A stretch of 64,000 bases of DNA from the NCBI GenBank assembly GCA_943736015.1, contig OX031072.1:17635501-17699500 (forward strand), read 5' to 3'. The position numbers and the translations under genes were made by a program. The first letter of the stretch is position 1. Each line of letters opens with the position of its first letter. Source of the DNA: Tridacna crocea. Lineage: Eukaryota; Mollusca; Bivalvia; Cardiida; Cardiidae. The notes beneath the pieces were generated by a model. It did not search any database and was not told the DNA's origin. It was given only the letters and a program-made list of their open reading frames with translations. Of this stretch, positions 1 through 64,000 are shown piece by piece.

Positions 1-279
1 ACCGACCAGAAATTTCTTTATGCCTATCTTGAAATTATTTGTATATACTTTTGTTAGTTTCCAGAAAGGGAGGTAATTACTATCTCTCTTTGTAATGAAA
101 ATATATTGCTTTTAGATTATAAATGATTATTCTTGAAAAGACAAAAAGGGAAAAGTGGCTTGGTTAAAGCAGTACAATAACACTCTTTTTTAATCAGAGC
201 AAATTTTTGTAGGATAATATAATTGTGGAAATAGCTGTTTTGCATTAGGGGTCTACTACGTTAACCAACTATTCTTATG

Positions 280-360
280 GATATCCTTAGTATTGTTCTC
301 AAGAATTTTCTAGCTTTGTAAGCAACCTAACCTCTGATTGGCTACAGCAAACAGTTAAGT
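280..360 (+). repeat. Degenerate family D hairpin fragment
   Basis: The stretch carries AAGAATTTTCTAG, then CTCTGATTGGCTACAGC and a decayed TCAATCATAAATTGTG partner arm, which is the order of motifs seen in the better family D copies at 1424 and 2059. The ends are not recognisable. It is an old, eroded copy. Confidence 0.45.
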
Positions 361-1142
361 CAATCATAAATTGTGTTTTTTTCTTCTAAACTAGAATAAG
401 ACTTACGATGTTCATAAGATTGGTTAATAAATACTAACACCGATCCATGCTCAAGTCGCCCTGCAAGTCCAGCAAGACGATTGTCAGTACAAGGAGGCCT
501 TTCGAGGAAATGATAGTGACACGCCTACAAACAGTGTGCCATTCAAATTTGCTATATTCAAAACCAAGGTGTATGGGAACATGATAGTAAACAAGTAGCT
601 AGCCCACTCCTAAGCAACAGAAAGAATGAAAAGACAATTAATAGCTTTTCTTGTACCGTACAGCTTTCCTTTCAGAGTTCTCTATAACTCCTTTCGAAGA
701 AACCTATGACCCCTAGGGAGAAAGCTTTTAAAAAGAATCATGAGAAAAAAGGAAAAAAACGCCGGTTAACCCTTTCTATGTCTACCCTTTCAAAGACAGA
801 ATCCATTATTTGACCAACATTTAAGTTGTTGTTCACCTACACTTTCAGTTTCAACTGTCTAAACTTTTGTCGTCTGCTAAAGATTTTTAAACACCTTTCA
901 GTACTAGCCCGGATAATTACCTGATAAGCGAAAAGAGCCCAAGGACGTCTTATATTGAACCTGATGACAGATACATAAATAAAAGCAATATCGGCAATAA
1001 TTGAAGAGTGTATTGTCATCAAGTGATATCCTTTACCGTCAAGCAGCGGAGTCTAATATTTTTCCCGTGGATCTAACATAGAGTAAGTTACCGAAACATA
1101 AGATATTTTGTGGTAAAAAATGAAACGTACGGTGAAGCGGGC
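361..1142. other. No gene recognised
   Basis: AT-rich DNA with stop codons in all frames at short spacing. Short open frames at 837-1022 and 1039-1221 (minus) show no protein-like composition. A purine-rich patch at 715-760 may be a family A remnant but is too decayed to assign. Confidence 0.5.
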
Positions 1143-1207
1143 GGTGTAGATCTAAGATCAGACTGCATGTCGTGTGCTGTCTGATTTTGATGTACACCGA
1201 CCACCAC
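1143..1207. repeat. Hairpin related to family B core
   Basis: CGGTGTAGATCTAAGATCAG on the left is matched in reverse complement by CTGATTTTGATGTACACCG on the right, around a GCATGTCGTGTGC centre. The stem resembles the family B core (TGTAGATCAAGATCAGACTG) but the B termini are absent, so this is either an old truncated B copy or a sister family. Confidence 0.55.
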
Positions 1208-1423
1208 ATCGATGTCGTCATCTGTGGTAAAGAGGTTTAATAACTAAATGATTCCATAAAACTGCTGGATTACTCCCAGCGAGAGTTCCAACGGTCAATG
1301 GTCGAAGTCGATTAATACTTCATATCCCCCCGATCTACGGACAGTCGATTCCAATTAGACAGTTATTCACTGCTGGCTGTTACATACTGTTGTTTAGGTA
1401 TCATTACATAATATTCTCTACAG

Positions 1424-1612
1424 CGTATTCACCAACCTATCTTAAGAATATTCTTAGTCTTATTATCCATGGTTTTCTGAATTTGTCACACAACTTCTGA
1501 TTGGCTAAACCGAATGGTTTAGCCAATCAAAAGTTGTGTTACTCACAAATGAAGAAAAATCTGGAGAATAAGACAAAGACCGTTCTTAAGAATGGTTGGT
1601 GAATACGGGCCC
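1424..1612. mobile_element. Family D hairpin MITE, copy 1
   Basis: The terminal inverted repeats are CGTATTCACCAACC and GGTTGGTGAATACG, with a subterminal TTCTTAAGAATATTC / GTTCTTAAGAATGG pair. The centre is a near-perfect palindrome, ACTTCTGATTGGCTAAACC facing GGTTTAGCCAATCAAAAGT. There is no coding capacity, so it must be mobilised in trans. The right end continues as GGGCCC. I could not identify an unambiguous target duplication, so the superfamily is left open. Confidence 0.85.
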
Positions 1613-2058
1613 TTGGCCCATATTCGACTCGATCACAATAAACATTCGTTTAGAATGATTTGCGAAAATGGACCGTGACAAGTAAATGTGACGACATTCA
1701 AGAGAGTTGAATTTTGAAAACCAACAAAAATCACGACGACAACAAAGAAAGTGATAGAACCACTTTGCATTTCTTACGACGCTTCTTCTCCTTTAAAAAA
1801 CAAATCCCATCATTCGGATCTTCATTTATTCATCGTCAGAAAATGTTGGAATACTGACACGTCTACAGATTTGAAGTATGTTTATAGAAAGTTTTATTCA
1901 TTCTGTGTTAGATTTTTATCTTGCAGAATCTAAATGATGAAAGAAACTAACCATCAGTTAGAATGCGTAAGTATCAGTGAACAAGTATATAAGGCATCCG
2001 CCCACTGGGCAGGAGATCAGCACCTGACCCAAGTTGACACTCTTCGCTCTGGACACCT

Positions 2059-2256
2059 GGGCCCGTATTCACCAGCTATTCATAAGAGTATTCTTTGTCT
2101 TATTCTCCAGAATTTTCCACATTTTTAAGTAACGAAACTTCTGATTGGCTAGACCGAATAGTTTAGCCAATCAGAAGTTGTGTTACTTACAAATTCAGAA
2201 AACCTTGGAGAATAAGACTAAGAATATTCTGAAGAATGGTTGGTGAATACAAACCC
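2059..2256. mobile_element. Family D hairpin MITE, copy 2
   Basis: Begins GGGCCCGTATTCACCAGC and ends GGTTGGTGAATACAAACCC. The centre reads CTTCTGATTGGCTAGACC facing TTTAGCCAATCAGAAG. It is slightly longer than copy 1 because both GC-rich ends are kept. The short open frame at 1934-2128 runs across its left half and is a by-product. Confidence 0.88.
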
Positions 2257-2283
2257 AGGAGGATCGCGATTGGCAGGAAATAG

Positions 2284-2600
2284 GTTGAGACATCTTATAT
2301 AATCAACGTTATGATCAGTCCGTAGGCAGACTGTTTCCACTGGCTTGATTTCCCTTGTAACCATACAGAATCCAACCTTTTTATCCAAGGTAAATGATCA
2401 GAAGTTCACGCTTATCTTATTTCTCACTCTTCGCAAAGGCCATCAGGGGCGTTCAGTTCGCAGACAATATATCCTAGCGACATCTTTTATAATCTCCGTT
2501 TTTCACAAAGAAATACTGTGTCATCAGGCGGACTAATGTTTCTACTAACTTGATTTCCCTTGTAACCTCAAAGAACTCGGCCCTTATGTCCAACGTAATT
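2284..2600. repeat. Diverged tandem duplication, ~200 bp unit
   Basis: Two segments share CATCTT-TATAATC, then GGCGGACT/GGCAGACTG, then CTTGATTTCCCTTGTAACC, then a CC-rich TTATCCAAGG/TTATGTCCAACG end, about 200 bp apart. Identity is partial, so the duplication is old. No coding signal was seen in either copy. Confidence 0.5.
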
Positions 2601-3314
2601 ACAACACAAGTATTACATCATTTATCATTCCGACAGTCGCCCCTATCTTTAGTCTCGTAATCGGTTTTGTTAATCTCCCCTCGAAACTGTGAATCTCTGT
2701 ATATTCAAGGACTCTGTAGACCTCTTTCGGTTGAATATCAATTCTTTAATTAATTTACTAATTCCACTTTAAGACTAGACAGTGAATGCCTCTGGAATAA
2801 AGCACGGCTGTAATTCACATTGTACCTTCAGTCGCTGCTCTCTATTTACTGCATGAATTTTGTAAATATGTCTCGCAGTTGCATACAAACCCTTGTTTTC
2901 CAAGGAAATGTTTTATCTTTTTTAAATTGCATATCTTCGTTTTCTTAAGAAATGTATAAACATTTCACCTTAACTCTTTATCACACCGAATTCTAGTCTC
3001 AAAAGAGAAATTACTTTCCCTCTAAACTGCAAGGCTTTGTATATGCAATGGAGTTACATGATTAAGATAGGATAAAAAACACAAAAGTTCTAAAATTGTA
3101 GGCTGTTCAAAGTTTCCTAAGAGGTTTGTGGTTGAATTTTAGTATTTCTGTTTTCTTGTAAAGCATGTACCTTGTGCTTTATCTATTTTTGTATAGAAAG
3201 ATTTTACACTCGTTGTGCATTATTTTCATTTTATTTTGAACTTAACTGGATAGTTATTAAAACAGTTATTATTCGGAACTGAGCGAAAAATAGAATTTGC
3301 CCTCAGTTAGATTT
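2601..3314. other. No gene recognised
   Basis: AT-rich sequence with no long open frame, no tRNA boxes and no inverted repeat that I could match. It may include the decayed 3' flank of the Tc1-like relic that follows. Confidence 0.5.
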
Positions 3315-4366
3315 TGGATAACCGTTAGTGAAATGAAGTTCAATTCCTCTACAAGGAATGCTACAAGTTGCTGAACACTTTGATACTAGACATGACAAAT
3401 CGGATTTGTAACTCATTCCACACGTATTTAGTGAGATTTAACTCGTTTGAACAGGATGGCCAATCCATACTTTGGATACCCTCCTATTCGCAAATACTCT
3501 TGGAAGACATTGGCCGTGTGAAGACGAGCATTATTGTCATTTAAAATGACCCCATCGCCAACTGTACCGGCATACAACCTTAACTGTGTGTCGAAAATTT
3601 CATCTCTGTAGCGCTGAGGAGTCAATGTGCCTCGACTGAGCCAGCTCATTCCGCCCAATACGATGATAAAGCCACCCCCATACTGATCACACTCAGCAAT
3701 GTTTGCAGCATGAAATCTCTTCCCTGGCCTTCTTTAGACTCGAACACTCAATCGAAACTATATCGGTAGTTATCTGTAAAGAGGACAACTAACATGGTCC
3801 ATTGTCAAAGCAAATCGATGGTGCCAGTAGTTTGGAGATAGTGAAGTACAAAAACGTTGTCTCCTCGATCGGAGGCCACTTTCGTGCTGTCGTGTGCGTA
3901 CGGTTTGAGTGGAAATTGTGAACCCAGAAGCATTTTTAAGGTCATAACGAAGTTGGGTTCGAGTTGCAAAGCAATTTCTGAGAGCCTGGATGACCAAATA
4001 TATGTATTAATCATCAGCTACCGATGTAGCCATGCTCCTGCTATCACCATGTTATCTGTTATTACTGACGATAGATAGCATTGTCTTTTTGCGGTCTGCC
4101 AGAATCATAATAATATTGAAAACCACTATTCCTTTCTTCTAAAATGTCCGTTGAATTGTTTATGTAATGACACAAAGCCTTTTGTCCGTTTCCCTATTAT
4201 GTGTTTATTTTTCTATAGTTTGTATGTCAACAAAGGCTAGGATTATTATCTGAGAGTAGTAGGTGTACCATACTCGTGGTATTTGACCAGGCACACCAAG
4301 TGCCTTACCAACCTCACGATGAAGAGCCCCTTCTTCCAACATTCCAACTGTCCGCAACATGTCTTT
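3315..4366 (-). pseudogene. Tc1-like (IS630-Tc1-mariner) transposase pseudogene
   Basis: Read on the minus strand, fragments in different frames line up in the order expected of a Tc1-like DDE transposase. At 4366-4261 is the N-terminal helix-turn-helix (GMLEEGALHREVGKALGVP). At 4108-4065 is the DSGRPQK linker. At 3997-3770 is the second DNA-binding helix region (ISTQTVRTRQHESGLRSRR) and then the first catalytic block, where FTDNYR replaces the usual TDESR. At 3735-3430 is YGGG...GGMSW, PQRYRDEI and the second catalytic block NDNNARLH, where the residue normally Asp before N-A-R is Asn. After a frameshift near 3470, MDWP and LVEEL continue the C-terminal domain, but the last catalytic acid appears to be Lys. 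There are several stops and shifts, and about 110 bp of extra DNA sits between the first helix-turn-helix and the linker. No terminal repeats were found. It is a dead copy with no expected activity. Confidence 0.88.
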
Positions 4367-4389
4367 TGAAATTCGCATTAGTTATATTA

Positions 4390-5514
4390 GCGTCAAATCT
4401 TCGGACTTTCAAAAGAAAGTGAAGAATAAAGAGTGCACATAAGTTTGGTACATGTTTGCAGTGTCTCACAACACTATGCATTTGCAAGACTTGCACGAGG
4501 AATTTGTCGCAAAAGGTAATGTGTGTAATGGAGATCTTTGCGATACACTATCAAATGATTTCCAATAGCAACATCACAAAAATAATAATACAGGCTCTGC
4601 TATAATGCTAGGAAATTTTGGTGCTTAGCAAACTTTGAGTAGTATATTTTCCGTTGCACTGTAATCAAACTCTCCCTCGAAACTTTGAGAATTGCATGCT
4701 CCAAACACATGTAATTGATGTAGTGACACATCTCTTTCGACAAACTATCATTTTTTCGATTTTATGGAATAATTTGGTGTCAAGGGCAAAGCACAAATAC
4801 TGGGGAGATGGGAGAGGAGACCTCTATATGCTCCAACTTGTATATCTTATACGGTGTAGTATCGATTTTTCGAGTTTATCGGATAATTCGAAATCAAATC
4901 TACAATGACAATGCCTTTGAAGGCTACTTTGATTTTCACAGTTCTTAATTTATACCAAATATCATGATTACTGCGAGGATTCATCTATCTTTGTTAAAGA
5001 ACCAGCCATTCAGACATCTTTACGATAACTAAAATCACACAGATTTCTTTGTTCCACGCCCTCAATTAGTTTAACTTTAGGTCGTCAGATAAAGCCAACA
5101 AGCGGTTTTACTCTAGAAATAGGACCACAAAAGAGCCAGTTCGATGTTACACTATTCAAGAAAGTCAAGAAAAAAGGCAGACACTTTAAATTAAAGATTT
5201 GACGGTACTTTTGGAGAAGTCTGATCTTGACCTCCATTAACAGCAAAGACAATTAAAGTAGTGAAAGGCATTTTGATGGTCAAAACCGTGCGATAGGAAT
5301 AAACAGATTCAACATGCAGATGCATTTGAAGTGTAAGCATTTTGGGGGTTACATTCTATAAGTGAGAATCGAATGGTTCCGTCAGCTTCTCGAAAAATTG
5401 AGAGGAAAGAAGAAATTAATTGTACCAAACAATTTCTCATTTTATTAAGGATGTTTCTATACTGGAAACAGAGAATTACGTCCCGTTTGTATTTACATTT
5501 TGAAATGATAAACT
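4390..5514. other. No gene recognised
   Basis: Unassigned AT-rich DNA between the transposase relic and the next family D element. Open frames such as 4654-4908 and 5373-5576 are short and show no family resemblance. Confidence 0.5.
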
Positions 5515-5703
5515 GGGTCTGTATTCACCCACCATTCTGGAGAATATTCTTAATCTTATTCTCCAAGGTTTTCTAAATTTATAAGTAACAAAACTTCTGA
5601 TTGGCTACACCGAATGGTTAAGCCAATCAGAAGTTGTGATACTTACAAATGAAGAAATCCTAGAGAATAAAACAACGAACGAATGGTTGATGAATATAGG
5701 CCC
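5515..5703. mobile_element. Family D hairpin MITE, copy 3
   Basis: Runs from GGGTCTGTATTCACCCACC to GGTTGATGAATATAGGCCC. The central palindrome is CTTCTGATTGGCTACACC facing TTAAGCCAATCAGAAG. The right subterminal block has lost part of the TTCTTAAGAAT segment relative to copies 1 and 2. Confidence 0.85.
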
Positions 5704-5999
5704 TTGTCATCGGCGGATACTCTAAATTTCAGTAAGCATGTTGTTTTGGAATTGATAAAATTCTGATCTGTGAAAAGCGGGTCTAACGCATCTGCAAAAA
5801 AAAAAAGTTTCGACGCAAGTCAGCTATACGGACTGACAGACAGGCTGACTTGAATGGAAACTTTCACTTTGCTTTTAGAAATATTCCACATGCCCAAGTA
5901 CTTCTCTCCACTGCATTTTAGCTGGCGTTCAGTTAAAAATGACTTTATTGATCCATACTACACTAGCAACCATTAAATAAGCGTTTTGTTTTCATTCAT

Positions 6000-6229
6000 T
6001 TGACCCTTTACCACACAATGGCGACTGTTGACGACCCTGACGTAGAAGCCTTTTGGAAACATTGTGGGGAAAAAGGAGAGAATGCTGGTAACCAGCATTT
6101 TCTCCTTTTCCAACAGTGTTTTTACCATTCCCATAACAAATTTTAACTTTTTAGTCACATTTATTTTGTCGTCTGCAAATGTTTTCAATTTGGGCCAATC
6201 TATAAATTTGTCGTTTTGTAAAAAGTTAA
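6000..6229 (+). mobile_element. Family A hairpin MITE (piggyBac-like ends), copy 1
   Basis: Family description: about 229 bp, TTAA-type target at both ends, CCCTTTACC at the left and GGTAAAGGG at the right. The left arm has CAATCCC and GACCCTGAG, the right arm has GTCGTCTGCAAATGC and TCTAAAATTTTGTCGTTTGG, and the centre is a long hairpin, AACATTGTGGGAAAAGGAG...GCTGGTTACCAGC...CTCCTTTTCCCACAATG. There is no open frame, so it is non-autonomous. This copy is full length (TTGACCC...AAGTTAA) with the centre GCTGGTAACCAGC intact. Two opposed short open frames at 5973-6285 are by-products of the hairpin. Confidence 0.9.
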
Positions 6230-7604
6230 AGCCTTACTTTGTCTGTTTACATGTGCCAAAATATATAGAAGTAAAAAGCCAATAAACTGTTTGAAAACAA
6301 TTATTCTGACTTCTACATGCTTTTCTAAAGAAGCCATCTTGTGTAAAGTCGATGGCTGGAATATTCACAGAATGCATGACATATTAAACTCATAAAACGA
6401 CAACACGATAGGTCCGACATCGGACTGCATATCTTCGGTAGTCTGGTTTTATTCTCTTCTGTCTGTACAAACACCTTTTGAAATAAATGGTTCTTTAGCC
6501 GTTGAATATCTTATCATTAATGTCAGACTTGAAACGAAATAACAAAATCAAGCGTATCAATTTTGTACGGTGAAATCCAATTACGAAGCGCTTTCTTACA
6601 GCGCAATATTACAGATAAGACAATGTTTGTCTATTTTCTAGTTATGATGAGCGTTTTGAAACTTAATGGAATTATTAACTGACGTGTCAAGTGTAAATTG
6701 AAAATACTGATTCTTTCACTCTGTACAACACTTCAGACCATATAAATCGGTCATACTGAGTAAGTGGAAGACGACAAATCTAGATCTATTGACGTTTACA
6801 ATCTTATCAAACTTCAATATAATCTCTAACTAATTAAGTACGGCGATACTTAGCAAATCGTCTGTAGTCTAGAGAAAAAGGGACAAAAAGGAAACACTTT
6901 TTTTTTCAATGGCAATCTCTTATTGTGCTGTTGTTTCTGAAAATATTTTAAAATTTGGCGCCAGAGTTCCGCAAAGACCTGTAGGAATGTCACATGGCCA
7001 AGAACACGTGTCGGTTACGAGGAGTCAAATCAGTACAATAACGTCATATCTGATGTAATGAAAATATACATGCAACGTTTGTAAAAATTCCAATACGGCC
7101 ACTCTGTCATTTAAATGCCCAAAATTACAGCTTGTTGCCTTAATTTTCCATAAAGCGTCTATACGCTGGTAGCCGTAAACACATTTAGATGTACTTACGT
7201 TCTTTCTTTAATTTTTTTTTTATTTTCGGCATGAAAACTTATTAGAGCCTTTAAAAATTATATAAATCAAAATTTCTTTTAACAAACAAGACAGACATAC
7301 AAACGTTTAAACAGTTTTTAAACGTTGTTTAAACATGTCATGTTCTTGGACAGTTCGACCTGTGTATTTGTAAAATGCAACCTAGCAGGTGATAATGGCT
7401 TTTACAATCAATTGAATTAGGCTATATCACAACCACAGCTGCTTCTAATTTATATATTTCCTTAGTTGCACAAGTTCAGTAGGGTCTCTGCGGTATCTTG
7501 TCCAAAGGCAATCCCACAACAAGCTAGTACCGCTAGATGAAGATCTAACCATGTATCCCTGGATTAAAAATCCATAATTAGAATCTCTGATTTGACAGTT
7601 TCCA
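6230..7604. other. No gene recognised; weak family B-like trace
   Basis: AT-rich DNA with very few open frames. At about 6400-6465 TCGGACTGCAT...AGTCTGG hints at an eroded family B core. Nothing else could be assigned. Confidence 0.4.
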
Positions 7605-7760
7605 GTTTTAAGCCTTTAACACACAAGCCCTTGTCTCTAGCGATTTTTAAGGGGAAAAAAAATAAGAAGCCTTTGAAAATAAAATGTAGGAGAAAATGCT
7701 GCCAATCATTTCTCCACTTTACCACACTTTTTTCTGTCATTCCAAAGACTAATAGATCTA
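7605..7760. repeat. Degenerate family A copy
   Basis: AAGCCTTTGAAAATAAAATG, GGAGAAAATGCTGCC and the partner TCATTTCTCC keep the family A order, but both termini and the right arm are decayed. The opposed open frames 7564-7773 and 7592-7798 arise from the imperfect hairpin. Confidence 0.5.
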
Positions 7761-8390
7761 ACACAACAGCCATATTCAGTTTGGTGTCTACGAAATAACT
7801 CAGTACTTTATTTTAGTTATTTAGCAGGATAAAGGTTAAATCAGAATTTGCTAAATAATTTATCGGATACAGGCTTTAATAATTAAGAGAAAGGAGACTT
7901 TTCACTGCTACGTTTGACGATGACAAAGTACAACATTAGTGTATATACCATTTAAGAATGATTTTCTTTCTAAACCATTTATTTACCCCCACTAAGTGCC
8001 TTAGACGAAAACAATAATTTTTGCAGACGGTATACATTAAGGTCAGACTACAAACTGTGTCTTCAGTGTGGAGAGTTTTGAACACTTTGTTTAGAATTGG
8101 ACACCCCATCTTATACATCAGGTTAAAACCTGCAAATGGTTGTTCAAGTCTCTAAATGCTTTCGGGTGACGCATAAAAATACTAATACGTACAACAACAT
8201 GATTATCCGTCATAGTATGTGCCAAGGTATAAATAGGCACCACGTGGTATCGAATGACAATTGCACCTCTTGAATATTTGTGTCATAGATGGACCCACAA
8301 ATACACCTGCAAAATACAAATGTGCATATTTCTACCGATTCTAAATTATCATTACATTCATCTGGAACTAATAATAAGAAGTAGGTCAGT

Positions 8391-8573
8391 GCCGATGTAA
8401 TGTAGAGAAATGACCCTCGCCTACAAAATGACCCATATGTCATTTCTCTATGTAGAGAAATGGTCTGGGTCATCATACTATGTAGAGAAATTACCCCAGA
8501 AGTCATTTCACTACGTAGAATAATGACCCGGGTCATTTTGTAGGGAAGGGTCATTTCTCGGCATTGCACCGGC
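8391..8573. mobile_element. Family E palindromic-unit MITE, copy 1
   Basis: Inverted ends GCCGATGTAATG / GCATTGCACCGGC are followed inward by AGAGAAATGACCCT and CCTACAAAATGACCC and their complements. The interior is a chain of units of the form CTAYGTAGAGAAATGACC...GGTCATTTCTCTACG, each itself a palindrome about TAYGTA. The 119-residue minus-strand open frame at 8210-8569 crosses it and has no protein-like features outside the repeat. Confidence 0.85.
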
Positions 8574-8887
8574 TTATACAGCTACACCAAGACAAGAATC
8601 CTCAAAGACCTCAAAGATTTTTTTCTATATTCCTCCGGAAAACTTTCTTTATGCCATGATGGATTGGGTAATCTCGGTATTTACAAAGTCTATACATATA
8701 CAAAATTCCTTGAGGACGACAAGGATATACTATTTCGTTCAAAAGCTAAGAGGGAAAAAAAGAATTAGACCGTACCACTGGGTATACAAGTCCATTACAA
8801 GATAGAACTGTTATCTTATACTTCTTCAGAATTAATCTATTCTCTGTCTATTCAAACTCGGCTTTTTCGCTTCGGTTTGTTATTTCT

Positions 8888-9105
8888 TTAACCCTTTATG
8901 AAACGATCATGTGTTAAACGACCCTGAAGAGTGAGGTTTTCGGAAAAACTGTTAGAAAAAGGGAAAAATGCTGGTAACCAGCATTTCTCATTTTACCTCT
9001 ACTAAAGCAAATGGCATTGTTAGAAATAGATGCAAGCATCTGATTTGCCGTTTGCATGTCGTCCCAATCTGAAAAAGTCTGACATTATGTCATCTGGTAG
9101 AGTTA
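8888..9105 (+). mobile_element. Family A MITE, copy 2 (diverged)
   Basis: Starts TTAACCCTTTATG, keeps GACCCTGAAG and the core GCTGGTAACCAGC, and ends CATCTGGTAGAGTTA. The outer stem is partly lost (GGAAAAACTGTTAG against ACCTCTACT), so this is an older insertion. Confidence 0.75.
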
Positions 9106-9178
9106 GCTCTATGGTATAGTAATGTAACCAAGTTATTGTTCCCGCGTTTTTTCTTTTCTTTGTCTTACAACCCATTAA

Positions 9179-9275
9179 TAACTTGTCGTTTTTTACGGTA
9201 GGTACAAAATAATCTGTACCATAATGGCATTATGATACAGATTATTTTGTACCTACCGTAAAAAACGACAAGTTA
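9179..9275. repeat. 97 bp near-perfect palindrome
   Basis: The arms 9179-9226 and 9228-9275 are reverse complements over 48 bases with a single mismatch (TGTACCATA against TATGATACA) around one central G. The ends are TAACTTGTCG and CGACAAGTTA. The left flank is TAA-rich and the right flank begins AAAC. It is probably a minimal, recently inserted palindromic MITE. A tRNA-derived SINE begins 15 bases downstream. Confidence 0.9.
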
Positions 9276-9290
9276 AACACATAATAGTCT

Positions 9291-9500
9291 GTGGTGTCCG
9301 TGGTCGTGAGGTAGAGCGTCGGCCTCATAACCTAAAGGTCCCGAGTTCGATACCCGCGAGCGGGTGTCAACTTTCGGATTTTTCATTGGCCCCGTATTCG
9401 GCGCGAGTTCTGGTGTAGTTTCCAGGAAGCAGAATCGAGAGAGATTAGCATAAGTTGTAAGAACTTGTTTCTCAATCGATGTAAAATAAATATGTTTAGT
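9291..9500 (+). mobile_element. tRNA-derived SINE, intact boxes
   Basis: GTGGTCGTGAGGTAGAGCG gives a pol III A-box-like segment and GAGTTCGATACC a B box, with tRNA-like spacing. The following GCGAGCGGGTGTC does not complete a tRNA acceptor stem. The body continues with CATTGGCCCCGTATTCGGCG and AACTTGTTTCTCAATCGATG to an A-rich end. A second copy at 25383 defines it as an interspersed family. Confidence 0.75.
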
Positions 9501-9594
9501 TTAATCAACACTTGAAGTTTTTCCACTAACGACAAAATTTAAGGTTAGTCCGTGTCGAAAAAAAAATCCAGACAGTGAAATAAATACGGCTCAA

Positions 9595-9740
9595 AAGAGA
9601 CCTTTATCGCAAAGATAAAACACTTTGTGGGAAAAGTAGAAAAAATGCTGGATACCAGCAATTTCCCTTTTACCTACAATGTTTTCAAAAGGCTTCTATT
9701 TCGGGGTCATAAAAACCAGGGATTGTTAGGTAAAGGGTAA
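9595..9740 (-). mobile_element. Family A MITE, copy 3 (5' part decayed)
   Basis: The hairpin CACTTTGTGGGAAAAG...GCTGGATACCAGC...TACAATGTTTTC is followed by GGGGTCATAAAAACCAGGGA and TTAGGTAAAGGGTAA, the family A left arm in reverse. The opposite end is not recognisable. Confidence 0.7.
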
Positions 9741-9884
9741 ATGTATCTCCGTGATGCATTATGTAAAACAAAAATAGTCATCACATAATCATGGCTCTAT
9801 AAATCCATTTTGCCTGACAACCAACACAATTATGAAGCAGAGTGGTCCTTGGCCTAGCATAAAATTGACAAAGAGCAAAAAGTG

Positions 9885-9935
9885 TCAACCTAGATCAGCC
9901 TGCGCGGACTGCGCAGGCTGATCTAGGTCGATTCT
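9885..9935. repeat. Short hairpin GATCAGCCTGCGCGGA
   Basis: AACCTAGATCAGCCTGCGC and GCGCAGGCTGATCTAGGT are exact reverse complements around GGACT. The stem is GC-rich for this region and resembles, but is not identical to, the family B core. No other copy with this core was noticed here. Confidence 0.7.
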
Positions 9936-9959
9936 TTTAGCAGATGTATTAAAAACCCA

Positions 9960-10030
9960 TTTTCACAGAGAAAAGAAGGTACGATGCTGATTACAGCACT
10001 TTTCTTCTTTTCCAACATCGATATCGAAAA
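9960..10030. repeat. Degenerate family A core
   Basis: CAGAGAAAAGAAGG...GCTGATTACAGC...CTTCTTTTCCAACAT keeps only the hairpin centre. It lies about 45 bases left of a full copy. Confidence 0.5.
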
Positions 10031-10073
10031 TATTCTCCGTTTGGTTTGGTTGATATTGGAGTTTAACGCCTCT

Positions 10074-10296
10074 TTAACTCAAACAACAATATTTCAGGCT
10101 TGTCCAAATCGAAAGCATATGCAGTTGACGAAATAAAAGTGACTGAAAATTTGAAATTTGTCAAGTGAAGCCTTAGAAAACATTGTGGGAAAAGGAGAAA
10201 GTGCTGGTTAGCAGCATTTTCTCCTTTTCCCATAATATTTTCTAAGGCTTCTTTCTCAGGGTCGTCAAAAGTAGGGATTGTTTGGTAAAAGGTTAA
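10074..10296 (-). mobile_element. Family A MITE, copy 4, full length
   Basis: In reverse orientation: TTAACTCAAACAAC at the left with GCTTGTCCAAATCG and GCAGTTGACG of the right arm, the core GCTGGTTAGCAGC, then GGCTTCTTTCTCAGGGTCG and TTTGGTAAAAGGTTAA. It serves as the empty-site reference for the interrupted copy at 21237. Confidence 0.88.
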
Positions 10297-10570
10297 CGGC
10301 TCAGGTCATATCACGGCGGCTAGGGCAGTTTTTCGAGTGAACATTCCTGACTTTCTCACACCGGCGCTTACACAATTTTCTTTCTATGTCACTAGCTACT
10401 TTTTCTTTCAAATGCATCAGAAGAAAAATGCTAAAAATCGCCCGAAAGACAATTTGTCTAAAACGTGTATCGAGCTCACAACCATCAGGTCAAAAGTCTG
10501 ATACTCAAACCGCTAATCTACCCGGGGCCAGGCAAAGCAATTGTTCTTGCAGCCATAACACCAAGGCATT

Positions 10571-10780
10571 TTGACCCTTAAGCTGCTAAGCGCGACTCAT
10601 TGATCTTTAGCCGATAGCGTAGATCAAGATCAGACTGCACAGAAAGTGCAGTCTGGCCTTCGATCTACACTGTCCGACAAGGCGATATTATTCCCAGAAA
10701 CATGCCTTTGAAATAACAATATTTGTATTTCGTATAAAAAAAATAAAATCGTCATAGTTATTTAGCAGAATAATGGTTAA
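10571..10780 (+). mobile_element. Family B hairpin MITE (piggyBac-like ends), copy 1
   Basis: Family description: about 210 bp, TTAA then CCCTTAGGCTGCTAAGCGCG at the left and TTATTTAGCAGGATAAGGG then TTAA at the right. An off-centre hairpin, TGTAGATCAAGATCAGACTG...CAGTCTGATCTTGGATCTAC, sits nearer the left end. The right part is unpaired AT-rich DNA (CTTTGAAATAGCAATATT...TTTCATTTTAG). There is no open frame. This copy starts TTGACCCTTAAGCTGC and ends AATGGTTAA, with an intact core GCACAGAAAGTGC. Confidence 0.9.
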
Positions 10781-11577
10781 GGTAGACGATTTTTAACGTT
10801 GCTCTTTTTCTTAAATAAAAATGAAAAATCAAGCAACCTGACAAGACGAACTAAATGAGACCTCGACTTCCAGGATTAGGCATATTTAGGGAATAATTGA
10901 TGAAATATTACTTTACATGCCGTCACGTTCTGAATCAGACTACGCCATGGCAGAAACAATCCAATTACTGGAGACACTGCTAGCTTTATAATGGCCATTG
11001 ATTTACCAACTCTTTTTTACACGACAAAATTCAACTTAAAAACATTTTGTATACATACAGCAAATTATATTAATCAGATGAACTGGGTTTTAAGTGAAAG
11101 GTTAAAAACATTGTGGCAAAATAACAAAATGCTGGTTACCAGCAAAACTAAAAAAAAAAAAAGTGCATTAGGGGAATCTCAAGTGACTGGCACGTGACTA
11201 ATGATGCTTAAATTCCATAACATAACAAACATGTAATCATTTTCCAAAATGTCTTCTTCGGGTGCTTTGAAGCTTCGTCTGTGTATTTTCGGTATGTAAA
11301 AGAGCGAGTTGCTCATGTAAAAATGGACCGTGTTTCCCGTCAGTGTCGAACTGGGCCGTAGTAAATCTCTAATTTGTTGTTGTCGGATGGTTTTCGACTA
11401 CTGGGATTTTTTAAATGAAAATTAAAAGGCTTTTGTAGTACGAGGATGACTCTTTTTGTATTTTTGTAAAATTTTCGTCCCAAAATCTAAAGGCCGCCTT
11501 TAAAACTCTGGATTGTGTAGAGAAGATAAACTCTTTAACAAACAACAATTTCCAAGTAAAACTTGACTTAACCCTTT
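10781..11577. other. No gene; one truncated family A core
   Basis: Mostly unassigned AT-rich DNA. At 11092-11148 AACATTGTGGCAAAATAAC...GCTGGTTACCAGC is a family A left stem that stops at the core and runs into an A tract. An open frame at 10991-11197 spans this and is not considered a gene. Confidence 0.5.
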
Positions 11578-11658
11578 ACCAAACAATCCCTGGTTTTATG
11601 GCCCTGAGTTACAAGCCTTTGAAAACATTGTGGGAAAAGGAGAAAATGCTGTTAACCA
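11578..11658 (+). mobile_element. Family A half-element, broken at hairpin centre
   Basis: TTAACCCTTTACCAAACAATC, GGCCCTGAG, AACATTGTGGGAAAAGG and AATGCTGTTAACC are well preserved, but the right arm is missing. The break falls at the centre of the palindrome, where the next repeat begins. Confidence 0.85.
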
Positions 11659-12200
11659 AACTATAACACTGGATCAAATTTTGCCTTGTCCTAGGGTCAC
11701 AATTTTTACCTGGGGCTATGATTTTTACACCCTTGGTAGAGGTCCACTAGATAAAGCTACATGCCAAATTTGGTAGCCCTATGTCCTATATGGTTAGGTA
11801 GAAGAAGAATTTTAAAGTTCTCTATGTAGTCCCATATAAAACTTGTGACCCCCTCCCCCGGGACGGGGCCAATTTTGACCCCAGGGCCATAATTTGCAGA
11901 GTTCCACAAGATAAAGCTACATGCAAAATTTACAGCCCTAGGCCTTACGGTTTCAAACAAGAAAATATTCAAAGATTTGCAATATTTTTCAGTTTTGTTG
12001 CCATAGCAAACAGAATTTTTGAACGAATCAAATTCTTTCAAAAAGTTCTAAAGAAGACCATGGCAGGATCATTTCTTTGAAGTTTCATCAGATAGTTTCA
12101 GAGATGTCTGAAATAAAAGTTAATGCAAGCACGCATGCACGGACAACGGGTCGTGACATAAACTCGCTGGCCCTCGGTCAGCGAAACTAAAAAAAAGTCT
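11659..12200. repeat. Interspersed repeat ending CTGGCCCTCGGTCAGCGAAA
   Basis: Two internal units of about 170 bp share CCAC(T/A)AGATAAAGCTACATGC and a following AGCCCTA-G-CCT, with CCCCGGGACGGGGCCAATTT between them. The right end is CTCGCTGGCCCTCGGTCAGC then A-rich. I recall this as a common bivalve repeat type, but I cannot name the family. The open frame 11757-12041 (minus) lies inside and is not protein-like. Confidence 0.65.
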
Positions 12201-12751
12201 GTCAGCGGGTTTGAGCAAAATAAGAGCCCGAGTTTAGCCGTGGAACTGGGCAAAGTTTTTTGTCCTATTATATCTAAACCAACTGATACAAAAAAAAAAA
12301 CAGATTATCGTTGAGGAAGCGTAATGTGATATAAATACAAGATATTAGTCTAGTATTATGTCATTTTAGTTTGACTGCTGTTGTCAGCACAGCTGCGTTT
12401 TCCGTTTCATTTTCTTCCAATACTGATATTGTAAACCATTTGAAAGGCATTATTCACCACCCTTTTTTTTTTGCTCTATATTTTCTTTAAAATCCATCAG
12501 GTATTCAAATACCGATCCTGGCAGAATGGCAAATGACGACAAAACAAATTTGTCATGGCAAGTTGTACCACCAATTCATTCTTTTTTTTACTACTTGTGG
12601 CAGTGTAAATATCTTTTACCCATGGTATAGATCAAGATCAGACTGCACAAAATATGCTCTCCGATCCTTGTGACGTTTACCACTTAACAAATCATAGTTT
12701 TATTTGAAGAGAAAATTGTATTTTTGATCCCTCGATAGTTTAACTGTTTAT
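12201..12751. other. No gene; faint family B core at 12630-12690
   Basis: Poly-A and poly-T runs and AT-rich DNA. TATAGATCAAGATCAGACTG at 12628 matches the left stem of family B, but the right stem (TCTCCGATCCTTGTG) and termini are gone. Confidence 0.5.
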
Positions 12752-12875
12752 ACCCCTTTACCACACAATAACGCATTTTAACGACCCTGAGGAAGAAGCC
12801 TTTCGAAAACATTGTGGGAAAAGGAGAAAATGCTGGTGACAAGCATTTTCTCCTTTTCCCGCAAAGTTTTCAACC
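12752..12875 (+). mobile_element. Family A MITE, copy 5 (right arm lost)
   Basis: ACCCCTTTACCACACAATAAC, ACGACCCTGAGG, AACATTGTGGGAAAAGG, core GCTGGTGACAAGC, then the complementary CTCCTTTTCCCGC. After the hairpin the sequence departs from the family consensus. Confidence 0.8.
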
Positions 12876-13237
12876 ATATCAAATAAAGATTGTGTCAATT
12901 CAGCCACTATGAAATAGACCATCTGCCAATTACCGTTACTGACGCGCCACCACGAGTTACTTCCCTTTCCACCGGACAATCTTTCCCAATCCTGTATATA
13001 CCCAAATAGTGAAAGGGTCATATGTTTTATACGGAATACACCCTAAACGCGATAAATAAGACAAAAACCCTAAAATGGCTGTGCCGGTAGTTTTATCAAT
13101 TATCTTTTTCGAAGACACACACAAAAAAGAACTGTTGTTTTACCAATTTTTCGGTAGACTTCAGAGAGTAAAGCGGTATCATTTAAGCGTTGTATCCTGC
13201 CGGGCGTGTTGATAGAACTTTTTGTATGCAGACAACA

Positions 13238-13453
13238 TTAACCCTTAGGCTGCCAAGCGTGACTCAATGACCTTTTGCAGACAATATAGATTCAGATCAC
13301 ACCAGGAAGAACGTGCAGTCTGATCCTAGATCTACACTATCCGATACGGAGATATTTTTCCTCGAGATATTCCTTTGAAATAACATTTGAGTTTTTACTA
13401 TAGGCTTAACATTTAAAAGCGGCATTTGATTTATTTAGTAGGATAAGATTTAA
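13238..13453 (+). mobile_element. Family B MITE, copy 2
   Basis: TTAACCCTTAGGCTGCCAAGC to TTATTTAGTAGGATAAGATT plus TAA. The left hairpin arm is damaged (CAGATCACACCAGGAAG) while the right arm CGTGCAGTCTGATCCTAGAT is good. Confidence 0.87.
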
Positions 13454-13790
13454 TAACTTAAAAAACGACCCCCCCCCCATTCCGAAAGAAATTAGTGCAA
13501 ATATACAGTTAAACTGGGACCTTTCAAACCAGGTTACATAATAATGCATTTGAAAAAAATATGTTTGGGCAGAAAAATGCATCTTTTAGGGCCATTAATT
13601 AGAACAGACTTACCCTCCATAACAGATGTTAATAATTCCAAACCTTTTCAAGTGATGCACCTAATACTAAACGGGATAAACACTTATTTGTGACACTTGT
13701 GTGTTAGTCGGTACCTAAAAAGAACATCACGGCTTTTCATATAGGTCACCCAATTTGACGGTGAAATACCGAGATCAAACGAACACCCAG
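13454..13790. other. No gene recognised; C9 run
   Basis: Contains a run of nine C at 13469 and otherwise unassigned AT-rich sequence. Confidence 0.45.
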
Positions 13791-14101
13791 CTAACCCTTT
13801 ACTAGCTTTGCAATGAAAACAAGTATAGCACGTATTCGCTTTCTGCAAATGAATCTCTTAACATCTTTTTTTCTAGAGGGAATTGAAAGTTTGAAATTGG
13901 AATTAAACTTTGTTATTACGATAGTCAACTTATTATAAGGTAGTTCAAACAGGAACATGACATTTTTTTTGAAGGATAGAAAACACTGTGGGAAAAGGTT
14001 AAAATACTGGTTACCAGCATTTTCTCCTTTTTCCACAATATTTTTGAAAAAACTTTTTTCTCAGGGGTGTCAAAAGTATGGATTTTATGGTAATGGGATA
14101 A
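13791..14101 (-). mobile_element. Family A MITE, copy 6, enlarged left part
   Basis: Starts CTAACCCTTTACTAGC with TTCTGCAAATGAATC of the right arm, then an enlarged poorly matching stretch. The hairpin AACACTGTGGGAAAAGG...CTGGTTACCAGC...TTTTTCCACAATA follows, and the end is TATGGTAATGGGATAA. At 311 bp it exceeds the family length by about 80 bp, suggesting an internal insertion near 13840-13970. Confidence 0.7.
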
Positions 14102-15494
14102 TGTCCCAGTTTTTTGTTAGTAGACTGTCTCTGTATTTTAATTTTAGCAGGTACTGGGACGATTTTTTTTCTTTTAAATTATCACATTAATTATTTAAAT
14201 AAATCAAACCACAGATTCCTGGACTGGAAGCCTGTACGTTACAAACTTAGCTACGGAATTCAGCAAACATTGTTTGAATAATCAGACATAAAAATAGGAA
14301 AGTCTATTGCAGTTATATTGATGTTATCAACCCCATCCCATTTTTTACAACACTGAAACTTTCATAAACTCTTCACGAAGCAAAACTTTGAGACTTTCCC
14401 AAATTGTAAGCCTATACTACAGATAACAATTTGAATGTGTCTGAAAAAAGAAATTTTCTGTAGAAAGGATAGCAAAGGAAAAGGAGAAAAGGTTGGTCAC
14501 TAGAACTGTATCCTTTTTCAACAACATTTTTAAAAACTATATTTTGTAAGGGTCGTAAAAAGCTTAGGTTATGCGGTATATGGTTTTAAATACATGTACA
14601 TGTAGTTACTCTGAATGTTTTCACCCGACGACAACACTTTGGATTCGTTGAGATACATAGCATAGGGAGACGATAGAATAAACGTGGGTCAAATGGTTGT
14701 AATTGTCTTTGAAAAGATAAAAAAAAAACTATTGTTGAAATTGTTGAAAAAGGAAAAAAATGCTTGTTGCAAGATCTTCCTTTTTCCCAAATATTTTTTC
14801 TCACACTTTGTAAAATTTATTTTTCATAGATGTTTCTGAACTGTATATTGCTTACTTTTTGTTTCGTTTTTTTGAGGGGGGGAGGGGGAGTGAGGAAGTG
14901 AGACAAATAACAGAAAGTGGGACAAATCAGCATGTATGCCCCTTTTTTTCAGGGTGAAGGGATAACTCGGTGTTCCTTTGATCTCGGTATCGCACTGCAG
15001 GGTGGGTGACCTTTAGAACAGCTGTAATATATTGCTTCTTACAGATTAACACACACGTGTCTTATTTAATTGACCATTCTTATCTTTTGTTTCATATTAA
15101 TCTACCCCTTTGGTAATCATTAATGGACAGGATAATGAATTTTACACAGGTGTCAGAGGGTAAGTTTGTTCTTAGTCTCTACATGCTCTTTATTCCAATA
15201 CGATCTCATAAAATGCATATTTTGTCTGTTTATGATGTTTTTTTTCCAAAAGCAATATTGCGAAATATCTTTGAATTGTGTTAGAATTGATTTCCTCTAG
15301 ATTTCTTGCTGTGCCATTTTCTTTTGAGTTATTATTTTGTCCATATTTAAAGGATTTACGAACGGGACATACGGGATTTGTTACTGAAAAAAGGCTGTGA
15401 TTGTCCGGTATCACGTGATAGTTCTGGTGCGCCGCTTACGATAAAATGGAAATATCGCTTATATCAAATCTAATTGGCAAATCGTCTATTGTGA
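14102..15494. other. No gene; two eroded family A cores and a G-rich run
   Basis: At 14460-14588 GGAAAAGGAGAAAAGGTTGG with TATCCTTTTTCAAC, and at 14735-14805 GAAAAAGGAAAAAAATGC with CTTCCTTTTTCCC, are old family A hairpins. At 14872-14893 there is a GGGGGGG-A-GGGGG run. The open frame 15190-15414 (minus) is short and unassigned. Confidence 0.5.
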
Positions 15495-15831
15495 GCATCA
15501 AATTCTTTCAATTTGGATAGGTACAAAATTTTGCCGTACTGTAAGGGGTTAATGAAAGTTGAAAAGCTTAAACACTATAAAAATATCATACTTAAGGTCA
15601 AAGCCACCCCGACCACACACACACCCTTTTCCTTTTTCAACCTATGCAGTAAAAAGTCATTGATTGCTAATAAGAAAATATACAGACTTTTATTATTCAA
15701 AACATCACGGAATCTGTTTTCTTAGCAATGTATCTGTCGACGTAAAAAAGAACGCTTCACTGATAATTATAACATTGACAGTCTTTTCCCTTGGGGTCAG
15801 AAGAACTCGGGATCGGCTGGTAAAGGGTTGG
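15495..15831. repeat. Two opposed family A half-ends
   Basis: 15508-15552 reads CAATTTGGATAGGTACAAAA then GTAAGGGGTTAA, a right end in forward orientation. 15790-15831 reads TTGGGGTCAGAAG, CGGGATCGGCTGGTAAAGGG, a left end in reverse orientation. The ~240 bp between has no hairpin core. This looks like remnants of two elements rather than one. Confidence 0.5.
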
Positions 15832-16384
15832 TAATGTATTTTAACAAGGAGGTAAAAATTGAGTTCCCAACTTAGCGATGTGGAGGGCTTGGCAGAAATA
15901 ACAAATAATCATTAGATAGTCTTTTAAAAGGACAATAAACCATATTTCTTATTTTGTTTACTTAAAAAAATGATCTTAATAAACACTAATTTTCCTTTGC
16001 GCGAAAAGATTACTATAGAAATAAAAGCATAGATAGAAATACAGTATCAACTGAACGGGAAATAATTACATCAACCTTAATAATTCTATATTCAATGACG
16101 GACGTTAGCCGATATAGTCACAGCTTATGAACTATGCTTACGTTTTCAATGACAATGACAGAGCCAGAATCGATAAACAAATGCCATAGTTATGGCAGTA
16201 AGGGCAAAATGATAAACAAATGCCAACGTTGCATTATACAAGTAGAAAACACGAGGAATAACCGAAAACTTGTCAAGTCCGTCCCCCACTCTCCGAAAAA
16301 AAGGAAAGAAAAACTCTGGTGCAGTGCCCCTATAAATCAGGTTTTTTTTTTTGGTCTTGAAATTTTATGGCAAATTTTATTCAT
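15832..16384. other. No gene recognised
   Basis: Unassigned AT-rich DNA. The 128-residue open frame at 16134-16520 begins here but owes its length partly to the 28 bp tandem repeat that follows, and it has no recognisable domain. Confidence 0.45.
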
Positions 16385-16470
16385 GAAAGAGCAGATTCGG
16401 GTCCTTTTACGCGAAAGAGCAGATTTGGGTCATTTTACGCGAAAGAGCAGATTTGGGTCATTCTTCAAGA
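16385..16470. repeat. 28 bp tandem repeat, three copies
   Basis: GAAAGAGCAGATT(T/C)GGGTC recurs at 16385, 16413 and 16441, giving an exact 28 bp period, joined by ATTTTACGC. As 28 is not a multiple of three, the reading frame shifts in each copy, which argues against a coding repeat. Confidence 0.9.
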
Positions 16471-16599
16471 AAAGCTATGGGCTTTTTTTCCCGGAAAGCC
16501 CTGGAAGTGCGTCATTCTGAAACAGGTTACTGTGAGACGCATACGTAGGCATCTAGAGAGAGAAAAATGAGAAAAAATGCATTTGTTGACGCGGGGAAA

Positions 16600-16685
16600 C
16601 CAAAATAAAGTCCTATCTTATTACTGGAGGAAAGCCAATAATTAAAGCAGAGAATCCTGTCCCATAGCTTTGATATTATCGTCGT
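16600..16685. repeat. Repeat shared with 24400-24475
   Basis: CTATCTTATTACTGGAGGAA, AAGC-AATAATTAAAGC and GAGAATCCTGTCCC align with CTATATCTTATAACC, AGCAAATAATTGACG and GAGGATTCCTGTCCC at 24400-24475. This is an unnamed interspersed family, known here from one pair only. Confidence 0.5.
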
Positions 16686-17219
16686 TTATAGTGGCAAAGT
16701 TAATCAAAACGGTCCGACACGATCAATTGTTTTAGGTGATCGTATAGCATATATATAATTTGTATTCTTTCTTTATTTTCCGGGTTCTCCTACATGCACC
16801 AAAGCATTTATTTTCATCACTTACGAAAGTTTTGTGTCTTTGTTGCCGTTGACTTAATACCACGCGTCCCAATTCTAGCTCGTCCAAATGAAAGAAAGCT
16901 CCATGACCAACAAATTAAAAATGGGCAATGCTCTGCCAGCAAGGAGTTTTATACATCAAATTTACACAAATGTCCGAATGCCCCTCTTTGCGTGGTGCAA
17001 GCCATATCAAGTCAGTCATTAGAAATCGTGGATCCCTTTTTTGCAAAAACCATGATGTATCATAAAAAAGAAGAAAATTCACCAAAAACAAGTCGACCGA
17101 GGTAAGTTTAAGCAGTCTTGTTTTGCAGATGCATCCACTTTTTCATAGAGTATGGCTCATACAGAACGGTTCAACGACGTTATTTGTCGCTAAAAGGGTG
17201 TAAGACAATGTTCGAAATG

Positions 17220-17650
17220 GGATAAGTTGATCGATGGGTAGGCGGACCGGTTGGTCGATCAATCGATCACGATCCGTCCGTCCGTCCGCCCATCTTATCC
17301 TACCAAATCCTAATCCCACCAACACCACCCGCCCTGCCTGCTGTCTTTCTGGCCTCTTTATTCAGCATACAACCGGTATTACGCCAGATAAATCGAATTC
17401 CCCATAAAGGTAAAAATGTCAAACTATATTTGCATGTTATAAACACCTGTCTTAGACAACCACTTTACGTGTCCCTTGAGGACATAATGAATAGAGGTTT
17501 GACTAGACTGTATGATTGACAAGGGGTTTGGATGGATGAATTGATGGATGGATGGATAAATGGACGGACGGACGGACGGACGTATGAACGCACGGGGAGA
17601 TGGACGGACGGATCGATCGATCCTGATCGACAAACCCGCCTGCTGACCGA
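17220..17650. repeat. (GGAT/GGAC)n simple repeats in opposed orientation
   Basis: At 17270-17290 the plus strand carries (TCCG)n. At 17530-17610 it carries GGATGGAT and GGACGGACGGACGGACG, with GATCGATC tracts adjoining both (17228 and 17612). The two blocks are thus inverted relative to one another, about 240 bp apart. Open frames through them are low-complexity. Confidence 0.75.
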
Positions 17651-17860
17651 ATGACTGACTGTTCAAAACTTACCGATATCTGGTTGCATGGAGCTATAAC
17701 GAAGACAAATTGAATGAAAAACCCAACCTAGACGAAAGTGTCAGAGAAAATTTGCAGTAAACTTTTGCCTACGTGAAATTAAGGATGGGATTGTTCGCCT
17801 CATGGCGCAGAAGACAATAAACTCTTCAGCGGGATCGTAAGTGTTTTCTCCGAACATTCA

Positions 17861-18089
17861 TTAACCCTTTACTCCACAGATACTCATTTCTACGCATTGC
17901 TTGTAGGAGCCTTTGGAAAACATTGTGGCAAAAGGTGAAATTGCTCGTGACGAGCAATTTCACCTTTTGTCACAATGTTTTCTATGCTATCAAAAGGTCT
18001 CATATACACATAAGAAACATCTTCCTCCTTGCTGTTATTTAGGGTCAATTAGAGATACCATAGAAATGCCTAATGGGGTAAAGGGTTAA
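17861..18089 (+). mobile_element. Family C hairpin MITE (piggyBac-like ends), copy 1
   Basis: Family description: 229 bp, TTAA then CCCTTTACTCCACAGATACT at the left and ATGGGGTAAAGGG then TTAA at the right. The centre is AACATTGTGGCAAAAGGTG...GCTCGTGACGAGC...CACCTTTTGTCACAATG. The left stem resembles family A but the core and outer arms differ. Copies at 33043 and 46237 confirm the family. This copy is intact at both ends. Confidence 0.92.
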
Positions 18090-18169
18090 TTCTTTATCGA
18101 CAAGACTATATCTGTGTAAAATTTGCCCATACCAAAAGTTTATGCAGGCGAAAAAAATAAATATGTATT

Positions 18170-18326
18170 TAAAAAGGTACTGGGATCTATTTTTGAATAT
18201 TATAAAATATTGCAGAAAAAGGGAAAATGCTGTTTACTGGCATTTTCTCCTTTTCCGACAACATTTTAAAAGGCTTTCTGCCACAGGGTCGTATACATTC
18301 ATGGAATTGTTTGGTGCAGGGTTTAA
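18170..18326 (-). mobile_element. Family A MITE, copy 7
   Basis: Core GCTGTTTACTGGC between GGGAAAATG and CATTTTCTCCTTTTCCGAC, then AGGCTTTCTGCCACAGGGTCG and TTTGGTGCAGGGTTTAA. The upstream end merges into AT-rich DNA. Confidence 0.7.
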
Positions 18327-18504
18327 TTTTTTTTGCGCCAAATATAAAGACTTAACCGCAATCTGAATATAATCTTAAATATAATTAACTGAAGCACTTA
18401 AATGTTTTTGTGTGATACACTTGACTAAACAAGCAGAAACTATTGACCGAAGATCGCATTGAAGGGTATAGTTCTGTCTGATATTGATTTATGCCTACCA
18501 TAGA

Positions 18505-19560
18505 AAAAAAACCCAAGAGGGCCGTAATAGCTCTGAAGTCGCTTACCTGAGTCCTTTGATCAAAGATGACCCATTTTAAATCTCTTTTGAGATAGATCTA
18601 TAATGGCATATTACATTCTATGGCATATTACATTCTACCAAGATTTTCATGACTATTTGACTGAAAATGTGGCCTCTGGAGCAAACGTAAGGTTTTTCGC
18701 AGATTTGACTCTGTGACCTAGCTACTGACTTCACATGACCCATTTGCAAATTGGTCAAAGAAATCATCAGAACAATCATTCTTGACCAAGTTTCATGAGT
18801 ATTGCACTAAAAATCTAGCCTCTAGAATGTACACAAGGTGTTTGGAAGATTTGACCTTTTGACCTTTTCACCCAGCATGATCCAGTTTTCAATCGTTCGA
18901 TATATTATCAAAACAAACATTTTGACCAACTTTCCAGCGTTTTTGACCGAAAATGTGGCCTCTAGAGCGTACATCAGTTTTTTTCCTAGGGAAGGACCCA
19001 GTGACCTAGTTTTTGACCGAATATAACCTATTTTTAACTCGTCTCAGATATCACCAAGACAAACATTCTGACTTTCGGATTTCACAAGTTTTTGACAGAA
19101 AATGTGGCTTCTAGAGCATACAGAATGTGTTTTTTAAGATGTGACTTAGTAACTTAGTTATTGACCAGATATGATCTATTTTTAAACACAAGCAAGGTAT
19201 CATAAAGACCAACAATCTTACTATTTTTCAAGAGTTTTGGATGGAAAATGTGGCCTCCAGAGAGTACACAAAGTTTTATAAAGACTTGACATAGTGGTCT
19301 AGTTTTTAACCCGACATGGCCCATTTTCAAACTCGTCTAATGTATCATGAAGACAAACATTCTGACCTACGTTTAAGAGTTTTAGTCAGAAAATGTGGCT
19401 TCTAGAAGGTACACAAAGTTTTTCCTAGATTAGAGATAGTGACCTAGTTTTGACCCAACATTATTGAACTCCTCCGAGATATTATAGAGACAAACATTCT
19501 GATCAAGTTTCAATGGACGACGCAGGACGCAGACACAAGCATGATCACAAAAGATTTTTT
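18505..19560. repeat. ~147 bp tandem repeat element (AAAATGTGGCCTCTAGAG family)
   Basis: The landmark GAAAATGTGGCCTCTAGAG and variants recurs near 18664, 18808, 18948, 19097, 19245 and 19389, spacing 140-149. Each unit also has TGACCTAGTTTTTGACC, GACCCATTTTCAAAC and a CAAACATTCTGACCAAGTTT block. The left end is AGAGGGCCGTAATAGCTCTG. The right end is GGACGACGCAGGACGC followed by ATGATCACAAAAG and a T tract. I recall this as a frequent bivalve repeat. Function and class are unknown. No open frame spans it. Confidence 0.88.
18601..18640. repeat. 18 bp direct duplication
   Basis: AATGGCATATTACATTCTA is repeated immediately as ATGGCATATTACATTCTA, a recent slip duplication inside the first unit of the tandem element. 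Confidence 0.85.
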
Positions 19561-19704
19561 TTTTTAAAGAACGATTGCTTTTGTTTGTATTGGGAGTTAA
19601 ATGGCGCCGTTTAAACAGCTTAGGAGTTATCACAGTGAACACTACACCTATACATGTGTTACCCGACTTTCTCAGAGTAGTACCGACACAACTTTTCTTA
19701 CATG

Positions 19705-19836
19705 CATCAGAGAGGCAAAAAAGCGCCGAAAAGGAAGTTTCTTGCTGGTTACCAGCATTTTCTCCTCTTCTACAATGTTCCCAGAACTCTGTGGCAACTA
19801 GACGTTAACATGCAGGATTGTTTGATAAGGGGTCAA
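19705..19836 (-). mobile_element. Family A MITE, copy 8 (partial)
   Basis: Right half of the hairpin GCTGGTTACCAGC...TTCTCCTCTTCTACAATG, then a decayed left arm and TTTGATAAGGGGTCAA. The other arm (GCGCCGAAAAGGAAG) is poor. Three overlapping open frames here follow the hairpin. Confidence 0.65.
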
Positions 19837-19936
19837 TTAAGGACTACTTTTTATGGAAACAACAGCAAACCGTTAATTGGAATAAACGCCGATAAAATTG
19901 CAATATATCAGTCTCGTTTTGTCCTTTGTCTACGTG

Positions 19937-20147
19937 TTAACCCTTATCCTGCTAAATAATTAAAATCAAATTTTCATTTCGATATTATTAACCCAAATAT
20001 CGGCGTTTCAAAGTTATGTTTTGGGGAATAGCATCTCCTTATCGGACAGTGTAGATCTAAGATCAGACTCCACTTTCTTTGCAGCCTGATTTTGATCTAC
20101 ACTATCTGCAAAAGGTCACTAAGTCGCGCTGAGCAGCCTAGGGATAA
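19937..20147 (-). mobile_element. Family B MITE, copy 3
   Basis: In reverse: TTAACCCTTATCCTGCTAAA, AAAGTTATGTTTTGGGG, CCTTATCGGACAGTGTAGAT, a hairpin with a mismatched loop, ACTATCTGCAAAAGGTC and CGCGCTGAGCAGCCTAGGG. Full length with both ends readable. Confidence 0.9.
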
Positions 20148-20489
20148 AGAACAAATTGACGATGTCTACCCATAACATCAATTAAATACTAGCTCTCCTG
20201 GGAAATAAATTCAACTGCTGCAGACGAATTAAAGTTTTAGTTACCTATATACAATGAAAAAAACATATATTTTAATTCAGACATAGTCTCCAAATCTACC
20301 TTCAGAAGATAACAGAATCGGTCGAGGTAACACAATTCAACAATATAAAAGTCACCTTACAGCTGCGGCCGTACTTATCAACCATTCTGAACTGCATGTT
20401 AAATCTAATTCTCAGCAGTTATCTTAATCATTAGGGAACGCGATTTATGAATTCCTAAACAATTTGAACCATGCTTGAGAGAAGAGGGC

Positions 20490-20905
20490 GTGATAGGATA
20501 TCAATAGCAGTGAAAATATTTTTCGATCTTACACTGGTACCACCAGTGAAAATACTGATTTTTATAATCTTATTGCCTAGGTTAATTGCGCGTGTCTAAC
20601 AACCAGATGGAAATATGACGACATTTATCTTACATTTCTCGCGCTTGGCGTAATATTGTAATGCGTTGCTATGCCGAAGGGGTACGCCACAGGGAATAAC
20701 GGAAAAGAACTGTACTGGATTTTGATAAAGCTCCTCCCAGAAAGGGTTAAAAGCATGAAATAAATAGAAAATTTGTTTTTTTCGGTGGAAGATCGATTTT
20801 TTTAACATCTCGTGAAAAGCATCGGTAAATATTACCGATGGTGTCCACGATGAAATAAATTTCGATCTTTCACCGAAAAAAAATCGTCTATATATTTTCA
20901 ATTTT
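20490..20905. repeat. Hairpin-ended ~400 bp repeat (family F), copy 1
   Basis: Shares with 23577-23970 the blocks GAAAATATTTTTCGAT, CTAACAACCAGATGGAAATA, CATTTCTCGC, GCGTAATATTGTA, GCGTTGCTATGC, GGGGTACGCCAC-GGGAATAAC and AAGGGTTAAAAGCATGAAAT. It ends in a large hairpin, TTCGGTGGAAGATCGA...CATCGGTAAATATTACCGATG...GAAATAAATTTCGATC. The minus-strand open frame 20596-20952 lies in it and has no recognised domain. Confidence 0.8.
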
Positions 20906-21236
20906 GAAATCGAAATTACTCCCTCTATCTGGACTTCTGGAACATGGTTCAAATTGTTGAGGAATTCAGTTGCAATAAACGCCCTGTTGCCAGAACGCTA
21001 TCCATTGATTTACCCGACCAAGACTTTTGTTACTTTCTGTATTAAAGTAAGGCAAAATGTGCAAAATAGATTTACTGGTCAATATGCTCAAACATTTCTC
21101 GTAAACAAACAGAAAAAAAATATAAAGCGTATATAGGGGATATATTACAAGGAAAAAAATGAAGGCTAACAAGCTAACCTTTGAGTGCGCTATAGGAGAA
21201 ATACGAACATTCTCAGTACTGAGTACAGAATTATTC

Positions 21237-21815
21237 TTAACTCATTACCAAACGACAAAATTTTCGGTTTGTTCAAATAGAAAGTATTTGCAAATGACAT
21301 GATAAAAGTGACCGAAAATTTGAAATTTGTTTTGTGAAGGGTAGAAAACATAGTGGGAAAAGGAGAAAATGCTGGTTACTAGCATTTTCTCCTTTTCCCA
21401 CAATTTTTTCTAAAGGCTTCTTTAATTTTAATTTAAACATATTTTATTCAATATATTGACATTTACATTTACAATACAAGAAATGATGTGAAAAGGATTG
21501 GAACGAAAGCATATTGCTTATATAGTTCCTCTCCCTAAACTGAAACACGTGATATTCCAATAATATCAAATGTCAAAAAAGAAAGAATTTATTACAAAAG
21601 AACAGATAATAGGATTATAAACAAAAGGGCTGTTATCTGAAAAATTAAAAAGAAAAAAGGAAAAGTGATTGGTGATTGAGCAGAGCGGCAGCAAAAGATA
21701 CAAGTTATGCTTGTGTATAAAAGTTCGCGACAGTACATTGTCAGAAAAGAAGATCAGCGGATCAGGCTTCTTTCTCAGGGTCGTCAATAGTAGGGATTGT
21801 GTGGTAATGGGTTAT
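21237..21815 (-). mobile_element. Family A MITE, copy 9, split by a nested insertion
   Basis: TTAACTCATTACCAAACGAC, AGTATTTGCAAATGACATG, core GCTGGTTACTAGC with a near-perfect stem (AGTGGGAAAAGGAG / CTCCTTTTCCCAC), then AGGCTTCTTT. The element resumes after 340 bp at CTCAGGGTCGTCAATAGTAG and ends GTGGTAATGGGTTA. The copy at 10074 shows the uninterrupted order. Confidence 0.9.
21424..21763 (-). mobile_element. 340 bp insertion with 10 bp target duplication
   Basis: Bounded on both sides by AGGCTTCTTT (21414-21423 and 21764-21773), a duplication of a single sequence in uninterrupted family A copies. Read on the minus strand, the inserted DNA ends with TTGAATAAAATATG and an A-rich tail against the duplication. 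AATAAA near a 3' A-rich end suggests a retroposed transcript. The minus-strand open frame 21566-21787 (F/S/N-rich, 73 residues) lies inside and shows no domain. Confidence 0.8.
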
Positions 21816-21867
21816 TAAAGTTTCCAAGCATTTGTTTTTCGTCAGAATATCTGGCAATGATGCACAC

Positions 21868-21935
21868 AGTGTAGATTCAAGGTTAGACCGCAAGTTCTGC
21901 GCAGTCTAATATTGATCAACAATGTCTGCACAAGC
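21868..21935 (+). repeat. Family B core fragment
   Basis: CAGTGTAGATTCAAGGTTAG, CCGCAAGTTCTGCGCAGTCT and AATATTGATCAACAATGTC keep a mismatched B hairpin without the termini. Confidence 0.6.
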
Positions 21936-22179
21936 AAAAAATCTGAATCCTACGCAAACAGTGTGAGAAGGACGTCAAATACAACAACTTGATAACTATA
22001 CATTGTGCCAAAATCCAATCCTACAAAAAAAACTATATTGGAATGGATTCTTTTGAAGTCTTCTGCATTTAAATTGTCTCTTTCGCAGACACTTCAGGGC
22101 TCTATTCATATCTTGTCTATAAATTTTCTTATTTTTAGCTTAATTAAAACGCTTCTAGAATCGTGCATCAAGATATCTG

Positions 22180-22363
22180 GGTCCTTATTCACCAACCCTT
22201 CTTAAGAACATTCTTAATCTTATTCTCCAGAATTTTGTCATTATGAAAGTAACAGAACTTCTGATTGGCTAAACCAATCAGAAGTTCTGTTACTTTCACA
22301 GTCAGGAAATCTTGAAGAATAAGACCAAGAACATTCTTAGGGATGGTTGGTGAATACGGACCC
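22180..22363. mobile_element. Family D hairpin MITE, copy 4
   Basis: Ends GGGTCCTTATTCACCAACCC and GGTTGGTGAATACGGACCC. The palindrome is shortened: AGTAACAGAACTTCTGATTG, GCTAAACCAATC, AGAAGTTCTGTTACT, so the two CCAAT motifs nearly touch. Arms are highly complementary, suggesting a young copy. Confidence 0.9.
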
Positions 22364-23576
22364 TGATTTTGTGGCATATAATTTGGTTTTAGACCTATCG
22401 GGGAAAGCATCTTTAAGAAGATGGTTCACTATCAGCCCCAGTTGCTCACATCATCAACAAGAGCTGATGTTTCGAAATGCATGATTGTTTTGGCACTCGG
22501 TCCAAACTTTCAGTTTGACAAATAAAATTATCTCCTTATGTTATAAATACTAGTAGTTTTCGAAGCGGTCATCTTTATAATCAACAGCTTAATTTCAATA
22601 ACACCAGTTATAAAATCATCCCAAGCAAACATAGCCCATAAGGGTACTAGGGTGACATTTATACCTATATTTGACCATAGACATTCGGTTTCTCAAACTT
22701 TCAGTTTCACAACTTTAGTTTTTGTCAAGTATTATTTACGTTTAAAACTCCGACATTACTATGTACTAGTAATGGCTATGTTCGCTAGGTTATAATTTGA
22801 GAACCGATGTAACTTGAAACTATTCAACACACTTGCGCTGTTTGAAAAGATGGTCCTTGCCCAACTTACCAGTATTTACAATATACAGAAATAAATGTAA
22901 ATTGCAAAGCTGAAAGTCTAGACCAAGTGCCTATGTTTTCGTTTACACCCACTGTAATTTAATCGATAAGCCTTTAGGTTGGCTTTTTTATATGTCTGTT
23001 AAGTGTTTGTTTGCGACTGGCATGTCCGTTTGCCGCAATCGGAGCCCGTCTTTCACATATACAGACGAAGCAATCTGTCTGGATCCTGAACAGCACACGT
23101 TAGATCAAACAGAAAGAAGCATGTTGTTAATGGCTGGTGCCATATAGTTAAGATATAGTTTCGTGGAAATCGTGTTTTCAAACACATAATTATAGTAAAA
23201 TACCTGACAGATCTAGAATTTCAAGATAAGAAATAATCTTCCTCGAAGTTTTCGTAACAACGTTCACCTCTTTGTAATCTGTCCTGGATGTATTGTATAC
23301 GACGAGGTTGCTTCTTGTTTTTTTTTTTTCGTTTTGCTTCAAATCCCCTCCGATAGTCTGCTGCGATCAAAAACAATGTTGCATGCAGAGAACTTTTGGT
23401 ACTAATTGGACCTTTGCATTGACGGGCAACGCAGTTGTATATCTGTAATACCTCATATGGAAAATAATGCGATTTGAACTTACGCCCAAAAAATCGTTTT
23501 GACACAAACAAAGAAAGCAGTCCTTATAGACAGACCCATGGAAAACCATTCTTGCCTATTATTTCATGCTTTCCGA
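22364..23576. other. No gene recognised
   Basis: Unassigned AT-rich DNA. A possible weak inverted similarity lies between AGCAAACATAGCCCATAAGG at 22624 and ATGGCTATGTTCGCT at 22773. Open frames at 23221-23549 (minus) are short and unassigned. Confidence 0.45.
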
Positions 23577-23970
23577 TAGGAAATCGAGAAATAGCAATGA
23601 AAATATTTTTCGATATTATACGAGTATGACCAATGAAAATACCAATTTTCGTGTTCTTGTTGCGCGTGCCTAACAACCAGATGGAAATATGACGTCATTT
23701 AGCTTACATTTCTCGCACTTGACGTAATATTGTACTATAATGCGTTGCTATGCGGGAGGGGTACGCCACTGGGAATAACGAAAAAAAAAAAATGAACTGG
23801 ATTAATTTTGATAACACCCCTCCCGGGAAGGGTTAAAAGCATGAAATAAATAGATTTTTTTTTCGGTGAAAGATCAAAATTTATTTCATCGAGTGAACAC
23901 TTTGCGTGGCTGATGGTGTTCACTCGATGAAATAAATTTCGATCTTTCAACGAAAAAAAAAAATATCCTC
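23577..23970. repeat. Hairpin-ended ~400 bp repeat (family F), copy 2
   Basis: Same block order as copy 1. The terminal hairpin is stronger: TCGGTGAAAGATCAAAATTT, ATTTCATCGAGTGAACAC, loop TTTGCGTGGCTGATG, then GTGTTCACTCGATGAAATAA and TTTCGATCTTTCAACGA, arms of about 45 bases. The loop differs from copy 1 although the stem is conserved. Confidence 0.85.
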
Positions 23971-24839
23971 TATTTCTTATCCAAATAACTGTACAGTACG
24001 AGTGCCAGTGTACGTATGTGTGAAGTCCTTGTTTTATTTATTCAATTCCATCAAACAGGAAACAGTCCGCAAGGAGCACAATCATATCAAATCGGAAAGA
24101 AAAAAGTAAGTTCATTCGGTCTGTATGACAGAGGCAAATCGATAAATGGTTAGATGGGTAGATGAACAGATAGATGAATAAACTCAAGTGTATTTATCTA
24201 ATTCATTATCTATCTTTCTATTTCATCCCAATCTCTACCACTGCCCCCAACATCCAAACTAATTATATGGCCTGTAACACAAGAAAAGCGGCACTCGGAC
24301 ATACCATACCTTCTCCCCTCATTGGGAAGATAAAAACGTATGGCAACAGAACAAACCAAAACAGAAGACCAAAAAGTGGGGTAATTACAAAATTATGCAC
24401 GAGAAAGCTATATCTTATAACCAAAGGAAAAGCAAATAATTGACGAGAGGATTCCTGTCCCGCTGCTTCCCTAATAGTTTTATTGAAATCTTCCCTTTCT
24501 GAAACAAATTTGTTGCAGGATAACGTATTCCAAAAATGTGCATAGTCAACATCTGATTAAAAAAAATAAGAAAAAAAGACATGAATTTTTATGCATAATA
24601 AAACAATGACAAAAAAAAGGGGGGAAGAAATTTGTTGTTCCGAACAATTTCTTATTTTGCCGCATTATCTTTAAAGATGATCAGTAGTAAGACGAAAAGA
24701 AGTCGGTTGCTGAAGCTAACTGCGTAAAAGTCAAGAGAAGTTAATAAAAAGGACCAAGTATAATCCATTATCTCGAGCTGTGAACGTGTGTTTATATAGA
24801 GATCACATGGGAAATTGTGGGATTGACTTTCGTTTCTTT
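23971..24839. other. No gene; repeat shared with 16.6 kb and a weak hairpin
   Basis: 24400-24475 is the partner of the repeat at 16600-16685. 24600-24662 (GGGGGGAAGAAATTTG, GAACAATTTCTTATTTTGCC) is a weak family A-like hairpin. The 89-residue open frame 24174-24443 ends in the repeat pair and is not supported as a gene. Confidence 0.45.
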
Positions 24840-25042
24840 TTAACCCTAAGACTGCTTGACACGAATCACTGACCTTTTGATGACAGTGTAGATCAGTATC
24901 AGACTGCACAGAATGTGCAGTCTGATCATGGATCTACACTGTCGTATAAGGAGTCAAAACATAACTTTGAAATAGCACCATTTTGGTTTTTATTTTCGAA
25001 TTCAACATTTCAATTGTAGTTATCAAGCCGGAAAACGGCTAA
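24840..25042 (+). mobile_element. Family B MITE, copy 4
   Basis: TTAACCCTAAGACTGCTTG, hairpin TCAGACTGCACAGAATGTGC with AGTCTGATCATGGATCTAC, then ACTTTGAAATAGCACC and GGAAAACGGCTAA. The right end is worn. Confidence 0.85.
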
Positions 25043-25239
25043 ACTGTATAGAGTTTGGTAGTTCATTAACCCTTCATTTTTCCAACTAAATGTGGTGAAT
25101 ATCATCTGAAAGAAACCTGTTTAAATTTTGACTTTAATGCCGCTATTGACACGATAACCCGCATAGTGTCACATTTTTTTCTTTACTTTTTACGAAAACA
25201 GTTTCAAGGTTTAGAAACCCTTGAGAAAAAAATATACAT

Positions 25240-25325
25240 GTATGTCGAAAATAATGTAAGGAAAGGAGAAAACCCTAGCAATAGCATTTTTTTCCGCCAT
25301 AGCTTTCCGTTCTTTCAATGAAAAC
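25240..25325. repeat. Degenerate family A hairpin
   Basis: ATAATGTAAGGAAAGGAG...CCTAGCAATAGC...TTTTTTTCCGCCATAG keeps only a weak stem. Assignment is tentative. Confidence 0.35.
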
Positions 25326-25382
25326 TCAAATGTTTAAAGTCAAATTCAATTTCTCATCTGGTAATGCTTTCAGTGCTAGCAG

Positions 25383-25545
25383 GTGGTGTCCGTCGTCGTG
25401 AGGTAGAGCGTTGGCCTCATAACTTAAAGGTTTTCATTGGCTCACACACTCGGCGCGAGTACTGGTGTAGTTCCCAGGAAGCAAAAATTGAAACATGTTA
25501 GTATAAATTGTAAGAACTTGTTTCTCAATCAATATAAAAAAGTTT
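25383..25545 (+). mobile_element. tRNA-derived SINE copy lacking its B box
   Basis: GTGGTGTCCGTCGTCGTGAG, GTAGAGCG and GGCCTCATAACTTAAAGG match the SINE at 9291, but about 41 bases holding the B box (GAGTTCGATACC) are missing before TTTTCATTGGC. The body then continues in register (CGGCGCGAGTACTGGTGTAG, AACTTGTTTCTCAATC). Without a B box it should be silent for pol III. Confidence 0.8.
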
Positions 25546-25561
25546 GTTAAAACTAAAATAT

Positions 25562-26787
25562 AAACAAGAGCCGTCAGAGACGGGTTATGCTCCCCGAACA
25601 AGTGCTTGTCATAAAATATAAGAAATTGATATAAATTCACTTCTTTTATCCTAGAAGAACCTGTTCATGCCCCCAAAAATTTGAAGTGAAAAGGCAATTA
25701 CTATCTTAGAGATAGCCAACACAAACTTGTAGAGGACAATAAGCCCAATATTAAAGCCCCTTTAAGCCCCCTTTTCCCATAAGACAATATTGAATCATTG
25801 CAATAAATACAACAGATGTGTGGTTTGTGGCATTTTTTAATAATAATTCAAAATTCGAAATTTCATAAAATTTTGAGCAGTCATGTATTAAATATTATAT
25901 AAAACAATTTTTTACATGAAGCCACCTTTTTCCGAGACGCAGCCTGAAATTGAAAAAAAGGAAGAGAGGTACCTGGGCAACGTTCCAACAAGTTCAGATT
26001 TGAAATTTCACAAAGTTTAGAGCACTGATAAAGGAGAACCTAGTGAAAAACATTTTTTTCCATGAAGTCCCTTTTCCGTGATGCAGCCTTAATTTGAGAA
26101 ACCAGGAAAGACATATTTGCGCATTAATAATTCATAGATTGCAAAAACAAAGGGCACATGTTGAAACTTGTAAAACAAGATATAACCATGAAATGTTGAC
26201 AAAAACCGAACAAGATATTAGTAAAAATTGCAATTTTGCATTAGGGCCCCTTTTTCATTTTACAAGAAACCCCCTTTTTCCATGACAGAGGGTCAAATTG
26301 AAAAAACACATAGATAAAGAAACAAGAGCACATGGTGAAACTTTGAAAAAACAATATAACCATGAAGTTTAATGAAATTTTGACCAAAACTGAATGAAAT
26401 ATTAGTAAAAATTGGAACTTTGCAAGAGGCCCCCTTTTTCCATGACAGAACGTCAACTTAAAAAATGCCCAGATTAAAAATAGCAAGGGCACATGCTAAA
26501 ACTTTCCATAAACAATATAACCATGAAGTTTCATGATATTCTGACAAAATCTGAATGAGATATTGGTAAAAATTGCAATTTTGCATTAAATTCCTTTTTT
26601 CCATGACACGGGGTCAAATTGAAAATCCGGGAAAAGTGTATCGGCACCTTACCCTAAGGAGTTCATATATGAAGTTTCATCCAATTTGGTCCAAGGGTTG
26701 TGGAGAAATCGCTTCGGACGGACGGACGGACGGACGGACGGACAGACGAAGCGGCGACTATATGCTCGCCCTTCGGGGAGCATAATA
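25562..26787. mobile_element. ~1.2 kb repeat with 14 bp inverted ends and ~160 bp internal units
   Basis: TTATGCTCCCCGAA (25585-25598) near the left end is the exact reverse complement of TTCGGGGAGCATAA (26772-26785) at the right end. The interior is built of ~160 bp units marked by CCCTTTTTCCATGACA at 26271, 26431 and 26592, with AACAATATAACCATGAAGTT between. A (GGAC)n tract at 26716-26745 precedes the right end. This is a non-coding repeat of a type I recall from bivalve genomes. Confidence 0.85.
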
Positions 26788-26913
26788 ATTCTACGAAGGG
26801 CAAAAAGGAAAATGTGGCTCGGTTAAAGTAATGACATTATTCTCATTTTTAGCAAATTCTGTAGGATAATATTATAGTGGAAAACTGTTTTCTAATACGG
26901 GTACACTACCTTT

Positions 26914-27036
26914 TTAACTCTTTACCAGACAATCCCGAATTATAACGACCCTGAGATTGAAAGCTATTGAAAACATTGTGGCTGCAAATGCTTTGAATTT
27001 GGATCTGTCTAAAATTTTGTCGTTTGGAAGAGTTAA
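26914..27036 (+). mobile_element. Family A MITE, copy 10, internally deleted (123 bp)
   Basis: TTAACTCTTTACCAGACAATC, AACGACCCTGAG and AAAACATTGTGG run directly into CTGCAAATGCTTTGAATTTG, TCTAAAATTTTGTCGTTTGG and AGAGTTAA. The whole hairpin core and part of the right arm (about 105 bp) are gone, while both ends and TTAA sites remain. Confidence 0.92.
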
Positions 27037-27404
27037 TTACATTTTGGTCATATTAGAATCGAAATTATCTTCTGTCTATCGTGGAATATCGTTCAATTAA
27101 CCACGTTGTGCGTTATGTGGCGCGATGAATAAACCACTCAAGCTGTCGCTAACTCGGATTCTCAAACAAAACGCAAAGAAAATTATTCAATACCATGAAT
27201 TTTAGATTTGATTCTTACGAAAGTAACTGAACAAAAAAAAAAAGCCTCTATACCTATGTGCTTGTACATTTATGCTCAATAACTTGTGGTGAAACTACAT
27301 GTAGTCTGTTACAGTGTGAGTCACTCTTCACGACTCGGCCGATTCCGTACCTAACCTCGGCTGTATAAAGGGCGTTTCCATTTGGACAGCCTGATCTTAT
27401 ACAT

Positions 27405-27690
27405 GCCGGTGTAATGCAGAGAAATGACCCTCCCCTACAAAATGACCCGGGTTATCATTCTAAGTAGAGAAATGACACCAGAAGTCATTTCGCTACGTAG
27501 AGAACTGAACTTGGTCATTATTCTACGTAGAGAAAATACCCTCTGGGGTCATTTATCTACGCAGAATAATGACCTGGGCATTCCATTACGCAGAGAAATG
27601 ACCCATGGGTCATTTCTCTACGTAGAGAAATGACCCATGGGTCATTAATAGGGGCATTAGGCATTAGGTCGTGGGGCATAACACCAGCGC
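27405..27690. mobile_element. Family E palindromic-unit MITE, copy 2 (longest)
   Basis: Starts GCCGGTGTAATGCAGAGAAA and ends GGGGCATAACACCAGCGC. It holds more internal palindromic units than copies 1 and 3, including the exact palindrome GACCCATGGGTC twice and TTTCTCTACGTAGAGAAA. The plus-strand open frame 27424-27633 is the unit translated and is not a gene. Confidence 0.87.
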
Positions 27691-28802
27691 CACTGTCAGT
27701 AATTTAGCAACGACATAAATAGCCCCGATGAAGCTATTTACAGCTATCTACATGTATCTGTCAGCCGGTCGCAGTTGATAACCCACGTTAAAAATAAATG
27801 TTCGAACCCTCTGTTAAGGACGTTTATGACAAATTCTTCCAACGGACAGATCTTTTTTAAACTTTGCACATACAAAGCTCATAATGTCTCTAGTAGATTA
27901 CAATGAAAAAGAAAGGGGGTCCCCGTGCTCGTTTCTGAGAAATTCGCTTTTGAAAAAGGTATATTTAGGTCCGAAATTCAGCATATACTGGATTTAACAT
28001 ACTTTCCTTTAATAGTCAATTAAACAGGAAAATTACCAGAAGAATTTACAAATGTACATCACTTTAAAGAAAAATAATTTAGTTTTGCCCAAAAAACATA
28101 TAAAAGCCTAGTTGTGAGCATGGTTAATGTACCAATATGCATTTTATATATAGACCATTGAGTTAAAGAGGGAGATAATTTGACCGGATTACGGGTTAAT
28201 CTTCAATATAAACATAGTTTCTAACGGACAGATTTTTTTAAATATTTCCACAATCATAGTACTTATAAATCTTGACAGTAAGAAAAAATAAAATTGGCAC
28301 CTACCCGTGCGTCTTTCCCCAGGAAAAAGGGATGAAGGTCATTTTTTCCAAGGAAAACTATATAGTAGAAGCTCAGCAGACATAGAGGGAAAGAAGAAAT
28401 CGCTCATGCTCATTAAAAGCAATTTCTTCTTTTCCCACATTAATTTTGGATCCTATACGCCTTCAAAAAATGAACATAGCCTATATATCTCAAATTCATA
28501 TCAAACCGTTTTTTTTTAAATAAATTTGCATACATGATTATGGCCATACGGCTCATAGAAATACAACAAAAAGAAATGTCCGTGGAAAAAATGGGATAAA
28601 AGCTTGGCAGATATAATGGAAAAAGGAAAAATTATTCAGTAGAAGAAATTCCTCCTTTTCCCACAGTATTTTTCAAAGAGGAAATAGCTATACTTCTAGA
28701 AATAGGTATAGTTCAACAGCTTCAATTTTCTGCCTGTTTCATTGTTTGCTGTGTAACTGGACTTTTGTTCCAGCTAGTTCTTTACCAGTCATATAATCCC
28801 TA
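27691..28802. other. No gene; two eroded family A-like hairpins
   Basis: 28395-28450 (GAGGGAAAGAAGAAATCGC, AAGCAATTTCTTCTTTTCCC) and 28615-28672 (GGAAAAAGGAAAAATTATTC, AATTCCTCCTTTTCCCAC) are old hairpins near family A. CTAACGGACAGATTTTTTTA at 28218 repeats CAACGGACAGATCTTTTTTA at 27840. Confidence 0.45.
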
Positions 28803-28872
28803 CACTGGCAGGCCAGTTTTGATGCTATCACCTTCATCCTGAAAGGGTAGCATGACAACTGGCCTGCCAGTG
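28803..28872. repeat. Short hairpin CACTGGCAGGCCAGTT
   Basis: CACTGGCAGGCCAGTT (28803-28818) is the exact reverse complement of AACTGGCCTGCCAGTG (28857-28872). The pairing extends inward as GATGCTATC / GGGTAGCAT with one wobble. No second copy was seen in the window. Confidence 0.85.
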
Positions 28873-28879
28873 TCAGGAA

Positions 28880-30009
28880 AAAGTCAGCAGCTCTATCATT
28901 TTCCCTGTTTGATGGCTGACATGCGTAAAAATTCTTCTTTCCACGACAAATAAGCGATCGTTTTGATGAAAACTTCCCCTTTTTATTTCGACCATAGAAT
29001 ACCATGGCTGGTGCAATTGTAATAGTACCATCCGTAGAATGTTCTGCTTGTATATGTGCACCGTCAGTCCGCTGTTACTATTGCCATTTGTGCCGAAAAT
29101 ACACAATAGCGCTAATAGTTTTACTATCTGTGAGAAATACACATGCGCAGTATGAATACGCGTGAACATTTATACCAAACGTCATTAACTGAAACATATT
29201 TAGAAAGATTTCGACAGAAAATTGCAACTCAAGTTCCCTTTCTTTTGGATGAGCCTTACTATTTTCAGAACGATGAACCGGCGTATTTCCGTCGATGAAA
29301 TGTAGAGTGTAGGTGCGAATCAAGCTACCAAATATAGCCGAGGAATTTGATACCTACCAACGCCCGATGTATGCCGAATGAGTGCGAGTATAACTCGTAT
29401 CTAAATTCCCACTGCGCATGCCATTTAATATAAGACTTCCGGCACCGAGAATCATTAACACTTTCTTTTCGCTGGTTTCCGGTTTTCGATCGACTATTAG
29501 GTGCCTCATAACGACTCACATTATATGTAATTATACACGCTGGGACGCAATTTCTTGATTGAGCATTCCACATGAATTTTAAAGTACCCCGTAAAAAAAC
29601 GGGGAATAAGTATCGAAGTATTTAATATGCCTATAATAGTTCACGTGAAACCGATTCGTTTTCGCTAATCGTTGTCTGATATACAATTTCCCGAGTGTAC
29701 GATTGTAATCTATCTTTGTCACCTTATAAATGCTTATCCAAGAACAATACTGCAAATAACCAAATGGCGGAAAATAAAGCAAAAAGGGCAGTCTTTCTCT
29801 GCTAATCGTTTTAAGGCCAACGATAAAGCAATGTATTTGCAGTTCTATCCACTCTTTGGGTACAATTTAGAACAAAGCTGTTTTCAACAAATATTGGAAA
29901 TTTGCATTCTTACTTTTTTTCTCAAGATTTTTCTATGTCGGAAAAGAAAAAAAGATCGGATAGACCAAACGGAATTATTTAGCCAATGAGAATTGTGTTA
30001 CTTTCTAAA
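28880..30009. other. No gene; decayed family D fragment at 29965-30000
   Basis: Several minus-strand open frames of 60-105 codons overlap at 28739-29782, but none has recognisable motifs. 29586-29604 is a tiny CCCCGT-A-ACGGGG hairpin. AGACCAAACGG...TTAGCCAATGAGAATTGTG at 29963 is a family D remnant. Confidence 0.45.
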
Positions 30010-30232
30010 TCAACCCTTTACCAAGCAATCCCGGGTTTTTTCGAACCTGAGATACAAGCATTTTGAAAACATTATTGGAAAAGAAGAAAATGCTGGTAAA
30101 CAGCATTTTCTCCAATTCCCACAATGTTTTCTGCTCTACCAAAAACATATTTCAATTTTTGGGTTTATTTGTCGTCTGTTAGTGCTTTCAATTGGGACCA
30201 GTTTAAAATTTTGTCGTTTGGTAAAGGGTCAC
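30010..30232 (+). mobile_element. Family A MITE, copy 11
   Basis: TCAACCCTTTACCAAGCAATC, GAACCTGAGATACAAGC, core GCTGGTAAACAGC with stem GGAAAAGAAGAAAA / TTTTCTCCAATTCCC, then TTTGTCGTCTGTTAGTGC and TTTTGTCGTTTGGTAAAGGG. Essentially full length. The final TTAA is TCAC. Confidence 0.9.
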
Positions 30233-30302
30233 TAAGCAGAATGGCAGTAATAATAGTTGGTGTGCACGGACTGTCGGCTTTGACAGTCTTCATTCTACAC
30301 TG

Positions 30303-30516
30303 TCCGTGTAATGCAGGGAAATGAACCTCCCCTACAAAATGAGCAATGGGACATTTCACGTCGTAGAGGAATGACTCGGGTCATTATTCTACGTAGACAA
30401 ATAATCCCCTGGGGTCATTTCTCTACGTAGAATAATGACCCGGATCATTCCTCTAAGTTGTGAAATGACCCAAGGGTCTTTTTGTAGGGATGGTCATTTC
30501 TCTGCATAACATCCGC
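30303..30516. mobile_element. Family E palindromic-unit MITE, copy 3
   Basis: TCCGTGTAATGCAGGGAAAT to ATTTCTCTGCATAACATCCG, with inner CCTACAAAATGAG / CTTTTTGTAGGGA. Units TTCTACGTAGACAAAT and TTCTCTACGTAGAATAATG occupy the middle. Confidence 0.85.
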
Positions 30517-31447
30517 AACTATACATCGACGATGTTGTTCTTGGTATTGAAATCGTCATATATTTACCTCAACAGCTCCTTTCACGAAGTTAATTGAGAA
30601 AATCGTGAAAAGATTCTTCGTTCATAGTTTCACTTTCAACCAAATCATTTTCAACGAAACGTTTCCATAAGGCAACGAATTTAAATAAAACCCAAAGTTC
30701 ATAATTATGTGTCTATTTCGTTGTGCAAGAGGCACTCGGAGAAAGCATAGGAGAGACATAAAAAGTGTTTCTAAGCAAATAGTCCTGAAGAAAGATTTCA
30801 ATAAAAGTCAATTCAGGTCGTAACATATGTCTGAATGGTTCGTGCTAGACAGATAGATAATTTGTAGATATAACTTCTTTTATCGCAAATGTCTTATAGC
30901 AAGGTCGTAAAACTATGATATTGGTGTTTCCTTAAACCTTTTTATAAATCTTTGGCACGAAATATTATCTGAATTATACTATGTGGATGGTGGTTTTGGA
31001 TACAAAGGCAATCCTTTAATGGTTTGAAATATAATCATACTTATTTTTGTTTATCCGAGTTTGATAATGCATCGAATAGCTACTTACAAAATACGTAGAG
31101 CATGATAGAAATTACAAAAGCCAAAAAAAAAGGGACTTGGTTATTCATCGAATTACGAGGTGCAAAACACTTAGATTATGCTTCGACTTACTTGGCAAAG
31201 AAAACATTAGGTATGTTTCGAGTCACAAGGTGTAAAACGCTTAGACTTTTGTTAAGCAAGTAGTTGCAAAATAAAAATAACCTAAGAATAAATGTTATTT
31301 TTGTACAACATAATTCAAATTCAATTCAAAGTGTACAGACCTGTGATCGCACAAGTCTACCCTAATGAAAACTGATGTTTCATTTTCTGTTCCATTTTTA
31401 CAGGTATCGGTGTTTCATCTGTTCCCTTATTTGGTATATTCTGTATA
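30517..31447. other. No gene recognised; small ~75 bp duplication
   Basis: AATTACGAGGTGCAAAACACTT (31152) recurs as AGTCACAAGGTGTAAAACGCTT (31220). Otherwise unassigned. Confidence 0.45.
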
Positions 31448-31662
31448 TTAACCCTTAGGCTGCTAAGTGCAACTCACTGACCTTTTGCGCACAGTGTGGA
31501 TCAAGATCAGACAGCACAGAACGTGTAAATCTGAGGTCTTGGATCTACGCTGGCCAATTAGGTCATATCTATCCTCCAAGTATACCTTCGAAATAGCAAA
31601 ATTTAGGTTTTAACTACCGGCTTAGAAGTTTCACTTCATTTATTTAGCTGGGTAAGGGTTGA
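31448..31662 (+). mobile_element. Family B MITE, copy 5
   Basis: TTAACCCTTAGGCTGCTAAG to TTATTTAGCTGGGTAAGGGT ending TTGA. The hairpin loop is expanded (GTGTAAATCTGAGGTC). Its right TTGA is also the left end of the family A element that follows. Confidence 0.88.
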
Positions 31663-31906
31663 CGCTCTTTACAGTCCTGTGTTTCAATAGAGAAAAGGCC
31701 CTTTGAAAATATTGTAGAGAAACAAGGCGGCGCTGGTTAACAGCATTAACTTTTCTACATTTTCCAATACTATTTTCTACTCCCCATTTTCCAAAATTGT
31801 TAAGTACTATTTCAAGACATATTCCACAATTTCAAAGAAGTCTAAATTGTCGTCTTTAATCGTCTGCAATTTGGAAGTGTCTAAAATTTTGTAAAGTTCT
31901 TATTAA
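31659..31906 (+). mobile_element. Family A MITE, copy 12
   Basis: TTGACGCTCTTTAC, AAGGCCCTTTGAAAATATTG, core GCTGGTTAACAGC, AAATTGTCGTC and CTGCAATTTGGAAGTG, TAAAATTTTGTAAAG to TTAA. Both ends are recognisable though the arms have diverged. Confidence 0.7.
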
Positions 31907-33042
31907 AGAGTGTAAGCCACAAGCACTAATTACGCACCAAGTATTGGTCGTAGGTGTAATATGTACCCTGTACTATGCATCTATAAATAATCAACAACCT
32001 GTAGGGAAAATCTTTTGAAACCGACATATAAAAAAATATCAGGATATACAGGTTACCTGCATTCTTTTTCCTTTTCCAAAATGTTTTCTAGCCTTTCGAA
32101 GATAAATTCTACCATTGGGACAATATCTAGATACTTTTGTCGTATGTACATTTGTTTTGTATTTGAACGAGTCTAAAATCATGCTGTGCGGTAGTTTATC
32201 AGCCCTTACTTCACTGGGGACAGTATTTCTTTACCTGTCGACGAACTCGTAGACTTGTCCATTATTAAAATTTTCGCGGTTCAAGTACATTTAATGTATC
32301 TTTGGACAGGTATAGAATACTGGTCAATTTTTCTTTATAGCCAATATATCTCCTAAAAACCGTTTCTCAAGACCGTAAAAGAACTGGAACATTTAGCTTT
32401 TACCTTTGATATTGCGAAAATATTAAATGTTTTTATTATTAAAGATCTATTTTGAGTTCGTCATTTCTTTTATTCTTACAACCTACATGGTCCATTTTTA
32501 GAACTTATTAGGTTTCGCCAGAAGGAAAATTTAGTATAAAAGTTTAATCTATCCTAATCAAGATACTCCAACGTAAGGCATTTTAGGACATGGAAAGAAT
32601 AAGAAAGAATGATGGTTACCAGGAGTTCCTTCTTTTCCAACAATGTTTCCAACTCCCGAAAGACAAACTGCATCATCTGAGCCATGTGCTTCTTATTTGT
32701 CGTCTGCAATGCCTTCAAGTCAAACAAGTACAAATAAAATGGTTTACCATGTAGTTAACAGCTATGCCATAACCTATTAATTGCAACCTCTGATATCAGA
32801 TGCAAAGCAGAGTCCCATGGTCAGCTTCGACACACATCTGTCTTAACCTTTTTTCTTGGTTAGCCACAAGCTCTGTCAGTAACGTACATGACCTGACACC
32901 ACAGGTCAATGTTTTGATTCCAAATTCGGTGAAAATTCTTTTCGAGGTTTGATGATATTTATGGCCAGAAAAGTATTTCCGCTCTCAAGCACGTCCGAAT
33001 ACTTTTTTGACGATGCTTATGTGCGACAGCAGCCAATGGCTT
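31907..33042. other. No gene; two eroded family A copies
   Basis: About 31995-32205 (CAGGTTACCTG core with TTTTCCAAAATGTTTTCTAG) and 32575-32760 (GATGGTTACCAGGAG core with CTTCTTTTCCAACAATG, then ATTTGTCGTCTGCAATGCC) are diverged family A copies with weak ends. Confidence 0.55.
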
Positions 33043-33251
33043 TAACCCCTTTACCCTATAAGGTATTTCTATGGTATATCTAATTTACCCTAAATAACAG
33101 CAAGGATGAAGCCATGACACCTTTTGATAGCATAGAAAACATTGTGACAAAAGGTGAAATTGCTCGTCACGAGCAATTTCACCTTTTGCCACAATGTTTT
33201 CCAAAGGCTCCAACAAGCAACGGAATGAGTATCTATGGAGTAAAGGATTAA
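33043..33251 (-). mobile_element. Family C MITE, copy 2
   Basis: In reverse: TTAACCCCTTTACCCTATAAGG, GGTATATCTAATTTACCC, stem AACATTGTGACAAAAGGTG, core GCTCGTCACGAGC, stem CACCTTTTGCCACAATG, then AGTATCTATGGAGTAAAGGA to TTAA. It pairs closely with the copy at 17861. Confidence 0.93.
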
Positions 33252-33448
33252 AAGAACGTACATGTACTAGTAAAAAAATCCAGGAAAGCATGTATAGGAC
33301 ACTGACGGCAACGAAATAGTTGAAATACTGTTGAACAACAAACACCAAAATCAAAAGAAAAGAAAAAGAAATCTCAGCCATTTTGATAGGTTACATAGTT
33401 ACATCAATGGTCATTTTTTACGAGGGAAGATAGCTGGTGGCTTGCATA

Positions 33449-33707
33449 CATCCTCGGATACCCCGGGGTCTCCCTATTTGCTACGCTACATCGACCCCTG
33501 GGACAATTGACTAATAAAACTTTGAATCAGCCGCTGAAAATCGATACGAAACGTCATAGCGTACAGTCCACTCGCCCATCACAATATGATGATGGAACCA
33601 ATGAAAAGCAAGCATTCGGCCAGCGGTAAAGCGAGGGAAATTCAATTAATTGTCCCAGGGGTCGATGTAGCGTAGCAAATAGGGAGACCCCGGGGTATCC
33701 GAGGATG
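33449..33707. mobile_element. 259 bp MITE with 60 bp perfect TIRs and 9 bp TSD
   Basis: 33449-33508, beginning CATCCTCGGATACCCCGGGG and ending CCCTGGGACAATT, is reproduced exactly in reverse complement up to 33707. The flanks are GCTTGCATA on both sides (33440-33448 and 33708-33716). The 139 bp interior (CAGCCGCTGAAAATCGATAC...) is unique here and non-coding. Long perfect TIRs with a 9 bp duplication fit the Mutator (MULE) superfamily. The perfect arms indicate a recent insertion. Confidence 0.95.
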
Positions 33708-33910
33708 GCTTGCATAGTACGTTGTATAAAGTACAGGTATTAAAATTTCTAGTAGAGGATAGACAAGTGCACTGGCCGCCGCGATGTAACTAAAATAATG
33801 CTATTAAACCGACATTTAACATAAAGTCAAACATATAGTAAATATTGAACGTCTATATACGGTATATAGTTACACCGCCGTTTGTACGTCATTGTTCTCA
33901 ACCATAGTTC

Positions 33911-34020
33911 TGTGTGGCTCATTGGTCAAGGTACAAATTCCATTTATCTGAGCTCCTGGCTTCGAATGTAGCTTAACTTTTGCCTGGGTGTCTGTGTCCC
34001 AAGGCAAGAGTATCTAGACT
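33911..34020 (+). mobile_element. Decayed tRNA-derived SINE head
   Basis: TGTGGCTCATTGGTCAAGG is an A-box-like segment and CTGGCTTCGAATGTAG a B-box-like one, at tRNA-like spacing. TTGCCTGGGTGTCTGTGTCC follows. The stem pairing of a real tRNA is absent. Confidence 0.5.
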
Positions 34021-34074
34021 TAAGTAAGTGAAGTCATAAGTAAGAATTCAACCACGCATTTTGGTATATAAGGT

Positions 34075-34337
34075 TTCTTACGAACCAAGTCCGCAACAAA
34101 GAAAAGAAACAAATTAACAAATAAATGCATAGCAGAAGTACACAGACCGGGCAGGATTCGAACCTAAAACGCCCGGACGAAAGGCCAACACATGTAACCA
34201 CTGAGCTAAAAAACACCCTGCCTAACGCACTTGTTAGTAGGTTTTTAAACCGGGATGGCGCTATGCACCAAGGAGTGGTCTCCCGTAACACACATCCTCT
34301 TTAAAATCATCATTTTTTGATGACTCAAAGGCAGAAA
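34075..34337 (-). mobile_element. tRNA-derived SINE (family S), copy 1
   Basis: On the minus strand TTAGCTCAGTGGTTACATGT is the A-box region and AGGTTCGAATCCTGCC the B box. It is preceded by a ~110 bp leader (ACGGGAGACCACTCCTTGG, GATTTAAAAACC) and followed by TTATTTGTTAATTTG and GTTGCGGACTTGG. It aligns over its length with the copies at 39029 and 39351 but is the most diverged. The leader upstream of the A box is unusual for a tRNA SINE. Confidence 0.75.
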
Positions 34338-34425
34338 GGTGAAAAATAAAAATTCAGGCCGATAGTAAAACCCAAGTAATGCTACTTGAAACCTACCTGT
34401 GGAAGAAAAACACCTACTGTTGGCC

Positions 34426-34527
34426 AGTGTAGATTCAAGATCATATTAAACGTTCTGTGATGACTAATCTTGATCTACACTGTTTGTAAAAAGGTCTATA
34501 AGTCGCGCTTCGCAGCCTATGGGTTAA
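34426..34527 (-). mobile_element. Family B half-element, copy 6
   Basis: CAGTGTAGATTCAAGATCAT, AATCTTGATCTACACTG and AAAGGTC...CGCGCTTCGCAGCC to GGGTTAA: the hairpin and left end only. The AT-rich right part is missing. Confidence 0.8.
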
Positions 34528-34899
34528 CAGAGTATTTTTTAATTGTTCCATAATGACCTTTTTGGGATATTTCTACCAATGAATACAAATTACTAGAAGG
34601 AAAACGTTTACTCGTAGTATGGACAAATGAATACCTTTAAAAAGGCCAACAGTAAGTACACGAAGTACTTGTGCACCTTTTCGTCAGTCGAATCTTTCAA
34701 ACATACATCCTTTAACTACTCAGAAGGTTAACATTAGGGAGGACAAATGCACCTACAAATGTTAGAGAGGAGTGGTTTAATATTCTCCATATTCAAACAA
34801 AAAAACAGAGGACCGTCAGTTATATACACGTAGAAATAATCAAATTAGCATTTTGCTTATTTTACCGGAAATGCGACGCGACAATAGCGGAAATGGATT
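34528..34899. other. No gene recognised
   Basis: AT-rich, no assignable repeat or open frame. Confidence 0.45.
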
Positions 34900-35115
34900 T
34901 CAACCCTTCACTAAACAAAGTTAAAGTATTCCCAAAGATTAAAGCATTTGCACACGACAAATGGTACAAATTGTACAAATGGTCCGGGGGGAGGGGGAGG
35001 ACCGTGAGAGTTGAAAAAATGCTGGTTACATGCTTTTTATCATTTTCCCGGAGTGGTTTCAAAAGCTTTCTTGCTCAAGGTCGATAAAACCTGAGACAGT
35101 GTGGTGAAAGGTTAA
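34900..35115 (-). mobile_element. Family A MITE, copy 13, with G-rich insertion in the arm
   Basis: TCAACCCTTCACTAAACAAAG, AAGCATTTGCACACGACAAA, a GGGGGGAGGGGGAGG run (34986-35000), core GCTGGTTACATGC, CATTTTCCCGG, then GGTCGATAAAACC and GGTGAAAGGTTAA. The G-rich run is not part of other copies. Confidence 0.75.
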
Positions 35116-36010
35116 CTCTTATCCGTATACGAGCCATATTGCCTAAATTTCTCCCTTTTTGTACGGATATTGAAACACTATCGAAAATTGGACATGTATT
35201 CGTTACAAGGAATTATTACACCTTTAGCAATGTTTAATAACGAAGTTTGCAACAAGGACTCGAACAACATGATCCAGCTCTAACTCTCTATAAATCACTG
35301 TTGATTATAAGTTGACAATAGAGTACTTTGTTCCAGTCCATTTATATTTCTTTATTTACTTCAGAGAACAGTTTAAAGAAAAAACGTGGTTGAAAAAGGC
35401 ACAGTTGCTTGCAACAAGCAATACGTTACGAGGTTGTTGAAGTACACCGACGAATAGCTCTTTCAATTTTATGCTATTGTTGAAAGATGCTATCCTCTTT
35501 AACTACTTATTTTCGTCCTTTGAACACGGTATAAATCTTACCTATGTTATTGTGAAGTCCATGCTGCCGATACGATGTTCTTACTTCAAATCATTTAGTT
35601 CACAGCCATGCTTCTAAACTTCAATTTAGGCCATTTTTAACTATTTTTGCATCAACCTGAAACGATAAACAAAGCCAGTCAGAAAAGTATCGTTTTCAGA
35701 GTTTCGAGCCCCTGTAGTTCTGCGGTAACGCTTTCAGCTACAGCTCTTCTTGTCCCTTGCCAGGTTTTCATAACACTCTGCCCATGGAAAGTTTACAAAA
35801 TTTAGTGCAGCTTAAACTCATCCTCATAGAGGAAGATAATTTATTTTCTAGTCATAAAGGAGAGCAGTCACTTTGAAGTGTTACGCATATAGCTAGTTAA
35901 AAACACTGGGAATACATCGATTAGAGCACTGGTCACATAAAAACGACGGCATAATGGGGTAAATACCGCCGGACGAAAACAACACAAAATCATTTTTTGA
36001 GGCTTGGTGT
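35116..36010. other. No gene recognised
   Basis: Unassigned. GTTGCTTGCAACAAGCAA at 35404 is a minor inverted repeat. Nothing resembling exons or RNA genes was seen. Confidence 0.45.
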
Positions 36011-36231
36011 TTAACCCTTTACCAAGCAATCCCGTTTTCTAACGAAGGATTTGAGAACATTATTGAAAAGAAGAATGTCTTACTAACAAGTAAGTCTCCT
36101 TTTCTTACGATGTTTTTACCGTTGAAGACATGATACACTTGTCGTCATCTGAGCATAATTGAATAAATCGTAAAGCGTCTATCAATGTGTTCAATTGCAG
36201 TCTAAAATTCTATTGTTGGGTAAAGGGTTTA
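36011..36231 (+). mobile_element. Family A MITE, copy 14
   Basis: TTAACCCTTTACCAAGCAATC, AACATTATTGAAAAGAAG, a replaced core CTTACTAACAAGTAAG, CTCCTTTTCTTACGATG, then CTTGTCGTCATCTGAGC and TTGTTGGGTAAAGGGTTT. The core has changed sequence yet is still self-complementary. Confidence 0.82.
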
Positions 36232-37179
36232 TTAAGATAAGGATTCAAGGGAAGATGTTTCTATCATTCACAATGGCACAGCTGATATTACAGGCTAAAT
36301 CTGGTGGAAAGGAATAAAAAAGGACCATTTGCTTCGATGTAGCTCAATTATAGTCAAAACCAGCGTAACAGAAAATCTAAACAATACAGCACATACAAAA
36401 TGGCTGATCCATTCCCACATTTGCACGTAGAAGCCGATAGGAAACAATAAATACTGGCAGTTGACACAACACGGTAGTTATTCCATTCTTTATTTCCAAA
36501 CATAATTATGTTCATTTTGAAATACAACTAAAGGCTATCATTTAAACGAATGGTAATAAATCTAATGATGAATGGGTCGCATTATACAGGAGACTGATAG
36601 AAAACTTCAACTTGTTTCGTGAATTGAACTTGGGTGCAAAAGGAAGAGAACGATACAATCCGATTGCATCTCCAAATATTTCAACATAACACATTTAAAT
36701 CGGGTTTTAGAGAAAAATTCCCAAAATGCTCAAGTTCTGTGGAGCCTTTTTTTGTCTGCTATCAAAGCTAACATCGTAAACGTCTATTTCTATTAGACTT
36801 CTAGAACCTATTTCACGAGTTTTGTGAACTGTCTATTTTTTTCGGAAGAACCCGGCGAAACAGACTGTCTATATCAATCAGTTTAGGCTCAGTGGAAAAT
36901 CTAGTTTTCTCTGAAGAAAATGCTGCATTGATTGAATTTTATTTGAGGATTTGATAAATTTCTTCTCCAATATCAGATTTTTGTTAAGAAATTATTTTGA
37001 ATTCTGTCACTTTCAATTTTAAAAACAAGGCTCAAAATTCTGATTACTTTTTATATAGAATAAAGTTTCTCTATTTTTCTTCAGTTAAAGCTTTTCCTGA
37101 CAGCACAGTTTTAAATTCGCACTTACTCCCATCAGTTGTTGATAAAAAGGAAATTAAAACTAAAATATCGTCTCTACGA
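36232..37179. other. No gene recognised
   Basis: AT-rich with no assignable element. Confidence 0.45.
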
Positions 37180-37303
37180 AGGTAGAAACCAGTGGGGGAA
37201 TAAGGTAAAATGGTGCTTGTAGCATTTCCCTTTTCCAAAAATGTTTGTAAAAGCCTTTTCCGGGAGGTCGTTAAAATACGGGATTGCTTGTCAAAGAGTT
37301 TAT
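37180..37303 (-). mobile_element. Family A MITE, copy 15 (partial)
   Basis: GGTAGAAACCAGTGGGGGAAT, core GGTGCTTGTAGC, TTTCCCTTTTCCAAAAATG, AAAGCCTTTTCCGGGAGGTCG and GATTGCTTGTCAAAGAGTTT. Only the hairpin and the reversed left arm remain. Confidence 0.7.
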
Positions 37304-38582
37304 CCAAGAAATATTGAGTATTACTTTGGAAATGTTTAATAATTAATTATTAAATAGAATAGGGGCGTACTCATTATCTATTTACAGTACCTATAAACAA
37401 TACTTCTGTAATCTGACTGCCTGAGAAACAAAGTCTTGGGAAATCAAATGGCTGGGCAAGGAATTGAGAATCGAAATGCAGTTAACTCTCTAACTACGCT
37501 TTAAAGGTGCGACTGAATGCTCTTTTGAGGACAGTGGAGAACAAAATAAGACTTTACAGATTGTATTGTAATGTGTATGGTTTCCATATTGATCTACACT
37601 TCCCTCTCTACTTTAAAAGCAACCTAAATCAGTCTTTCAGAAACCTTTAAATTGGATTCCATCGGGAATATACCAATCGATGTATCCATCAACAAAAGAG
37701 TGAAAGTTGTCAAATGTATTGGTTCTAGCTTTAACCATTGTAGCCTTGCGGCACATAACTTCAGGTCTGATAGGAAAAAGAAACAACTAATCATTGACAT
37801 ATTCAGACAATCTCAATATATTTTTTTAGATTCCTCAATCAGCGTCAGAATAAAAAAATTTCATTTCATCCAGATGCTTCAAAGTAACTCAAACATGACC
37901 TCCTACACTGTCCGGTAGCCATTTTGAAATCGATTTATGTGACTCACTGGACTTCGTCAAAAAATCATCGAAACTTGATACTGTTGGCGCCAATTTGTAA
38001 TTACACAAATTTAAAATATTGCCACAAGATCTTGCAGAGGATTTAAGTGCATCGTTGTGTCCGTAAGGACAGATGTGTCTAATGAAGGATTTAAGAGGGT
38101 GGGGTAAATAGTGTAAATGAGTATGCTAATTACGTCACTTTCACTGTCGGAATTTTTCTTTCAATTCAAAACCTGTATTCCGGAGAAAAAAGTTGACTTA
38201 GAAAGACTGATGCCTAAGTCAAGGTATTTGCAAGGAAACAGAGACCAAATCGGAAGCTAGAAGGCATATACGTGTATTAAATTTGCTGAAAGTCCGTTGT
38301 GCAAAGAATTTGCGGGAACAGAAAACTTTTCAAAGATCTTCTGTACACTTTACTTAAAAAGTCGACGTGCTTTAATATGCATATATCATTGTGGGTGAAT
38401 CTATTTTATGATTTTCAGGTATATATTTATTTATTTTATTCCACTCATCACAACATGTAGATTCACAGTACATATTGCCTCTAGGTGACCGGTCTTTTTC
38501 AGTCATAATAAACACGTATATATATAATCCTGTAAATATTGATGAAGAATCGCGAGTAAAATAAATGAATTCAACAGAGAAA
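37304..38582. other. No gene; faint family B trace near 37510-37615
   Basis: GAGGACAGTGGAGAACAAAA...CATATTGATCTACACTTCCC may be a worn B core. Open frame 37652-37918 has no recognisable motif. Confidence 0.4.
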
Positions 38583-38810
38583 GGCTACAATTTGCCTCAG
38601 TGGTAAAGTGTGGGACTGGACCTGGAGGCCCCGGGTTCCAACCGCACTCGACGAACAGAGTGTTTCGTGGAAATGTTTTTGGTAAAGACACTTCAGAGCC
38701 CAAGCCTAGTACTGGTTAAACACAGGATGTATATGAATATGCGAACTGTCGCCGTGATAGGACTTAAATAATGTTGAAAACGGCCTGAAGCACCATGCAA
38801 TCAATCAATC
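38583..38810 (+). mobile_element. tRNA-derived SINE with (CAAT)n tail
   Basis: TTGCCTCAGTGGTAAAGTG (A box), CCCGGGTTCCAACCGC (B box), a body with TTTCGTGGAAATG and ATATGCGAACTGTCGCC, then TAATGTTGAAAACGGCC and a CAATCAATCAATC tail. I recall the GAAAACGGC-plus-short-tandem tail as typical of a mollusc SINE group. Confidence 0.8.
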
Positions 38811-39028
38811 TTAAAGAAAACGAATGACATAAAAAGAAGTACTGTTACAGCGTATAATTATTACCAATGAAAGTTCAAACTTTAGAAATTATTCCAAGAA
38901 CAGACCTCCAAATGTAATTTCAAAATGTTGGCTTCTCAACAAGAAGTGAGGCGAACCGTAGAAGTATTTTCTTACACGGCGTAAACATAGATATATCGCT
39001 CGTCACGAGCAATGACTTCTTATATCCT

Positions 39029-39290
39029 CTTACGAACGAAGTCCGTAACAAAGAAACAGATGAATAAATGCATGGCAGAAATAAGGATCGGAGCGGGATT
39101 CGAACTCCGAACTCCCGGACGCAAAGCCAATACCCTAACCACTGAGCCAAAGAGATATCTCCCTGACGCAGTAGCCAGGTATTGTATTTAAATCGGGAGT
39201 AAGCCATGCAGGAAGGAGTGGTCTCCCGTAACACACCCCCTCTTAAAGTCATCATTTATTGATGACTCAAAGCCTTATTAGGCAGGAAGT
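39029..39290 (-). mobile_element. tRNA-derived SINE (family S), copy 2
   Basis: Minus strand: TTTGGCTCAGTGGTTAGGG (A box) and GGAGTTCGAATCCCGC (B box), preceded by the leader ACGGGAGACCACTCC...CTACTGCGTCAGGGAG and followed by ATTTATTCATCTGTTTC, TTACGGACTTCG. The plus-strand right side continues with CACCCCCTCTTAAAGTC as in the copy at 34075. The minus-strand open frame 38920-39255 crosses it and is not a gene. Confidence 0.85.
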
Positions 39291-39350
39291 CCGATTTTGG
39301 ACAACAATTGGGATTAATGGCTCAATGGCCAATCCCGGACGAGCCCCCAT

Positions 39351-39555
39351 CTTACGAACGAAGTCCGTAACAAAGAAACAGATGAATAAATGCATGGCAG
39401 AAATAAGGATCGGAGCGGGATTCGAACTCCGAACTCCCGGACGCAAAGCCAATACCCTAACCACTGAGCCAAAGAGATATCTCCCTGACGCAGTAGCCAG
39501 GTATTGTATTTAAATCGGGAGTAAGCCATGCAGGAAGGAGTGGTCTCCCGTAACA
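39351..39555 (-). mobile_element. tRNA-derived SINE (family S), copy 3, identical 205 bp duplicate
   Basis: 39351-39555 repeats 39029-39233 base for base as far as I can compare, offset by 322 bp. It stops at CCCGTAACA, where copy 2 continues as CACCCCCTC. Overlapping open frames here (39259-39691) are translations of the repeat. Confidence 0.93.
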
Positions 39556-39599
39556 ATCCACAGTGTTTGTTAAATGAGATCGCATTCAAAACGAAAAGA

Positions 39600-39915
39600 A
39601 TACGTTTACTTGTTGATTGACTGACTGTACGATGATTGATTAATGCCGTTTTCACTATTATTGCAGTTATGTCGCGGCGACAGGTACACATATTCCTAAT
39701 TTCATAGTTTTTTTTACCATCACTACTCCGTACAATATTTTTCCCAAGTCACTGACTGCTTTCTGACATAACCATTATCAAAACAGTAACCAGCGGTGAG
39801 GGAAGAATGAAATTCCGTGGCATTGAATATCACGAGTCCTCGTAAAGAAATTCGCCGTTCTTGGGGTTCGAACTAAGGACATCTGTTCTGTACGCTACAG
39901 ACTGTAGTACCGGGG
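39600..39915 (-). mobile_element. Decayed tRNA-derived SINE with reversed tail
   Basis: TTGATTGACTGACTG and GATTGATTAATGCCGTTTTC at the left are the reverse of a (CAAT)n tail with its GAAAACGGC motif. GGGGTTCGAACTAAGGAC at 39857 is a B box in reverse. The body (TATGTCGCGGCGACAGG, GTGGCATTGAATATC) differs from the SINE at 38583. Confidence 0.6.
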
Positions 39916-40000
39916 CTCGGCGTGTTTGTGTGTGGTAATGTAAAAGGTTCTTTAGCTCTCTTAGCGCCGTAAGCGTAAACAAGTACGAAAAAGTAGGGCA

Positions 40001-40128
40001 GTTTGTAACACAATTTCAGATGGGCTAAACCGAAAGGGGTAGCCAATAGGAAGATGTGTTACTTACAAATGTAGAAAATTCTGGTAAGACAAAGAGCGTT
40101 CTTAATAATGGTTGGTGGATACAGGCCC
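40001..40128. mobile_element. Family D right half
   Basis: TGTAACACAATTTCAGATGG, GGCTAAACCGAAAGGGGTAG, CCAATAGGAAGATGTGTTAC and GTTCTTAATAATGGTTGGTG give the palindrome and right arm. The left arm is absent. Confidence 0.8.
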
Positions 40129-40544
40129 TGATCTTGGGTTTATAATTTCAAACCCTCCGCTTGTTTGCTTTAGCCTGCAAGATAAAAGACTCAGTGTCAG
40201 TGGACGCCATTTTCAGTTGAGACGAAAGAGGTAGGGTTTGTTTATTGCGCTCTGAAAGTCAGATTACTATTCCCAGATGAGCGTAATCAATTATCTACTT
40301 TTTCCAAGCTAACTTTCCTTTACCATCTCGATCCAATGTCCAATGTTGGATATTTCTTTATTAACTAAAGCATCACGGTGTATTGAATTTTGTTTATTTA
40401 TTTTAACTGTATATTACGTCGTTTTCAACATTATTTCAGTCAAACTGCGTTGACAACTCTTGTTTACGACTTCCAGGCTTCATCAGTACTAGATTTAGGG
40501 TCTGCAGTGCCCTGCCTAAAGACATTCTAAGGATCCAGCGGGGA

Positions 40545-40751
40545 TTTACCTGCTAAGCGCGACTAGCTGACCTTACGCGAACAGTGTAGATCAAGATCAG
40601 ACTGCACAGTACGTGAAGTCTGATCTTGGACCTACACTGTTCGATAAGGAGATATTTTATTCCCCAAATCATGACTTAGAAACACCAATATTTAAGCTAT
40701 TAATATTGAACTAATAATTTAAGTTTAGTTATTTAGCGGGATAAGGATTAA
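40545..40751 (+). mobile_element. Family B MITE, copy 7
   Basis: TTTACCTGCTAAGCGCG, CGAACAGTGTAGATCAAG with a strong hairpin (core GCACAGTACGTGAAG), GATAAGGAGATATTTTATTC, TATTTAGCGGGATAAGGATT to TTAA. The first bases of the left end are altered. Confidence 0.88.
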
Positions 40752-40853
40752 TAATCCAACTCCTGTGAGACTTAGCCATTAACAAACTAAAGGCTCACTG
40801 AATAGAAATTTTGCTCATCGTTTGGTGATATACGCTTTTTCAACATAATTTCA

Positions 40854-41186
40854 GATATATAATAACGTATAGTTACGTCCAACTTTCCATCATTACTTTT
40901 TTTTCGGTTTTACCAGTGCAAGACTGTTCACGGTGTTTTGGAAAAGATCACTTCAACAAAAGTAATAACGGTTTACAGTCAACGTAAGAACCGTACTGAG
41001 AAGTCTATAAATGATATATAATAACGTATAGTTACGTTCAACTTTCCATCATTACTTTTTTTCGGTTTTACCAGTGCAAGACTGTTCACGGTGTTTTGGA
41101 AAAGGAACACTTCAACGAAAGTCGTCACGATAGTAATAACGGTTTACAGTCAACGTAAGAACCGTACTGAGAAGTCTATAAATGAT
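40854..41186. repeat. Tandem duplication, 159 bp unit
   Basis: GATATATAATAACGTATAG starts at 40854 and again at 41013, and both copies run to AAGTCTATAAATGAT. The second copy has 12 extra bases between two AGT triplets (AGTCGTCACGATAGT), which the first lacks, as expected from a slip deletion. Other differences are few, so the duplication is recent. Confidence 0.93.
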
Positions 41187-41246
41187 GCCTGAAGTCCTGT
41201 TCTTTAATTATAACACTCAACACGCTATTATATTATCGGAATGAAA

Positions 41247-41454
41247 TCAACCCTTATCCTGCAATATAACTAGAAATAAATGTTCGATTCGATCATGATA
41301 ACCTAGATATTGTTGTTTCGAAGTTATGTTGTCGGGAATGTTTCCTTATCGGACAGTGTAGATGAAGATCAGACTGCACGTTCTGTGCAGTCTGATCTTA
41401 ATCTACACTGTCCGAAAAAGGTCATATAGTCGGGTTTACCAGCCAAAGAGTTAA
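41247..41454 (-). mobile_element. Family B MITE, copy 8
   Basis: In reverse: TCAACCCTTATCCTGC, GAAGTTATGTTGTCGGG, CTTATCGGACAGTGTAG and a near-perfect hairpin around GCACGTTCTGTGC, ending with CCAGCCAAAGAG and TTAA. The inverted stem is the best preserved in the window. Confidence 0.92.
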
Positions 41455-41567
41455 TGGACTATCTCTGGTCCTCGATAACTTCTGAAACAAAATAAGCCTC
41501 AAACTACACTATATAAGTGTCAGCCCGAAAGAGGGTTTAATGAAATAATACAATCAAAGAACATTAT

Positions 41568-42942
41568 GGGTCCGTGAAGTTGGCTCAACGCTCAGTAATC
41601 GACATTCAGCTCAACACCAGCCTTGTTGAGCCAGCTCGACATTCCAGCTCAACGGCCATCTCAACAGAAAAAAATACATTATACATGTCAAAATCAAAGT
41701 CCGTTGGGCAAGCTCGACATTACAGCTCAAAGGCCAGCTCAACAGCAAAAATACTTATACGTATGTTTCGATCAATGTCCGTAGAGCCAGTTCGACATTC
41801 CAGGCTCAACAGCCAGCTCAACAGCAAATATGCATATACATGTATATGTCAAAATCGAAGTCCGTTGAGCAAGCTCGACATTCCAGCTCAACCGCAAGCT
41901 CAACAGTAAAAATACTTATATATATCGATCAATGTCTGTTGAGCCACCTCAACATTCCAGCTCAACAGCCAGTTCAACAGCAAAAATACATTTATATGTC
42001 AAAATCAAATTCCGTTCAGCCAGCTCGAGATTCTAGCTCAAATACTAGCTAAATAGCAAATATACATGTCAAAATCAAAGTCCGTTCAGCCAGCTTGACA
42101 TTCCAGCTCAAGAGCAAGCTCAACAGTAAAAATACGTATACATGTTTCGATCAATGTCCGTTGAGCCAGCTCGACATTCAAGCTTAACCGCCAGTTCAAC
42201 ATTAAAAATGCTTATATGTTTAGATCAATGTCTGTTCAGCCGTTGCTGTTGAGCTGGCCGTTGAACTGGAATGTCGAGTTGGCTCAATGGACATTGATCG
42301 AAATATATCCATTACTATTTTTACTGTTGAGCTGGCGGTTGAGCTGGGATGTCGAGCTGGCTGAACAGACTTTGATTATGACATATACACATGTATGTAG
42401 TTTTGCTGTTGAGCTGGCGGTTGAGCTGGAATGTCGAGCTGGCTCAACGGACTTTGCTTTTGACATATGTATTTTTGCTGTTGAACTGGCCGTTGAGCTG
42501 GAATGTCAAGCTGGCTCAACGGACATTGATCGAAACATATGTACAAGTATTTTTACTGTTGAGCTGGAATGTCGAGCTGGCTCAGCGGACTTTGATCTTG
42601 ACATATATATGAGTTTTTTTTTCTGTTGAGCTGGTAGTTGAGCTCGAATGTCGAGCTGGCTCAACGGACATTGATTGAAACATATGTATAAGTATTTTTT
42701 ACTGTTGATCTGGCCGTTGAGCTGGAATGTCGAGCTGGCTCAACGGACATTGATCTAGTATTTTGCTGTTGAACTGGCCGTTGAGCCGGAATGTCGAGCT
42801 GGCTGAACAGACTTTGATTTTGACATGTACATGTATTTTTTCTGTTGAGCTGGCCGTTGAGTTGGAATGTCAACCTGGCTCAACAAGGCTGGCGGTTGAG
42901 CTGAATGTCGATTATTGAGCGTTGAGCCAACTTCACGGACCC
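41568..42942. mobile_element. Foldback element, 1375 bp, tandem-repeat arms, 9 bp TSD
   Basis: The left end GGGTCCGTGAAGTTGGCTCA and right end TGAGCC-AACTTCACGGACCC are inverted. Flanking them is GAACATTAT on both sides (41559-41567, 42943-42951), an exact 9 bp duplication. Each arm of about 670 bp is a tandem array of 70-83 bp units of the type TCCGTTGAGCCAGCTCGACA-TTCCAGCTCAAC-GGCCAGCTCAACAG plus an AT-rich spacer. In the left arm unit starts fall at 41700, 41778, 41861, 41935, 42011, 42081, 42157 and 42231. Spacers are of two types, GTCAAAATCAAAG and GTTTCGATCAATG. The right arm repeats this in reverse, with the turning point near 42240. Long arms of subrepeats define Drosophila FB-type foldback elements, and FB makes 9 bp duplications. 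All open frames inside (S/A/Q-rich or W/L/S-rich) are translations of the unit. Confidence 0.95.
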
Positions 42943-43222
42943 GAACATTATGACAAAATAAGAAGTTACAACTCATGACATCGTACTCTTCCATTATCCG
43001 ATGCTAAACTATGACAAAAGAATGTTTATAACTGTAGTGGATGGGCCACATTACACGCCAAATACTAGTAAATGATATGAGTGGTGCTTGGTCAAACGAA
43101 CATTCTACATCATAATACGGTCAGTTGTTCGACAAAATGGATTTTATTGATCCAAAATCAGAGCTCCAGATAAAGGGAGTGATTTGGATTTCAAAGTTGA
43201 AAATATGAATTATTCTTACCTA

Positions 43223-43297
43223 AACCCTATGTTGTGGGTACTCATTAGAATCGTCTCGTCGAGACGATTCTAATGAGTACCTACAACACATAGAGTT
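43223..43297. repeat. Short perfect palindrome, 22 bp arms, 1 nt spacer
   Basis: GGTACTCATTAGAATCGTCTCG-free of loop: 43237-43258 pairs perfectly with 43260-43281 around a single T. Pairing resumes outward with small offsets (CCTATGTTGTGG / CTACAACACATAG). No second copy was noticed. It could be a tiny MITE or a template-switch product. Confidence 0.88.
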
Positions 43298-44261
43298 TGG
43301 AAGTGAAATACTGGATTTAGAATACTATCACTCCGTCTTATCTCGAGCTCTGCATAATTATGAGTGTGCTTGGTATAATGCACAACTTTCAGAGCACTGA
43401 AAACTATAACTTTATGAAAATGCTCAACGGAACCTGAACTTGGCCAAATTTTGACCGAGCACTTATGATAGTCATTAAAAATGGATCCATGTTCTCTCAC
43501 ATCGCTGAACATTGTTTGGTCGATTGTTATGTAGGAAAACAACCAGCGGCTTGAGAAAAGGAAACTAAGTAACGATACATTGGCCGAGGTGATTCTCTTT
43601 AACACAAAACAAATACAAAAACAAAAACAAACCAAAGAAGATGACCGAGCCATCCGATGTTGATGTGGTGCCCTCGCATTAGATATCAGTGGTTCAGCTA
43701 AAAATAACAATGGGTATACGAGGATAAATTCATCCCCTAAATGTACAAATAATAGAAGAGAAAAAAAAATAATAAAACTGATAAAAGAAATGAATACGTT
43801 TCGGAAAATCCAAACCGACGTTTAACGGAAGTAAACCGGAAAAAGCGGATTAATATGGATCGACTATATAAAAGCTTTTTTGACAGTTCGAAGAATTTCA
43901 CAGAAATTGAAAGGAAATTGTGTACTTTGCTGTCCCGAACGTCACAGGAATACAATTATCGTGGAATGTTTCCTAGAAATATAGACACATAATTGCCTGT
44001 CGTATAAAATAGGGTCAAAAAAAGAAACAATACGTCTTCACAGAATAATTTCTTTATTTTTTGTAGATCGTTTAAAGTTCGCTGCTGTAAGAAAAAGTGA
44101 TAGAAGGAGTTACCCGCAATTTTTGTGTGTGTTTTTTTTCTTCAAATATCCGTTTTTGCCATTTCAAGACAAATAAAATCCTTTGGGTCAAGGATAGTTT
44201 GTTTCTTGCAAATACCTTATATTTTGGGTGAATGTAAAATTGCTTCATCTCGTTAAGAGTT
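43298..44261. other. No supported gene
   Basis: A 146-codon minus-strand open frame occupies 43270-43710. Its composition is ordinary, but it begins in the palindrome and matches no family I know. Otherwise AT-rich. Confidence 0.4.
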
Positions 44262-44402
44262 AGGCCACTCTACCATAAATACGGTAAAGTCAAAGGAGGC
44301 CCACTCTACTGTAAATACGGTAAAGTCAAGGAAAAAACACTCTGCTGTAAATACGGTAAAGTCAAAGAAGGCCACCCTGCTGTAAATACGGTTAACTCAA
44401 AG
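44262..44402. repeat. 36 bp tandem repeat, four copies
   Basis: AAATACGGTAAAGTCAA recurs at 44277, 44313, 44349 and 44384, with CCACTCT(A/G)C(T/C)(G/A)T before each. Period 36 bp, one unit 35. TACGGTA is a palindromic heptamer in each unit. Confidence 0.92.
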
Positions 44403-44601
44403 AGAGTTTACTTATTCTAGCGTCAAATACTCGTTGCAGATCCGGTACTAAGACTATTAATTCAAAATTCAAAACCCTCTAGATCAAAGTAGAGGCAAAA
44501 ACAAAATGCCTATTACAAAACATGGGAACAGCATAGAAAACAACAAAGCTACTCTGGTGTGAACAATGCTAAAAGGGAAAAAAAAACAGACAATTCCTAG
44601 A

Positions 44602-44790
44602 TTAACCCTTTCCCAAACAATCCCTGTTTTTTACGACCCTGAGACAGAAGCCTTTTGAAACCATTGTGGAAAAAGGAGAAACTGCTGATAACCAGCATTT
44701 TCTCCTTTACCCTCATTGTTTTCTACCCTGCTGGAAACAAATTTCGACTTTGGGTTACGTTTATTTTCTCGTCTTGCAACGAGGAAGATG
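44602..44790 (+). mobile_element. Family A MITE, copy 16
   Basis: TTAACCCTTTCCCAAACAATC, ACGACCCTGAGACAGAAGC, stem CCATTGTGGAAAAAGGAG, core GCTGATAACCAGC, CTCCTTTACCCTCATTG, then TTTTCTCGTCTTGC. The far right end is lost. Confidence 0.85.
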
Positions 44791-44867
44791 GTTAAAACAT
44801 AGGTTGAAAAATGAAAATAAAGTCAACATAAAGTTTATATTTGTTTATACATGGTTACAACATTTTT

Positions 44868-44965
44868 CAAGGCTCTCAAACAATGCATTTGAAAACTGTG
44901 ATGGAAAAGAAGAAAATATTGATGATAAGTAGTTTCTCCTTTTCTAGCAGTTGTTTTTACCCTTT
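44868..44965. repeat. Degenerate family A copy
   Basis: AAGGCTCTCAAACAATGC, GGAAAAGAAGAAAATATTG, AGTAGTTTCTCCTTTTCTAG: hairpin only, about 80 bp from the previous copy. Confidence 0.55.
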
Positions 44966-45084
44966 AACAGAAGAAAGAAAAAAATCTGTCTCTTTGTTTC
45001 CATCCTTTCTCTCGTCATGTTTCCTCTGGCAAAATAGATTCGAGCATCCTAAAGTGCCTCTTAGAAACTCTTTAAATAATGTAA

Positions 45085-45165
45085 ATTAAGGCTAGACTGC
45101 ACTTTTCAGACAATGCAGATCAAGACCAGACGGCATAGAACGTGCATTCTGATCTTTGAAATAAT
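45085..45165 (+). repeat. Family B core fragment
   Basis: CAATGCAGATCAAGACCAG, ACGGCATAGAACGTGC and ATTCTGATCTTTG keep the B hairpin without its ends. Confidence 0.6.
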
Positions 45166-45739
45166 TATGTTAATGGTTATTCATTATGAAATGATGGCGT
45201 CTATTGCTTCTTTAAGCCTTTTCAGTTGACAATTCTTATTGAGGGCGGGGATGGAAAACAAAAAGTATGATATATAGTAACATCCAGTTTGTGTATTCGA
45301 CTTACTTAAATTCTCTTTAAAATACTGAAAAAAATGCTAAATTTCGTTAAGTTCCTATGCGATATTATCCCATCAAGATAACAGCATCTGTTTTTACATG
45401 TTTATAGGCAGTATTTACGGGTTCTACGAAAGATAAGTAGTGTATAAAATTACTCTATCAGGAGGAGATCGCTTAACTCCCCTGAAAATTTCAATACTTT
45501 TCTCGTCGATAGGTAATAGAAATGAAAGACCCTTTTGAAAACCGTTTTACGTTTTAATCACACCGGAAATACGAAGCTGAACAGAGAGGGAGAGACGGAC
45601 AGACAGACAGACGGACGGAAAGATAGCCCGAGTTAACAGGAATCTGGACAAGAAATCTCTTGAAAATAGTGTATAGTGAGGGGAAAGGTCAACAAAAGAC
45701 TAGAAACGGAAGTAATAGATATCACCAGATACAGTTTTT
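45166..45739. other. No gene; (GACA/GACG)n tract at 45590-45620
   Basis: AGAGACGGACAGACAGACAG is a short simple repeat following AT-rich DNA. It may mark the 3' end of an unrecognised interspersed repeat. Confidence 0.45.
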
Positions 45740-46037
45740 TTAACTCTTAGGCCGCTCAGCGGGACTTGCTGACCTTTTGCGGACAGTATAGATCAAGATC
45801 AGACTGCACAGAACGTGTCTGATAAGGATAGCTTTTCCACAAAAGTACCAAACCCTCAGGTTGGTAAAGAATGATTGAAGTCAAATATCGTTTATCAGAA
45901 CGTGCAGTCTGATCTTGGATCTACTCTGTCCGATAAGAAGATATTATTCATCAAAACATGACTTTGAAATAGCAACATTTGGGTTTCTACTGTCGAATTG
46001 AAAATTTCATTTTCGGTATTTAGCCGGATAAGGGTTA
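45740..46037 (+). mobile_element. Family B MITE, copy 9, carrying a nested 78 bp insert
   Basis: TTAACTCTTAGGCCGCTCAGC, GATCAAGATCAGACTGCA, CAGAACGTG, then foreign DNA 45818-45895, then CAGAACGTG again and CAGTCTGATCTTGGATCTAC, CTTTGAAATAGCAAC and GGATAAGGGTTAG. Other B copies have a single CAGAACGTG. Confidence 0.93.
45818..45895. mobile_element. 78 bp micro-insertion with TCTGATAA/TTATCAGA ends
   Basis: Begins TCTGATAAGGATAGC. Its other end, together with the first two bases of the duplication, reads TTATCAGA, the exact reverse complement of TCTGATAA. The flanking repeat can be read as 7-9 bp (CAGAACGTG), so a hAT-like 8 bp duplication is possible but not proven. It is far too short to encode anything. 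Confidence 0.75.
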
Positions 46038-46236
46038 GATAAACACCCCAGCAAAAAGACAGACAGAGATGCCTAACATCCTTAAAGTGTCTCAGGGTTT
46101 TACCTCGGCTTTGAAAATTGGGGGTCATTGTGACCCCCTTCCTCATTAGTTGAGGGTCATTTCATTAATTTTGAGGGTCAAAAATATGGATTTCCTCGTC
46201 ATCAACTTCAAGCACGATTTATAATGCAATTTACCT

Positions 46237-46390
46237 TTAACACTTTACTCCATAGATACTCAATTCTACGCATTGCTCGTAGGAGCCTTTGGAAAAAATT
46301 TTGGTAAAAAGTGAAATTGCTCATCACGAGCAATTTCACCTTTTGCCACAATGTTTTCTACGCTATCAAAGTGTTTCATATAGTCTCTTC
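46237..46390 (+). mobile_element. Family C MITE, copy 3 (right end lost)
   Basis: TTAACACTTTACTCCATAGA, CTACGCATTGCTCGTAGGAG, stem AATTTTGGTAAAAAGTG, core GCTCATCACGAGC, CACCTTTTGCCACAATG, CTACGCTATCAAAG. The sequence then departs from copies 1 and 2. Confidence 0.88.
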
Positions 46391-46434
46391 CAGATAAAGC
46401 ATGTATCCTTTTGTAGCTAAACGTTAGCCTCTGA

Positions 46435-46505
46435 GGACGATGGAGATCCAATATCAGACTGCATAAAATGTGTGCTATCTGATTTTGGATCAACACCGTC
46501 CAATA
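46435..46505 (+). repeat. Family B-like core fragment
   Basis: GACGATGGAGATCCAATATC, AGACTGCATAAAATGTG and TCTGATTTTGGATCAACACC form the hairpin. It is closest to the variant at 1143. Confidence 0.6.
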
Positions 46506-46519
46506 CAAAAACCAACCGG

Positions 46520-46724
46520 CAAAAACTGTTTCACTGAAACTGTGATATAAGACAACATAAATAGTCAGACGATATTTCTTTAGAAACCAACGACGTAATG
46601 TAGGTACAGATCGTTCTCTACTTAGCTTGCAAATTGGAATCCTGACCCTATTGCCAGGTTCGTTGTAATAATTGTTTTCTTTCCATTTTCTGGGAGAGAT
46701 CTCTTCAAATTCAATAGGCACCAC
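46520..46724 (-). CDS. Possible exon fragment, unrecognised
   Basis: The upstream part of a 152-codon minus-strand open frame lies outside any repeat that I can define. It has a mixed, protein-like composition (ISPRKWKENNYY, RERSVPTLRRWF). From about 46505 downward the frame enters the hairpin fragments and is no longer credible. No splice sites could be fixed and no family is recognised. A chance open frame is at least as likely. Confidence 0.15.
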
Positions 46725-47595
46725 TCAGAGTGATTGTTTACTTAATTTCGTTACAGATGAAGAATTCTAAATTATCTTTTAAGAAAATGATTCAAGAGAA
46801 AAATGTGCGCCTTTGATCGTGTTTGTTACCAAAAACGCCTACTTTAAACAGTTAATGGATAGAAAAGATGGATAGACTAGTTTTATAAATGAATGACTGG
46901 TTGGTATATAAAGGTTGGTTTGTAGGTTAGTTGGATGCTTCGTTCTTTCCGTCAGTCGAACAACCTTGGCGTGTTGCAGTGCTTGGGCCGCTACATTCAA
47001 GAAAATTAATTAATTAATTCATTAATTCATTCATTAATTTTCATTAATTAATTAATTCATTCATTTGTATACTCAGTATCACCAAAAACTCACTAACTAT
47101 ACCAAATCAGGCACCTATGGACAAACCTAAACGGGCAGTTCCTCCTTTTGATACTAGACGTACTTACAAAAAAATGCTTTGCAGCCATTTTAACCCAAGT
47201 GCACCACCAAGGTTAACAGACAGCGTGAACAATGAACGACAACAATCTGTATTTCCAGGTGAAATGTAGCGAGCCAGACAACATTTTTCAACATAGTAGG
47301 TTGTCAGTAACAAACCGTTATGAACAAAAAAAAAGCGTTTGAAATGTTTTTAAATGCTTGCGTTACATTTTTCATGAGGCGTGTTGTTTGGAAAGGTTTC
47401 AAAAACAATAACTTTATCTATTTGTTCTTTCATTATGATCACTTGTTGAACGTGTTAACTGCTAGAGTGTGGGACTCGAAAGTAGTTTCTAAACTCTTTT
47501 ACCAGATATCAAAATTGTGCACGTTTCCAAATTGAAAGCGTATGTAGAATACAAACAGAATTGGGCTGGAATAATGAGATTTGTCTTTGAAAGAT
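46725..47595. other. No gene; (ATTAATTC)n microsatellite at 47003-47066
   Basis: ATTAATTAATTAATTC and CATTCATTAATTTTC repeats at 47003-47066. The rest is unassigned. 47497-47560 (CTCTTTTACCAG, CCAAATTGAAAGCG) may be a reversed family A end. Confidence 0.55.
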
Positions 47596-47800
47596 TTGAC
47601 TCTTTCCCAAATGACAAACTTTTGGACTAGACCATATTGAAAGCATTTGCAGACGACAATTCAACTCTTGCTGAAAAGATGATTTTTGTCTATGATAGTG
47701 TAAACATTGGTTACCAGCATTTTCTCCTTTTCCCATAATAATTTCAAAAGGCTACTATTCCAGATCCGTAAAGACCAAGGATTATTTGGAAAAGGGTTAA
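47596..47800 (-). mobile_element. Family A MITE, copy 17
   Basis: TTGACTCTTTCCCAAATGAC, AAAGCATTTGCAGACGAC, half-core TTGGTTACCAGC, TTCTCCTTTTCCCATAATA, then AGATCCGTAAAGACC and TTGGAAAAGGGTTAA. The left hairpin arm has eroded. Confidence 0.85.
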
Positions 47801-47885
47801 AAAATATGTTGGATGAAAGAAAAAAAAATGCTGGTTGCCAGCAGTTTCTTCTTTTGTAACTTTTTAAATGCTTCTTCCTATGGTT
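47797..47885. repeat. Degenerate family A core abutting copy 17
   Basis: GAAAAAAAAATG, core GCTGGTTGCCAGC, AGTTTCTTCTTTTG: a second hairpin immediately beyond the TTAA of copy 17. Confidence 0.6.
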
Positions 47886-48690
47886 CGTTTTAACACGGAA
47901 ATGCACGGAAAAGACTTGCGAGTGGCTTTGATATCGATCAGACTGCACACTTCTGCCAAAAGAGAAACAGCATGCAAAGAAAGTCAAGAGAAGGTCACAG
48001 TCAGAAGTTCAATAATTATATCTGTGCTTCACTTCAATGTAATGCTAGCACAGTTTAATTAGCACACACGACAAAGCGTCAAGTAACTGTCAAGAGAATT
48101 CCATAGACGTCTCTTGTCGGTAAATAATTGCCTTTATTTTCCATACAATCTTGTCTAGTCAGACATAAACAATTTTCGGTTACGAGCACTGGTAATCTCC
48201 GGACCTCCTGAATGTCACTTTGACACAAGGATGATTATTTTGTCGATATGAAATATTCCTAAATAGGCAGTTCAGTGGTTTACAAATTAACTTTTGACTT
48301 TTTACGTACTGCCTCACCAAATTCGGGAGGGGAGGGGGTTGGGAGGGGGGGAAATCCCTAAGCCTACAGCCATTGGTAGGCACAAAGCCCAGTCCCTCAG
48401 ATTTTTTTCACGTGTAACCGACACACTGCACATCTCGCAGAATTGACATAAATGAATTGTTTTATGGCTAAATGTGAACGCGTTTTATTTAAGACGCCAT
48501 ATCTACTCGTATAAGCCAATTACATATTTCCTGCGACTCCAAAAGCCGCATATCTACATGTATATAATGCTGGTTTGCTTTAAATGGGGTTTCGCGCCAC
48601 TTTTAACAGCATGTAAATAATAGGTTACATGGACAACTTACTCGAGTCTTTCCTAGTTTTGTTCTTACTTACATTACTATGAGGTTAGTC
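47886..48690. other. No gene apart from the G-rich run listed separately
   Basis: Unassigned AT-rich DNA. CGATCAGACTGCACACTTCTG at 47935 is a trace of a B hairpin. Confidence 0.45.
48325..48351 (+). other. G-quadruplex-like run
   Basis: The plus strand reads GGGAGGGGAGGGGGTTGGGA followed by seven or eight more G. This is five G-tracts of three or more with loops of one to two bases, in an AT-rich setting. It meets the usual G3+N1-7 pattern for an intramolecular quadruplex. Confidence 0.85.
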
Positions 48691-48805
48691 AACATGCTTG
48701 GGTACAATACTGAATTCTATTGGATGAGTACAGCTGAGTCCAAAATATAGACTGGTTCAGTAGTGTACGAATTCAGCTGAATTAAGTATTGTACCCAAGC
48801 ATGTT
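48691..48805. repeat. 115 bp inverted-repeat element
   Basis: AACATGCTTGGGTACAATAC (48691) and GTATTGTACCCAAGCATGTT (ending 48805) are inverted arms of 27 bases with one mismatch (TGAATTC / GAATTAA). The 60 bp interior has secondary AGCTGA/TCAGCT pairing. No second copy or clear duplication was seen. Confidence 0.85.
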
Positions 48806-48967
48806 AAATGAACTCTTTATTTCACACTTCCGTATTGACTTTTAAAGTAACCGACAAGTATAGGGTCATCATATCAACAGAGGGTTTTGAAGTTGCTTTT
48901 TTACAATAGACTTTTGTAGACTACTCTTCCGGTACAATATCGATATTCGGGACTCTAGCCTAGTTTT

Positions 48968-49090
48968 GAAAAAAAAAATCCGTTTTGAACTCTTGCCTCG
49001 TTCTGAAAAATCTGTATTGGACTCTTGCCTCGTTCTGAAAAATCCGTATTGAACCCTTGCCTCGTTCTGAAAAATCCGTATTGGACTCCA
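48968..49090. repeat. 32 bp tandem repeat, ~3.7 copies
   Basis: CTCTTGCCTCGTTCTGAAAA and ATCCGTATTG(G/A)A recur with starts at 49005, 49037 and 49069, plus a partial first copy. The period of 32 is not a multiple of three. Confidence 0.92.
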
Positions 49091-49307
49091 CAGCGCCTAA
49101 TATAGGCTACGATATTCTGTACTCACGTGGTAGTATTAAAGCGATATCATTGGGCTTAAAATGAAAATCTGAAATAAATAATGTTATCCAAAGGCAACTT
49201 CGACGTTACGAAAGTGGTGCTTTCAATATTGAGTTTACTAAAATTATCACACAAACATTTGTCTCAAGATTAGTCTGCAGCGGTCAGGGCTTGTTCATCC
49301 ATTTTGC

Positions 49308-49436
49308 TTTCTTAGTCTAGCTCTATATTTTCTTAAAATAAATTCAGAAGTAACGTAATATTTGATTGGCTAACCTACTTGGTATAGCCAGTCAGAATTT
49401 GCGTTTCTCTATAAATCTAGATTCAGACTTAGAAAG
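49308..49436. mobile_element. Family D-like hairpin, diverged
   Basis: TTCAGAAGTAACGTAATATT, TGATTGGCTAACCTACTTGG, TATAGCCAGTCAGAATTTGC and AAATCTAGATTCAGACTTAG keep the D-type palindrome and arms, but the GTATTCACC ends are missing. Confidence 0.6.
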
Positions 49437-50427
49437 CAAATTCGGAATGGTGTGGTGCGGGATCTACCGATCTTGTCCAAACAAGCAGTTAAAGTTGAGG
49501 AAACTAGAACCCTTCCATGAGTTTCTCCGTGGACAGTCGAGACATCAGTGTTGACAAAGATTGAATAGTTATGATGTATACAACCATTTAATTTCCATAA
49601 CTTGTCTGGAGCTTATATATTTATGATTTACAATGCAAATATACACACCCGAGATCCAATTTATAGTCTATGTGTGCCGTCCGCAATAACAACACGTGTT
49701 TCCATTATTTCCACTATTTCTATATTTATCTATCCCAGAATAGATTCGGTTTCCATTTTTTTTTCTTTTGTTCCTTCCTATCTGGTTTTCTATCGTTTTT
49801 GTCTTAGATATAAACAAAATGTTGAAGAAGAGACCCTTTGATTAAACATGTATGTATATATTTTTACCAATCACAATTTCCATCTTTTAAATTTTCTTAG
49901 TACCAAAAACTAAGTTAGAAAAAAAAAACATCATAAAATATTCAGCTATGACAAAAAATCTCGACCACTTAATATGACGTCACAACGTCGTAGGCTTCGA
50001 TTTTTCACTTGGCAGTGTAATTCGAAAATGTGTATTTTAGAAAGAACAAGAATGCCGATACAATCTATCAAAATACTTAATTAATGCATTATTTTTTTAC
50101 TAAGAGCGACAGGAAAGGGGATGTTTCTATTTCTACTTCATGTAAAGTGCAAAGACATTTGTCAAAATAGCTACATGTATCATATGGTTTCGTTCGTTTC
50201 TAAGAAATTTTCTTCAACTCTTGCACTGCCGTATATAGTTTATAAGGTATTCTTCTCAGACCGGTGCACATGGCAGATCTCAATACTTCGATTCCATTGA
50301 TGAACATTATGTGACACGTTCAAGCAAACAGCTTTTTCTTAATATCCAGAAAACTGGTAGGAATTAAAGGAACACGGGCTTGAAAACAAGTTTCTTTTTC
50401 GACGTAGCTGTATGTGCTGGCTTTTGA
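49437..50427. other. No gene recognised
   Basis: AT-rich. The open frame 49602-49841 is I/S/Y-rich with no motif. No repeats matched. Confidence 0.45.
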
Positions 50428-50667
50428 CCATGAACCTTAAGCAAGGCAACTTAGTAAGTCTAGTACAGGTGAAATCATATATCTCGAGTAAGGCAACTTG
50501 GTCACGATCTGGAACAGGTGAAACCATGGATCTTGAGCAAGGTAACTCAGTTACAGTCTAGTACAGGTGAAACCGTGGATCTTGACCAAGGCAACTTGGT
50601 CACAGTCTGGTACAGGTAAAACAATGGACCTTGAGCTAGGCAACTTGGTCACAGTCTTCTGCAGGTG
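50428..50667. repeat. Displaced segment of the ~49 bp minisatellite
   Basis: About five units of the array found at 55150. The order of variant units (ACCTTAAGCAAGGCAAC, TTAGTAAGTCTAGTAC, CTCGAGTAAGGC, GTCACGATCTGG, CCGTGGATCTTGA, GACCTTGAGCTAGGC, CAGTCTTCTGCAGGTG) matches 56341-56555 specifically. This short segment keeps a unit part that is deleted in the main array. Confidence 0.92.
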
Positions 50668-50726
50668 CTACATTTTTGTGCTCATAACAAATTAAATTTG
50701 TGCTTCGTGAATACTGCAGATATGTT

Positions 50727-50940
50727 TATTCTAAGGGCCCTTTGGTAGAAAAGGGTAGAAAAGGGAACACATTAATTCTAAGGGTCCTTGGCTATTTGCT
50801 GGCAAATTCATTCCGTATACATGTATCTGTTCTTCAAGATTTTTCTTGCGTTTCCTTTTTTCCCCTCTCTTAATCTAAAACTATGTCTTGGTTTTCCTTT
50901 TTTTCCCTCTCTTAATCTAAAACTATGTCTTGGTTAACAG
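50727..50940. repeat. Small direct duplications (48 and 42 bp)
   Basis: ATTCTAAGGG(C/T)CCTT at 50727 recurs at 50775. CTCTCTTAATCTAAAACTAT followed by GTCTTGGTT at 50866 recurs 42 bp on at 50908. Both look like recent slip events. Confidence 0.85.
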
Positions 50941-51589
50941 TAAACCAGTCAAGAGAATTGTAGTTTCTAATTACACATCCACTTCAAAAAATAGAAGATA
51001 GAAGGCGATAACTTTTGTGGCATTTGTCAAAGAGAATACTACATTTTGGAGACCGTATTTTGTGCAAAGCCGAAGGAAATTTAACCCTGTTAAACTAATT
51101 TCTTTCTCAGACAAATGAGTTTTTCGATAGTACTCTGATAAGTAATCGATTAAAATAAACTGGGTGAGGCCATCGATCTCAGACAGACTTCTTTTTTATT
51201 GAAAATAGCTTCATCCGCTCATAGCTTTCTATTGGCGTAATGATACACACAAAATTTGTCTACTGACCGCTTGGTCCTGGGTTTTTTCGTTCCAAAACCA
51301 GTTCGTCCTTAGGCTGACAAGGAACTTTACTCCTGACTCCTCCTAAATGACCAAAGGAAGGCAACCAATACACAAGTAATCCTAACTGTGTCATGAGTAC
51401 TTTTTTCCATACAATGGCTTCTACCCCAGCGTTTTCAACGCTTTGATTGAATGTTGCTTTTGTTAAGTTAATGAAATAAATACGTTGTTAAGTTGGTGAT
51501 TAAATGTGAAAAAGGCTTAACTGAAGTATACCAATTTGTCTCTTTTCTTTTTCTGGTTGGAACTCCGCATGATAACGGTTACTACCAGC
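50941..51589. other. No gene recognised
   Basis: Unassigned AT-rich DNA without open frames of note. Confidence 0.45.
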
Positions 51590-51804
51590 TTAATTCTTAG
51601 GCTGCTTGGCGCGTCTCAAGGCCCTTTTGCGGTCAGTGTAGATCTAGATCAGATTGCATAAAATGTGCAGTCTGATTTTGAATCTGCACTGTCCTATAAG
51701 GCAACATTTTCTCCAAAAGTATATTCGAAATACATGCAGCATTATTTAGGTTCTTACAATCGACGCTAAAGTTTCTTTTCTGTTATTTAGCAGATTAAGG
51801 GTAA
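51590..51804 (+). mobile_element. Family B MITE, copy 10
   Basis: TTAATTCTTAGGCTGCTTGG, CGGTCAGTGTAGATCTAGAT, core GCATAAAATGTGC, TGATTTTGAATCTGCACTG, then TTATTTAGCAGATTAAGGGT to AAA. Full length, moderately diverged. Confidence 0.88.
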
Positions 51805-52100
51805 ATTTTCTACGGATTAAAGTGACACATTGAACGGGTTCGGAACCTTAAAAATGGTCTTTTGATTAATGATTAACTATCACAATCTAAACAAAAAATA
51901 GGCTGTACATAATCTGCACACTGAATTTAAATACTTTTTTGCCATTTCCCTGTCATTTACAATTGTAAGAATCTACTCAAGCTAGCTAAAACATTGAAAA
52001 ACTACATAGTGATATTTTCTAATATATATTATGATATATTTCTAAACTCAATCTCATTACCTCCATGTGCTTCATGTTACTGAAATGTCCAATTGCAGTT

Positions 52101-52320
52101 TTAACCCTTAGGCTGCTAAGTGCTACTTAAGTACATTTTGCGGACACGTATTATATGATCAAGGTCAGACTTTATAGATTTTGCAGTCCGATAGTTGATT
52201 TATATTGCCCGCTAAAGAGATTTTTTCCCTCTAAATTCTACCTTTTGAAGGAGAAAAATCTGGGTTTATACTCAAGGCTTGAAAGGTTTATTTCACTTTT
52301 TTTAGCAGGTTATTGGTAAA
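52101..52320 (+). mobile_element. Family B MITE, copy 11 (hairpin eroded)
   Basis: TTAACCCTTAGGCTGCTAAG is exact and the right end TTTTTTTAGCAGGTTATTGG is recognisable, but the hairpin (ATGATCAAGGTCAGACTTTA / GCAGTCCGATAGTTGATTTA) is heavily mutated. Confidence 0.82.
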
Positions 52321-52333
52321 GCTAGTCGTTTCA

Positions 52334-52553
52334 GCGCCCGTATTCACCAAACATGCTTAAGAAAGTTCTTGGTCTTAGTCTCCAAGAATTTACTTAAGTT
52401 GAAAGTAACAGAACTTCTGATTGGCTAAACCAAATGGTTTAGCCAATCAGAGATTTGGTTTAGCCAATCAGAAGTTGAGTTACTTTCAAATTTAGAAATT
52501 CCTAGAGAATAAAACTAGTAGTATTCTTAAAAATGGTTGGTGAATACGGGCCC
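52334..52553. mobile_element. Family D hairpin MITE, copy 5, extended palindrome
   Basis: GCGCCCGTATTCACC to GGTTGGTGAATACGGGCCC. The centre has an extra palindrome arm: CTTCTGATTGGCTAAACC, AAATGGTTTAGCCAATCAGA, GATTTGGTTTAGCCAATCAG, AAG. This places three CCAATCAG motifs in about 70 bp. Termini are among the best preserved of the family. Confidence 0.92.
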
Positions 52554-53029
52554 AGATCTTCTAAGAAGATAACTTGGCAGTAACTATCCAAGACAAGATT
52601 ATGCATACTGTGCAGTAAACGAAAGTATTCACCGGTGAGTTCTATACACATTCTGCTTCTGAGTTTCAAGACTAGTCACGTGTTTGGTCAAGACGTTACG
52701 TCTCAGCCAATCGGGTTGTTAATTTTGTTACTTACATAAGAATAGAAATTAGGTTTGAATTGATTGCTTTTGTATATATGACGCTAGATAATCACCAAAA
52801 GTAAGTTTCATTTTACGATGCATCCTGGGGGCTAAAACGAAAACTATCTGAGACGAATAGATGCGTAATTAAAAGTGGCAAAGCCTCTTGGGAAGAATTC
52901 CCGATGACGTAACAAATTTAGACTCTGGTCAAATCATTGTCAATGATATCACTAATTAATCCACAGGGAAATCACTAGAAAGGGTTTAACAATCAATTAG
53001 TACAACCCTCTGTTGCCGATTTATCAAAC
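52554..53029. other. No gene; worn family D fragment at 52680-52745
   Basis: TCTCAGCCAATCGGGTTG and TTTTGTTACTTACATAAG recall a D right half. The rest is unassigned. Confidence 0.4.
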
Positions 53030-53235
53030 TATCCCATGTTTCAACGAACCTGTAGAAGAAAGCTTTCGAAAACATTGTGGAAAAGATTTATGAAACGATA
53101 TTTTCTTTTTTGCCATCTATGTTGTCTTTTCTTTCAAAGACAAATTAAATCATTTGAAACGGATTCATTTGGCCGTCTGCAAATGTTTTCAAAATGGACA
53201 AATCTAAAATTTTGTCGTCCGGAAGAGAGTTTAAA
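53030..53235 (+). mobile_element. Family A MITE, copy 18 (core replaced)
   Basis: TCAAACTATCCCATGTTTC, GAACCTGTAGAAGAAAGC, AACATTGTGGAAAAG, then an unpaired centre (ATTTATGAAACGATATTTTC), GGCCGTCTGCAAATG, TCTAAAATTTTGTCGTCCGG and AGAGTTTA. The outer arms are clear although the central hairpin is lost. Confidence 0.75.
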
Positions 53236-53539
53236 AAAGCAGTCCAAATTAGAAGACTGCGCACCGCCAACCGGATGTGTAGAGTGGACGACTCTCGTCA
53301 CAGTTCGGTCAATTCCATAACTAAACTAACCTCGGCCCTGTTAAGGAACTATCTTGAAAAAACTGTCAGGCATATGATCTTAAATATGGCGACAACAATA
53401 TTTTGAACTAACAGCAACATCAACAACCACATCTATCAATCTGTCGGCGAAATCTACCAGCGAATTGTTAGACCACGATAAATATTGAACGTACGTACTG
53501 CTATTCGTTGAAGGAAATATATTTGGAAAGATACTAAAA

Positions 53540-53620
53540 TTACCTTTGAATTAGCAAAATTTGGGGTGTTATTATCGGCGTAAATTTCCATTTCACTTAT
53601 TTGGCAGGTTAAAGGTCAAC
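53540..53620 (+). repeat. Family B right-hand fragment
   Basis: ACCTTTGAATTAGCAAAATT, TTATTATCGGCGTAAATTTC and TTATTTGGCAGGTTAAAGG to TCAA match the AT-rich right part of family B. The hairpin and left end are missing. Confidence 0.65.
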
Positions 53621-53761
53621 ATATTACAATTTACGGCCTTTGTTTTTCCAGGTTTAGTTCTTTCTAATAATCTGATTAATTTATATTATTGCATGTGTCA
53701 AAAATGGACGTCTAACTTCAAACCTCATTGTCACATTTAGATGTGCTAAAAACATTTTTTT

Positions 53762-53975
53762 TCAACCATTAGGATGCTAAGCGGGACTCACTGCCTTTTT
53801 GCGGACAGCGTAGATCAAGATCAGACTGCAAAGAACGTGCAGCCTGATCTTGGATCTACCCTGTCCGACTAGGAGATCTTATTCCTCAAAACACACCTTT
53901 AAAACAGGAATATTTTGGGGGGTTTGAAATTGAATTGAAAATTTCATTTTAGTTATCTAGCAGGATAAGGGATAA
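53762..53975 (+). mobile_element. Family B MITE, copy 12
   Basis: TCAACCATTAGGATGCTAAGC, CGGACAGCGTAGATCAAG, core GCAAAGAACGTGC, CTGATCTTGGATCTACCC, GACTAGGAGATCTTATTCC, TTATCTAGCAGGATAAGGG to ATAA. Full length. Confidence 0.9.
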
Positions 53976-54067
53976 TATGATAAATACCTACATGAAAGAC
54001 AAATCTTCAATGATCAACTTGTTTCTCCTCGGGGAAAAACCTTTCTCGTACCTCGGTTTACGCTACA

Positions 54068-54268
54068 CCCTAAATCTCTTTACAAAATCGCAAAATAAAG
54101 CATTTGCAGACGACAAATTGTATGTGGCTCAAAAGATGAGATTCGTATTGTAAAGAGTAAACAAACACCGTCAAAAAAATAAGAAAATGCTGGTAAACAA
54201 CATGTCCTCCTTTACCCACAACGTTTTTCTTAGCCGTGAAAACACAGGTTTGTAGGGAAAGAAGTTAA
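54068..54268 (-). mobile_element. Family A MITE, copy 19
   Basis: CCCTAAATCTCTTTACAAAA, AAGCATTTGCAGACGACAAA, core GCTGGTAAACAAC, TCCTCCTTTACCCACAACG, then TTTGTAGGGAAAGAAGTTAA. The left hairpin arm is weak. Confidence 0.75.
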
Positions 54269-54349
54269 TTAGTATAACATGAAATTAATGAATGAAATAG
54301 ACCCAAATTACTCGATCTTAAAGATTTTATATTTGGCCAGACTATTTCA

Positions 54350-54425
54350 CAAAATATTGGTCAAAGTAGATCAAAGACCCGACTGTAATTTCTGTTCAGT
54401 CTGATCTTGATCCCATCAGCGGCAA
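54350..54425 (-). repeat. Family B core fragment
   Basis: AAGTAGATCAAAGACCCG, ACTGTAATTTCTGTTCAGTC and TGATCTTGATCCCATC form the reversed hairpin with AAAAGTTAC beyond. Ends are absent. Confidence 0.55.
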
Positions 54426-54857
54426 AAGTTACTAAAAATGATTTTGAGCCACAAAAGTTCAGTAATGTTCAATCATAAAATAAAAATGAGTTGTTAAGCT
54501 AACCTAAACATTATATAATTATACAACCTACTTATGAACAGGGAAGATGGCATTTTTTATCCATGAATTCTATTTTCGTAAGAAGCCGTAACATACTTAG
54601 ATATATTCCCCGCACCCATTGGCGCCAACTCTTTGTTTTTTTTTTATCTATAATGCAGTACGTTTAGAGTGTTAACGGTGTAGATGCAAGTTTTGACAAG
54701 ACTTTCTGTAGTTTCCGATTTTGTTCCAAACTGTCGATTAAAAATCAAAGTGGTGTTGTCGTCAACAAGTAAAATGTTAACAGCATACTTAAATAATTGG
54801 AACATAAACAATTGTGTCTTCTATGGCTCGATTATGATGGCGTTGCATTTGTCATCG

Positions 54858-54932
54858 AAAGGTTCTGGGTTTGATCTCTGAATTAACTAATTAATTAATT
54901 AATTAAATTCAGAGATCAAACCAAGAACCCTT
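54858..54932. repeat. Inverted repeat around (TTAA)n
   Basis: AGGTTCTGGGTTTGATCTCTG followed by AATT pairs with AATTCAGAGATCAAACC and AAGAACCC, the loop being TTAATTAATTAATTAA. GGGTTTGATCTC resembles a SINE B box, so this may be an inverted duplication of a SINE end. Confidence 0.8.
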
Positions 54933-55149
54933 CGTACCTTGGATAACGCTGCACATTAAAACTTTTTCGAAAGCACAAATTAAAGTATCTGGAATTCATG
55001 GCTCTTGTCATTAATATACATTTTTAACAGTTAATAAAGTTCAGTATTCTGCTTAAGAAGATTCGAACAAAATGATATAAGTATAAAGTATAAAATCGGA
55101 AGAATAAATTAATGTGTAATCTCTGATGCTGGCGATGGCATTATGATCA

Positions 55150-58100
55150 CAAAGTGCTTCAGCAAGGAAACTCAGTTAAAGATGAGTATACATGTAGGTG
55201 AAACCATACACCTTGCGCAAGGCAATTTAGTTACAGACGAGTACAGGTGAAACCATGGACCTTGAGTGAGGTAACTCAGTCATAGTCTTGTACAGGTGAA
55301 ACTATGGACCTTTATGGACCTTTAGCGAGTTAACTCAGTCAGAGTCTTGTACAGGTGAAACCATGGAACTTGAGCGAGTTAACTCAGTCATAGTCTTGTA
55401 CAGGTGAAACCATGGACCTTCAGCGAGGCAACTCGGTCACAGTCTAGCACAGGTGAAACCATGGACCTTCAGCGAGGCAACTCTGTCACATTCTGGTACA
55501 GGTGAAACCATGGACCTTTAGTGAGGCAGCTTAGTCACATTCTAGTACAGGTGAAACGATGGACCTTGAGCAAGACAACTCAGTCACATTCTAGTACAGG
55601 TGAAACCATGGAGTTTGAGCAAGGTAACTCAGTCAGATTCTTGTACTGGTGAAACCACGGACCTTCAGCAAGGCAACTCTGTCACATTTTGGTACAGGTG
55701 AAATCATGGACCTTTAGCGAGGCAGCTTAGTCACATTCTGGTACAGGTGAAACCATACACCTTGAGCAAGGCAACTTGGGCACAGTCTGGTACAGGTGAA
55801 ACCATGGACCTTTAGCGAGGCAGCTTAGTTACATTCTAGTACAGGTGAAACAATACACCTTGAGCAAGGCAACTCAGTCACATTCTAATACAGGTGAAAT
55901 CATACACCTTGAGCAAGGCAACTCGGACAGAGTGTGGTACAGGTGAAACCATACACCTTGAACACGGCAACTTAGTCACGTTCTAGTACAGGTGAAACCA
56001 TAAAACTTGAGCAAGACAACTCAGTCACAGTCTAGTACAAGTGAAACCATACACCTTTAGCAGGGAAACTTAGTCACAGTCTTGTATAGGTGAAATCATG
56101 AATATTGAGCGAGGTAACTGAGTCACATTCTAGAACAGGTGAAACCATACACCTTGAGCAAGGCAACTTAGTCACAGTCTTGTTAAGGTGAAACCATGGA
56201 CCTTGAGCAAGGCAACTTAGCTACAGTCTAGTACAGGTGAAACAATAGAACTTGGGCACGGCAACTTAGTAACAGTCTGGTAAAGGTGAAACCATGGATA
56301 TTGAGCAAGGCAACTCAGTCACAGTCTAGTATAGGTAATACCATGGACCTTAAGCAAGGCAACTTAGTAAGTCTAGTACAGATGAAATCATATACCTCGA
56401 GTAAGGCAACTTAGTCACGATCTGGATCTTGACCAAGATTACAGTCTAGTACAGGTGAAACCGTGGATCTTGAGCAAGGCAACTTGGTCACAGTCTGGTA
56501 CAGGTGAAACAATGGACCTTGAGCTAGGCAACTTGGTCACAGTCTTCTGCAGGTGAAATCATGGACCTCCAGTAAGACCTCAGTCACAGCCTTCTATAGG
56601 TGTAACCATGGATCTTGATCAAGGAAACTCAGTCAAAGTTTTGTACACGTGAAACCATGGACCTTGAGCAAGACAACTTAGTCACTGTCTGGCACAGGTG
56701 AAATCATGGATCTTGAGCAAGGCAACTTAGTTACAGTGTCGTACAGGTGAAATCATGGACTTTCAGCATGGTAATTCAGCCACAGTCTTGTACAGGTGAA
56801 ATCATAGACCTTGAGCAATTCAACTTAGCCACCGTCACGTACAGGTCCAACCATGGATCTTGAGCAAAGTAACCCAGTCAGAGTCTTTACAGGTGAAACC
56901 ATGGACCTTAAGCAATGTAACTCAGTCACAGTCTTGTATAGGTAAAACCAAAGACACTGAGTAAGGCAAGTTAGTCACAGTTTCCTATAGGTGAATCCAT
57001 ACACCTTGAGCAAGGCAACTGAGCAACATTCTAGTACAGGTGAACCATGGACCTTGTGCAATACAACTCAGTCACAAATTGGTACAGGTGAAACCATGGA
57101 CTTTGAGCAAGACAACTGAGTCACATCTGGTACAGGTGAAACCACACACCTTGAGCAAGGGAAATCAGTCACAGTCTAGTAAAGGTGAATCCATACACCC
57201 TGAGCAAGACAACTTAGTCACAGTCTTGTATAGGTGAAACCATGGACCTTAAGCAAGAGAACTCAGTCACAGTCTGCTTTAGGTAAAAACAAAGACCTTG
57301 AGCAAGGCAACTCAGTCACAGTTAAGTGTAGGTAAAACATGGACCTTGAGGAAGGTGAATCACGCATAGTCTTGTACAGGTGAAACCATGGACCTTAAAT
57401 AAGACAACTCAGTCAGAGTCTTGTATAGGTGAAACCATGGACCATAAGCAAGGTAACTCAGTCACAGTCTAGTACAGGTGAAACATGGACCTTGAGCAAG
57501 GCAACTTAGTCACAGTCTAGTACAGGTGAACATGGACCTTGAGCAAGCCAACTTAGCCACAGTCTAGTACAGGTGAATCATGGACCTTGAGCAAGCCAAC
57601 TTAGCCACAGTCTAGTACAGGTGAACATGGACCTTGAGCAAGGTAACATAGTCATAGTCTAGTACAGGTGATACATGGACTTTGAGCAAGGCAACGTAGT
57701 CATAGTCTAGTACAGGTGAAACCATGGACCTTGAGAAATGCAACTCCGTCACAGTCTTCTACAGGTGAAACCATGAACCTTGAGCAAGGTAACTCAGTCA
57801 GAGTCTTGTACAAGTGAAACCATGGACCTTGTGCAAGGTAACTCTGTCACAGTCTGGTAGAGGTGAAACCATGGATCTTGAGCAAGGTAACTCAATCACA
57901 GTCTGGTACAGGTGAAATCATGGATCTTGAATTGGGCAACTAAGTCACAGTCAAGTACATGGTCCTAGAGCAAGACAACTAAGTAACGGTCTTGTACAGG
58001 TGAAACCATTCTCATTGAGCAAGGCAACTTAGTCACCAAGTCATAGTCTAGTACAGGTGAAACCATAGACCTTGAGCAGAGCAACTCAGTCACAGTATAG

Positions 58101-58796
58101 TACAGGTGAAACCACAGACCTTCAGCAAGGCAACTCAGTCACAGTCTAGTACAGGTGAAACCATAGAGCTTGAGCAAGGCAATTTAGTCACAGTCTAGTA
58201 CAGGTGAAACCTTTGATCTTGAGCAAGACAAATTAGTCACAGTCTAGTACATGTGAAACCATGGATCTTCAGCAAGGAAACTCAGTCACATTCTTGTACA
58301 GGTGAAACCATACACCTTCAGCAAGGCAACTAAGTCACAGTCTAGTACAGGTGAAACCATGGATCTCGAGCAAGACAAGTTAGTCACAGACTAGTACAGG
58401 TGAAACTATTTACCTTAAGCAAGACAACTTAGTCACAGTCTTGTACAGGTGAAACCATGGACCTTGAATAAGACAACCTAGTTACAGTCTTGTACAGGTG
58501 AAACCATGGAATTTTAGCAAGAAATCTCTGTCACATGCTTGTATAGGTGAAACCATACACCTTGAGCAAGGCAACTCAGTCGCAGTCTTGTACAGGTGAA
58601 ACCATGGACTTTGAGCAAGGCAACTCAGTCACATTCTGGTACAGGTGAAACCATTTACCTTGAGCGCGACTAAGTCACAGTCTGGTACAGGTGAAATCAT
58701 GGACCTTGAGCAAGGGAACTTAGTCTGAGTCTTGTACAGGTGAAACCATGGACCTTGAGCAAGACAACTTAGTCTAGTACAGATGAAACTATAGAC
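55150..58796. repeat. ~3.65 kb minisatellite, ~49 bp unit
   Basis: The unit is approximately GTACAGGTGAAACCATGGAC, CTTGAGCAAGGCAACTCAGT, CACAGTCTA (49 bp), repeated about 70-75 times without interruption. Variants concern ACCATGGACC/ACCATACACC, CTCAGT/CTTAGT and TCTAGT/TCTTGT/TCTGGT, and runs of identical variants show local homogenisation (for example AAGCCAACTTAGCCACAG at 57543 and 57592). Each unit carries CAGGTG. The period is not a multiple of three and stops occur in both strands, so it is not coding. Open frames at 57040-57237 and 58629-58904 are shadows. Confidence 0.97.
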
Positions 58797-59120
58797 ATGC
58801 TCTGCAAACAAGGGGCTGCTTAATGACCAGGTCAGCCTTGAAAATCTGCAAAGGTTGACCTTGGCCGAAAACTTTTTGCCTCGTGTCAATGTTCTGCATG
58901 TCAAAGTACCAGTTTACTCCATGATTCAGTCGGCTGTTTGACAGCGGATTTTGTGGATCAATAACTATGTACAGACTAGCATGGTACCATTCATTACATG
59001 AGTATGCATCAAGCCCATTGTTTCCAGTGCATGGTTTATATATATCTTCAGACTCAATAAAGTACAGTGTGATACAAACGCAGCTGTTTTGGACTTCAAC
59101 AAAATGTTTATAATGGACAC
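58797..59120 (-). CDS. Possible exon, unrecognised protein
   Basis: On the minus strand the frame is open from the family A element at 59130 down to a stop at 58792, over 100 codons. The composition is protein-like and not repeat-derived, with Cys, Trp and Tyr spread through it (IYKPCTGNNGLDAYSCNEWY, GVNWYFDMQNIDTRQ). A possible acceptor is the CCAAAACAG ending at about 59088, and a possible donor is CAAG-GTCAAC near 58852. No domain is recognised, and no neighbouring exon was found, so it could be an isolated exon, a retro-fragment or chance. If real, the minisatellite would lie in the following intron and the MITE in the preceding one. Confidence 0.3.
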
Positions 59121-59129
59121 AAACATTTT

Positions 59130-59364
59130 CTAACCCTTTCCTACACAGAGACGACTTTTGTCTAGATCCACCTTTAGAAAGAAGCCTTTTGAAAACATTG
59201 TGGCAAAAAGAGAAAATGCTGGTAACCAGCATTTAATCCTTTTCCCACATTGTCTTCTACACTATGGATAAGCAACTGCACCATTTGAGCCACACTAAAA
59301 TAGTTATCTGCAAATGCTTTCAATTTGGACAGGGCTAAAATTTTGTCGTCTGGTAAAGGGGTAA
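59130..59364 (+). mobile_element. Family A MITE, copy 20
   Basis: CTAACCCTTTCCTACACAG, AAGAAGCCTTTTGAAAACAT, core GCTGGTAACCAGC, AATCCTTTTCCCACATTG, TATCTGCAAATGCTTTC, TAAAATTTTGTCGTCTGG and TAAAGGGGTAA. Complete. Minus-strand open frames crossing it extend the putative exon artificially. Confidence 0.9.
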
Positions 59365-59689
59365 CTGAAATACTACTAAATTTCTGTAAAATGCCAAAAC
59401 AAATACAGACCATGGAGAACGTATCTCTCCTTTATGTTTTTTTTTATGGCTGTGCCGTAAAAAGATGTTTTCCTTTCCACTTTTGACGGCATAATTATCT
59501 CGTGGATAGTTACAGATTAAACCATCTGACATCGTGTCAGATTTTTTACGAGAACCTTTCATCTTCATCATAATAATCTTGAACATTTAAAACGCTATGT
59601 TCACGTAATTGTTTTCACATTACTGGCTTACCCTTTCTGGCACCATGTAACCTTATGTCAGGAAAGTTTAACTCTTTCAGTACAACATG

Positions 59690-59775
59690 TGACAAAAATC
59701 AGGGGCTTTTACAATCGGCATAGATTGAGATCAGACCAAACAAAATGTGCAATCTGATCTTGGATCTGTTTTATC
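59690..59775 (+). repeat. Family B core fragment
   Basis: CGGCATAGATTGAGATCAG, ACCAAACAAAATGTGC, AATCTGATCTTGGATCTG keep the hairpin, termini absent. Confidence 0.6.
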
Positions 59776-59808
59776 CTCTTTTCAGTCAATCCTAGAAGTC
59801 TTTCTGAG

Positions 59809-59893
59809 TTGGACCCTTTAGCAAACAATCTCTAAATCTAAAGCCTCTGAGACAAAAAAAAAACGTTGTAGGAAAAGACAAAAAAGTGGTTAA
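59809..59893 (+). mobile_element. Family A left fragment abutting copy 21
   Basis: TGGACCCTTTAGCAAACAATC, AAGCCTCTGAGACAA, AAACGTTGTAGGAAAAGAC stop at the hairpin, where the TTAA of the next complete copy begins. Confidence 0.75.
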
Positions 59894-60118
59894 GTCTTTA
59901 CCACACAATCCCGACTTTTAACGACCCTAACAAAGAAGTCTTTGGAAAACACAGTGGGAAAAGGAGAAAATGCTGCTAATCAGCATTTTCTCCTTTTTCC
60001 TCAGTGTTTTCTACTCTATCTAAGAGAGAAATCATCATTTCATCAATGTTTAATTTGTCGTCTGCAAATGCTTTCATTTTGGTCACATCCCAAATTTTGT
60101 CGTTTGGTAAAGGGTTAA
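59890..60118 (+). mobile_element. Family A MITE, copy 21, complete 229 bp
   Basis: TTAAGTCTTTACCACACAATC to TTTGTCGTTTGGTAAAGGG and TTAA. The core is GCTGCTAATCAGC with stem GTGGGAAAAGGAGAAAATG / CATTTTCTCCTTTTTCCTC. The right arm GTCGTCTGCAAATGCTTTC is exact. Confidence 0.95.
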
Positions 60119-60360
60119 GCAACTTTTTATGCCCTTCTCTCACAATATTTTTTACCTATTTAAAGAAGAGATATTTTGTTTATCGTCTAAAAATGCTTTC
60201 AGAATGAGCATGTCTTAACCCTCTACCACCCAGTATAATTTCATACACATCTACATTGAGGAAATTCACATGCGAAAATTCACATGTTTTCAAATAATGA
60301 TACTTGTTCTTAAAAAAGATAGAAAACATTGTGGGAAAAGGAGAAAATGCTGGTCACCAT
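60119..60360 (+). repeat. Two family A fragments in series
   Basis: 60119-60218 holds CTCACAATATTTTTTACC, TTATCGTCTAAAAATGC and TTAA (a right half). 60215-60360 starts TTAACCCTCTACCACCCAG and ends AACATTGTGGGAAAAGG, AATGCTGGTCACC (a left half broken at the hairpin centre). Confidence 0.75.
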
Positions 60361-60399
60361 CTGAAGGTAAGATGTCAGAGAAAAAAAAAATTTAACTGT

Positions 60400-60505
60400 C
60401 ATAGAAATTTAATGGAATCAAATACACTTTAAGTGCATTCTGATCTTGGCCTACACCACCTGCAAAAGGCTAGCGAGTCTTCTGTAGAAGCCAAACGGTT
60501 TAAAT
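60400..60505 (-). repeat. Family B fragment
   Basis: GTGCATTCTGATCTTGGCCT, ACACCACCTGCAAAAGGCT and AGCGAGTCTTCTGTAGAAGCC match the left half of B in reverse. The opposite hairpin arm is lost. Confidence 0.55.
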
Positions 60506-60827
60506 CAACAAAATATTGGAATAAATCAGAAGGGGGTCATTTTATGGTTGAAGAACGAGGCTTATTATAGTCTATTTATCAGGAAAATCTCTAGTCAGAA
60601 CTCTGATCTTTAAATGTTGATCACTAAATTGCAATGTAAATTTTGAACGAGTCATGAAAACATGAACAAAACACTTACCCAAGTAACTCCTTTATTTGTC
60701 ACATGCAATATGTTTTAAAAAATGATCCGTCAACGGCCAAAAGCTCTAAAACTTGATTTCTGAACCACTTAATTAAAGGAAGATTCTCTGTATCCAAAAT
60801 ATGAACCTGCATTAAATTTTATCTGAT

Positions 60828-61056
60828 TTAATCCTTTCCCAAACAATCCCTGGCTTTTACAGGTCAGGAATAGAAGCCTTTTGAAAACATTGTGGGAAAT
60901 GGAGAAAATGCTGGTAACCAGCATTTTCTCCTTTTCCCACAATTTTTTCTACCCTATCACATAGAAAAATCATCTTTTTAGCAACTGTTAATTTAAAATC
61001 TGAAAAATGCTTTCAATTTGGTCTGGTCCAAAATTTGCCATTTGGGAATGGGTTAA
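60828..61056 (+). mobile_element. Family A MITE, copy 22, complete 229 bp
   Basis: TTAATCCTTTCCCAAACAATC, CAGGTCAGGAATAGAAGCC, hairpin AACATTGTGGGAAATGGAG, core GCTGGTAACCAGC, CTCCTTTTCCCACAAT, then TTTTGGTCTGG-like arm and TTGGGAATGGGTTAA. Length equals copy 21. Confidence 0.93.
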
Positions 61057-61334
61057 ACAAATTTAAAATTCTAGTCTAAGAAAGGATTTCTCAATTTGCT
61101 ACTAGGTTTTGAAAGTTCTATTCAGTTAACTCTTTTCTAGATTTCTCAAGGTCAGGTTAAGACATTTGATCTTCTATTGAATTCATGAGAGTATTGTAGT
61201 AACAGAATGACTTGATAGAAACACCGGTTTCTGACATTTCCAGGCTAGATCAAGGAGGATCAAAGTGGTATTTGTAGATCAAGTACACTTTTACTGTATT
61301 TTGATCATTTTTCTTCTTCTTCCTCAAAAAGCTC

Positions 61335-61428
61335 TCCAGATAGTGTAGATCAAGACAAGACTGTCATAACATGCAATCTGCAATCTGTCATAACATGCAA
61401 TCTGATCTTGAATCTACATTGTGCGATA
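61335..61428 (+). repeat. Family B core with 20 bp internal duplication
   Basis: GATAGTGTAGATCAAGACAAG, then GTCATAACATGCAATCTG occurs twice in direct repeat before ATCTTGAATCTACATTG. The loop side of the hairpin has been duplicated. Confidence 0.75.
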
Positions 61429-61559
61429 TGTTAAGGTGTGTTTAATTTTTCTCACAAAAATAGCTGTAAAAATATTAAAAATTAGCTTTTGACTTTTTGC
61501 TTAGGAAATTTTTATTAATTGATTTTTTTAGCTGTTTGAAGGAAAGTCTTTTTGAAATA

Positions 61560-62600
61560 AATGGAAAAATAAAGAAAGAGAGAAAGAAAGAAAATAAGAA
61601 AGAAAGAAAGAAAGAAAACAAAGAAACCAACCAACTATTCAACCGACAAATCAACCAACCAACCAGTCAACCAACCAATCAACCTATCGACCCACAAAAC
61701 AGAGAAAGACAGAATAATGAAATAAAAAAAGAATGGAAGGAAAGAAGGAAGGAAAAAAAGAAAGAAACCAACCAACCAACCAACCAACCTTCTACCCACC
61801 AAACAAAGAAAAAGAAGGACAGAAAAAAGAAAGAAATGAAGAAGGAATGGAAGGTAGGTAGGAAGCAGGAAGAAAGGAAGGAAAAAAAGAAAAAAAACAA
61901 CCAAACAACCAACCAACTAACAAACCAACCAACCAACCTGTCCACCTACCATAGAAAGAAAAAAAGAAAGAAAGAAAGAGAGAAAGAAAAAAAAGGAAAA
62001 AGGAAGGTAGGGAGGAAAAATGAAAGAAAGAAAGAAATCAACCAACCAATCAACCTGACAAAGAAAGAATGAGAGACAGAAAGAAGAATTAGACGAATGA
62101 ATGAAAGAAGGAAAGAAAAAAAAACAAAGAAGGTAAAGCGATAGACATAAAGAAAAAAAGAAACAAACAAGATAAGACAATGGAAAGAAAGAAGCCAACC
62201 AACCAACCAACCAACCAACCAATTAACCAACCAATATCCACCCACCAAACAAAGAAAGAGAAAGACAGAATAAAGAAAGAAAGAATGGAAGGCAGATAGG
62301 ACAGAAGGAAAGAAGGAAAAAAAATAAAGAAACCAACCAACTAACCAACCAACCTATCCAATGACCAAACAAAGAAAGCGAAAGACAGAATTAAGAAAGA
62401 AATAACGAAAGAAGGGAACATAGGTAGGAAGGAAGGAAGGAAGTAAAAAAGAAAGAAAGAAATAAAGAAACCAACTAAACAACCAACCAGCCAACCAACC
62501 TGTCCACCCACCATAGAAAGAAACAAACAAAACAACCAACCAACCAACCAATCAATTTATTCACCCACCAACAGATTCACTGATTGACTAACCCACTGTT
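61560..62600. repeat. Polypurine / (CCAA)n composite array
   Basis: Blocks of (GAAA)n-(GGAA)n purine DNA alternate with (CCAA)n blocks at about 100-155 bp intervals (CCAACC blocks near 61655, 61770, 61910, 62040, 62195, 62335, 62480, 62540). Between them are ACCCACCAAACAAAGAAAG, GAAAGACAGAAT and GAATGGAAGG, so there is a higher-order unit. The plus strand is almost devoid of T and has few G in the CCAA blocks. The 191-codon K/E/N/Q-rich open frame and the F/L/S/W-rich minus frames are translations of this low-complexity DNA. Confidence 0.95.
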
Positions 62601-64000
62601 ATGTTAAATGACTTTTGAATTGATATCTGTCTGAAAGTCAGAGAGTATCTAGATATATCGGCAAGTAAATTGGTCAGACGCAAGATAGAATTTGGATAAA
62701 AATAAGTCAATATGGAACATGGCATGTTCTGTAACTTACCTCTGTATTTATATATCATATCGACCTGGTTAATTACCTCTATAAACAGATCTATATCGCA
62801 ACCCTCACAACAACTCATAACAGAATTCATTTTCATCAGACAATAATTTCTGTAAAGAGAAATACCTCAAATTTCAGATTTAATGAATTGTTTTGTTCAG
62901 AAAACCTTAGCGTAACGGACGGTATGGATCCAAGATCAGATCGTAAGTCTTTTGCTGTCTGGTCTTGATTTATATTTTCCACAAAAACTACTTTAGCCAT
63001 GATAAAAACTCTAAAGGTAAACATACTTGCATGTATCCAAAATCAAGATCGACCCAACCTTGATCATGTCAAATTACACAAACAATCAGAACCAACCTTT
63101 ACCAATGGTCAAACAACATTATTGATGGTTTCGACTGATTCCTATTGTTTTTCTAAGGAAAAAGTCTTTTGAAAGCAATGTGGGAAAATTGCTGGTAAGA
63201 TGTCCCATCCTTCTGCCATATTTTCTCCTGTAACTGCCCTTCAGAATCCAAGCTTTTATTGCCAAGCTACTAAAGTTTACCCTGAAACTGCAAAATCTAT
63301 AAAATAAATTTTTCAGTCATGGGTGAAACTAAACCATATGATTGCTAGATCACAATTTTCCTTGCCAAGAAGAAAATCTGATCGAATTGGACAAAGTAGA
63401 TACAAGACAAGACTAGATCAGTCATATTGCGCTGTCTGATCATGGCCTACATGGTCCAAAAAAGTACCATGAGTAGTGATAAGCAGTGACAGGCTTAATC
63501 TTTCAAAATCCACAATGTTTTTTTTTTTACCATTTTACAGCCATCTATCCTGTTTTCAGTGACATTAATTTGCTGCCTTCAGATGTAATCATACTAGACA
63601 AGTCTCAAATTGTCGATTTACTTCGAAAACTTGTTACCAGCTGTAGTTATGAGGTTTTTGAAGTAAAGCAACGAAATAATGTCGTCTGATAAAGAGCTAA
63701 CAAAACGTTTTCAGTCTTTTATTTCAACTTCGGCTAAAGACATATAAATGACACAGGTAACCATTCGCAGGAAGCCTACGATATCCGTTTCAACCATCTG
63801 AAATTTCTGAAGGGAAGTTATGTTCGTAATTATTTCTACTAATTGCCCCGTCATCAATAATCTCTATTTCTGGCTGGACAAAAATAACGTCTCAGAGACT
63901 TTCGCATAAAACTTTTACAACAAATTCTCCAGTTTAAATGACCTTGCAGAAGAAAAAACTCTCAAAACACTGCAGGAAAAAGAGGAAATACTAAGTACAT
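62601..64000. other. No gene; eroded family B and A fragments
   Basis: 62910-62985 (GTATGGATCCAAGATCAG, TGTCTGGTCTTGATTTATA) and 63395-63458 (AAGTAGATACAAGACAAG, TGTCTGATCATGGCCTACA) are B hairpins. 63100-63205 (AAGTCTTTTGAAAGC, ATGTGGGAAAATTGCTGG), 63508-63712 (ACAATGTTTTTT, GCTGCCTTCAGATG, ACAAGTCTCAAATTGTCG) and 63940-64000 (AACACTGCAGGAAAAAGAGG) are A remnants, the last cut by the window edge. Confidence 0.5.

Follow-up and report, generated by a model that had tools for sequence, protein, structure and literature searches.

Long inverted ends built of tandem subrepeats are known from several transposons, and the design of the element described here is not a new one: Tm1, Tetris, Galileo and the Drosophila FB elements cover its architecture, and its family is a further member. 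FB elements combine long arms of short tandem subrepeats with 9-bp target site duplications, as the present element does; their subrepeat lengths differ from those found here, and we liken the two by description with no claim of membership. Galileo duplicates 7 bp of its target, against 9 bp here. It also has long, internally repeated inverted ends that change independently of each other, exists in some copies as two ends only and carries secondary transposase binding sites in its repeats (PMC3573991). Accounts of its transposase describe binding at several sites in the long ends (PMC3688188, PMC3573991). Galileo belongs to the P superfamily, and its P-type transposase is the point of difference (PMC3573991).

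Tm1, a Mutator-type foldback element of root-knot nematodes, shares with the present family subrepeat ends whose unit number varies by end and by copy, duplications of 9 bp and many small copies without a transposase (PMC3169594). As described there, it differs in its subrepeat of about 14 bp, present as 1-9 units per end, whereas the units here are about 76 bp long, with 5-34 profile hits in each arm. In Tm1 the inversion leaves out the outermost 7 bp, whereas here it begins at the first base, and a Tm1 copy with a predicted Phantom-type transposase is known, whereas none was found here in the reading frames scanned (PMC3169594). Tetris of Drosophila virilis likewise consists of a terminal domain and tandem units with a stretch in common, has no autonomous copy among those reported and was assigned to Mutator from duplications of 8-10 bp; it differs in its units of about 220 bp and in being reported from three structurally complete copies, and it has seeded long satellite arrays (PMC4079207). 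The tandem-repeat MITEs of clams and oysters (the pearl family, DTC84 and CvA) are also non-autonomous bivalve elements with satellite-like arrays, but the arrays described in PMC5139131 are short, with up to six monomers, whereas here nearly all of the element consists of two facing arrays.

Among the papers listed by the literature searches, which took in few subscription papers, we found no earlier report of this family or of any mollusc foldback family. Such elements could escape repeat pipelines, because a mollusc survey stripped tandem repeats from its automatic libraries (PMC10294476). Within one genome, the family provides natural long palindromes in large number and of varied lengths, and its arms connect a transposon end with satellite-like arrays, as those of Tetris do in Drosophila.

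An inverted-repeat element between exact 9-bp repeats

The window, which is the whole 64,000-nucleotide stretch of Tridacna crocea DNA analysed here (G000:C17:17635501-17699500), contains an inverted-repeat element of 1375 bp at 41568-42942, directly between exact 9-bp repeats of GAACATTAT (Table 1). The original prediction of two inverted arms in a 1375 bp unit with an exact 9 bp target duplication directly outside it therefore holds. The first 27 bases are identical at both ends of the element, which is inverted from its first base. Alignment of one arm with the other gave 543 identities in 610 positions, together with 108 bases of internal gaps, part of which reflects roughly one additional unit in the right arm; the local score is 710, whereas 200 dinucleotide-preserving shuffles averaged 21.4 and peaked at 32. 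The window has four occurrences of the 9-mer GAACATTAT; 100 shuffles averaged 1.07 and never exceeded 3. Two of these occurrences are the flanking copies, and the other two (at 36055 and 50302) are no more than chance would provide.

Table 1. Features of the element copy in the window, in window coordinates
Feature	Position	Strand	Remark
Target site duplication, left copy GAACATTAT	41559..41567		adjoins inverted repeat; agreement of 9-bp flanks is a family property
Left terminal domain, 60 bp, tip GGGTCCGTGAAGTTGGCTCAACGCTCA	41568..41627	+	matches the 28-tip majority
Left arm, eight tandem units of 70-83 bp, forward	41628..42239	+	spacers A B A B A A B B; inner end (42239) placed by hand
Turn, head-to-head junction region of last forward and first reverse unit core	42207..42242		overlaps left arm end
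Right arm, reverse: part unit at turn and eight units of 64-82 bp	42243..42881	-	
Right terminal domain, inverted copy of left	42882..42942	-	57/59 aligned bases equal
Target site duplication, right copy GAACATTAT	42943..42951		adjoins inverted repeat

A BLAST comparison of the element with the rest of the window returned only four matches, of 16-29 bases and with E values of at least 0.07, and no further copy. Exact-pattern scans in viral and prokaryote contig collections found nothing; these scans say little, because of what the collections hold.

A dispersed family with a 9-bp target site duplication

A DNA search of the source genome (1,048,827,098 bases in 31 contigs) with the element, as had been proposed, returned at least 267 overlapping matches, which are pieces and not copies; the element is not single-copy and belongs to a dispersed family. 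The best 40 of 680 candidates were scored, so the copies analysed below lean towards likeness to the window copy. Twenty-one places (L008-L028, L008 being the window copy) were examined at length. They differ in length and sit at many chromosomal places; one of them, L016 (G000:C17:17730385-17732395), shares a contig with the window copy and lies some 52 kb downstream of it. Forward units precede reverse units in 20 of the 21, and L027 has forward units only.

Both family tips (GGGTCCGTGAAG; GGGTCCGTGAAGTTGGCTCAACG as an inverted pair) were accepted in 14 of these places, on which the flank, arm and turn counts are based. Five places with one tip (L009, L012, L018, L023, L027) were left out of these counts, as were, by judgement, L019 and L025, which have one good tip and weak internal tip-like matches with 7 differences. 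Three copies were kept despite weak right tips, namely L010 and L020 (7 differences, at the element's end) and L017 (5 differences).

The 9-bp flanks agree at all nine positions in five of the 14 copies (L008, L011, L014, L021, L024), at eight in L016 and L022, at seven in L015 and L028 and at six in L026; in L010, L017, L020 and L013 the agreement is 5, 4, 2 and 1 of 9, respectively. As a control, each left flank was paired with the right flanks of the other copies, and none of the 182 cross-pairings reached 8 and two reached 7. A 9-bp duplication is thus a property of the family, with 8-9 of 9 positions agreeing in 7 of 14 copies against 0 of 182 controls. Agreement of this kind was seen at length 9 only, lengths of 6-8 and 10-12 showing none. 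The five exact duplications have A or T at 38 of 45 bases.

These flanks bear on whether the element might belong to another order of tandem-repeat elements. Helitron-type insertion is not known to leave a target duplication, nor are Helitrons known to have inverted ends. The present family has both inverted tips and a 9-bp duplication, and in this it departs from Helitrons and Helentrons. Array-bearing Helentron-like and pearl elements are known from oysters and clams (PMC7492417, PMC5139131), which would make a Helentron-like or pearl element with satellite-like arrays a candidate; that reading is already largely contradicted by the 9-bp duplications, with flanks agreeing at 7-9 of 9 positions in nine of the 14 two-tipped copies and with tips that are inverted, and we give it scarcely any weight.

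An element-free host repeat at the L026 insertion point

The host repeat that contains L026 also occurs in L020, L012 and L025 and at window 7-264 (reverse strand), in all four cases without the element. These four element-free copies cross the L026 insertion point and carry a single copy, or a variant, of the 9-mer whose left copy in L026 is CTTTAACCG. A fifth, shorter match to the host repeat, at window 26782-26912, also spans this point. What is left of the right duplication in L026 is 8 bases long, one base having been lost and another substituted, in an alignment judged by eye. L026 arose by insertion into a known repeat, for which these copies provide a paralogous empty site. An empty site had been sought for the window copy; it exists for L026, within the same genome, and not for the window copy itself, whose left flank lies in another repeat and for which no listed match spans the junction in the roughly 200 kb compared. 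L028 has two weak matches that span its site, at 68-72% identity.

Taken together with long inverted subrepeat ends that have little between them, the dispersed copies, the duplication and the empty site of L026 give the family the features of a foldback element. The body is made only of tandem units, as it would be if a local satellite array had simply been inverted or if the inversion were an artefact of the assembly. Such a non-transposon origin is very improbable: the tips are family-wide, copies of varied length are dispersed, and the empty site and the comparison of the 9-bp duplications with the 182 controls already largely contradict it.

Tandem units resemble pieces of the terminal domain

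In each arm, tandem units of 64-83 bp (about 76 bp) come after an outer terminal domain of about 60 bp. The range of 70-83 bp first given for the subrepeats fits the left arm but is too narrow for the element as a whole. A unit comprises a conserved block with a 16-bp dyad near GTTGAGCCAGCTCRAC, an AT-rich stretch and then a spacer end of type A or B. The dyad bears out the description of the unit as near-palindromic: with up to 3 mismatches it has 12 matches on the forward strand and 14 on the reverse strand within the element, and 0 on either strand in the rest of the window. Two spacer types are present, as predicted, and 51 of 72 adjacent pairs alternate (binomial p 0.0003), a count taken over the halves of 14 elements instead of exact arms; strict alternation, however, is absent from both arms of the window copy, the right arm reading A B B A B A A B from its right end inward.

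The tip and the units have TCGACATTC-AGCTCAAC-NCCAGC in common, and the tip scores 33.5 against the left arm, where 500 shuffles of the tip reached a maximum of 29. This common stretch suggests that the units arose by multiplication of parts of the terminal domain, an origin also proposed for the units of Tetris.

Turns differ between copies and partner arms are scarcely more alike than others

When scanned with a unit-core profile, each of the 14 two-tipped copies consisted of one forward run and, behind it, one reverse run. Each element has 15-55 profile hits and each arm 5-34, with partial units and fragments of the terminal domain included in the count, and unit number varies both between the two arms and between copies, as is characteristic of foldback elements. 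The gap between the forward and reverse runs is at most 76 bases in 13 of the 14. A dynamic-programming fit, which used two unit sequences put together by eye, placed the head-to-head switch at 12 different unit-position pairs among 13 copies, L010 and L015 being the only copies with the same turn. In L016, L017, L024 and L026 the turn falls inside the AT-rich stretch, in which the fit is at its least certain; with these four pooled as one, a cautious count still gives at least nine different turns among the 13.

Over their outer 450 bp, arms are 87.2% identical within elements (14 pairs) against 86.4% between elements (364 pairs). The possibility that the arms are recent inverted copies of each other was rejected, since only 2 of the 28 arms had their best match in their own partner. 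The varied turns and the closeness of the two identities indicate that the turnover of units has outrun the likeness of partner arms, and the centre of the palindrome does not seem to have been inherited from one master copy.

The same comparison bears on a possible use of the palindrome by the host. In a predicted fold of the single DNA strand (1393 nt, -568.1 kcal/mol, a value with no shuffle baseline at that length), pairing extends along the whole element and leaves the 9-bp repeats unpaired. A strand that folds back over its whole length could suit a copy that was moved by a transposase and is now kept by the host as a source of hairpin RNA, for example in small-RNA silencing. Within-element likeness barely exceeds between-element likeness and so gives no sign of selection to keep the arms paired; we regard a host-kept hairpin as highly unlikely.

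Several processes could account for the varied turns. Palindrome centres can lose symmetry by small deletions, as PMC8701086 reports for a mouse transgene with reference to work on centre breaks, and the two ends of Galileo change independently (PMC3573991). Loss of the middle of the element through excision repair could also yield varied turns. In the reading that we favour below, each arm would independently gain and lose units by unequal exchange or slippage, and many copies would have regained a short palindromic centre in separate events, either template switching or asymmetric deletion at the turn. The 13 short turns may form a readable record of palindrome centres lost and remade outside the laboratory.

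A further reading is put forward tentatively, and with more doubt than conviction: the family may in essence be two facing satellite arrays, whose units are spare part-copies of the terminal recognition domain and whose palindrome, instead of descending from a master copy, forms afresh in almost all copies. On this view the arms would act as interchangeable modules, joined through excision repair, template switching or recombination between copies.

Relative age of the window copy

The tips of the window copy agree at 57 of 59 aligned bases, the second-best value of the 14 copies after L022. From this agreement, and from a left tip that equals the majority sequence of the 28 tips, we infer that the window copy is among the younger of the 14, in terms of relative age. 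The insertion had been called recent, which the tips favour weakly. Against it, the inner arms of the window copy differ by about 11-13%, and at 13% divergence an exact 9-mer would survive with a probability of 0.29. Comparing units that lack a true correspondence may account for much of the inner-arm divergence.

Dating by arm divergence was rejected, because the identity of the inner arms tracks neither that of the tips (Spearman -0.15) nor the decay of the duplication (0.00). Tip identity and duplication decay gave a coefficient of 0.41, which was not significant (p 0.15).

A transposase probably supplied in trans

The element has six reading frames of 75 aa or more, none of which matched a Pfam family at E 0.1. 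With the dispersal of the family, its 9-bp duplication and the empty site of L026, this agrees with the original prediction of a mobile foldback element without its own transposase. The MULE DDE domain (PF10551) was sought in 97 of the 106 window frames of at least 75 aa (the element's 6 and 91 others), with 9 frames of low complexity or minisatellite sequence set aside, and was found in none of the 97. The only Pfam hit among the 91 window frames was a Tc3-type transposase helix-turn-helix (PF01498, E 1.9e-9).

A longer relative might carry a transposase between its arms. At 5502 bp, L028 is the longest copy examined and the only one with sizeable non-arm stretches, one of 496 bp in the left arm (2069-2564) and one of 884 bp between the forward and reverse runs (2882-3765). 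These stretches contain 12 reading frames of at least 45 aa, and no transposase domain was found in the 10 that were scanned. A GGCGGCAC-like word lies close to both the start and the end of the first stretch, which is possibly a nested insertion. The second stretch contains a GATA microsatellite.

P and hAT elements give duplications of 7-8 bp, and duplications of 9 bp occur beyond MULEs. The P superfamily would lead one to expect a duplication shorter than 9 bp, and the flanks of the present family agree at 9 only; this length lies within the 8-11 bp of the Mutator (MULE) superfamily. In PMC6446971, where that range is given for MULEs, 9 bp is the commonest length stated in the rows of Table 1 that were consulted. 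On the strength of this length and of the likeness to Tm1 (PMC3169594), we consider the element to be a non-autonomous cut-and-paste foldback transposon that is moved in trans, most likely by a transposase of the Mutator (MULE) type, and put the probability of this reading at roughly three in four.

A foldback of the same design could instead depend for its movement on a transposase from another superfamily (hAT, Merlin or, as for Galileo, P-like), its arms having evolved independently. Foldback arms have arisen more than once, as the P-type transposase of Galileo indicates (PMC3573991; PMC3169594), no transposase was found in the frames scanned, and Merlin is possible given that bivalves have at least one element of every superfamily covered by the survey of PMC10294476. 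The duplication, however, is 9 bp long, with no agreement at 7, 8 or 10, and the same survey reports MULEs in all mollusc genomes it analysed and Merlin, in its automatic libraries, almost only in cephalopods (PMC10294476). We judge such an origin improbable, though not negligibly so.

If a Mutator-type transposase does move the family, it would be made elsewhere in the genome and would recognise the terminal domain of about 60 bp. The same protein would probably also bind the internal units, each of which has a piece of the terminal domain and the 16-bp dyad. Insertion would proceed through a 9-bp staggered cut, perhaps with a preference for AT-rich sites. If the transposase is found, it will be possible to test directly whether the repeated units serve as spare binding sites.

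Other repeats in the window

Other tandem and inverted repeats occur in the window. Near-perfect short palindromes (ACAGTGTAGAT...) lie in and near the left flank of the element, at 41343-41420 and 40580-40643, and this stretch has many more matches in the window, for example near 10600, 13300, 20050, 24900, 31500, 45800, 51650 and 53850. At 40854-41190, a stretch of about 160 bp is present twice in tandem, with indels. In the inverted-structure scan of the window, nested inverted repeats of 99-128 bp at 1485-2259 came second to the element. A palindrome at 22175-22367 has two 94-bp arms that are 82% complementary, with 5 bases between them. Tandem units of 30-32 bp, each palindromic (AATGACCC...GGGTCATT), form two clusters at 27459-27646 and 30325-30494, which share inverted copies. 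Finally, a 49-bp minisatellite of about 73 copies occupies 55196-58774, and a 4.8-copy array of a similar unit lies 4.5 kb upstream at 50427-50657.
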